42,895 nucleotides of DNA from Coriobacteriia bacterium. GTDB taxonomy: Bacteria; Actinomycetota; Coriobacteriia; Anaerosomatales; Kmv31. Location: positions 1 through 42,895 of the forward strand of contig JACUUM010000014.1 of the NCBI GenBank assembly GCA_014859305.1, in the 5' to 3' direction. Numbering within the stretch: position 1 is the stretch's first letter; the number at the start of each line of letters is the position of its first letter. A model generated the notes under the pieces. The model was not told the DNA's origin. It saw nothing but the letters and a program-made list of their open reading frames with translations, and ran no database searches. Below are positions 1 to 42,895 of this stretch, piece by piece. Both the position numbers and the translations under genes were made by a program.

Positions 1-13
1 CCCCGGGGCCGGT

Positions 14-1747
14 CTAGGAGGCGGCGGGGACGAGCGCGGCCCGGCGCGGGCGCGGCTCGGTACGACGCATCGCGAGGATCGCGACGTCGTCGGTCATACG
101 TCCGTCGGCGTACGAGAACGCGTCCATGAACAGCGCCTGTGGGATCTCGTCGACCGGTGACTCGGCCACGTCCGCGACCGAGCGGAGCAGCCGCTTGGTG
201 CCGAACGGCCGGCCGCGGCCATCCGCCGCGTCGGTCAGGCCCTCGGTGTACAGCACGAGCAGGTCGCCCACGGACAGGCCGACCCTGCTCTCGCCGTAGC
301 TCGGCCGAGAACGCAGGCCCATCGCCGCCTGCGCTTCGCTCAGCAGGGATGGCGGCGCACCCTTCGGAGCGAGGACGGGAGCGGGCGGACCGGCCAGGCA
401 GTACGACATCTCACCGCAGCGCACGTCCATCACCCCGAAGAAGGCGGTGGCGAACGATCCAGCTCCGGCCTCCTTGCGCACGATCTCGCTGGTGTGGGTC
501 ACGACCTCGGTGGGCGGCGCCGCCCTCAACGCCTCGGCCCGCATCGAGTTCTTCACCAGAGCGGTCATCGAGGCCGCGGGCAGCCCCCGTCCCGAGACCC
601 CTCCGAGCATCACCGCGACCAGGCCGGCCTCGGGCTGGACGAGGTCGTAGAAGTCGGCGCCTATGGGGATCCCGTTCGCGGACGAGTGGTACAGGTGGGC
701 GAACTCGAGCCCCTCCACGCGATGCGGCAGGGCGAGGAACGCGGATTGCAGCGTGCGGACGATCTCGCGCTCCGCGGCGTAGAGTCGCGCGTTCTCGAGC
801 GCGAGGGCCAGCGAGACGGCGAGCTTGTCCGCCAATTCGCGATGCGCCTCGCCCAGCGGGGCGGGCTCGTTCCAGCAGAAGCCGACCACACCGCCGACGT
901 CGCCCCTGGAGAGCAGCGGGACCAGCAGGAAGCCGCCGATGTCGTGCCTCTCCAGCAGCTCTCGGTGCTCCGTGCGGACGCTGCGGGTCCCGCCCTCCAC
1001 GACGACCGCCCCCCGCTCGGCGGCGAGCCGTGGCAGGGACTCCTCGTCCTCGCGGAACCATCGGCCGACGCTCTCCTCGGGCCAGCCGTGCACGTTCCGG
1101 AAGACCCAGCCCTCCTTGGCACGGCGGGCGATCCAGCCCCAGTCCGCCCCCAGGGCCTCTGTGGCCTCCACCACGACGCGCTGCAGGATCTCCTCGGCGT
1201 CCAGAGAGGAGAGGATGGTGGTGTCGATGAGGTCCATCGCGTTGCGCATCTCCGTGCGCTCGTGCTCGGCCGCACGCTCGGCGCGCACCTTACCGGTGAC
1301 GTCGATGCCGGTCAGCAGCACCTCGCAAGGCTGGCCGAACCTGCCGGGCACGGGCAGGAACGTGAGTTGCCAGTAGGAGACGTCGCCGGACGACGCGCGG
1401 TACTCGTACTCGGGCTCGGTCTTCGGCAGGCCGGTGTACGCCGCGTCCTGGAAGAGCATCGCGCTGCGCGTGTCGGACAGGAAGCCCGACACGGGCATGC
1501 CCAGCGCGTCGACCTCCGGCGGGCTCTCGCGGATCAGATCCAGGAAGGGGCGGTTCGCCCAGAGGAAACGCAGTTCCGCGCCCGACCAGAGCGCCGCGGG
1601 AAAGCCCGCGTCGCCGAGGATCGCAGGCAGATCGGCACCGCTGGGGGCGGCGATCCCCTCGCCTTTCTCAGTCACGTCGCTCACGCGGCCACCCTTGATA
1701 GGAAGGGCCCGTTCGGAAGAGGCTTTCGCTTCGTTATCGGCACGCAT
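14..1747 (-). CDS. PAS-GAF-SpoIIE (PP2C-type) serine phosphatase, RsbU-like
   Basis: Cytoplasmic protein of about 577 residues. An N-terminal PAS-like region (about 30-160) is followed by a GAF domain (about 175-325) and a C-terminal SpoIIE/RsbU phosphatase domain (about 335-560). Relatives dephosphorylate anti-anti-sigma factors and so feed partner-switching stress or sigma-factor control. Visible phosphatase motifs are GADFYDL (first metal-binding Asp), YTEGLTDA and the terminal TDDVAIL. The usual GDVSGHG-type motif reads LGGVSGRG, so an Asp normally linked to metal binding is Gly. The start is uncertain: ATG at 1747 has AAGG eight bases upstream; GTG at 1804 and GTG at 1684 (behind AAGGGTGG) are alternatives. 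It is divergent from the 7TM-PAS gene. No sigma or anti-sigma gene is adjacent, so the target is unknown. The family call is firm; catalytic activity is not. Confidence 0.9.
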   Translation of the reverse strand: MRADNEAKASSERALPIKGGRVSDVTEKGEGIAAPSGADLPAILGDAGFPAALWSGAELRFLWANRPFLDLIRESPPEVDALGMPVSGFLSDTRSAMLFQDAAYTGLPKTEPEYEYRASSGDVSYWQLTFLPVPGRFGQPCEVLLTGIDVTGKVRAERAAEHERTEMRNAMDLIDTTILSSLDAEEILQRVVVEATEALGADWGWIARRAKEGWVFRNVHGWPEESVGRWFREDEESLPRLAAERGAVVVEGGTRSVRTEHRELLERHDIGGFLLVPLLSRGDVGGVVGFCWNEPAPLGEAHRELADKLAVSLALALENARLYAAEREIVRTLQSAFLALPHRVEGLEFAHLYHSSANGIPIGADFYDLVQPEAGLVAVMLGGVSGRGLPAASMTALVKNSMRAEALRAAPPTEVVTHTSEIVRKEAGAGSFATAFFGVMDVRCGEMSYCLAGPPAPVLAPKGAPPSLLSEAQAAMGLRSRPSYGESRVGLSVGDLLVLYTEGLTDAADGRGRPFGTKRLLRSVADVAESPVDEIPQALFMDAFSYADGRMTDDVAILAMRRTEPRPRRAALVPAAS

Positions 1748-1888
1748 CCCGCCGACCTTGACGGACGGCGGCCCCGGCCCGCCTGGGCCCCCAGCGGCCT
1801 TCACACCGCTCTCGCCACCGCTCGTCCGGACGGAGGTACCGTCGGGACGCTTACGGAGATACTATATCTTCCTAGCGACGGGGGGGTC

Positions 1889-2992
1889 GTGCTCGAATCC
1901 ATCTTCGTGCTGCCGCTCGCGGCAGGCATCATGTCCGCGGTGCTCGCGCTCACGGCGGTCGCGGTACTGCCCAGGGTGGGCCGCCGCGACCCTACCTTCG
2001 TCGCCCTCAACGTCTCGATCTCGGCGTGGTGCCTCTCCTACGCGGTGCATCTCCACACGAGGGGGCCCGCCGAGCCGGCCACCGGCGCGGCGGGGCCGTG
2101 GGCTTTCGCTCTCTTCGCTGTGCAGATCATCGGATTGTCGTTCACCCCGGTCTACTGGTTCCTGCACGCAGCGAGACGGGCGGAGCGCCGGCGATGGCTC
2201 AAGGGGTGGCGGGCCGTGCTGGTGCACGTTCCCGCGGTCTACACCATCGCGGTCGCGCTGACGAACCCGTGGCACGGTCTCTTCGCACGGCAGACGGTCC
2301 CCGGAGCTCCGACGGCCTACGGCTCGCTGGCGATCGTGCACCACCTCACCACGTTCCTCCTCGTGGCCCCCGGCATCTGGCTGCTCGTGTCGTCCTCGTC
2401 GCAGCGCGACGCCGCACCTCGGGATCGGCGGCGCGCCTCGTTGCTCGGTGCCGCCGCGCTGCTGCCTCTGGCCGGCGGCATCCTCTGGTCTCTGCGGCAC
2501 CTCCTCGGACTCGACATCCCGGTGAACCCCGTGCCCGTCCTCTTCTCCCTCCTCACCATGCTCCTCCTCTACCAGGTGATAGCGCAGGGACTCGACGGGC
2601 TCGTCCCTCTCGCCGCCGCCGAAGCTTTCAGGAGCATGTCCGACGCCGCCGTGGTCACGGACGACCGGGGAGTGGTGATCGAGACGAACGGGGTCTGCCG
2701 ACGGCTCCTCCCCGAGGCGGTACGCGGAGTGCCGCTGTGGGAAGCCGTTCCCGCCCTCGGGGCGCACGTGCGAACGTGCCTCTCGCTCAGCGAGACCACC
2801 GTGGCGTTCGAGCTCGAGCACGAGGGGGCGGTGTTCTACGGGCGCGCGAACCCCGTCAAGGGGCCCCGGGGCGACGTGCTGGGGTGCTCCGTGCTCCTCA
2901 CCGACATCACCGACCTGCGTGCCGCGCAGCACGAGCTGGAACGCGCCGTGGGCGAGGAGCGCGCCCTCGACCCCTCCGCTCGGACCGCCTGA
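1889..2992 (+). CDS. 7TM membrane sensor with C-terminal PAS domain, no output domain
   Basis: Protein of about 367 residues. The first 235 or so carry seven hydrophobic segments in the pattern of the histidine-kinase N-terminal 7TM region, beginning with LESIFVLPLAAGI. A PAS domain follows (about 240-350), with AAVVTDDRGVVIETN at its start and VLLTDITDLR at its end, then a short helix. There is no HisKA, HATPase, GGDEF or phosphatase domain after the PAS, so the protein stops where the output module normally starts. GTG at 1889 is chosen because it places the first membrane helix at the N terminus; ATG at 1931 would cut into that helix. It is divergent from the SpoIIE phosphatase, so the two may be functionally linked (inference). 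It ends 18 bases before the convergent glucokinase. Confidence 0.8.
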   Translation: MLESIFVLPLAAGIMSAVLALTAVAVLPRVGRRDPTFVALNVSISAWCLSYAVHLHTRGPAEPATGAAGPWAFALFAVQIIGLSFTPVYWFLHAARRAERRRWLKGWRAVLVHVPAVYTIAVALTNPWHGLFARQTVPGAPTAYGSLAIVHHLTTFLLVAPGIWLLVSSSSQRDAAPRDRRRASLLGAAALLPLAGGILWSLRHLLGLDIPVNPVPVLFSLLTMLLLYQVIAQGLDGLVPLAAAEAFRSMSDAAVVTDDRGVVIETNGVCRRLLPEAVRGVPLWEAVPALGAHVRTCLSLSETTVAFELEHEGAVFYGRANPVKGPRGDVLGCSVLLTDITDLRAAQHELERAVGEERALDPSARTA

Positions 2993-3010
2993 GGCCGACG
3001 GGGTCCGCAC

Positions 3011-4102
3011 TCACGCCGGCGACACCCGCGCCATCTCCTCGGCGCGGCGCAAGCCTCCGGCGAGGTTCGTCTCGCGCAGCACCAGACGCACGGGCACCGC
3101 CTCGAGCATCCCGCCGTGGACCGGATTGGCGAGGAAGGTCTGCAGCAGGCCGCTCCCCACGAGGAAGTCGCGGTTCCTCCTCGTCGTGTCGCCCCCCACG
3201 TACACGCCCGCGCAGGGCAGGAAGGTCAAGGCCAGCGACTGGCAGAACGCACCGAGGCAGCGGTAGTAGATGTCCATCGCCTCCGCGCACATCGTGTCCT
3301 CGCCGCTGACGGCGGCCTGCGCTATCGCCGAGACGTGCGCCGACTCCTCCTGACCCGCCTCGGGGACGGCCGAGACGATCGGCACGAGCCCGGACAGCGA
3401 GCACAACGCCGCGTAGGCGTCGAGGAGCCCTCGGCCCGAGACGACGTCCTCCCAGCTCACCCAGTCGCGTCGCGAGTCCTTGGCGATCCGCTCGGCCACG
3501 CGCCCGATCTCCTCGTCGATCGGTGGCAGCAGGGTGTGCTGCACCTCGCACGGCACGACGACGCGCGAGCAGGGGCCTTCGCCCCCGCCGTCGCCCGCCT
3601 CGACGATCCCCGCCGCGCCGAGCCCGGTGCCGGGCGCGACGAAGACGAAGTGCCCTCCGCGCCTCAGGACGGGGGGGTCGTGCAGGACCTCGGTCCCCTT
3701 CGGGCGCGGGCCCTCCGCTTCGATCATCGCCAGAAGCCCGAGCGCCCCGGCCTCCAGGTCGTTCATGAGTGCCGTGGCTGCGCGAGGGAGACCGAGGTCA
3801 GCCAGCTCCTCCAGCAGGATCGGGCGCGTCTCCATCCAGTTCGTCATCGTGACACGGGCGTGGTCCTGGACGGGACCCGCCGCCGCGAAGGCGGCGCCGA
3901 CCACGCGTTCTCCCTCGCGCAGAGAGTCGAGGATGCGCCAGACGAAGTCGTACAGACGCTCACGCGAGGAGACCTGCTCGCTCACCCCGTCGCCGAGGAG
4001 GGTGTGCGGCCGGAGCCCTTCCCGCGTCAGGAAGGCGGCGCGTGCGCGCGTGTTCGTCGCTCCCACGTCGAACGCCACGACCAGACGGTCGCCCTCGACC
4101 AC
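3011..4102 (-). CDS. glk: Glucokinase (ROK-unrelated Glk family)
   Basis: ATP-dependent phosphorylation of glucose to glucose 6-phosphate, the cytoplasmic entry step of glycolysis. The 363-residue protein has the N-terminal phosphate-binding motif VAFDVGATNTR (residues 9-19), the ALMNDLEA segment holding the catalytic Asp, the nucleotide-binding FVAPGTGLGAAGI motif, and the later Glu-containing CEVQHTLLPP segment expected in the Glk family. Length is slightly above the usual 320 because of a loop near the middle. GTG at 4102 was chosen: GGAGG lies four bases upstream and the conserved core starts eight residues in. ATG at 4132 is an alternative. A glucose-6-phosphate isomerase lies at the other end of the window but is not in the same transcript. 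Substrate range cannot be read from sequence; another hexose is possible. Confidence 0.85.
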   Translation of the reverse strand: MVEGDRLVVAFDVGATNTRARAAFLTREGLRPHTLLGDGVSEQVSSRERLYDFVWRILDSLREGERVVGAAFAAAGPVQDHARVTMTNWMETRPILLEELADLGLPRAATALMNDLEAGALGLLAMIEAEGPRPKGTEVLHDPPVLRRGGHFVFVAPGTGLGAAGIVEAGDGGGEGPCSRVVVPCEVQHTLLPPIDEEIGRVAERIAKDSRRDWVSWEDVVSGRGLLDAYAALCSLSGLVPIVSAVPEAGQEESAHVSAIAQAAVSGEDTMCAEAMDIYYRCLGAFCQSLALTFLPCAGVYVGGDTTRRNRDFLVGSGLLQTFLANPVHGGMLEAVPVRLVLRETNLAGGLRRAEEMARVSPA

Positions 4103-4197
4103 GCGCCCTCCTTTCCCGGCCTCTCTCAGCATGTACCCTTCGCGTGTCCGGGTATAGGCTACCTGGTCGAGGGTTCGCGAGTCGAAGGGGGGGCCGG

Positions 4198-4494
4198 ATG
4201 CGCGCGGTCCGATTCACCGACGAGAACATCCGCGAGTGCCTGTGCGGGCAGTGTCCGGTCCAGGCCCGCAGCGAGTGCGCGGACCGGATGTACCGCGCCT
4301 CCGGGCGCGCGGAAGGCAAGGTGCCGTCGGACCCGAGGTCTCTGCCCGGACTGTACTGCTCGATCGGGCTCGCGGTCTGCGACGACCTCGACTTCCCTCG
4401 GGCGTGCGAGTGCCCGAGATGCCTCGTGTGGGGCCGGCACGGCCTGGCGGGGAACCACTACTGCGCTCTCGGAAAGCCCGGGCAGGCGGACTGA
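4198..4494 (+). CDS. Small cysteine-rich protein (DUF2769-like), putative metal binder
   Basis: A 98-residue protein with ten cysteines. They are grouped as CLCGQC followed by another Cys about seven residues on, single cysteines before and after GLA, a CECPRC cluster near position 80, and a final YC. The arrangement recalls the short DUF2769-type proteins of anaerobes, recalled from memory rather than by search, and suggests an iron-sulfur cluster or zinc site. No signal peptide or membrane helix is visible. The start ATG at 4198 lies behind a G-rich stretch (GGGGGGCCGG), a weak ribosome site. The gene is divergent from glucokinase and converges with the ABC permease, with only 22 bases between stops. 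Function unknown. Confidence 0.7.
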   Translation: MRAVRFTDENIRECLCGQCPVQARSECADRMYRASGRAEGKVPSDPRSLPGLYCSIGLAVCDDLDFPRACECPRCLVWGRHGLAGNHYCALGKPGQAD

Positions 4495-4516
4495 CGCTCC
4501 CGGGCGCCCTTGCCGG

Positions 4517-5785
4517 CTAGCGCCGCCGGCCCAGTCGCAGTTTCATCGTGAGGATGCGGTCCGACGAGAAGATCGCCCCCGCGGCCATCGTGAACGCGCC
4601 GAACCACGCCGCCTGGTACGCGATCCCCGCGACGACCGGTCCGGTGCGGTCCAGGAACAGGTTCGGCGCGGCCATGAACGGATGGCTGAACGGGATGGCG
4701 TACAGGCCCCAGCGCAGCGCGGGGGAGGCCGAGCCGACGTCGATGAACAGCGTGAGGAAGTAGGGGACCATGATCAGGATCATCAGGGGCGCCAGCAGCG
4801 ACTGGACCGCTTTGACGTTCTCCGCGAAGGCTCCGAGGATCACCGCTATGCCCAGCGCCGCCAGGATGCCGAAGAACAGCGACAGCCCGAGCAGCACGTA
4901 GTCTCCGCCGCCGAGTGTGAGACCCAGGTCGGCGAGCGCACCGGGTGACGCCTCGCCCAGGTCCATGCCGGTGATGCCCTGCATGTAGCTGCGCATGCCG
5001 AACAGGTAGACCACCGCGGAGAGCAGTGCGACGAGCCCCGCGGCGACCATCTTGGCCGTGACGATCGCGACACGGCTCACGGGCACGGACAGCAGCGTCT
5101 CCAACGTCTTGTTCTCCTTCTCGGTCGCGATCGTCGTCGCGATCATCTGCGCGGCGAAGATGATCACCATGAACAGCACGATCGGGATGAAGGTCGTCTG
5201 GCTGCCGATGAACCCCACGACCTCCTCGACGGAGGCCTCCGCCGTCCTGTCGCCGACGACGACGTGCTCGCCGAGGACGACCGGCCTGCGAACCGCCTCC
5301 GCGTTCGCGTCAGGTGCCGCCGCGGCCAGTAGCTGCCCCGACGCGAAGGCGTTCACCGCATCCAGCACCGCGGCGAGCTCGCGTCCGCCCATCGTGGCAG
5401 CCATCGAGAAGTCCCTCAGCACCGCATAGCTCTCGACCCGCTGCTGCTCGCCGGCCGCGAGCCCCGCGCCGAACCCCTCCGGGATGACGACGGCCAGCCT
5501 GGCGTCGCGCGGCAGCGCCTCCACCACCCGGTCCCCGGCGTCGGCGGGCAGGGCCCGCGGCGTGTACCCGGCAGCCTCGAGGGCGCCGACGACCGCCGCC
5601 GAAGCCGCGGAGCCGTCCAGGTCCATCACGCCGACCGAGCGCGCCCCCATCGCCTTCTCCGCCTCGCCGCCCACGATGTTGCCGATCAGCGAGAACATGG
5701 CGACGATGACGACGAAGGGCACGAGCACCTGGGGTGTCAGCAGCTCTCGCAGCTCCTTTCCGAGGAGCACCATGAACTTGCGCAT
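4517..5785 (-). CDS. ABC-2 type exporter permease (NatB-like)
   Basis: Membrane subunit of an ABC exporter, 422 residues. One N-terminal transmembrane helix (about 18-37) is followed by a large extracytoplasmic domain (about 40-205) and five or six further helices from about 208 to 410. The segment EKENKTLETLLSVPVSR just after the second helix is the hallmark of the NatB/YhaP branch. The ATG directly abuts the TAG stop of the ATPase gene (no base between), so the two are translationally coupled and form one transporter. The substrate is unknown. NatAB of Bacillus exports sodium, but most relatives export antibiotics, lipids or unknown compounds, so no substrate is claimed. Confidence 0.88.
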   Translation of the reverse strand: MRKFMVLLGKELRELLTPQVLVPFVVIVAMFSLIGNIVGGEAEKAMGARSVGVMDLDGSAASAAVVGALEAAGYTPRALPADAGDRVVEALPRDARLAVVIPEGFGAGLAAGEQQRVESYAVLRDFSMAATMGGRELAAVLDAVNAFASGQLLAAAAPDANAEAVRRPVVLGEHVVVGDRTAEASVEEVVGFIGSQTTFIPIVLFMVIIFAAQMIATTIATEKENKTLETLLSVPVSRVAIVTAKMVAAGLVALLSAVVYLFGMRSYMQGITGMDLGEASPGALADLGLTLGGGDYVLLGLSLFFGILAALGIAVILGAFAENVKAVQSLLAPLMILIMVPYFLTLFIDVGSASPALRWGLYAIPFSHPFMAAPNLFLDRTGPVVAGIAYQAAWFGAFTMAAGAIFSSDRILTMKLRLGRRR

Positions 5786-6538
5786 CTACACGGCCCTCCT
5801 CGCGCTCCCGTCCGCTCGCTGCGTCACCTTCGCGAAGACCTCCTCCAGGTTCGCGGCCCCGTACCGGCTCCTCAGCTCCGCGGGCGCCCCGACCTCCAGC
5901 AGCGTTCCGGCGTCGATGAGCCCGACGCGATCCGACAGGTACTCGATCTCGAGCATGTTGTGGCTGGACAGCAGGACGGCCATGCCGTCGGCGGCGAACG
6001 CCTTCACCGTGTCGCGCACCTCCAGGGCGTTGATCACGTCGAGCCCCGACGTCGGCTCGTCGAGGATCGCCAGACGGGGTCGCGTCATCAGCGCCCGCGC
6101 GAGCACGACCTTCCGGGTCATGCCCTTGGAGTAGGATCCCAGCTTGTCCCGGAGGCGGTCTCCCAGACCGGCGATCCGCCTCGCGGTCCGAAGCGCGCTG
6201 TCCCGTTCGGCGCGGTCGGACAGGTACAGCTCGGCCATGAAGCGAAGGTAGCCCTCTCCGGTCAGGTTCTTGTACGCTCCGGCCTCCTCGGGCAGGTAGC
6301 TGATGATCCCGCGGACGCGCTCGGGCTCCCGTACCGCGTCCTGGCCGTCCACGACGACGCTGCCCGAGGACGGACGCAGGATGGTCGAGACCACCCGCAG
6401 CGCCGTGGTCTTGCCCGCGCCGTTGGGCCCGATGAGAGCGAAGACCTCGCCCTCGCTGACGGAGAACGAGACGTCTCGCACCGCACGCAACGCCCCGTAC
6501 GACTTGGACAGCCCCTCGACGATGAGCACGTCCCCCAT
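5786..6538 (-). CDS. ABC transporter ATP-binding subunit (NatA-like)
   Basis: The 250-residue nucleotide-binding subunit paired with the permease immediately downstream. Walker A is GPNGAGKT (37-44), the signature is the variant YSKGM (136-140) typical of this exporter group in place of LSGGQ, Walker B is LAILDE (156-161), and the switch His is in SSHNM (191-195). The ATG at 6538 is preceded by GGGAG about ten bases upstream; longer upstream reading adds only non-conserved residues. No regulator gene (such as a NatRK or GntR gene) is adjacent, so control is not visible. Confidence 0.9.
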   Translation of the reverse strand: MGDVLIVEGLSKSYGALRAVRDVSFSVSEGEVFALIGPNGAGKTTALRVVSTILRPSSGSVVVDGQDAVREPERVRGIISYLPEEAGAYKNLTGEGYLRFMAELYLSDRAERDSALRTARRIAGLGDRLRDKLGSYSKGMTRKVVLARALMTRPRLAILDEPTSGLDVINALEVRDTVKAFAADGMAVLLSSHNMLEIEYLSDRVGLIDAGTLLEVGAPAELRSRYGAANLEEVFAKVTQRADGSARRAV

Positions 6539-6746
6539 CCGATGGACTCCCTTCGCTTCCTGCCCGCGGCGGAAGAGCGGGCACGGTGCCGATGCTATCA
6601 GAGCCTCGCTCCCGCCGTCTGCTCGGAATGGATAGCAAGCGCGCAGAAGTGCATCTCCCCGCGCGGCGCGTTTCCGCTCCGGCGACTCGGGGTAGAGCGG
6701 GCCTTGGGACGAGCCTCGAGACACGAGTGAAGGCGAGGGACGGCGG

Positions 6747-7070
6747 ATGCCTTCCGACGCGAGAGAAGAGCTGCTCCGGTACCTGGACCACAACGCGTTC
6801 GACCCCGTGGTCGACGCCGACCCGGACGACTTCCGGCCCGAGGAGCGCGAGATGCTCGAGGACGTGCGGCGCGCGGCGGATTCGACGAAGCGTCGCTACC
6901 ACGAGGCGTTCCGGTCCGCCGAGGAGCTCCGCGACGGGTACCGGCGGGACGTGCGCGCGGACGCGCACAGGGCCATCCGCGGGGAGTTGCGGCAACTGGG
7001 CCTCCCCACTCTGCCCGACGTGCGCAAGGGCTTCGAGAAGCTCGCCGACCGCCTGGGCGTGGGAACGTGA
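6747..7070 (+). CDS. Small charged helical protein of unknown function
   Basis: A 107-residue, strongly charged protein rich in Glu, Asp and Arg, predicted by eye to be mostly helical, with no cysteine, signal peptide or membrane segment. The middle (about 35-85) looks like a long amphipathic helix. I do not recognise the family. The start ATG follows a purine-rich stretch (GAGGGACGGCGG). The reading frame ends just before a perfect 15-bp hairpin, which supports a real transcript. It converges with hsp20, but nothing shows a functional tie. Confidence 0.6.
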   Translation: MPSDAREELLRYLDHNAFDPVVDADPDDFRPEEREMLEDVRRAADSTKRRYHEAFRSAEELRDGYRRDVRADAHRAIRGELRQLGLPTLPDVRKGFEKLADRLGVGT

Positions 7071-7073
7071 GAG

Positions 7074-7107
7074 AAGGACCCGGGGCGAGCCGTCGCCCCG
7101 GGTCCTT
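7074..7107. terminator. Bidirectional hairpin terminator between small gene and hsp20
   Basis: Perfect 15-bp inverted repeat: AAGGACCCGGGGCGA at 7074-7088, loop GCCG, complement at 7093-7107. It lies four bases after the stop at 7070 and 27 bases beyond the hsp20 stop on the other strand, so it can serve both convergent genes. The stem ends in AA/TT pairs but has no long U tract, as is common in GC-rich actinobacteria. Confidence 0.8.
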
Positions 7108-7133
7108 CCGCGCAGCCGATACCGGCGCCGCGG

Positions 7134-7598
7134 CTACTTGCCCTTGCCGGCCCCGATCGGGATCTTCGTCGCCTTGGGTTTGGCCTCCTCCATCGCGCGA
7201 GGGACGCGCACCTCCAGGACGCCGTTGTCGTAACCGGCCTTGATGTCCTCGGGCTTGACGCTCTCCGGCAGCACCATGGAGCGCTCGAAGGAGCCGTAGG
7301 AGAACTCACGGATCACGTAGTCCTCGCCCTCCTTCTTCTCCTCGGCCTTGCGCTCGCCCTTGATCGTGAGGACGTTGTCCTCGACGGAGATGTCGACGTC
7401 TTCGGGCTTCATGCCGGGGAGCTCGGCCTTGATCACGAGATCGTCGCCTTCCCGCTTGGCCTCTATCCGCGGCACCCAATGCATCTGCCCGGCCTCGCCC
7501 CCGTCGCCTCTGCGCATGCCCATCCGCCCGAACAGGCGGTCCATCTCCCTCTGCATGCTGATCATCTCGCCGAACGGGTCCCAACGCATGATCGCCAC
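7134..7598 (-). CDS. Hsp20 family small heat-shock protein (alpha-crystallin)
   Basis: ATP-independent holdase chaperone, 154 residues. The N terminus reads AIMRWDPFGEM, typical for bacterial Hsp20. The alpha-crystallin domain spans about 45-140 with DNVLTIKGERK and the late GVLEVRVPR segment; a KATKIPIG tail holds the IPI-type motif that joins dimers into oligomers. GTG at 7598 was chosen over ATG at 7589 because GGAGG lies ten bases before it and family members start one or two residues before the IMRWDP segment. It follows clpB after 126 bases on the same strand, so it may belong to the heat-shock operon or have its own promoter in that gap. Confidence 0.92.
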   Translation of the reverse strand: MAIMRWDPFGEMISMQREMDRLFGRMGMRRGDGGEAGQMHWVPRIEAKREGDDLVIKAELPGMKPEDVDISVEDNVLTIKGERKAEEKKEGEDYVIREFSYGSFERSMVLPESVKPEDIKAGYDNGVLEVRVPRAMEEAKPKATKIPIGAGKGK

Positions 7599-7724
7599 GT
7601 CCTCTTCACCTCCGTACTCCTGGGGCGCCGTCATGGCTTCCGACGCCCACGCCTCTTCCCCTTCCACAGCTCCTGCGGTGATGATTCCCACCTCCGGAGC
7701 CGAGGAACGTCGCGTCGCCGTCGA

Positions 7725-10333
<2,609 letters not shown>

Positions 10334-10337
<4 letters not shown>

Positions 10338-10681
10338 CTCGGCTCCTCCTCGACGACGGTCCAGCCGCCGTCGCGCTCCTCGAGCACCAGCGCGCCCCGC
10401 CTCCGCCCGTCCTCGGCGACGAACTCGCCATCGGCGCGGACGCGCTCCTCGCCGATGCGGGTCATCAGGATGCGGCCGCCCTCCGCTCGGTAGCCCGCCG
10501 AGGCGACCGCGTCGCGCACCTCCGTGTACGTCTGCGGCGTCACTGACGGACCGTGCACCCCGGAAGGTTCGCCGTCCGCCGAGGACCGGTCGCAGCCCGC
10601 CGTCGCCGCCGAGAGCGCCAGGAGCACCGCGAACGCGGCTACCGCGAAGACACCGGGGGCCGGAGCGGCCTTGCGCACCAT
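10334..10681 (-). CDS. Small putative lipoprotein inside the heat-shock operon
   Basis: A 115-residue protein. Residues 1-29 form a lipoprotein signal peptide (basic MVRK start, hydrophobic stretch about 11-27) ending TAG-C with the lipid-modified Cys at 30. The mature part is about 85 residues, charged, with a beta-rich look, ending [14 protein letters not shown]; no domain is recognised. The ATG at 10681 has GGAGG eight bases upstream. It lies five bases after the lipid-kinase gene and overlaps clpB by four bases, so it is co-translated with both. Its place in a chaperone operon suggests an envelope-stress role, but that is inference. Confidence 0.75.
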
Positions 10682-10686
10682 CGCCC

Positions 10687-11661
10687 TCACCTCCCGCCGG
10701 CCGCGAGGACGTGCTCCGCGCCGGATTCGACGCCCCCGCTCCTCGCCGGGACGAGCACCCGTACGGCCCCGGGGAGCACCCATGCCCGCAGCGGGGTGTC
10801 CCCGGCGCTCTCGCCGTCGAGCACGACCGCCTGCCGAGGCTCGGCCTCGACACGGACGTCCCGGCCCTTGAAGTGACCGACCAGGTCGTCCGCGGGCTTC
10901 CCCCGTGCGGCGCCGGATGCCAGCCGCAGAAGCGAGGGGGGGTCCGAACGGCGGATCACCACCGCGTCCAGCCATCCGTCGTCGACGGCGACCTCCGGGT
11001 GGAGCACCAGGTCCCCCATCCCGAGGCTCGCCGAGTTCGCCACGACGCAGGTCACGCCCTCGTCCTGGTACTCGACCCCGTCGACCGATATCCGGTAGCG
11101 CGACCGCGGCGACGGCTCCACCACCCCGCGCACGCCGGAGACGAGGTAGGCGAGGTAGCCCAGCTTGTCCTTGAGCTCTCTCGGCGCTCCCTCGACGGCG
11201 TCGGCCTCCCAGCCGATGCCCGCCCTCAGCACCAAGGTCCGCCCCCTGTCCGTGGCGGCGACGTCGATGCGCCGCTCCGACCTCGGCCCGAGGAGAACCG
11301 CGGCGGCGTCGGACAGCTTCAAGGGGATCCCGAGCTCGTGAGCCATCACGTTGCCCGTCCCCCCCGGCAGCAGCAGCATCGGCACGTCTGTGCCCGCCAG
11401 CGCCGAAGCGACCTCCGCGACGGTACCGTCCCCGCCGTACGCCGCCACCACCGGCGCGCCGTCCTCGGCCGCCTCCCGCGCGAGGCGCTCTCCGTCTCCG
11501 GGCCCCAGCGTCACCGAGACGTCCCACCGCAGGCCCGCGTCGGCCCACGTGTCGTTAAGCGTCGCCAGGACGATCTCGTCAGCACCCGCCGCGGGGTTCG
11601 CGACCACGTGCACCGTCCGGAGGTCCCCCGTCGCCGGCTTCCTCGTCTCGGCTGGCCCCAT
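10687..11661 (-). CDS. YegS/DgkB-like lipid kinase (diacylglycerol kinase family)
   Basis: A 324-residue member of the diacylglycerol kinase catalytic-domain family, which phosphorylates diacylglycerol or related lipids at the membrane using ATP. Visible motifs are the N-terminal VVANPAAG, the nucleotide-binding GGDGT (76-80) and LPGGTGN (98-104), and a C-terminal beta-sandwich with VVLDGE. Length and motif order match YegS/BmrU proteins. ATG at 11661 has an AGGGGG ribosome site; it starts 11 bases after hspR and ends five bases before the lipoprotein gene. The insertion of a lipid kinase between hspR and clpB is unusual. The substrate is not determined by sequence. Confidence 0.88.
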
Positions 11662-11672
11662 CGCCCGTCCCC

Positions 11673-12089
11673 CTAGCTCTCCTCGGAACGCCGCGTGGAG
11701 AGGCGCCCGCGCTTGACCAGCACGATCTCCGCCTTGTGGCGCCGGTGTGCCCGCGCGGCTTCCGACCGCGCGCGCCTCTCGGCCTCCTCCGCGCGCCGCC
11801 GCAGCCGCTCGATCTCTCCGCGGGCGGTCTCCACCTCGGCTTGCAGGCACAGGATGCGCTCGACACCCGCGAGATTGACGCCTTCGTCCTGAGTGAGCCG
11901 CTGGATGAGACGCAGCCTCTCGATGTCGGCCTGGGAGTACAAGCGGGTGTTGCCCTGCGAGCGCTGCGGCCGGATCAGCCTCTTGCGCTCGTAGATGCGC
12001 AACGTCTGCGGGTGCACTCCCGTCAGCTCCGCCGCCACGCTGATCATGTACAGCGGCCGGTCCCTGCCCGGCCCTCGCCTCGCGTCCAC
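11673..12089 (-). CDS. hspR: HspR, MerR-family heat-shock repressor
   Basis: Transcriptional repressor of the dnaK operon in actinobacteria; DnaK acts as its co-repressor in Streptomyces. The 138-residue protein has a MerR-type winged helix (about 14-80) with the typical [18 protein letters not shown] start and the GNTRLYS wing, then a coiled coil (about 82-115) and a basic tail. It lacks the cysteines of metal-sensing MerR proteins. GTG at 12089 has GAGGAG six bases upstream. The position after dnaJ is the classic dnaK-grpE-dnaJ-hspR order, which supports autoregulation. A canonical HAIR operator is not evident before dnaK. Confidence 0.92.
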
Positions 12090-12134
12090 CGCAGTCTCCT
12101 CGTGTCGCCTTCCTCGCCGTCCCCGCCGGCGCCG

Positions 12135-13262
12135 CTACCCGATGTGCGCACGCAGCTGCTCCGCGTGCGAGGACTCGAACCGGCGCAGCAGCTCCTTCTC
12201 CTCGGCGTTGAGCTTGCGGGGCACCACCACCCTGGCACGGACCTTCATGTCGCCGCGGCCCGCGCCCTTCAGCTTCGGAGCGCCCTTGCCGGCCAGCCGG
12301 TAGACTTTGCCGTCCTGGGTGCCCTCCCTGACCTTCAGCTTGACGCGCTCGCCGGAGGGCGTCGGGATCGTCACCTCGGTCCCCAGGGCCGCCTCGGCGA
12401 TGCTGAGCGGCAGCTCCATCACGACGTCGGCCCCCTCGCGCGCGAAGTACGGGTGCGGCTCGACGTGCGTGATCACGTACAGATCTCCCGGCGGGCCGCC
12501 GCCGACGCCGGGCTCGCCCTTCCCCTTGAAGCGCAGCTTCCCGCCGTCGGTGACGCCGGGCGGGATGTTCACGGTCACCGGGCGCGCGCGGACGACCTCC
12601 CCCTTGCCGCGGCACGTCGGGCACGGGTCCTCCACGATCCGGCCGCTGCCGCCGCAGCGCGGGCACGTCCGGGAGAAGCCGAACATGCCCTGCCCCTGGG
12701 TGACGTGTCCCGACCCGCCGCAGGTAGGGCACGTCCTCGGGCTGGTGCCGGGCTTCGCACCGCTGCCGCGGCACGTGGCGCACGTCTCGGAGCGCTGCAC
12801 CTCCACCTTGGCCGACGTGCCCTCCAGCGCCTCCTCGAAGCCGAGGCGCACGTCGTAGGTGAGGTCGGCGCCGCGATGGGCCCTCCTCGCGCCGGCCGCC
12901 GTCGCGCCCCCGAACCCGCCCGCGCCCCCGAACAGGTCGCCGAAGATGTCGCCCAGATCCCCCATGTCCACCGTCTGGTACGAGAAGCCCCCGCCGAAAG
13001 GGCCGCCCGGTCCCCCTGCCGCCCCTCCGGCGCCCGGGGGGACGTTGCCGCCGAAGTACTGCCCGAACTGGTCGTACTGCGTACGCTTCTCGGGGTCCGA
13101 GAGGACCTCGTAGGCCTCGTTGACCTCCTTGAAGCGCTCCTCGGACCCTCCCGTGTCGGGATGGTGCCTGCGGGCCAACGTCCGGAAGGCCTTCTTGATC
13201 TCGTCCGCGGACGCGTCCTTCTTCACCCCGAGGATGCCGTAGTAGTCCTTGCGGGCCGCCAT
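12135..13262 (-). CDS. dnaJ: DnaJ co-chaperone (type I Hsp40)
   Basis: Stimulates DnaK ATP hydrolysis and delivers substrates. The 375-residue protein has a J domain (1-70) with the essential HPD at 34-36, a Gly/Phe-rich linker, four zinc-binding CxxCxGxG repeats ([32 protein letters not shown]) and two C-terminal substrate-binding beta domains. It is therefore a complete class I DnaJ, not a CbpA form. The start codon lies three bases after the grpE stop, and hspR follows after 45 bases. Confidence 0.97.
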
Positions 13263-13265
13263 CGC

Positions 13266-13862
13266 CTAGGCCTCGCTTCCGGCGGGACCCCCCGTGGACA
13301 CGACCACCATGGCGGGGCGGACGACCTTGCCGCCCATCTCGTAGCCCTTCTGGTAGACGTCGACGACCGTGTGATCCGGGACGTCCGCGTCCTCCTTGCG
13401 GCCGACCGCCTGGTGCCGCGCCGGGTCGAACGGCTGACCGAAGGGGTCCTGGACCGAGACGCCTTCCTTGGCGAGCACGTCGAGCATCTGCTGGTGCACC
13501 ATCTCGACGCCGGCCAGGAGCTGCTCGACGTCGCCGCCGGCCGTCGTGTGGTCGATCGCGCGTTCGAGGTTGTCCAGCACGGGCAGCAGCTCCTCCACGA
13601 TCCGCTGCCCGGCGCGCTTTGCCTGCTCCTCCGCGTCCCGGGCCACGCGCTTCCGGAAGTTCTCGAACTCGGCCTGGACGCGTTGGGCGACCTCGAGGTG
13701 CTTGGCGGCCTGCTCGCGCGCGAGCTCGAGCTCCGCAGCGAGGTCGCCCTCCAGCTGCGGGTCGTACAGCGCCCCGCCCGCCGCCGCCTCGTCGGGGTCG
13801 GGGGCGGAGGGGTCCCCTCCTGGCGTCGGGCCGGGAAGGACGGTGTCCTCATGCCGCGTCAT
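13266..13862 (-). CDS. grpE: GrpE nucleotide exchange factor
   Basis: Exchanges ADP for ATP on DnaK. The 198-residue protein has an acidic disordered N terminus (1-40), a long dimerising coiled coil (about 42-100) containing EFENFRKRVARDAE and LLPVLDNLERA, and a C-terminal beta domain ending GGKVVRPAMVVVS, the family signature region. It starts three bases after the dnaK stop and ends three bases before dnaJ, so the three chaperone genes are tightly coupled. Confidence 0.96.
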   Translation of the reverse strand: MTRHEDTVLPGPTPGGDPSAPDPDEAAAGGALYDPQLEGDLAAELELAREQAAKHLEVAQRVQAEFENFRKRVARDAEEQAKRAGQRIVEELLPVLDNLERAIDHTTAGGDVEQLLAGVEMVHQQMLDVLAKEGVSVQDPFGQPFDPARHQAVGRKEDADVPDHTVVDVYQKGYEMGGKVVRPAMVVVSTGGPAGSEA

Positions 13863-13865
13863 GGG

Positions 13866-15779
<1,914 letters not shown>

Positions 15780-15853
15780 CTCGTGCATCTCCTTCCGATG
15801 AGCTGGCCGCCTCCTCCAAGCGGCCGGGACCCGGGCACGGCCAGGCGTTGGAG

Positions 15854-15882
15854 ATTCTGATATCTTAGTACCTCATTGTCAA
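15854..15882 (-). promoter_or_regulatory. Sigma70-type promoter of the dnaK operon
   Basis: On the minus strand, TTGACA (15877-15882) is separated by 17 bases from CAGAAT (15854-15859), giving an expected start near 15847 and a leader of about 68 bases before dnaK. The patch 15848-15895 is strikingly AT-rich for this genome. GTTGA occurs twice, 12 bases apart (GTTGA-N7-GTTGA), overlapping the -35 box. No clear CTTGAGT-N7-ACTCAAG (HAIR) repeat and no CIRCE element is seen between dnaK and the ferredoxin gene. The 15780-16146 gap otherwise holds only the ferredoxin promoter. Confidence 0.65.
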
Positions 15883-16049
15883 CTTTCATATCAACACGAG
15901 GTGCCGGGGACCTTCGTCCGAGAGTGGTCCGGATCCCTGCATGCTATCTTCCCCGACCCCGGCTGAAGGCCGCTGAAGCCCGCGGCGCGACCCTCTCGGC
16001 GCCTCCCGCGACCCCCGATCCCCTTCTCCCGGCCTCGTCCCGCCGTCCC

Positions 16050-16078
16050 TTTACAGGCGCGAGGCACGCCCGTAATCT
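16050..16078 (+). promoter_or_regulatory. Sigma70-type promoter of the ferredoxin gene
   Basis: TTTACA (16050-16055), a 17-base spacer and TAATCT (16073-16078) lie about 70 bases before the ferredoxin start. Both hexamers are close to consensus and the spacing is ideal. Confidence 0.6.
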
Positions 16079-16146
16079 ACGTCCCGGCCGGCGCTCGCCG
16101 GCGGACCTGGGGGCACTTCGAAGCGGTCATCGGAGGAAGTGAGAGA

Positions 16147-16335
16147 ATGCCTGGACCAATCATCAACGAGGACGACTGCTCGGCCTGCGGCATCTGCGTG
16201 GACGCCTGCCCGGAAGGTGTGCTGGAGCTGGACACGGACACCGCGTTGGTCGTCAACGACGACGACTGCAGCTCCTGCGGGACGTGCATGGAGGAGTGTC
16301 CGATGGGAGCCATAGGGGAGATCGAGGAGGAGTAA
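16147..16335 (+). CDS. 2[4Fe-4S] ferredoxin, clostridial type
   Basis: Small cytoplasmic electron carrier of 62 residues with two complete cluster motifs, CSACGICVDACP and CSSCGTCMEECP, each CxxCxxCxxxCP, related by the usual internal duplication. The rest is acidic, as expected for a low-potential ferredoxin. ATG at 16147 follows GGAGG ten bases upstream. It is monocistronic: its own promoter lies upstream and a hairpin follows. Such ferredoxins serve hydrogenases, pyruvate:ferredoxin oxidoreductase and similar enzymes, which fits the hydrogenase maturation genes elsewhere in the window; the actual partner is unknown. Confidence 0.95.
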   Translation: MPGPIINEDDCSACGICVDACPEGVLELDTDTALVVNDDDCSSCGTCMEECPMGAIGEIEEE

Positions 16336-16344
16336 CGTACCTCT

Positions 16345-16363
16345 GGCGCCGGCGTGCGGCGCC
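16345..16363. terminator. GC-rich hairpin after ferredoxin
   Basis: GGCGCCG (16345-16351), five-base loop, CGGCGCC (16357-16363), ten bases after the ferredoxin stop and between convergent genes. No U tract follows. Confidence 0.5.
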
Positions 16364-16403
16364 GCTCGGGGTGTCCGCCGTAGACCGCCACGATCGACGA
16401 CCT

Positions 16404-16949
16404 TCAGGCGCGGCGCAGACCCGTGAGCTGCCTCCAGACCCTTGCCTTGCGCCGCTCTTCGTCGAGGGACGCCTCCAACCCGTCGACGGCCAGGAACGTC
16501 GTCCCGTGCCGCTCGAAGCGCTGCCCGAAGCGCGGCCGGGCCACACCCAACGCGCGCGCGACATCGCGGGCGGCCTGAGCGTCCGTCGCGATGACGAGCG
16601 AGGGGTCCACCACCGCGAGCTGGGCTCGGAGACGCGCGTCCACCGCCTCCTCGCTCATCCCCGCATCCGGCCTCGAACAGGTCAGGAAGACGTCCCGCGT
16701 CTCCCCCAGCGCGGCCAGCGCCCTGCGCAGCGCCTCGCCGTCACGGCCCGAGAAGGCCGCCCCGCCGCCCAGCTCGGCCTCGCCGGGGACGCCCTTGACC
16801 GCCGCGACCGGCGCGAGCGGGTCGCCCGACCAGGGCACCGCCGCCCCGGGAGCGAGGGCGTCGGCGCCGGCGAGCTCGGCGCGCGCCTTGGCCTCGTAGA
16901 GCTCGCGCAGGCGCCTCGCCCGCTCACGGGTGTCCGGCCCGCCGCTCAC
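16404..16949 (-). CDS. Degenerate uracil-DNA glycosylase superfamily protein
   Basis: A 181-residue protein whose layout follows family 4 uracil-DNA glycosylases. VKGVPGEAEL (51-60) stands where GEAPGEDED-like motif 1 is expected, GGAAFSGRDGEALRRALAALG (62-82) matches the GRPFVGRAGxLL helix, and VVDPSLVIATDAQAARDV (113-130) matches the xxPxVIVALGxxAA segment. Key features are missing: the family 4 cluster needs four cysteines, but only Cys91 is present, and the catalytic-loop HPS motif is replaced by AVDGLEASL. It is probably not an active iron-sulfur glycosylase. GTG at 16949 overlaps the epimerase stop (GTGA), so the pair is translationally coupled. Function unknown. Confidence 0.65.
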   Translation of the reverse strand: MSGGPDTRERARRLRELYEAKARAELAGADALAPGAAVPWSGDPLAPVAAVKGVPGEAELGGGAAFSGRDGEALRRALAALGETRDVFLTCSRPDAGMSEEAVDARLRAQLAVVDPSLVIATDAQAARDVARALGVARPRFGQRFERHGTTFLAVDGLEASLDEERRKARVWRQLTGLRRA

Positions 16950-17887
16950 CGCTGAGCCGCGAACCACCGCACGGTCTGCCGCAGGCCCTGGTCGAGGGAT
17001 ACGCGTGCGCGCCACCGCAGCACCCCGGCGGCCTTGTCCTGGGCGAGGGAGCTGCGGGGCACGTCTCCGGCCGGCAGAGGGGCGTAGGTCACGGGACCCT
17101 CGTATCCGATGAGCGGGCGCATCAGTCCGACCAGCTCGAGGACGCTCGTCTCCTCGCCGGTGGAGATGTTGTAGGCCGGTCCGTCGACGCCGGCGCCGGC
17201 CAGGGTCGCTCGAGCCTCCAGCGCCTCTGTCACGGCCCCCGCGACGTCGCCCACGTAGACGAAGTCGCGGGTCTGCGTCCCGTCGCCGTTCACGACGACC
17301 GGCTCGCCGGCGGCCATCCTGCCGGCGAAGACCGCGACCACCCCGCCCTCGCCGCGCCAGTCCTGCCGCGGGCCGTACACGTTGGCGAAGCGCAGGCTCG
17401 CGAAGTCTACGCCCGTGCCGCGCAGCTCCTCGGCCAGCACCGACTCGGCCTCGAGCTTCGAGCGCCCGTAGGGATTCTGCGGCGACTTGGGCGCGTCCTC
17501 CGCCACAGGCAGCGAGGAGGGCTCGCCGTAGACCGCCGCCGAGGACGCCGAGAGCATCCGCCGTGCGCCCGCGCCGGCCGCCGCGCGTGCCAGCGCTCGC
17601 GTCCCCTCGACGTTCACCAGCCTGTCGCGCTCCGGGTCGCGCACAGACTCCGAGACGCTCACCTGGGCGGCGAGGTGCACGACAGCCTCAGGAGCGGTCA
17701 GGCGCGCGAGATCGCCGAGCTCCGGATCGAGCACGTCCATCCTATGGAAGTCCGCGGCCGGGTGGAGGTTGCCGGCCGATCCCGTGGACAGGTCGTCCAC
17801 CACCGTCACCTCGTCCCCGCGCGCGACGAGCGCGTGCACGACGCTCGAGCCGATGAAGCCGGCACCTCCCGTCACGAGGACCCTCAA
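16946..17887 (-). CDS. NAD-dependent sugar epimerase/dehydratase (GalE-like)
   Basis: Extended short-chain dehydrogenase/reductase, 313 residues. The NAD-binding TGGAGFIG is at 6-13, followed by an acidic DDLSTG loop that favours NAD; Ser116 and the YxxxK pair (Tyr140, Lys144) form the catalytic centre; RFANVYGPRQ and DGTQTRDFVYVGDV are substrate-side motifs. UDP-glucose 4-epimerase is the closest activity, but related UDP-sugar epimerases cannot be excluded. It overlaps the sortase stop by four bases (ATGA) and the following gene by four (GTGA). The coupling to a sortase suggests a role in cell-wall polysaccharide or glycosylated surface proteins (inference). Confidence 0.85.
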   Translation of the reverse strand: MRVLVTGGAGFIGSSVVHALVARGDEVTVVDDLSTGSAGNLHPAADFHRMDVLDPELGDLARLTAPEAVVHLAAQVSVSESVRDPERDRLVNVEGTRALARAAAGAGARRMLSASSAAVYGEPSSLPVAEDAPKSPQNPYGRSKLEAESVLAEELRGTGVDFASLRFANVYGPRQDWRGEGGVVAVFAGRMAAGEPVVVNGDGTQTRDFVYVGDVAGAVTEALEARATLAGAGVDGPAYNISTGEETSVLELVGLMRPLIGYEGPVTYAPLPAGDVPRSSLAQDKAAGVLRWRARVSLDQGLRQTVRWFAAQR

Positions 17888-18594
17888 GACCCCTCCTCAC
17901 CCACGAGCCGGCTCACCTCGACCAGCCTGGAGTGCACGATGAAGCGGCTCCGGGCGCTGAACGGGGGGTGACAGGCGGACAGGGTGAGCCTCGGCTCCTC
18001 GGTGTGAGCCATGACGCTGCCGCGGCTCGGAGGGACGACCTCGGTGCGCTCGACGCGGTAGCGGTATCGGCGGAACGGTGAGTAGAACTCGATGACGTCA
18101 CCCTCCCGCACGTCGTCGATGCGCCGGAAAGGGGCGCCGTAGGTCGTGCGGTGGCCGGCGATGCCGGCGTTGCCCGTCGGGCCGGGAGGGTCCGTCCACT
18201 CGACCCATCCGGGACCGCGCCGCAGATCGGCCGGTTCCGATCCTTTGACCACCATCGCATCCAGGCCCATCGCCTCGCACACGATCCGGCCGAAGGCTCC
18301 CCCTGCCTGCAGCGAGTCCCAGTAGGCGCGGTCCTCCTCGGCCCACCCCTCGAAGTCAAGGAGCGGGCCGGCCTCGGCCACGGGTGCGCCGGCCCACTCG
18401 GCCTCAGCGCGCAGCCCCGCCTGCCCGCCTCCGCCGACGAGCGCGGTGAGCGCGTAGTAGGCCAGCAGGCCTGTCGACATGCCGAGCAGCACGTCGCCCA
18501 GGACCGCGGTGAAGGTGCCACGGCTTCGGGAGCGGGCGGGGATGTCGCTACCTCCGTTCTCGGATCCGGCTATCAGGATTCCAGACCGACCCAC
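17884..18594 (-). CDS. Class E sortase
   Basis: Membrane-bound transpeptidase that cleaves sorting signals and attaches proteins to the cell wall. The 236-residue protein has one N-terminal transmembrane helix (about 30-53), then the catalytic domain: His148 in IAGHRTTYGAPF, Cys208 in LTLSACHPPFSARSR and Arg217. The IAGHRTTYG and CHPxFSAR patterns are those of actinobacterial class E enzymes; the usual TLTTC reads TLSAC. The start is uncertain: GTG at 18594 has no clear ribosome site and may begin a leaderless or short-leader message behind a TACACT box. Likely substrates are the two LPFTG proteins at 19.6-24.8 kb. Class E enzymes often prefer LAxTG, so the match with LPFTG needs a test. Confidence 0.9.
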   Translation of the reverse strand: MGRSGILIAGSENGGSDIPARSRSRGTFTAVLGDVLLGMSTGLLAYYALTALVGGGGQAGLRAEAEWAGAPVAEAGPLLDFEGWAEEDRAYWDSLQAGGAFGRIVCEAMGLDAMVVKGSEPADLRRGPGWVEWTDPPGPTGNAGIAGHRTTYGAPFRRIDDVREGDVIEFYSPFRRYRYRVERTEVVPPSRGSVMAHTEEPRLTLSACHPPFSARSRFIVHSRLVEVSRLVGEEGS

Positions 18595-18639
18595 CGATAC
18601 TCATAGTGTACGGAGTCTTCAGAATCGCACATCGGACGC

Positions 18640-18733
18640 GCTTCCCGAAAAGGGCAGCCCCGCCGAAAGGCGGTGGTCGCAAAGTCACGGGCCTACAGGG
18701 ATCCGATCCCCACGGCAGCCGGACCGCCGGGTT
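18640..18733 (+). ncRNA. Cyclic di-GMP-I riboswitch (GEMM-I aptamer)
   Basis: The conserved skeleton of the class I c-di-GMP aptamer is readable in order. AAAAGGGCA (18648-18656) is followed by a P2 stem CCGCC/GGCGG (18660-18664 with 18669-18673) capped by a GAAA tetraloop. Then come the invariant GCAAAG (18679-18684), the CCTA tetraloop-receptor side (18692-18695), a P3 hairpin GGGA/TCCC (18698-18710) and the closing GGCAGCCGG (18714-18722). It lies about 100 bases before the start of the secreted HExxH protein on the same strand, with no other gene between. No classical terminator with a U tract is seen downstream, so control may act on translation or through a GC-rich hairpin. Exact ends are approximate. 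Confidence 0.85.
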
Positions 18734-18832
18734 CGAGCCCGCGCCGCTTCATCGGCTCGGCTCCACCCAGCACCAGGGGCAGGGAGGAGGCCGGGCCGGT
18801 GTGCGCCGGAGCGGACACGGGGGTGCGCGCCG

Positions 18833-19399
18833 ATGTCGTACGGATCACGCCGGATCCGCAGGGCCGTGACGGGCGCTGTGGTGGCGGCCATGCTCGGCGG
18901 GCTGGGCATGCTGGCTTCCGCCGGCCTGCCCGAGGCCGAGGCGGCCGGCGCCCCCGCGCTGGAGCTCCCGGCCGCCGAAGAGCCCGGGCCGAGGATCGCC
19001 CTCGAGCCGGCCGACCGCGGGGCGCTGGACAAGGCGTCTCTCAGGAAGGCGGCTCCGCTCCCGGCCACGGTGCAGTCGGCGGTGACGATCGGCGGAGGCA
19101 CCAGGGCCGCTTCCACCGCCGCGGCGAACAAGCCGTCCGCCGGCAGCAAGCTCGCCCAGGCGCGCGCCATCCTGGCCGGCCTGATCAGGAAGTACCCGAT
19201 CCTCAAGGGCACCACGGTCACCATCGGCGAGACGCCGAACGGCTATCAGGCCGTGGCCTACTACCAGAGCGGGAGGATCGTGATCAACCCGAACCACAAG
19301 GCGAGCCTCGAGACGATCCTCAACCACGAGGTCTGGCACATCATCGACTGGAGGGACAACGGGCGGATCGACTGGGGAGAGAACGTCCCTCCCAAGTAG
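18833..19399 (+). CDS. Secreted HExxH protein, putative zinc metalloprotease under c-di-GMP control
   Basis: A 188-residue exported protein. Residues 1-38 form a signal peptide (basic MSYGSRRIRR, hydrophobic core, likely cleavage after AEAAG or nearby). A low-complexity Ala/Pro-rich linker (40-105) follows, then a compact C-terminal domain (106-188). This carries NHEVWHIIDWRDNGRIDW: HEVWH at 165-169 is a zincin HExxH motif, and Asp172, Asp175 or Glu183 could be the third zinc ligand. The protein ends five residues after Glu183. HExxHxxDxxD loosely echoes the snapalysin-type HExxHxxGxxD. ATG at 18833 has GGGGGT eight bases upstream. The gene is monocistronic: riboswitch before, two hairpins after. 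Protease activity is inferred from the motif only. Confidence 0.8.
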   Translation: MSYGSRRIRRAVTGAVVAAMLGGLGMLASAGLPEAEAAGAPALELPAAEEPGPRIALEPADRGALDKASLRKAAPLPATVQSAVTIGGGTRAASTAAANKPSAGSKLAQARAILAGLIRKYPILKGTTVTIGETPNGYQAVAYYQSGRIVINPNHKASLETILNHEVWHIIDWRDNGRIDWGENVPPK

Positions 19400-19466
19400 C
19401 GGCGGCGTGACGAGCCTCGCGGGGCTCCTCCGCCTTTCGAGCGCGACGCCAACCCCTCTCCGCGAA

Positions 19467-19499
19467 CGCGAAGCCCCGGTCCCCCGCCGGGGCTTCGCG
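19467..19499. terminator. Hairpin 1 between convergent genes
   Basis: Perfect 13-bp inverted repeat, CGCGAAGCCCCGG (19467-19479) and its complement (19487-19499), with a seven-base loop, about 67 bases after the HExxH gene stop. It probably ends that transcript. Confidence 0.7.
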
Positions 19500-19536
19500 G
19501 CGTCCGCGCTCCGTACCGTCGGTCGCGGAACGGAGC

Positions 19537-19560
19537 GGGGCGGCCCGAGCGGGCCGCCCC
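19537..19560. terminator. Hairpin 2 between convergent genes
   Basis: GGGGCGGCCC (19537-19546), loop GAGC, GGGCCGCCCC (19551-19560), extended by CGGA/TCCG outside a small bulge. It lies about 40 bases beyond the stop of the LPFTG gene on the minus strand and probably ends that transcript. Confidence 0.7.
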
Positions 19561-19601
19561 TCCGGCGCATCTCGTTCCCTCGCTCGCCTGACAGGCTTCC
19601 G

Positions 19602-20867
19602 TCACGCCGCGTCGCGGTCGCGCGTCGTGCGAGCACGCTTCCGCAGTGCCGCGCCCGCGCCCGCGGAGGCCAGGACTGCCAGCCCGAGCAGCATGGCCTC
19701 GCCGCCGGTGAAGGGCAGGAACGGCTCGGCCGGCACGAACTCCTCCCGCACCGCGGGCGTCACGGGGACGACCACCCTCACGTCCACGAAGTCGCTCACG
19801 TCCTCCACGGTCACGATGTTGCGGATGATCGTGCCGCCGACCACGTCGTCCTTCACGCGAGCGCGATACATGAGCGTGACGCTCTCGCCCGCGGGCACGT
19901 CGATGGTCCAGACGATCGTCCCGTTCACGACCGCCCCGCCACCGGTGATGCTGCCGGCGACGATGTCGACGAACCTCTCGTCGTAGTCGTCGGTGACGAG
20001 CACGTCCTCGGCGTCTTCTTCACTCGGGCTGGTCACGACGATCGTGTAGTCGGCGGTCTCGCCGGGAGCGGCGATCTCCTTGTTCGCGCTCTTCTCGACC
20101 TCGAGTCCCGGCACGACCTCCGGCGGCGCGACGACGAGCACGCACGCGTCGTCGCTGAAGTGGATGCCCTCGCACGTCGCGGTCGCTACGTTGCAGACCT
20201 CGTAACCGGGGTCGACGTCCTCACCGACCTCGGCGGTGTACGTGAACGTCCGGCACTCCTCGGGGTCGAGGTCGAACGCCGGCCAGTGGATCTCGCCGTT
20301 CGCGTTGAAGCCGCCGTCGCTGATGTTCGAGACCGTCACGGCGTCCTCGTCGAAGTCATCGACCAACTCGACGTCCTCGCAGGTCGTGGTCGACTCGTTG
20401 CAGACCGTGATCGTGTAGTTTATCAGCCCGCCGGGCAGCACCGTCTCGACATCGGCCTCCTTGACGATCGACAGGTCGATCTCGACGACGGGCTCGTCAG
20501 GGCAGAAGCAGAAGATGATGTTGCTGAGGTCGTACCACTTCTCCGAGCCCGGGTTGAACGGCGCGTGCAGACCTTCGTCCTCGAACACGCCGGGGTCGTA
20601 CGTGTAGACGTTCGTGTCCGGGCCGCCCTTGACGTAGACCTTGCACACCCGCCGCTCGGAGCTGAAGTCGAACTCCTGCCCCATCCCGTCGTCGTAGACG
20701 TCGACCGTCACTCCGTCGACCATGTACTGCCGCCCGGTCATGAAGTTGGCCTCGAGCTTGACCCAGTCATCGCAGTCCGGGTCGGTCACCTGGCCCTCCT
20801 CGAGTACCGGCTCGACGAGCGCCGCCGGCATCACCTCGTTGGCGGCCGGCGCCTCCTCGACCCGCAC
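19602..20867 (-). CDS. LPFTG cell-wall anchored surface protein (main frame of a frameshifted gene)
   Basis: The 421-residue open frame lacks a signal peptide, which lies in another frame just upstream. Residues 1-150 are an acidic domain of unknown type with several cysteines (for example DPDCDDW and IIFCFCPDEP). Two DUF11-like beta domains follow (about 150-265, KEADVETVLPGGLINYTITVC; about 270-365, EVEKSANKEIAAPGETADYTI). The C terminus is a full sorting signal: LPFTG at 384-388, a hydrophobic helix, and an Arg-rich tail. GTG at 20867 is only the first in-frame start codon and is unlikely to be the true start; a +1 frame change would join it to the fragment at 20868-21036. The likely role is a sortase-anchored adhesin or surface stalk. 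Confidence 0.8.
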   Translation of the reverse strand: MRVEEAPAANEVMPAALVEPVLEEGQVTDPDCDDWVKLEANFMTGRQYMVDGVTVDVYDDGMGQEFDFSSERRVCKVYVKGGPDTNVYTYDPGVFEDEGLHAPFNPGSEKWYDLSNIIFCFCPDEPVVEIDLSIVKEADVETVLPGGLINYTITVCNESTTTCEDVELVDDFDEDAVTVSNISDGGFNANGEIHWPAFDLDPEECRTFTYTAEVGEDVDPGYEVCNVATATCEGIHFSDDACVLVVAPPEVVPGLEVEKSANKEIAAPGETADYTIVVTSPSEEDAEDVLVTDDYDERFVDIVAGSITGGGAVVNGTIVWTIDVPAGESVTLMYRARVKDDVVGGTIIRNIVTVEDVSDFVDVRVVVPVTPAVREEFVPAEPFLPFTGGEAMLLGLAVLASAGAGAALRKRARTTRDRDAA

Positions 20868-21036
20868 CCGCCTCGGCCTCGGGCGCCGTGGCTTCCGCCG
20901 CCGGTCCCTCCGACGGCACCGCTGCGCCGACGTCGTTGCCGTAGGCCGGCACGATCACGGCCATGAGGAACACGAAGGCGAGCATGGAGGCCATGGCCCG
21001 CCAGTGTGCCCTCCGCTTGTCCACCAGCTTCCTCAC
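20868..21036 (-). pseudogene. Signal-peptide fragment of the LPFTG protein, out of frame
   Basis: GTG at 21036, with GAGGGG nine bases upstream, opens a frame with a basic start (VRKLVDKRRAHWRAM), a hydrophobic core (SMLAFVFLMAVIVPAYG) and an acidic Ala/Pro/Glu stretch up to PEAEAG. The frame then runs on in Gly/Arg-rich nonsense while the adhesin continues in another frame. Removing one G from the GGGTGCGGG run near 20870 would read PEAEAVRVEEAPAAN and join both parts without loss. It is either a real mutation that silences the gene, a sequencing or assembly error, or a programmed shift. Confidence 0.7.
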
Positions 21037-21220
21037 TCTCGACCACCCCTCTTCCTCCGGAGCAGCCACCAGACCTTGGCTGCCTTCTCCCGACAGGCAC
21101 ATCTCCCATGTTTCTCCGACCGGTAACTCTGGAAAATGCCTGCTGGGAAGAGGTGTCAAGGGGATTCCTGGAAGGGAGCCGTCGGATCTCGGCGCGCAGC
21201 GAGAGGGGGCCGGTGTGCCG
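21037..21220 (-). other. Leader region between the two LPFTG genes
   Basis: The gap holds a minus-strand TTGACA (about 21154-21160) without a good -10 box at the usual distance. Two inverted repeats follow: CAGGCA with TGCCTG some 40 bases apart, and GCAGCCA with TGGCTGC just before the ribosome site of the downstream gene. The spacing suggests a structured 5' leader. It does not match the c-di-GMP-I, c-di-GMP-II or ydaO consensus as I know them. No gene is seen. Confidence 0.35.
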
Positions 21221-24200
21221 CTACGCCGCGCGCCTCGCGCGCCGCCGCAGGACCACGCCGAGGGCCGCCGTGGAGGCCAAGGCGAGGCCGAGGAGCACCG
21301 CGTCGCCGCCGGTGAAGGGCAAGGGCGCCGGATCGGGGTTCGGCGTGAAGGGCAGGAACGCCACGACGACGCGCTCGGTCGCGCGGTCGTTGTCGGGGTT
21401 CTCGTCACCGTCCGCCTGCACCACGACCACGTTGTCGACGTTCGTCGTGCCCGAAGGCATGTCGTCGCGGATCCTGACCTCGTAGGTGATGCTGCCGGAT
21501 GCGCCGACGTCGAGCGGTTCGTCGATCTCCCAGACGATCGTCCCGTCGACGACGTCGCCGCCCGCGGCGTCCGTGACGGTCACGTAGCGCTCGTCGAAGT
21601 CGTCGACGATGGTGAAGGCCATGATCCGGGACCCGCCCGTGTTGGTGTAGGTGAGCGTGTAGGTGACGACGGCACCGGCTTCAGCCGTGTCGCGATCCGC
21701 CTCCTTGTCGATCCCGATGTCCACGATGAACGGAGAGAACACGTCCACGAACAGCTCGTCCTCGTCGGAGACCTCGTTGTCCAACTCGTCGAGGCCCTCG
21801 ACCACGACGACGTTGTCCGTCGGGACCTCGAGGACCGCGGACGTGCTGACTTCGACGGTCTGGCCGGGGGCGAGGTCGCCGATGTCATGGACGAAACCGA
21901 GGATCGCATCGACGAGCTGGACGTCGGTCAGGGGGTCGGCGCCGTTGGTCACGGTGAAGGTGTACACCACCGTTGACCCCGTCATCACACCGTCGACCGG
22001 CGCGTCGGAGGTCTTCTCCACCGTGATGGACGGCGAGATCGCCAGAACCTCGGCGCTGTCGGTGTCGGAGTAGAGCCCGCCGATGACGTCGGTCACCTGG
22101 GCCGTGACGGTGTCGACCGTGTCCGCCAGGGGGAAGGTAGAGTACGTGAAGACCGCCGGCAGGTCGGCCGGACCTAAGGCGAACGGGGCCCCGAAGGAGT
22201 GACCGTTGGAGTCCGACAGGACGACCATCAGCGCGCTGTCGCCTGTGTTCTCCACCACGACCATCCACTTGGCCTCGCTGCCCGCGTAGTACGTCTCGCT
22301 GCCGTCGCTGTAGGTCCCGTCAGCGTCGAAGTCGACGTACTTCTTGACCGTGAAGGACGGCGCGATCGCGATCGCTTCGGCCTCGTCGCTCGCGGGCGCG
22401 CACGGCTCCTCGAACTCGTCGTAGGCCTCGGCGACCGCGGTGTTGACCGTGTCGGCCTCCACCGTCGTCGTGTAGGTGACGCCGACGCTCTCGCCCACCG
22501 CGAGGTCCCGCGGACCGAGGCTCATGCCGTTGGAGTCGTCCACGGTGACGCCGAAGAGGTCGGAGTCGCCGGCGTTGCTCACGACGATCTTCCACACCGC
22601 AGCGGCGCCCGCGTAGTAGGTCTCGGAGTCGCCGAACGTCCCGTCGCCGTCGAAGTCCACGGTATGGTCGACCGAGACGGCCGGACGGATGACCACGACG
22701 TCCCAGTCGGCGGTATCGGACTTGGTGTCGCCGAACAGGTCCTGCCCGCTCGCCAGCACGGTGTTGCTGACGATCCCGTCCTGCTCGTCGGGCACCTCGT
22801 ACTGCACGTAGTACGTCCGCGCGGCGCCGGGTGCGAGAACGGGGATGGTGTCTATGATCCCGCCGGGGAAGGTCGCGTCGAACAGCGGGTCGTAGACCAC
22901 GACGTCGGTCAGAGGCGTCGCCCCCGTGTTCGTGACGACGATGGTGTAGGTGATCACATCCCCGACATGCGCCTTGTCCGGCCCGGTCTTGGTGACGTCG
23001 ATGTCGGAGAGCACCTGGACGTTGCCGAAGTCGAGGTCACCGGCCTCGTCCCCGCCGGTGGGGATGACTATGTCGTCCTCGGGCGCCACGGTGTTGTACC
23101 AGCCGGCGGCCTGCGACACGTCCTCGGTCACCCGGTACGTCCCGGGGATCACGTCGACGAACTCGTAGTAGCCGCCGGGACCGGTGGTCGTGACGTCGTA
23201 TACGACGGCACCGGACGGGGTGTCCCGCCACAGGGTGATCTCCCAGCCGCCGAGGCCGGGTTCGACCGCGTCGTCCCACTCCCCGTCCGCGTCCAGGTCC
23301 TCGAACTTGTGACCGCTGACGAGGGACCCGTACTCGCCGGGGTTCGTGAAGTCCTCGGTGAGGGTCTCGTCGATGGTCTCCTCGTACAGGAGCACGTCCT
23401 CTCCTGCGAAGGCGGCCCACCACTGCACGCCGGTGACGTTCGTGCCGTACGGGACCTGTACGCTCCCGGTGTACGGCCCGCTGCCGGACAGCGGGACCGG
23501 GCCCGTCCACGTGCCGCCGTCGCCGATCCGGTACTTCACGTACAGACCTACGTTGCTCACGAGGCTGTCCAGATCGAGCGAGAACGTCTTGGTCACGGCG
23601 TCGACATAGTTGCCCACCTCCGCGGATGCGGCCTGGCCATCGGACACTACGACCGTCAGCGGCAGCACGTACTCGGTGCTCCAGCCCGGCTGCGCGTCCT
23701 CATCCAGGTAGTACGTCCCGTCGGGGAGCGGGTCGATCACGAAGGTGCCGTCGGCCGCTGAGGTGGCGGTGACATCGATGGGGAAGTCCGGATCGGTCCC
23801 CGAGAGATGGAAGACCCATCCTCCCAGTCCCGGCTCCCCGGCGTCGTACGCACCGTCCCTGTCGAGGTCGTTGAACTTGAAGCCGTTCACCGAGCCGGCA
23901 GGCCGCGGCGGGACCGGGATAGGGACCGTCTTGTCCCCGAGACCCGACACGTCCACCCGGTGGTGCATGCTGGCCCCAGGGAAGTAGCCGGAACCGTAGC
24001 GCGGGGGGGTCTGCCCGAGCCAGTACGCCGTCAGGGACAGGTGCGTCCTGAAGTACACGACCGCGTACCGGTTCGCAGGGACGACGATCCCCGCGCCGTT
24101 CAACGTCGTGCGCAGGTACTGCGAGGAGCCGTACGCCCCGGAGGGGTACGGAACGTCCTGCTGGGCAGGAGTGACCGAGGTCAGCCCGGTCGGCCAAGAA

Positions 24201-24784
24201 GGATCATCGGTCCCCGGCGCCGAGGTCTGGTACTTGTACGACCAGTCCTTCGTCTTGTCTGCGCCGAGGGCGTTCTTCGTCGAGTTGTAGTGGTCGGCCG
24301 TGAACGCAAGACTCGTCAACGCGAACGGTGTGGCCGAGCCGGAGTTGTCTATGATCGCGCGGTAGGTGACCCAGTCGCCCTCCGCGTAGTCCTGCCCCAG
24401 ATTCCCTGTCGTCCACTTCGCCTGATCGCTGCGGTATCCCTGGAAGGTGAGCTGCGGGCCGCTCGCTGCAGGAGTCACAGCGGAAGGCGCGACGCTTACG
24501 CTCGTCGACTCGTCGCCCGGCTCGGGTGCCACGTCTTCCTGCGGCCCCACGAGGGGGTCCGGGACGTGCGCTTCCGCCGCGGTCTGCTCCGCCGGCGGCT
24601 CCTGCTCCGGCGCCTCCGCCTCAGGCACCGACGGCGCCGGCGGCACCGTCGCCGTCGTCTCCTCCGAGCCGGCGCTCACGGGCGACGCGCCGCCGACTCC
24701 GGTGAGGGAAGCCGTGAAGGCGACTACGAAGCACGCCGTGAGCAGGCGCGACAAGAGGGTCTTCCTGGACAGTCTCCGCACCAT
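21221..24784 (-). CDS. Large LPFTG cell-wall adhesin with SdrD_B-like and DUF11-like repeats
   Basis: A 1187-residue surface protein. It has a signal peptide (1-39); a Pro/Glu-rich linker (40-95) with two Pro-Pro sites; an N-terminal domain of unknown fold (about 100-285, with YRSDQAKWTTGNLGQDY); two SdrD_B/Cna-B-like domains (from about 298 and 490, each opening with a DLDxDGxxD calcium-type loop); and five DUF11-like beta repeats (from about 593, 701, 812, 918 and 1021). The sorting signal has LPFTG at 1155-1159, then a hydrophobic helix and RRRARR. Two DUF11 repeats start with DFDGDG or DFDADG loops, so several calcium sites are likely. A partial duplicate LPFTP precedes LPFTG by eleven residues. 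ATG at 24784 has GGAGGT upstream. Probably a substrate of the sortase at 17.9 kb. Confidence 0.9.
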   Translation of the reverse strand: MVRRLSRKTLLSRLLTACFVVAFTASLTGVGGASPVSAGSEETTATVPPAPSVPEAEAPEQEPPAEQTAAEAHVPDPLVGPQEDVAPEPGDESTSVSVAPSAVTPAASGPQLTFQGYRSDQAKWTTGNLGQDYAEGDWVTYRAIIDNSGSATPFALTSLAFTADHYNSTKNALGADKTKDWSYKYQTSAPGTDDPSWPTGLTSVTPAQQDVPYPSGAYGSSQYLRTTLNGAGIVVPANRYAVVYFRTHLSLTAYWLGQTPPRYGSGYFPGASMHHRVDVSGLGDKTVPIPVPPRPAGSVNGFKFNDLDRDGAYDAGEPGLGGWVFHLSGTDPDFPIDVTATSAADGTFVIDPLPDGTYYLDEDAQPGWSTEYVLPLTVVVSDGQAASAEVGNYVDAVTKTFSLDLDSLVSNVGLYVKYRIGDGGTWTGPVPLSGSGPYTGSVQVPYGTNVTGVQWWAAFAGEDVLLYEETIDETLTEDFTNPGEYGSLVSGHKFEDLDADGEWDDAVEPGLGGWEITLWRDTPSGAVVYDVTTTGPGGYYEFVDVIPGTYRVTEDVSQAAGWYNTVAPEDDIVIPTGGDEAGDLDFGNVQVLSDIDVTKTGPDKAHVGDVITYTIVVTNTGATPLTDVVVYDPLFDATFPGGIIDTIPVLAPGAARTYYVQYEVPDEQDGIVSNTVLASGQDLFGDTKSDTADWDVVVIRPAVSVDHTVDFDGDGTFGDSETYYAGAAAVWKIVVSNAGDSDLFGVTVDDSNGMSLGPRDLAVGESVGVTYTTTVEADTVNTAVAEAYDEFEEPCAPASDEAEAIAIAPSFTVKKYVDFDADGTYSDGSETYYAGSEAKWMVVVENTGDSALMVVLSDSNGHSFGAPFALGPADLPAVFTYSTFPLADTVDTVTAQVTDVIGGLYSDTDSAEVLAISPSITVEKTSDAPVDGVMTGSTVVYTFTVTNGADPLTDVQLVDAILGFVHDIGDLAPGQTVEVSTSAVLEVPTDNVVVVEGLDELDNEVSDEDELFVDVFSPFIVDIGIDKEADRDTAEAGAVVTYTLTYTNTGGSRIMAFTIVDDFDERYVTVTDAAGGDVVDGTIVWEIDEPLDVGASGSITYEVRIRDDMPSGTTNVDNVVVVQADGDENPDNDRATERVVVAFLPFTPNPDPAPLPFTGGDAVLLGLALASTAALGVVLRRRARRAA

Positions 24785-25096
24785 CCCGCACCTCCCGGTC
24801 CTGGTGACCGTGCGGCAGATGGGCGGCCTCCCCGTACGCGAAGAGACCGGCCCTCCTGCACCGGGCCGGTCTCACCACTGACTCCCCGCGGGCCGACAGG
24901 TGACCGAATTGACCCTGCGGATCGACGTCTCCCGAGAAAAACGCGCTGGTCACGCTCTTAGGTTGGCGCGACGGGTCCGCCCCTGCCAACCCTTCGCGTA
25001 TTGGGATTATCTCCCTGGAAGGAGTGGAAGACCACCCTCGATCGGGATTTCATACCATCGGCGGAGGGACTCATACGATGGTCCGGCGCGCAAGCG
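24785..25096 (-). other. Intergenic leader between lon and the large adhesin
   Basis: This 312-base gap has no gene. On the minus strand it contains, in order, GGTTGGC/GCCAACC (24961-24991) enclosing a smaller GGG/CCC hairpin and followed about 20 bases later by TTTTT, which may terminate lon. Next comes a strong 10-bp hairpin GAGACCGGCC/GGCCGGTCTC (24843-24873) in the adhesin leader, about 60 bases before the start codon. The second hairpin lacks a U tract and may be an attenuator or mRNA stabiliser. No c-di-GMP aptamer core (GCAAAG with a GAAA-capped stem) was found here. Confidence 0.4.
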
Positions 25097-27526
<2,430 letters not shown>

Positions 27527-27604
27527 TCCGTCCCATCCTTTCGGTTCGGCATCCAGGCGGCGCGCCGACGAACCCGACCGGGCTGGCGCGTGAGATAATC
27601 TTGC

Positions 27605-27627
27605 CCGATACTTCGCCATTGTATCGG
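27605..27627. promoter_or_regulatory. Inverted-repeat operator overlapping the lon promoter
   Basis: CCGATAC (27605-27611), a nine-base spacer and GTATCGG (27621-27627) form a perfect 7-bp inverted repeat in the lon upstream region. It overlaps TACAAT on the minus strand (27618-27623), a good -10 box about 92 bases before lon. No convincing -35 box is seen. The spacing resembles that of CIRCE-type operators but the sequence does not. The same repeat is not found before dnaK or hsp20, so the regulator is unknown. Confidence 0.5.
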
Positions 27628-27681
27628 ACGGGCCCTTTGTCCGAAGGGCCGTCGATGACGGACGTCACAGAGGTGCCCTCT

Positions 27682-29715
27682 ATGCCATCCTCGCCGCTCA
27701 GCGGCCCTGTTCGCCAACGGAAGACCTCGGCCGCGGGGCTGGTCGGCGTACTCGCCGCGGCACTGTGCGCGGCGTGGCTCGTCCCGTCCGCGGCCGCGCC
27801 TGCCGCCGCCCAGCGCGATCCGGGCCCGGCGGCTGCCCCGGCAGAGGCCGAGGCGGCGGGGACCGTCCTGGAGCAGAGCGCCCAGTCCCTGCCGGCCGAC
27901 GGCACGCTCGTCCTGTCGGTGAGGAGCAGGATCGAGACGCAGACGCCCTACTACGAGGCACGGTTCCAGGTGCTGCGCCCCGGCGGCGGCTTGATGCTGC
28001 AGAAGACCGAGGTCCGCAACGACCTCCAGCCCGGCGAGTCCGTCGTGCGATTCGAGCGCGAACTCGCCTCCTTGGGGCTGCGGCCGGCCGAGTACCCGGT
28101 CCGCGTGCGAGTGCGCTTCGGGGACTCCTCGGGCAGGACGACCCAACACGTGCTGGAGGATCGGGTCTTCGTGTACGACCCGGAGCGCCGGCCCCTGCCC
28201 GTCGCCGTCGTCGTCCGCCTCGCGGGGGCTCCCGCGCTCGACCCCGAAGGGCGCTTCGTCTCCGATCCGGCGCTCTACACTCGCGAGCGCGACGAGGCTC
28301 TCGACCTCGTGCGCGAAGCCCGCGGGACGGGGGCGCGCTTCAGCCTCGCCGTCCCGCCGCTCCTGCTGAACCAGTGGCGCAGGGCCGCCGACGGGTACCG
28401 CACCGTCGGCCCGGAGGGGGTCCGCGACGTCGCAGCCGGCGAGCCGGTGCCGCTCTCGTACGCGCAAGCCCTCGCGGCGCTGGCCGACCTCGCCTCCCTC
28501 GATCGCGTGGAGCTGCTCGACGTGCCCTACGCCGAGCCCGACCTCGCGGGCCTGGAGGCCGCCGGCGCGCAGAGCGACCTTCAACGGCACTTCGCCAGAG
28601 GGTCCTCGGAGTACCTCGCCTCGCTGGAGCAGACGCCATCGGCCGGCGTGGCCGTGCTCGGCGACCGGTTCACGCCCTGGTCGCTCCCCGCGCTCGCCGA
28701 GAGGGGCATCGCGTACGCGGTGGTCTCCCCCGGTTCGCTCGAGGACGGCGATCCCGACCGGCAGGGCGGAACGCGGGCGGTGAAGGATACCACGACCACC
28801 GCGCTGGTCCTCGACGAGGAGGCGAGCGGGTTCCTCGGGGAGGACCCGCGCGAGGCGCTCGGCGGGCTGTTCGAGCGCTACCTCGCCGAGGAGGGTCCGG
28901 GGTGCGTGATCGCCCTTCTCGAGATCGGCCCCGGCCGGGCGGTGACCGCGCGGGACGCCGTGGGGGCGCTGCGGACCCTGGCCGCGGCGGGATGGCTCGA
29001 GACCGTCACCGCTGCGGAGGCGGCGGCGCAGGTCGGGGGGCCGCCGGTGCGCCTCGCCGAGGCGCGCGAAGGGCACGACGGGCCCGCGGACTACTGGCCG
29101 GAGGTGGCCGAGGCGCGCCGCTGCTCCTCGGCGCTCTCGGCTGCCGCGGGAGAGGACGACCAGGACGCGGAAGCCGCCTGGTACATGACCCTGCTGGCGC
29201 AGAGCGCGGCCTGGGCGGGGCCCGACGGCAGTTGGAGCATGGCGGACCGCGGCAGGGCGTTCGCCGGAGCGGCCGAGCGCAGGGCCCGGTCATTGCTGGA
29301 CTCGATCGGCCTGCAAGCCGAGGACGTGACGCTCTCGGGCCGCGCGGGGGACGTGCCCCTGAACGTCTCGAACCGCGCGCGCCGCCCCATGCGGGTCACG
29401 TTGCGCGTCCGCTCCCCGGAACTGGGCTTCCCGGAGGGGACCGAGCGCGTCGTCGAGCTTCAGCCGGCCGACAACTACCTCACGATGCCGGTGGAGATGC
29501 GATCTGCGCTCTCGGGGGCGCTACACGTCTCCGTCCATGCGGGCGACATGGTGATCGCCGAGAGCGACATCCGGGTGTACGCGTCGTATCTGGACCGCGT
29601 CGCGGTCGTCTCGGCGGTCGTGCTCGTACTGGTCGGGATGCTCGTATTCATAAAGAGGAGGGTCGATCGAGCCGATGCTGATATCATCGGAGACGGCAGG
29701 AAGCCGCAGCAGTAG
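27682..29715 (+). CDS. Exported DUF6049-like protein with C-terminal membrane anchor
   Basis: A protein of about 677 residues. An N-terminal signal segment has a basic RQRK start, the hydrophobic core GLVGVLAAALCAAWLV and AxA sites. A beta domain follows (about 60-165), then an alpha/beta domain (about 170-430) with VELLDVPYAEPDLAGLEAAG, which recalls the PYxDPD motif of actinobacterial DUF6049 proteins, a further beta domain (about 560-640) and a C-terminal transmembrane helix (VVSAVVLVLVGMLVFI) before a basic tail. It is thus membrane-anchored and mostly outside the cell. ATG at 27682 is chosen for AGAGGTG upstream; ATG at 27655 is an alternative. First gene of a plus-strand group. The molecular function is unknown; the family name is from memory of motif patterns. 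Confidence 0.7.
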   Translation: MPSSPLSGPVRQRKTSAAGLVGVLAAALCAAWLVPSAAAPAAAQRDPGPAAAPAEAEAAGTVLEQSAQSLPADGTLVLSVRSRIETQTPYYEARFQVLRPGGGLMLQKTEVRNDLQPGESVVRFERELASLGLRPAEYPVRVRVRFGDSSGRTTQHVLEDRVFVYDPERRPLPVAVVVRLAGAPALDPEGRFVSDPALYTRERDEALDLVREARGTGARFSLAVPPLLLNQWRRAADGYRTVGPEGVRDVAAGEPVPLSYAQALAALADLASLDRVELLDVPYAEPDLAGLEAAGAQSDLQRHFARGSSEYLASLEQTPSAGVAVLGDRFTPWSLPALAERGIAYAVVSPGSLEDGDPDRQGGTRAVKDTTTTALVLDEEASGFLGEDPREALGGLFERYLAEEGPGCVIALLEIGPGRAVTARDAVGALRTLAAAGWLETVTAAEAAAQVGGPPVRLAEAREGHDGPADYWPEVAEARRCSSALSAAAGEDDQDAEAAWYMTLLAQSAAWAGPDGSWSMADRGRAFAGAAERRARSLLDSIGLQAEDVTLSGRAGDVPLNVSNRARRPMRVTLRVRSPELGFPEGTERVVELQPADNYLTMPVEMRSALSGALHVSVHAGDMVIAESDIRVYASYLDRVAVVSAVVLVLVGMLVFIKRRVDRADADIIGDGRKPQQ

Positions 29716-29759
29716 TAGACGACGTCACAGCAGCGTACACAGCAGTAAGAGGTGGCAAG

Positions 29760-30128
29760 ATGAAGAAGTTCCTCGTCGCCGCCCTGGTTTTGCTCATCGT
29801 CGCGACGCTCGTGAACGATGCAGGGCGCTATCTCAGGATGATGTTCCGACTCGATACCGCCACCCAGGAGATCGTGCGCATCGCGGCCGACGCGGCGCCT
29901 TCCGAGCGCGGCAAGAGCCAGCCGGGAGGGCGCGCGGCCGTCCGCGCCGCCCAGGAGCGGGGCCTCGTGGTGTACGGCTACCAGATCGAAGGCAACGAGG
30001 TCCAGGTGTGGACGCAGGCCATGGTCGACGGCACGTGGATCTATGGCCCGTTCCTTGCATGGCAGGCGGGAAAACCGCTGGATACGCCGCTCGAGATCAC
30101 CGACCACAAGGTAGCGTTCGTGCGCTGA
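29760..30128 (+). CDS. Small membrane-anchored protein of unknown function
   Basis: A 122-residue protein with an N-terminal hydrophobic helix (MKKFLVAALVLLIVATLV) that could be an uncleaved anchor or a signal peptide. A compact extracytoplasmic part of about 95 residues follows, including VVYGYQIEGNEVQVWTQAMV and ending with a beta strand. AGAGGTGG precedes the ATG. It lies 44 bases after the DUF6049-like gene and 49 before the PIN-TPR gene, so all three are probably co-transcribed. The short N-terminal helix followed by a small domain recalls pilin-like or TadE-like proteins, but no conserved processing site is seen. Family not recognised. Confidence 0.65.
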   Translation: MKKFLVAALVLLIVATLVNDAGRYLRMMFRLDTATQEIVRIAADAAPSERGKSQPGGRAAVRAAQERGLVVYGYQIEGNEVQVWTQAMVDGTWIYGPFLAWQAGKPLDTPLEITDHKVAFVR

Positions 30129-30177
30129 TCGGCAGTGATCGGGCGGGGCGGCCCGGACAGGAGAGATCGCTGCAGAC

Positions 30178-31284
30178 ATGCGCACCGTAGTGTTCGACAC
30201 CAACGTACTGCTCGCCGACCCGAACGCGCTCTTCGCGTTCCCCGACGCGGACGTGGTCATCCCCGAGACGGTCCTCGCCGAGCTCGACAAACTGAAGACC
30301 TCCCGCGTAGACCCCGAGCTGCGGTTCAGGGGGCGCGAGGTCAGCCGCCTGCTGTTCGAGCTCTCCGAAGACGGGAACCTGGTCGACGGCGTGGCCCTCC
30401 CCGACGGCGGACGCCTGCGCGTCGTCCCGCTCGACGGCGACGTCGAGTTGCACGAAGGACTCTCCGCGCGCAGCGCGGACGACCGGATCCTCGCAGTCGC
30501 GCTGCACCTGAGCGGGCCGGACCGCGAGAACGCCGTGCTGGTCACGAACGACTTGAACATGCTGCTCAAGGCTCAGACGTTCGGCGTGAAGGTGGAGCGC
30601 CACGCCGACGGAGCGGACAAGTCCTTCTCCAAGAGGTTCATAGTGCGCCCCTTCCAGCGGTACAAGGTGCCGATCGGGATCCTCGCCGCGGCGCTGGCTC
30701 TGTTCGCCGCCATCGTGTTCCTGACGATCTACGGACCAGGGTCCCAGCAGGTGAGCACGGTGCCGGCCGAGCTGCGCTCGATACTCACCGACCAGCAGGA
30801 GAAGGCGCTCGACGCGATGCTCTCGCTCGAGCGGAACCCCTCGGACGTCCAGCCGAGGCTCGTGCTCGCCGACTTCTACTTCGACTTGCGCGACCAGACG
30901 GGCAACCTGCAGTTCGGACAGTCGGCGGCACGGCACTACACGGCGTATCTGGAAGTGCGGCCGACCGACATAAACGCACGGGCGGACTACGCCGCGACGC
31001 TCTTCTACCTCGGGCAGACGGACCATGCCATCCAGGAGGTCGGACGGGTGCTGGAGGTCGAGCCCGACCACGTGCGCGCGAACTTCAACCTGGGTATCTT
31101 CTATTGGCGAGGGCGTCAGGACCTGCCGGCGGCGGCATCGCAGTTCCGCAAGGTCGCCGAACTCACCGAAGGCGGCGACGCCCACGCCCAGCTCATCCAC
31201 AACGACGCGAGCGCGAAGCTCACGCAGATAGAGCAGGAGGCGAAGGCGTCGGGCACGCCGTTGCCGAAGGGGGGCACCTCCTAG
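30178..31284 (+). CDS. PIN domain - transmembrane - TPR fusion protein
   Basis: A 368-residue protein with an unusual order. Residues 1-140 are a PIN ribonuclease domain of the PhoH-associated type: VFDTNVLLADPNALF (Asp7), PETVLAELDKLK (Glu35), SADDRILAVA (Asp101/Asp102) and VTNDLNML (Asp125) supply the acidic metal-binding set. A transmembrane helix follows at about 164-184, and TPR-like helical repeats from about 200 to 350 contain LVLADFYFDLRDQTG and ANFNLGIFYWRG. The PhoH ATPase normally fused to this PIN type is absent. The N terminus should face the cytoplasm, placing the TPRs outside the membrane (inference). The stop lies two bases before the trxB start. The likely activity is a membrane-tethered RNase; its target is unknown. 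Confidence 0.8.
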   Translation: MRTVVFDTNVLLADPNALFAFPDADVVIPETVLAELDKLKTSRVDPELRFRGREVSRLLFELSEDGNLVDGVALPDGGRLRVVPLDGDVELHEGLSARSADDRILAVALHLSGPDRENAVLVTNDLNMLLKAQTFGVKVERHADGADKSFSKRFIVRPFQRYKVPIGILAAALALFAAIVFLTIYGPGSQQVSTVPAELRSILTDQQEKALDAMLSLERNPSDVQPRLVLADFYFDLRDQTGNLQFGQSAARHYTAYLEVRPTDINARADYAATLFYLGQTDHAIQEVGRVLEVEPDHVRANFNLGIFYWRGRQDLPAAASQFRKVAELTEGGDAHAQLIHNDASAKLTQIEQEAKASGTPLPKGGTS

Positions 31285-31286
31285 CG

Positions 31287-32222
31287 ATGGACACCATCGA
31301 CGTCGCCATCGTCGGCGGCGGGCCCGCGGGCCTTGCCGCCGCGCTGTATGCGGCCCGCTCCCGCGCCCGCACGGTGGTGTTCGAAGCCGCGATGCCCGGC
31401 GGGCAGATCGTGACCACGGACTGGGTGGAGAACTATCCGGGCTTCCCCGAGGGCGTGTCCGGCGCGAAGCTCGCCGAGCTGATGCTCGCGCAGGCCGAGG
31501 AATTCGGCGCCGAGGTCCGCTCCTTCACACCCGTCGAGTCGATACGGCCCTCCGACCTGGACTTCATCGTGTCGGCCGACGGCGAGGAGTACCTGGCGCG
31601 AGCGGTGATCCTCGCCACGGGGGCCGTGCCCAAGAAGCTCGGCGTCCCGGGCGAGGCCGAGTACACCGGACGAGGAGTCTCCTGGTGCGCGACGTGCGAC
31701 GGGGCGCTCTTCCGCGAGAAGGTCGTGGCGGTGGTGGGCGGCGGGGACGCCGCCGTGGAGGAGGCGATCTTCCTCACCAAGTTCGCGTCGCGCGTCCACC
31801 TCGTCCACCGGCGCGACGAGCTGCGGGCGACCAAGTGCATCCAGGAGCGCTGTCTCGCCAACGAGCGCGTCGAGATGCGGCTGAGCCGAGTGGTCACCGC
31901 CGTCGAGGGCGACGGGGGCAAGGTCACCGGCCTCCGACTCGCCTCCACCAAGGGCGAGCCCGAGGAACTCCTGCCGCTGGACGGGGTCTTCATCTTCGTC
32001 GGGGTGGACCCGGTCATCGGCCTCGTGGCCGAGCTGGTCGACCTCGCGGAGAACGGTTTCGTCAAGGCGGACCACGACGGACGCACGACCTGGCCGGGTA
32101 TCTACGCCGCCGGGGACGTGACAGACTCCGAACTCAAGCAGGTGGTGACCGCGGCCGCCAAAGGTGCATCCGCGGCGTTCGAAGCGGTACGCTTCATCGA
32201 CAGCAAGCTCTGCAGCATCTGA
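31287..32222 (+). CDS. trxB: Thioredoxin reductase
   Basis: FAD enzyme that reduces thioredoxin with NADPH, 311 residues. The FAD motif GGGPAGLAAA starts at 10, the redox-active CATC is at 134-137, the second dinucleotide motif VVGGGDAAVEEA (149-160) is followed by HRRDELRA (174-181), whose HRRxxxR pattern indicates NADPH, and the C-terminal FAD motif is IYAAGDVTD. Length is normal for the low-molecular-weight bacterial enzyme. It starts two bases after the PIN-TPR gene and is followed by thioredoxin after 38 bases, giving a complete thioredoxin system. Confidence 0.95.
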   Translation: MDTIDVAIVGGGPAGLAAALYAARSRARTVVFEAAMPGGQIVTTDWVENYPGFPEGVSGAKLAELMLAQAEEFGAEVRSFTPVESIRPSDLDFIVSADGEEYLARAVILATGAVPKKLGVPGEAEYTGRGVSWCATCDGALFREKVVAVVGGGDAAVEEAIFLTKFASRVHLVHRRDELRATKCIQERCLANERVEMRLSRVVTAVEGDGGKVTGLRLASTKGEPEELLPLDGVFIFVGVDPVIGLVAELVDLAENGFVKADHDGRTTWPGIYAAGDVTDSELKQVVTAAAKGASAAFEAVRFIDSKLCSI

Positions 32223-32260
32223 ACGCACGGCGCGTAGGACCTACGGGGAGGAGTCGAGGG

Positions 32261-32590
32261 ATGGGCGAGAACATGATGCACGTGACCGACGGGGACTTCG
32301 ACAAGACGGTCCTTGCAAGCGACAAGCCCGTCGTGCTCGACTTCTGGGCGCCATGGTGCGGACCCTGCCGCATGATGGAGCCCGTGCTGCAGGAGCTGGC
32401 GTCCGAGCACGGCGACACGCTGCACGTCGGCAAGCTGAACGTGGACGAGAACCCTGAGACGGCCACCAAGTTCGACATCCTGTCGATCCCGACGCTGCTG
32501 GTGTTCGACAACGGCGAGGTCGTGAAGAAGCTCGTCGGCGCGATGCCGAAGAAGCGGCTGCTCGAGGAACTGGCCCCCTGGGTCGGGTAG
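32261..32590 (+). CDS. trxA: Thioredoxin
   Basis: Disulfide reductase of 109 residues with the classic active site WCGPC (Cys33, Cys36) inside VVLDFWAPWCGPC and the cis-proline segment SIPTLLVF. It receives electrons from the TrxB just upstream. ATG at 32261 lies in a purine-rich context (GGGGAGGAG). Cytoplasmic; no signal peptide. A short GC hairpin follows the stop. Confidence 0.96.
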   Translation: MGENMMHVTDGDFDKTVLASDKPVVLDFWAPWCGPCRMMEPVLQELASEHGDTLHVGKLNVDENPETATKFDILSIPTLLVFDNGEVVKKLVGAMPKKRLLEELAPWVG

Positions 32591-32596
32591 CCGTCG

Positions 32597-32616
32597 CGCC
32601 GGCAGGAACGCCGGCG
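32597..32616 (+). terminator. Possible hairpin terminator after trxA
   Basis: CGCCGGC (32597-32603) pairs with GCCGGCG (32610-32616) around a six-base loop, six bases after the trxA stop. It is GC-rich without a U tract, and the surrounding 32617-32707 stretch shows nothing else. Confidence 0.4.
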
Positions 32617-32707
32617 GCCCCGCCGGCCCCGCAGCGCGTCGACGAGCACTTGCGCGATCGCGTCGACCGGCCCCGCCCTCCGGGCACACAACGACGAGGA
32701 GGCCACC

Positions 32708-32947
32708 ATGTGCGGCATCAACAAGGGACAGTTCCGGCTCGGGGTGGCGCAGGTCGACGACGCACTCGCGCTCGCGCAGCAGTGGCTCGAGCAGTTGCAC
32801 CACCTCGCCGACACCGGCGGGTTGACCGAGCCGAGCCGCGAGCTCGCACAGGCTACCGTGATGCTCGGTGAGGCTCGGGCGAGGCTCGAGAAAGCCGCCG
32901 CCGACCAGCCCGGACGCGGCGACGGCGTCACGGTCGAAGCCGTCTAG
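32708..32947 (+). CDS. Small helical protein of unknown function
   Basis: A 79-residue protein starting MCGINKGQFRLGVAQVDDAL, with a single Cys at position 2. Most of the chain is predicted by eye to be two amphipathic helices, DDALALAQQWLEQLHHLAD and RELAQATVMLGEARARLEKA. GAGGAGG stands five bases before the ATG, a strong ribosome site, which supports real translation. No signal peptide or membrane helix is seen. I do not recognise the family. It stands alone between trxA and the nickel operon. Confidence 0.6.
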   Translation: MCGINKGQFRLGVAQVDDALALAQQWLEQLHHLADTGGLTEPSRELAQATVMLGEARARLEKAAADQPGRGDGVTVEAV

Positions 32948-33113
32948 CCCCTGGCCGCCGAACCTTCCGGGGCCTTCCGTGGGTCCCGACCCCTCACCGC
33001 TCCGATCCCCCGACCGCCTACGGGCGGCCCGCATCCTCGCGAGACATGGGTAGGATCGTGCCGTAGGTGTGCTACGCTTCTCGTGTTCGTGTTACCACTA
33101 GGACGGGGGTCCG

Positions 33114-33533
33114 ATGAGCCGGCTCGTTCGCTTCGGTGTGGCGATGGACGAGGACCTGCTGCGGCGCTTCGACGAGCTCGTCGCCAGGCGGGGGTTCGCC
33201 TCCAACCGCTCGGAGGCGGTACGGGACCTCGTGCGCCACGCGCTGGTCGACGCGGAGTGGGAGGAGTCGGCGGAGGAGTGCGTCGGGACGCTGACCATGG
33301 TCTTCGACCACGGCCACTCCGACCTGTCCGACAAGCTCGACGCGGTGCAGCACGCCCATCACGACAAGGTCGTCTCGGCGATGCACGTGCATCTCGACTC
33401 ACACGCCTGCCTCGAGGTGCTCGCGCTGCGCGGCTCCAGTGCGGACATCCGCGCGATAGCCGACGTGCTCCTGGGCACGAAGGGCGTCAAGCACGGCAAG
33501 CTCGTGACCACGACGACCGGCGCCCACCTGTGA
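33114..33533 (+). CDS. nikR: NikR, nickel-responsive ribbon-helix-helix regulator
   Basis: Ni(II)-dependent repressor, 139 residues. The N-terminal ribbon-helix-helix (1-48) has [17 protein letters not shown] and [11 protein letters not shown]; the C-terminal ACT-like domain has the four nickel ligands His80, His91, His93 and Cys99 ([20 protein letters not shown]), spaced exactly as His76, His87, His89 and Cys95 in E. coli NikR. It heads the nickel-uptake operon (27-base gap to nikMN), so autoregulation is likely. A GTGTTAC half-site lies at 33089-33095, but no matching GTAACAC was found at the expected distance. Confidence 0.95.
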
Positions 33534-33560
33534 CGGCGAGCCGGGGAGGGGACAGCGGAC

Positions 33561-34499
33561 ATGCACATCCCTGACGGGGTGCTCGAGACCAAGACGTGGT
33601 TGGCCTCGTGGGCCGGGTCCGCGGGCATGCTGGCGTACGCCGCGCGACACGTGCGGCGGGGCGTGGAGGACGGCCGGCTCGTCCTGATGTCCGTGCTGGC
33701 CGCGCTCCTGTTCGCCCTGCAGATGCTCAACTTCCCCGTGGCGGGGGGGACCTCCGGCCACTTCGCCGGCGGCGCTGTCGCCGCGATCGTCCTCGGGCCT
33801 TGGCCGGCGGTCCTCGTGATGAGCACCGTGCTCGTCATCCAGGCGTTCGTGTTCGCCGACGGGGGCGTGGCCGCGCTCGGCGCGAACATCTGGAACCTGG
33901 GGGTGGTGGCTCCCTTCGTCGGCTGGTGGGTGTTCGCCGCTTTCGCGCGCCTCGGACGGGGGCGCGCCTCCCGCGTCACCGGGGCGTTCGTGGCGGCGTG
34001 GCTTGCCACCGTGGCCGCCGCTCTGGCCGCCGGCATCGAGATCTGGGCGTCCGGGCGGGCTCCGTTCGCGCTCGTGATGGGATCGATGGGCTTCTGGCAT
34101 GCGCTCATCGGCATAGGCGAGGGCGCCGTCACGGCCGGCCTCGTCGGCTACCTGCTCGCGGTGCGGCCGGACCTGCTCGCCGCCGAGGCGGCTTCGTCCG
34201 AGCCCGTATCGCGCCGCGCGCTGGCAGGCTTCGCGGCAGCCGCCCTCGCCGCGGCCGGCGTGTCCTTCCTCGCCTCGTCGCGCCCCGACGGACTGGAGCA
34301 CGTGGCCGAGCGGATCGGGTTCCTGCCCCCGAAGGGCGTTCCCACGTCGTTCGCGGGCAGCCCCATCCCCGACTACGTCGTCCCGGGAGTCGCCAACGAG
34401 ACGCTCGCCGGCATCCTGGCCGGCGTCGTCGGACTCGTCGTCGCCGGCCTTGTCGGCCACGCGCTCGTCAAGGCCGCGCGCTTGCGGCGGGCGTCCTGA
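33561..34499 (+). CDS. Nickel ECF transporter substrate-binding fusion NikMN (CbiM + PDGLE)
   Basis: Membrane component that binds and passes Ni2+, 312 residues. The invariant N terminus MHIPDG supplies the free amine and His2 for metal chelation; NFPVAGGTSGHFAGG (57-71) with His67 is the second metal-loop motif. About seven helices belong to the CbiM/NikM part (1-205). The C-terminal part (about 215-312) is the NikN domain with its PDGLE motif at 242-246. The gene follows nikR and precedes the T and A components, so nickel is preferred over cobalt as substrate (inference from context; the protein family handles both). Confidence 0.92.
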   Translation: MHIPDGVLETKTWLASWAGSAGMLAYAARHVRRGVEDGRLVLMSVLAALLFALQMLNFPVAGGTSGHFAGGAVAAIVLGPWPAVLVMSTVLVIQAFVFADGGVAALGANIWNLGVVAPFVGWWVFAAFARLGRGRASRVTGAFVAAWLATVAAALAAGIEIWASGRAPFALVMGSMGFWHALIGIGEGAVTAGLVGYLLAVRPDLLAAEAASSEPVSRRALAGFAAAALAAAGVSFLASSRPDGLEHVAERIGFLPPKGVPTSFAGSPIPDYVVPGVANETLAGILAGVVGLVVAGLVGHALVKAARLRRAS

Positions 34500-34505
34500 G
34501 GCGAC

Positions 34506-35390
34506 ATGGGCCGCCGCCTCCACCGGCATCGCAGCGCAGGGGAGACCGCGCCCCCCGGCGTCCACTCCCATGCACACGTCCACGGAGACGAGCGGCACGA
34601 GCACCCGCACCATCACGTGCTCGACGCCGGGGAGGAACACGCGCACGGCCACGCGTTCGAGCGGTACACGCTCCTGTGCTCGCCGGTGCACGCGCTGGAC
34701 CCTCGCGCGAAGGTCCTGGCGGCCGTGACACTCTCGCTCGCGATCGTGCTCGCCCCGCCGCTCGACGCTCCGGCGCTGCTGGGAGTCGTGACGCTGCTGC
34801 TCGCGGTCGCCACGCTGGCACGGCTGCCGCTCGGCTGGCTCCTGCGCCGCTCGGCGCTCGTGATCCCGTTCGCCGGCACCATCGCGCTGTTCGCCCCGCT
34901 GGGCGGCGGCTCGCTCTCCGTGCGCGGCGCCGCGGAGGCGTACGCGAGCGGCGGATGGATCGAGGCGTACGCGGTCGTGACCAAGGCGTGGCTCACCACG
35001 CTGTCGATGCTGCTGGCCGCCTCGACGACCCCCACCCCGCTGCTGCTGAAGGGCCTGGAGGGCCTGCGCGTCCCGCGCGTGATGCTGCTGATGATGACGT
35101 TCACGTACCGCTACGTGACGACGCTGCGCGGCCAACTGTCCTCGGCCCGCGAGGCGCTGGAGAGCCGGGGGTTCGCGACGAGAGGCTGGCGCAAGGTGCG
35201 GCTGTACGGCAACCTCTCAGGGACCATGTTCATCCGCGGCTACGAGCGGGCCGAGCGGGTCTACGCGGCGATGCTGTCGCGGGGCTTCGACGGCAGCCTG
35301 CCCACCGCGCGACCGTTGCGCTTGCGGCCGGCCGACGCGGCCATGCTGGCGCTGGCGGCGCTGACGGCCGCCGCGCTGCTGCTCCGATGA
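34506..35390 (+). CDS. ECF transporter T component NikQ with His-rich N terminus
   Basis: Energy-coupling transmembrane subunit, 294 residues. Residues 60-290 are the CbiQ/EcfT fold with about five helices and the coupling-helix motifs ALESRGFATRG and AMLSRGFDGS, which contact the ATPase. The first 51 residues are unusual: 14 histidines in segments such as HSHAHVHGDERHEHPHHH and HAHGHAF, an apparent nickel-binding cytoplasmic tail. ATG at 34506 starts seven bases after nikMN; the next gene begins 14 bases after the stop. The ribosome site is weak (GAGG), as expected for a coupled internal gene. Confidence 0.9.
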   Translation: MGRRLHRHRSAGETAPPGVHSHAHVHGDERHEHPHHHVLDAGEEHAHGHAFERYTLLCSPVHALDPRAKVLAAVTLSLAIVLAPPLDAPALLGVVTLLLAVATLARLPLGWLLRRSALVIPFAGTIALFAPLGGGSLSVRGAAEAYASGGWIEAYAVVTKAWLTTLSMLLAASTTPTPLLLKGLEGLRVPRVMLLMMTFTYRYVTTLRGQLSSAREALESRGFATRGWRKVRLYGNLSGTMFIRGYERAERVYAAMLSRGFDGSLPTARPLRLRPADAAMLALAALTAAALLLR

Positions 35391-35403
35391 GGTGTCCACG
35401 CCG

Positions 35404-36150
35404 ATGAGGGAGCCCTACGCCGTCGAGTTGCGAGACCTCCGATACGCCTACCCGGACGGGACGGTGGCGCTCGACGGCGTCGACCTCGCCGTCGCCGCGG
35501 GAGAGCGCGTGGCACTCCTCGGGCCCAACGGGGCGGGGAAGTCCACGCTCATCCTGCACATCAACGGCGTCATACGGGGTGCCGGGGACGTCTTGGTCGG
35601 CGGGACGCGGCTCGCCGACGACACGGTGCGCGCCGTGCGCTCGCGCGTCGGCCTGGTCTTCCAGGACCCGGACGACCAGCTCTTCATGACCACGCTGTAC
35701 GACGACGTCGCCTTCGGCCCGCTCAACATGGCGCTGCCCGCGGCGGAGGTGGACTCCCGCGTGCACGACGCGCTGCATGCCGTCGGTCTGGCCGGGGAGA
35801 CCTCGCGGCCCGCGCACCACCTGAGCTTCGGGCAGCGGAAGCGCGCCGCCCTGGCCACGGTGCTGTCCATGCGTCCGGACGTGCTCGTGCTGGACGAGCC
35901 GACCTCCAACCTCGACCCGCGCTCCAGACGGGCCATGATCGACCTGCTCTCCTCGCTGCCGGCGACGCAGCTGGTGGCGACCCACGACATGGACCTCGCG
36001 TGGCGGCTCTGCGCGCGGGTCGTGCTGCTGGATGGCGGCGTCGTCGCCGCCGACGGCCCGTCGTCCGAGATCCTCGCCGACGAGCGGCTCATGGAGGCGC
36101 ACGGGCTCGAGCTCCCGCCCGCGCTGGCGCGCCACACCGAGCGAGGGTAG
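35404..36150 (+). CDS. Nickel ECF transporter ATPase NikO
   Basis: ATP-binding subunit, 248 residues. Walker A is GPNGAGKS (40-47), the Q-loop is VFQDPDDQLF (85-94), typical of the CbiO/EcfA group, the signature is LSFGQ (140-144), Walker B is VLVLDE (160-165) and the switch His is in ATHDMD. ATG at 35404 is preferred because GAGGTG lies about nine bases upstream; GTG at 35392 would add four residues. Only one A subunit is encoded, so it probably works as a homodimer, as in other dedicated nickel/cobalt ECF systems. Last gene of the nik set. Confidence 0.93.
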   Translation: MREPYAVELRDLRYAYPDGTVALDGVDLAVAAGERVALLGPNGAGKSTLILHINGVIRGAGDVLVGGTRLADDTVRAVRSRVGLVFQDPDDQLFMTTLYDDVAFGPLNMALPAAEVDSRVHDALHAVGLAGETSRPAHHLSFGQRKRAALATVLSMRPDVLVLDEPTSNLDPRSRRAMIDLLSSLPATQLVATHDMDLAWRLCARVVLLDGGVVAADGPSSEILADERLMEAHGLELPPALARHTERG

Positions 36151-36218
36151 TATCGGCGGCATGACGCGAGGTCACGGCGCCAAGGGCGGCAACGCCACCG
36201 CCACCTGCCAAGAGTGCG

Positions 36219-36267
36219 AGGTGCCCGGTGCGCGGGCACCTGCCGGCCGATCCCCGCTTCCGCGGGG
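36219..36267 (+). terminator. Tandem hairpins between nikO and hypF
   Basis: AGGTGCCCG (36219-36227) pairs perfectly over 9 bp with CGGGCACCT (36233-36241), loop of five. Ten bases on, CCCCGC/GCGGGG (36252-36267) forms a second stem with loop TTCC. The pair lies between the nik and hyp genes, where it could partly terminate or attenuate transcription, or stabilise the upstream message. No U tract is present. Confidence 0.5.
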
Positions 36268-36297
36268 TGCGGCTCCCCGTCCCGGGCTCGTGAAGGC

Positions 36298-38688
36298 ATG
36301 AGGGCTCTCCTGCTGCACGTCACCGGCGTCGTGCAGGGCGTGGGGTTCCGCCCGTTCGTGTACCGCTTGGCGGTCGAGCGCGGACTGGCGGGCTGGGTGC
36401 GCAACACCTCGGAGGGGGTGTTCGCGCACGTAGAGGGCGACGAAGCGTCCGTGGCCGCCTTCCCCGACGCCGTGCGCGAGCTCGCGCCGCCGATGGCCGT
36501 CGTGCAGTCGGTGGCGAGCGAGGAGGTCTCGCCGGAGGGCTACGCGGCCTTCGCCATCGAGAGATCCGAGAGCGCGCCGGAGGCCGTCACGCTGGTGTCG
36601 CCGGACATCGCCACGTGTGATGCGTGCGAGGCGGAGCTCTTCGACCCCGAGGACCGCCGCTACCGCTACCCGTTCGTCAACTGCACCAATTGCGGCCCGC
36701 GCTTCACGATCATCGCCGACATCCCCTACGACAGGCCTGCCACGACGATGGCCGGCTTCGAGATGTGCCCCGCGTGCTCGACGGAGTACCACGAGCCCGC
36801 CGACCGGCGCTTCCACGCCCAGCCCGACGCGTGCCCGGCTTGCGGCCCCCGGCTGTACCTGCAGGCGTCCCCGGGTCTCGCGGACCCCTCCTCGGCCGGC
36901 TTGCCCGACCCCTTGCCCGAGGACTGGAGGCGGGACCCGGAGGAGCGGCCGCGCCGTCGCGATCCCGGCGAGGAGCGCGCGCGGACGGACGCGCTGCTCG
37001 CAGCCGCCGTCGGGCTGCTGGAGCGCGGCGGCGTGCTCGCGCTCAAGGGCCTCGGCGGCTTCCAGCTCGCCTGCGACGCGACCAGCGAGGAGGCCGTCGC
37101 GCGGCTGCGCGAGCGCAAGCGCAGGTGGGGCAAGCCCCTGGCGGTGATGGTGCCGGACCTGGAGACCGCGCGGCGGCACTGCGAGGTGTCGCCCGAGGAG
37201 GAGGAGCTGCTCGGCGGTACCGTGCGCCCGATCGTCCTGCTCCGGCGCCGCGCAGGCGCGCCGCCGCTCGCGCGGGGCGTCGCCGGGATCCTGCCCGAGA
37301 TCGGCGTGATGCTCCCCTACACGCCCCTGCACCACCTCCTGCTCGCCGGCGCCGACCGGCCCCTCGTGATGACCTCGGGCAACCTCTCCGAGGAGCCTAT
37401 CGCGATGGAGAACGGCGAGGCGATCACGCGGCTCGCCCCGATCGCCGACGCCTTCCTCCTGCACGACCGCGGCATCCACTCGCGCTACGACGACTCCGTG
37501 GTGCGCGTGGTGGCGGAGCGGCCGGCGATGCTGCGTCGCGCACGCGGCTACGCCCCGTTCCCGCTGCCGATGCCCGGCCCCGTCCCGGCCGACCTGCTCG
37601 CCGCCGGACCCGAGCAGAAGAACACCTTCTGTCTGGTGAAGTCGATGGGGGACGATCCCGCCCACGCGTTCGTGTCCCAGCATATCGGGGACCTGGAGAA
37701 CGCCGAGACGCTGGAGCACTTCGAGCGCACTCTCGGACTCTACGAGCGCCTCTTCCGCGTCTCGCCCGCAGCCGTCGCGCACGACCTGCACCCCGAGTAC
37801 CTCTCCACCAAGTTCGCGATGGCGCTGGGCCTGCCGAAGGTGGGCGTCCAGCATCACCACGCGCACGTGGTGAGCGTGACGGCGGAGCACGGCGTCTCCT
37901 CCCGGGTACCGGGGATCGCGTTCGACGGGACGGGCTACGGGTCCGACGGCGGCATCTGGGGCGGAGAGGTGCTGCTGGCGGACTGGGAGGACTTCGAGCG
38001 CTTCGCGCATCTGAGGGAGGTGCCGATGCCCGGGGGCGCGGCCGTCATCCGCCGGCCCGCGCGCATGGCGATCGGTCTGCTCGCAGGTCTCGACCCCGCC
38101 CTGCTCGAGCATCCCGGTGCATCGGCGCTGCGGTCACGCCTCGCCGAAGCCGAGGAGGCGACCCTGCTGCGCATGATCGAACGGGGTGTGAACTCCCCGC
38201 GCACCAGCTCGATGGGACGTCTCTTCGACGCCGTCGCCGCGCTGGCCGGCGTGCGCGACGACGCGCTCTACGAAGGACAGGCCGCGATCGAGCTGGAGGC
38301 GGTGATGGACCCGCGAGCGGAAGGCGCCTACGCGTTCGGCGTCTCGTCTCCGGGCGGACCGCTCCTGCTCGACCCCCTCCTCGTCATCGAAGAGGTGCTG
38401 AATGACCTGACGGACGGCACCCCCTCCGGCACGATCTCTGCTCGCTTCCACCGTGCCGTCCGAGACGCATGCGTCCACGTCGCCGTAGCCGCGGCTGAGG
38501 CGAGCGGAACGCATATCGTGGCCTTGGCGGGAGGGGTGTTCATGAACCGGTTCCTCGCCGAAACCGTCCCTTCGGCGCTCGCCGACGAGGGCCTGAAACC
38601 ACTCACACACCGCGGGCTGCCGTTCAACGACGGCGCGGTCTCGTTCGGACAGGCGGTCGTTGCAAGCGCGAGACTGCATAAGCTATAA
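36298..38688 (+). CDS. hypF: HypF carbamoyltransferase for [NiFe]-hydrogenase maturation
   Basis: Makes the carbamoyl precursor of the CN ligands from carbamoyl phosphate and transfers it to HypE. The 796-residue protein has an acylphosphatase domain (1-90, VTGVVQGVGFRPFVYRLA), a zinc-finger region with paired cysteines at 107/110, 129/132, 157/160 and 179/182, a YrdC domain (about 230-420, LKGLGGFQLACD and TSGNLSEEPI), and a Kae1-like domain (about 450-796, VQHHHAHVVSV and AFDGTGYGSDG). A charged Pro/Arg/Glu-rich insert at about 190-230 separates the zinc and YrdC parts. ATG at 36298 puts the acylphosphatase motif at the N terminus. It heads hypF-C-D-E. Confidence 0.96.
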   Translation: MRALLLHVTGVVQGVGFRPFVYRLAVERGLAGWVRNTSEGVFAHVEGDEASVAAFPDAVRELAPPMAVVQSVASEEVSPEGYAAFAIERSESAPEAVTLVSPDIATCDACEAELFDPEDRRYRYPFVNCTNCGPRFTIIADIPYDRPATTMAGFEMCPACSTEYHEPADRRFHAQPDACPACGPRLYLQASPGLADPSSAGLPDPLPEDWRRDPEERPRRRDPGEERARTDALLAAAVGLLERGGVLALKGLGGFQLACDATSEEAVARLRERKRRWGKPLAVMVPDLETARRHCEVSPEEEELLGGTVRPIVLLRRRAGAPPLARGVAGILPEIGVMLPYTPLHHLLLAGADRPLVMTSGNLSEEPIAMENGEAITRLAPIADAFLLHDRGIHSRYDDSVVRVVAERPAMLRRARGYAPFPLPMPGPVPADLLAAGPEQKNTFCLVKSMGDDPAHAFVSQHIGDLENAETLEHFERTLGLYERLFRVSPAAVAHDLHPEYLSTKFAMALGLPKVGVQHHHAHVVSVTAEHGVSSRVPGIAFDGTGYGSDGGIWGGEVLLADWEDFERFAHLREVPMPGGAAVIRRPARMAIGLLAGLDPALLEHPGASALRSRLAEAEEATLLRMIERGVNSPRTSSMGRLFDAVAALAGVRDDALYEGQAAIELEAVMDPRAEGAYAFGVSSPGGPLLLDPLLVIEEVLNDLTDGTPSGTISARFHRAVRDACVHVAVAAAEASGTHIVALAGGVFMNRFLAETVPSALADEGLKPLTHRGLPFNDGAVSFGQAVVASARLHKL

Positions 38689-38727
38689 ACGGCCCTGTAA
38701 CTCGCGAACGACAAGGAGGCCCCTCCG

Positions 38728-38958
38728 ATGTGCCTCGCCATCCCCGCCAAGGTGACCTCGACCGCCGAGAACAACACGGCCGCCGTCGACATCATGGGGG
38801 TGACCCGTCACGTGAGTCTCGATCTCGTCCCCGACGCTCAGGTCGGCGATTTCGTACTCGTCCACGCCGGTTTCGCTATCCAGGTGGTCGACGAGGAGTT
38901 CGCCGAGGAGACCCTCCAGCTCCTGCGCGACCTGGACATCCTCGAAGCCGAGGCGTGA
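38728..38958 (+). CDS. hypC: HypC hydrogenase maturation chaperone
   Basis: Small chaperone of 76 residues that holds the iron during Fe(CN)2CO assembly with HypD and delivers it to the hydrogenase large subunit. The N terminus MCLAIPAKV has the essential Cys2. The rest has the beta-barrel pattern with VSLDLVPDAQVGDFVLVHAGFA. AAGGAGG lies eight bases before the ATG, the best ribosome site in the cluster. It starts 39 bases after hypF and ends four before hypD. Confidence 0.97.
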   Translation: MCLAIPAKVTSTAENNTAAVDIMGVTRHVSLDLVPDAQVGDFVLVHAGFAIQVVDEEFAEETLQLLRDLDILEAEA

Positions 38959-38962
38959 CGGC

Positions 38963-40060
38963 ATGGACATCCTGAAGGGCTTCCGGGACCCCGCCGTCGC
39001 ACGGGGTCTGGTCGAGGCCATCCGCTCCGTCGCCACCGCCCCGGCCAAGGTCATGGAGGTCTGCGGCACGCACACCGTCGCCATCGCCCGCAACGGTCTG
39101 CGCGAGGTGATGCCCGACACGGTCACGTTGCTGTCCGGTCCGGGCTGCCCGGTGTGCGTCACGGCGAACGGGGACATCGACACGGCGATCGAGATGGCGC
39201 GCCGGCCGGACGTGATCCTCGCGACCTTCGGCGACATGGTCAAGGTCCCCGGCTCCCGTTCCTCTCTGGCCCGTGAGAAGGCCGACGGGCGGGACATCCG
39301 CGTCGTGTACTCGACGCTCGACGCGCTCGACCTCGCGGAGAGGAACCCGGAGCGGCACATCGTCTTCCTCGGCGTCGGTTTCGAGACCACCGCCCCGACG
39401 ATCGCCTCCGCGATCCAGGATGCCGAGCGCCGCGACCTCGGGAACTTCTCCGTCCTCTCGCTCCACAAGACCGTCCCGGCCGCACTGGGCGCCCTCGCGC
39501 AGGACCCGCAGGTACAGGTCAACGCGCTCATCCTGCCCGGCCACGTGTCGGCCATCATCGGGCTCGAGCCGTACCGCTTCCTCGCAGAGGAGCACGGCGT
39601 GCCCAGCGTGATCACCGGCTTCGAGCCCGTCGACGTGCTGCAGGGCATATGGATGCTCGCCAAGCAGCTCGCCGAGGGCCGGGCCGAGGTCGAGATCGCG
39701 TACACCCGCGCGACCGCGCCGGAGGGCAACCCGGCCGCCCTGGCGAAGATGGCAGAGGTCTTCGAGGCGGCGGACGCCGAATGGCGCGGCATCGGTGTCA
39801 TCCCCGGTACCGGACTGGCCATCCGGGAGAGGTACGGGCGATTCGACGCCGCCGAGCGCGTCTCGGTGTCGCCGCCGCCGCCCCGGGAGATCCCCGGCTG
39901 CCAGTGCGGCGAGGTGCTCAAGGGCATCACGCTCCCCTTCGAGTGCCGGCTGTTCGCCAAGGGCTGCACGCCGGAGCACCCGGTCGGTCCGTGCATGGTC
40001 TCCTCGGAGGGATCCTGCGCGGCGTACTACCGCTACACCGACTACGGCAAGACCGCCTAG
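38963..40060 (+). CDS. hypD: HypD iron-sulfur scaffold for Fe(CN)2CO assembly
   Basis: With HypC, holds the Fe(CN)2CO unit; 365 residues. Conserved motifs are MEVCGTHTVAI (the Cys that acts with HypC), SGPGCPVCVT, FGDMVKVPGS and GFEPVDVLQG, and the C-terminal cysteine set CQCGEVLKG, PFECRLFAKGC, PCMVSSEGSC, which binds the [4Fe-4S] cluster. Length is normal. Four bases follow the hypC stop, and hypE begins 38 bases after hypD. Confidence 0.97.
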   Translation: MDILKGFRDPAVARGLVEAIRSVATAPAKVMEVCGTHTVAIARNGLREVMPDTVTLLSGPGCPVCVTANGDIDTAIEMARRPDVILATFGDMVKVPGSRSSLAREKADGRDIRVVYSTLDALDLAERNPERHIVFLGVGFETTAPTIASAIQDAERRDLGNFSVLSLHKTVPAALGALAQDPQVQVNALILPGHVSAIIGLEPYRFLAEEHGVPSVITGFEPVDVLQGIWMLAKQLAEGRAEVEIAYTRATAPEGNPAALAKMAEVFEAADAEWRGIGVIPGTGLAIRERYGRFDAAERVSVSPPPPREIPGCQCGEVLKGITLPFECRLFAKGCTPEHPVGPCMVSSEGSCAAYYRYTDYGKTA

Positions 40061-40098
40061 GAACCCGCCCGCGGTTCGAGAACGACGGGGAGGCACGC

Positions 40099-41109
40099 AT
40101 GCGCGCGGACAGCATCCTGCTCGCCCACGGCAGCGGCGGCACGATGATGCGCGAGCTGATCGAGGAGGTCTTCCTGGTGGGACTGGCCGACGACGAGCTG
40201 GCGCGCCTGGACGACGCCGCCGTGCTCGAGCTGCCCGGCGGCGCGCTGGCCTTCTCGACGGATACGTACGTGGTCGACCCGCTCTTCTTCCCCGGCGGCG
40301 ACATCGGCCGCCTGGCGGTGTGTGGCACCGTCAACGACGTCTGCACCTCCGGCGCCACCCCGCTGTACCTCTCCGTGGGCTTCGTGCTCGAGGAGGGCTT
40401 CGCGATCCCGGACCTGAAGCGCGTGGTCGTGTCGATGCGAGACGCCGCCATCGAAGCGGGCGTGCGCATAGTGACGGGCGACACCAAGGTCGTGGAGCGG
40501 GGCCACGGGGACGGGCTCTACGTCAACACCGCCGGCGTGGGCGTGCTTCCCGAAGGCGTGCGCCTCTCGGGCTCGCTGTGCCGCCCCGGCGACGAGGTCC
40601 TGCTCTCAGGCACGCTCGGGGACCACGGCATCGCCGTCATCTCGACCCGCGAGGGTCTCTCGTTCTCGACCGACGTCCGCAGCGACGCCGCTCCGCTGAA
40701 CGGCCTCGTCGCCGCCGTTCGCGCCGCCGCCCCGGGGGTCCGCTGCTTCCGGGACCCCACCCGGGGGGGACTCGCCTCCACGCTCAACGAGCTGGCCTCG
40801 GCCTCCGGCGTGTCGATCACGGTGCGCGACGAGGACGTGCCCGTGCGCGAGCAGGTGCTCGGCGCCTGCGAGATGCTGGGCTACGACGTCTACCAGGTGG
40901 CCAACGAGGGCAAGATGGTCGCCGTCGTCCCTGCCGACCAGGCCGCGGGCGCCCTCGCCGCCATGCGCTCGGCCCCCTACGGCGAGGACGCCGCAGTCAT
41001 CGGCGAGGTCGGCGAGAGCCCTGCGGGCAAGGTGTACGTGCAGACCGGCTTCGGCGCGAAGCGCATCATGGACATGCTCGTGGGGGAGCAACTCCCGCGC
41101 ATCTGCTGA
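40099..41109 (+). CDS. hypE: HypE carbamoyl dehydratase for cyanide ligand synthesis
   Basis: ATP-dependent dehydration of the carbamoyl thioester, received from HypF on its C-terminal Cys, to thiocyanate, giving the CN ligands. The 336-residue protein of the PurM/AIRS fold starts ILLAHGSGGTMMRELIEE, has STDTYVVDPLFFPGGDIG and FRDPTRGGLASTLNE, and ends exactly with the PRIC tail carrying the acceptor Cys336. GGGGAGG precedes ATG 40099. It closes the hypF-C-D-E set; HypA and HypB, which insert nickel, are not in the window. Confidence 0.97.
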   Translation: MRADSILLAHGSGGTMMRELIEEVFLVGLADDELARLDDAAVLELPGGALAFSTDTYVVDPLFFPGGDIGRLAVCGTVNDVCTSGATPLYLSVGFVLEEGFAIPDLKRVVVSMRDAAIEAGVRIVTGDTKVVERGHGDGLYVNTAGVGVLPEGVRLSGSLCRPGDEVLLSGTLGDHGIAVISTREGLSFSTDVRSDAAPLNGLVAAVRAAAPGVRCFRDPTRGGLASTLNELASASGVSITVRDEDVPVREQVLGACEMLGYDVYQVANEGKMVAVVPADQAAGALAAMRSAPYGEDAAVIGEVGESPAGKVYVQTGFGAKRIMDMLVGEQLPRIC

Positions 41110-41181
41110 CCCGCGTCACAGCCTCCTCGGCGCGTCTGGGGTACCATCGGTAGCGTGCGTGCCGGAGGAGATGGGAGCGAG

Positions 41182-42828
41182 ATGGCCTCCATAGAGCGCC
41201 TCGTGGAAGCGGACGCCGTGCGCAGGCTCCGCGAGCGCGACCCCTCGCTGTTCACGACGGACATCGACCAGAAGGTCGCCGTCGCGCAACGGCTGGGCTG
41301 GACGGACCTCGCCGAGAAGGCCCCCTCGCGCCTGCCGCTGCTCACGAGCCTGGCCGGCCAGCTGGAAGCGGAGGGCGCGCGAGACGTCGTGCTGCTCGGC
41401 ATGGGCGGCTCCTCGCTGGCGCCGCTCGTCTTCTCGCGGGTGCTGGGCTCGGCGCCGGGGCATCCCGCGCTGCACGTGCTCGACACCAGCTCGCCCACGC
41501 AACTCTCCGAACTGCTGGCCCGGCTGGACGCCGGCACGACCTTCTTCATCCTGGCGAGCAAGTCGGGCACGACGACCGAGCCCCTCTCGCTGTACGCGGT
41601 GTTCCGCCAGTGGGCCGACGCCGAGCTGGGCCGGCTGGCCGCAGGCAAGCGCTTCCTCGTGATCACCGACCCCGGTACCCCTCTCGAGAAGCGGCGCTCC
41701 CGTGAAGGGATGCGCGTGACGGTCACGGCGCCCAGTGCCGTCGGCGGCCGCTTCTCGGCGCTGTCGGTCTTCGGGCTGCTGCCCGCCGCGCTGATCGGGG
41801 TCGACCTGGAGACCGTCGTTCGACGCGCCCACGCGATGGAGCAGGCGTGCGCGCGACCGGCCGAGGACAACCCCGGGGCGGCCCTCGCCGCCTGGATGGT
41901 CGACGCGGCCGAGGCCGGACGCGACAAGCTGACCCTCGTCGCGCCACAGCGGCTCGCGCCGTTCGGGCTGTGGGCCGAGCAGCTCGTCGCCGAGTCCCTC
42001 GGCAAGCACGGCAAGGGCATCGTCCCCGTACCGGAGTCGCCCCGCACGCCCACCGGCTACGGCCAGGACCGCGCGGTCGTGGTGCTGCGCACCGCGGACG
42101 ACACCGAGACGGACGCGTGGGCTCACGCCGTCGCCGCGGAGACACCGGTCCTGCAGCTGATCCTCGGCGACGTCCTCGACGTCGGAGCGGAGTTCGTCAG
42201 GTGGGAGAACGGCGTGGCGCTCGCAGGCTTCCTGCTCGGCGTGAACCCGTTCGACGAGCCGAACGTCGCGGAGGCGAAGAAGGCGACGGAGGCCGTCCTG
42301 GCCGACGGCACGGACGTGCCCCAGGCCCTCGCCGACCTCGGCGGGGTGTGGGTCACCTACGCGGGAGACCTCGACCCTCCGGCCGACGGCGCGCCGGGCG
42401 CGCTGGACGACGCCGTCCGGCCGCTGGCGGGCAGCCTCGCGCTGGGCGACTACTTCGCCATGCTCGCGTACCTGCCCGAGGACGAGCGGTACCTCGCGCC
42501 ACTGCGCAACGCACTGGCCGCCGTCTCGGCGGCGACGGGGCACGCCACCGTGCTCGACCTCGGCCCTCGCTACCTGCATTCGAGCGGGCAGCTCCACAAG
42601 GGCGGCCCGGACACCGGCGTCTTCCTCTTGCTGACGGTGCGCGACCGGGACGACGTCTCGATCCCGGGGCAGCGCTACACCCTCGCCGCGCTCCACCGGG
42701 CGCAGGCCGAGGGCGACCTGGTGGCGCTCGCCGCTCACGGACGCCGTGTCCTCAGGCTCGACCTGCCCTTCCTCGACCAGGAGATCATCGCCGCCGTCGC
42801 GAACGCGCTCACCGGCGCGCTCGGGTAG
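41182..42828 (+). CDS. pgi: Glucose-6-phosphate isomerase (transaldolase-fusion-type PGI domain)
   Basis: Interconverts glucose 6-phosphate and fructose 6-phosphate. The 548-residue protein has VVLLGMGGSSLAPLV (first sugar-isomerase half), ASKSGTTTEPLSLY (phosphate-binding loop), and the second half with LAPFGLWAEQLVAESLGKHGKG and LHSSGQLHKGGPDTG. The motif wording is that of the PGI half of bifunctional transaldolase/PGI proteins, but here it is a free-standing gene; the bases before it are hypE and a short gap, so no transaldolase is fused. ATG at 41182 is chosen because GGAGGAG precedes it; GTG at 41155 is possible but lies before that site. A hairpin follows the stop. A neighbouring transaldolase gene may lie beyond the window edge. 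Confidence 0.88.
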   Translation: MASIERLVEADAVRRLRERDPSLFTTDIDQKVAVAQRLGWTDLAEKAPSRLPLLTSLAGQLEAEGARDVVLLGMGGSSLAPLVFSRVLGSAPGHPALHVLDTSSPTQLSELLARLDAGTTFFILASKSGTTTEPLSLYAVFRQWADAELGRLAAGKRFLVITDPGTPLEKRRSREGMRVTVTAPSAVGGRFSALSVFGLLPAALIGVDLETVVRRAHAMEQACARPAEDNPGAALAAWMVDAAEAGRDKLTLVAPQRLAPFGLWAEQLVAESLGKHGKGIVPVPESPRTPTGYGQDRAVVVLRTADDTETDAWAHAVAAETPVLQLILGDVLDVGAEFVRWENGVALAGFLLGVNPFDEPNVAEAKKATEAVLADGTDVPQALADLGGVWVTYAGDLDPPADGAPGALDDAVRPLAGSLALGDYFAMLAYLPEDERYLAPLRNALAAVSAATGHATVLDLGPRYLHSSGQLHKGGPDTGVFLLLTVRDRDDVSIPGQRYTLAALHRAQAEGDLVALAAHGRRVLRLDLPFLDQEIIAAVANALTGALG

Positions 42829-42833
42829 GCTCG

Positions 42834-42850
42834 CGGGAAGGCGCTTCCCG
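42834..42850 (+). terminator. Short hairpin after pgi
   Basis: CGGGAAG (42834-42840), loop GCG, CTTCCCG (42844-42850), six bases after the pgi stop codon. No U tract; the remaining 45 bases to the window end show no feature. Confidence 0.45.
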
Positions 42851-42895
42851 AAGCCGCCCCTCTCGTGCCGATCGCCGGGCGGGACGAAGGCTCCG

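Follow-up and report, generated by a model that had tools for sequence, protein, structure and literature searches.

A protein of 368 aa, encoded in the window analyzed here (the whole stretch of 42,895 nucleotides from a Coriobacteriia bacterium, contig JACUUM010000014.1), combines a PIN domain of the PhoH2 type, a single membrane helix and a TPR superhelix in that order. The PIN-TM-TPR protein is near-universal in its order and thus no singleton curiosity, and it is encoded between envelope and thioredoxin genes, in a slot that most of the other sampled Actinomycetota loci fill with a kinase-like protein and an ECF sigma factor. We propose, as a serious possibility that falls a little short of probable, that this protein is an endoribonuclease crossing the membrane once, and that it links the cell envelope to RNA decay.

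Domain architecture and predicted topology

The first-pass annotation had read the N-terminus as a PIN domain of the type normally fused to the PhoH ATPase, with its acidic residues intact, and had seen the ATPase replaced by a transmembrane helix and TPRs; both readings are borne out. Pfam PIN_4 matches at 90.5 bits against a cut-off of 21.9 (Table 1), and the NCBIfam PhoH2 model matches residues 2-142 (9.7e-20) at 71 bits against a full-length cut-off of 680. Because the PhoH2 model matches with its PIN part only, the description as a PhoH-type PIN without ATPase is correct: the PhoH ATPase domain is absent, with no PhoH match in Pfam and an NCBIfam PhoH2 match that ends at residue 142. The PIN domain is therefore filed as PhoH2-type, and the protein, having no ATPase, is not filed as PhoH2, nor is it filed as a toxin. 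TPR models match at approximately residues 248-330 (TPR_17, 1.5e-7, 31.5 bits against 24.4; TPR_19, 3.8e-6), both above their Pfam cut-offs, and the alpha-solenoid fold expected of the family is seen in the AF2 helices at 205-358 and in matches to TPR folds; the CcmH/CycH TPR model (PF23914) scores 14.5 bits, below its cut-off of 42. The protein has a single hydrophobic segment (19 residues from 166, mean KD 2.77). Its AF2 model, built on 34 relatives, has a mean pLDDT of 90.2 (mostly >95 in the TPR helices) and gives the PIN domain, the membrane helix and the TPRs as separate modules, while the pTM of 0.49 fits a relative placement of these modules that is not fixed by the model. Using Foldseek against the PDB, the top fold match of the PIN domain is the SMG6 PIN (2hwx), with 3ix7 and many TPR proteins also found, and a PhoH family protein was among the best matches to viral structure models, aligned over ~150 columns. 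By sequence, a 20-sequence PIN profile gave no PIN match in the PDB at a threshold of 0.01; single-sequence matches to a DNA glycosylase were attributed to chance.

Table 1. Coordinates of the PIN-TM-TPR gene, its parts and its neighbors in the window.
Feature	Position	Strand	Basis or remark
lon protease, divergent, adjoins block, conserved	25097..27619	-	
DUF6049-like membrane-anchored protein, predicted GH57-like fold, start codon inferred	27655..29715	+	Pfam, AF2, PDB fold match
Small membrane protein, 122 aa, one N-terminal TM	29760..30128	+	Homology to protein between MurJ and kinase elsewhere
PIN-TM-TPR gene, whole	30178..31284	+	368 aa; ATG start; single uninterrupted frame
PIN domain, PIN_4/PhoH2 type, residues 4-141	30187..30600	+	Pfam PIN_4 1.5e-25
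PIN acid codons	D7 30196-30198; E35 30280-30282; D101 30478-30480; D125 30550-30552	+	
Basic helix, PIN-to-membrane linker, residues 142-161	30601..30660	+	AF2 secondary structure; low confidence at 146-153
Transmembrane helix, residues 163-185, predicted N-in/C-out	30664..30732	+	AF2 helix; hydrophobicity; positive-inside charge
TPR superhelix, predicted extracytoplasmic, residues 205-358	30790..31251	+	TPR models; AF2 helices; Foldseek TPR structures
trxB, thioredoxin reductase	31287..32222	+	Begins 2 bp past PIN-TM-TPR stop
trxA, thioredoxin, start inferred	32261..32590	+	WCGPC motif in frame

In an alignment of 79 non-identical members, residues D7, T8, N9, E35, D37, K40, D45, R53, R57, D101, T123-L129, K131, A132 and Q133 are invariant. 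In other words, a TNDLNML-KAQ motif is invariant alongside the four canonical PIN acids D7/E35/D101/D125, and the same PIN positions are also invariant across 34 diverse members with identities as low as 32%. The mean column identity is 0.72 for the PIN domain versus 0.58 for the TPR part, within which A284 is invariant and N304/L305/G306 are near-invariant. The human SMG6 PIN, which is active, uses D1251/E1282/D1353/D1392 (PMC12923823), to which D7/E35/D101/D125 appear to correspond by motif. We consider an intact PIN nuclease site to be strongly predicted.

The annotation had left two orientations open, with the nuclease inside and the TPRs outside, or the reverse. In the window protein, the 20 residues before the hydrophobic segment contain 6 K/R, versus 1 after it; the members average 5.2 before the membrane helix and 1.4 after, and the excess lies on the N-terminal side in 79 of 79. 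By the charge rule, a cytoplasmic PIN domain and extracytoplasmic TPRs are therefore strongly predicted, which favors the first orientation over the reverse.

Distribution and origin of the fusion

Among 61 genomes of the same order, our own included, 57 encode PIN-TM-TPR as one frame; the remaining four comprise two with partial copies, one with a weak TPR-type match only and one with none. A frameshift or chimeric ORF is ruled out by this single frame, and PIN and TPR parts as separate genes, the other way in which the fusion could have proved spurious, were not seen at this locus in relatives; the stand-alone TM-TPR paralogues described below sit elsewhere. The genome itself has one PIN_4 gene (the PIN-TM-TPR gene), no second one, and one PhoH gene in a 296-aa frame. 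PIN-TM-TPR was found on 77 GTDB loci or contigs with titles in Coriobacteriia/Anaerosomatales, Candidatus Aquicultor, Candidatus Geothermocultor and other Actinomycetota; some MAG titles among these contigs ("Aeromicrobium" and "Slackia", for example) look like misnaming. A wider sample of 397 Actinomycetota genomes, for which families and frame sizes were tallied by eye, gave full-length matches in ~37 genomes from ~17 family codes, down to 32% identity, so the order of domains recurs in deep families of the phylum. Families f17-f19, sampled from the same class, gave TM-TPR matches only, or none at the threshold used. Most other actinobacterial matches were to PIN alone, mostly in frames of 440-620 aa (the size of PhoH2), and the PhoH genes of the window's order lie mostly in frames of ~300-420 aa. 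The first-pass annotation knew of no described protein with this order, and the searches that we made of the literature likewise found no paper on a PIN+TM+TPR protein; it is conserved and, as far as those searches go, seems undescribed.

With profile positions 160-369, membrane helix included, stand-alone TM-TPR proteins are matched at E-values reaching 1e-36, and the gene is therefore most simply regarded as the fusion of a PIN of the PhoH2 type with a CcmI-like membrane TPR protein. Two of these stand-alone paralogues lie beside or near tatA/tatC (L142, 3199-5802; L146, 3775-7543), one of which reaches 53.6 bits for the CcmH/CycH TPR model (PF23914; cut-off 42). Further neighbors are STAS at L142 and RseC at L146, and our own genome also has a stand-alone TM-TPR paralogue (L140, C57). 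A viral origin of the fusion was rejected, since 80 of 80 IMG/VR relatives match PIN only, in ORFs mostly of PhoH2 size (400-600 aa), and the TPR part was found in none of their ORFs. In a tree of the fused TPR halves, a single clade needs 3 changes at an AU p of 0.11, so that neither one nor several fusion events are established.

A slot between envelope and thioredoxin genes

The gene order in the window is lon (on the minus strand), DUF6049-like, small TM protein, PIN-TM-TPR, trxB and trxA. The position directly before trxB-trxA was thus read correctly, with trxB starting 2 bp past the stop and trxA next, while the two upstream genes, annotated as encoding exported proteins, are both present but encode products that are predicted to stay anchored in the membrane and not to be freely exported. 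At the 65 loci where the PIN gene is complete and the DNA beyond it long enough, the gene directly downstream is TrxB at 58 and TrxA at 7, with a median PIN-TrxB gap of 2 bp. A DUF6049-like gene lies upstream at 51 of the 61 PIN loci having enough upstream DNA, and was not detected upstream of the PIN gene in some deep lineages; at L094 and L109, MurJ lies between the DUF6049-like and PIN genes (Pfam 3.8e-93 for MurJ at L094). A scan for promoters and terminators gave nothing exceeding shuffled controls. In two deep lineages, the PIN gene is separated from that of the small TM protein by one for a small protein that, judged by eye, resembles metal-sensing repressors of the CsoR type (L106:4365-4640; L108:5626-5892). 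At positions 33114-36150 of the window, transporter genes named by eye as cbiM, cbiQ and cbiO-type come after a NikR regulator, and this NikR-cbi block is also found downstream of trxBA in many relatives.

The DUF6049-like protein matches DUF6049 at 2.3e-6 and 27 bits, below the 30.1-bit cut-off, and its AF2 model (pLDDT 86.5) has hydrophobic helices at the N- and C-termini. The predicted fold is that of a GH57 glycosidase (PDB 7e1y, amylopullulanase, E 4e-26, TM-score 0.66 on target), a prediction that may also supply a fold for the mycobacterial Rv3909 family. Its candidate acids E286 and D387 are retained in most, not all, relatives, so that the modeled protein may be a degenerate glycan-binding form. 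The small TM protein has no Pfam match above cut-off, and contains an NDxG-like motif in its membrane segment and an A-rich stretch. It was not detected at many PIN loci, and is present also at loci without a PIN gene; it is homologous to a protein encoded between MurJ and the kinase at other Actinomycetota loci (hmmsearch 8.6e-20 to 8.8e-11, in a database of three; hhalign 2.2e-15).

For comparison, we used 12 DUF6049 loci from elsewhere in Actinomycetota, a small, hand-picked sample of stronger DUF6049 matches. Ten of these carry a sigma factor together with a kinase or kinase-like match; nine of the ten also carry MurJ and TrxB, neither of which lies in the stretch of the tenth, and four of the ten have an anti-sigma match, for which one query was used. 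On representative loci, Pfam named the kinase, the ECF sigma factor and a zinc-finger anti-sigma factor. The other two loci are L181, which carries the PIN protein, and one that ends at a contig edge. Conversely, no PIN locus has a sigma/kinase module in the PIN slot, and L071 alone has a sigma match, beyond trx; this mutual exclusion is a result of the sample, because the sigma-type loci were picked from better DUF6049 matches. Judged from these sequence matches, the PIN locus (DUF6049-like, sometimes MurJ, small TM protein, a variable slot, TrxB/TrxA) is homologous to the actinobacterial murJ-sigM-trx region, a correspondence that is new here, and the variable slot is occupied by PIN-TM-TPR. 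The neighborhood is one common to mycobacteria (Rv3909, MviN, SigM, TrxB2), and we take the corresponding region of M. tuberculosis to be Rv3909-Rv3910(MviN)-sigM-rsmA-trxB2-trxC. Rv3909 adjoins mviN, and both are listed as candidate envelope partners of MmpL3 (PMC6656915). While a homologous slot is no proof of the same function, this homology strengthens the proposed envelope-linked role, in RNA decay or stress sensing, at which the first-pass annotation had hinted.

Proposed function, alternatives and known systems

In the mechanism that we propose, the PIN domain would sit on the cytoplasmic face, kept near the membrane by the basic helix, and would cleave single-stranded RNA by means of the metal site of four acids that active PIN domains share. 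The outside TPR superhelix would bind a partner or an exported peptide, the partner most likely being encoded nearby, as either the DUF6049-like protein of predicted GH57 fold or the small membrane protein of this locus. Binding or release of this partner would cluster the protein, and PIN-PIN association would turn the nuclease on or off, with altered decay of chosen mRNAs as the outcome. PIN-TM-TPR would stand in for the set found elsewhere in Actinomycetota, in which a kinase-like protein and an ECF sigma factor are usually joined by an anti-sigma factor; considering that relatives keep a sigma-factor switch in this position, envelope conditions may control RNA decay directly. To our knowledge, no direct precedent exists in bacteria for signalling by a single-pass nuclease. 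Clustering is plausible as a switch, since in SMG5-SMG6 the active site becomes complete when the PIN domains associate (PMC12923823). In M. smegmatis, sigF mRNA is a target of PhoH2 (PMC7390352), whose PIN is of this type and which is the nearest functional precedent for it. The RNase activity and its RNA substrates, the outside partner, the clustering and the direction of regulation are what we infer in this mechanism.

In its fullest form, the proposal would make PIN-TM-TPR a bacterial one-protein transmembrane receptor with RNA cleavage as output, one that combines PIN and TPR modules on an IRE1-like plan and replaces the ECF sigma/anti-sigma/kinase module in an envelope-redox locus of deep-branching Actinomycetota, which we regard as possible but doubtful. 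Envelope-stress signals in bacteria are known to be relayed by sigma factors, two-component systems and kinases, and direct RNA cleavage by a receptor would, if true, be a different kind of output. The conserved locus is a natural experiment, with a sigma module in one lineage and a membrane nuclease in another in the same slot, and the receptor reading offers a testable role for DUF6049 and for the trxB-trxA linkage.

The lower conservation of the TPR part relative to PIN means that it may be a tether only. Bacteria are known to place RNA decay enzymes at the membrane, and the protein could be a constitutive membrane-tethered RNase on an RNase Y- or RNase E-like plan, in which the TM and TPRs place or scaffold the nuclease and no signal crosses the bilayer; near-universal presence in the order suggests such housekeeping. 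However, the elaborate outside superhelix, with its invariant and near-invariant positions, exceeds the needs of a tether, and elsewhere the slot belongs to a signalling module, and we consider this reading rather unlikely. An export- or translocon-associated quality-control nuclease, whose CcmI/YfgM-like TM-TPR half would bind proteins on the outside as they emerge or after export, while PIN would cut the mRNAs of inserted or exported proteins, would fit the match of the TPR half to the stand-alone paralogues, the one paralogue that passes the CcmH/CycH TPR cut-off, the two near tatA/tatC and the coupling to thioredoxin genes. Yet the PIN protein is encoded at a murJ/trx-type locus and not with tat or sec genes, its own CcmH/CycH score stays below cut-off, and TrxA and TrxB here are probably of the cytoplasmic type, all of which makes this improbable.

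PIN folds can be inactive, and the domain might instead be an RNA- or DNA-binding or structural module; with four acids and an extended motif invariant in 79 members, down to ~32% overall identity, we hold this to be very unlikely. VapC toxins are PIN proteins, which raises the idea of a toxin-antitoxin pair at the membrane, the antitoxin being the small upstream protein. While PhoH2 has also been termed a toxin-antitoxin (PMC7390352), the locus is core and vertically conserved, no neighbor is an antitoxin-type DNA-binding protein (they are the DUF6049-like protein, the TM protein and TrxB), and the small protein is a membrane protein with the patchy distribution described above, leaving this the most far-fetched of the readings. 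PADLOC gave no match, which counts against the toxin-antitoxin reading as well and led us to reject a defense system.

PIN-TM-TPR has points of likeness with several known systems. The SigM/anti-sigma and kinase-like module of the DUF6049-murJ-trxB-trxA locus has the same slot between envelope and thioredoxin genes, but its output is transcriptional, through a sigma factor, and takes several genes, whereas a single gene with predicted RNA cleavage stands here. PhoH2 has the same PIN type, with an ATPase/helicase where PIN-TM-TPR has a membrane helix and outside TPRs. CcmI/CycH and YfgM-type membrane TPR proteins likewise have an N-in helix followed by extracytoplasmic TPRs, but, unlike PIN-TM-TPR, no nuclease domain. 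Human SMG6 also combines TPR-like and PIN parts, is activated by PIN-PIN pairing and has four acids that seem to correspond by motif; it is soluble, with its PIN at the C-terminus and no membrane helix, and was not matched by sequence in the PDB profile search, so the combination is presumably convergent. Finally, the ER stress receptor RNase IRE1 has a sensor outside the cytoplasm, one membrane helix and a cytoplasmic RNase, the nearest plan to the one proposed for PIN-TM-TPR, whose N-in topology is predicted by the charge rule in 79/79 members. This likeness is an analogy and not homology: the folds differ, PIN-TM-TPR has no kinase, and its sensing is a proposal.
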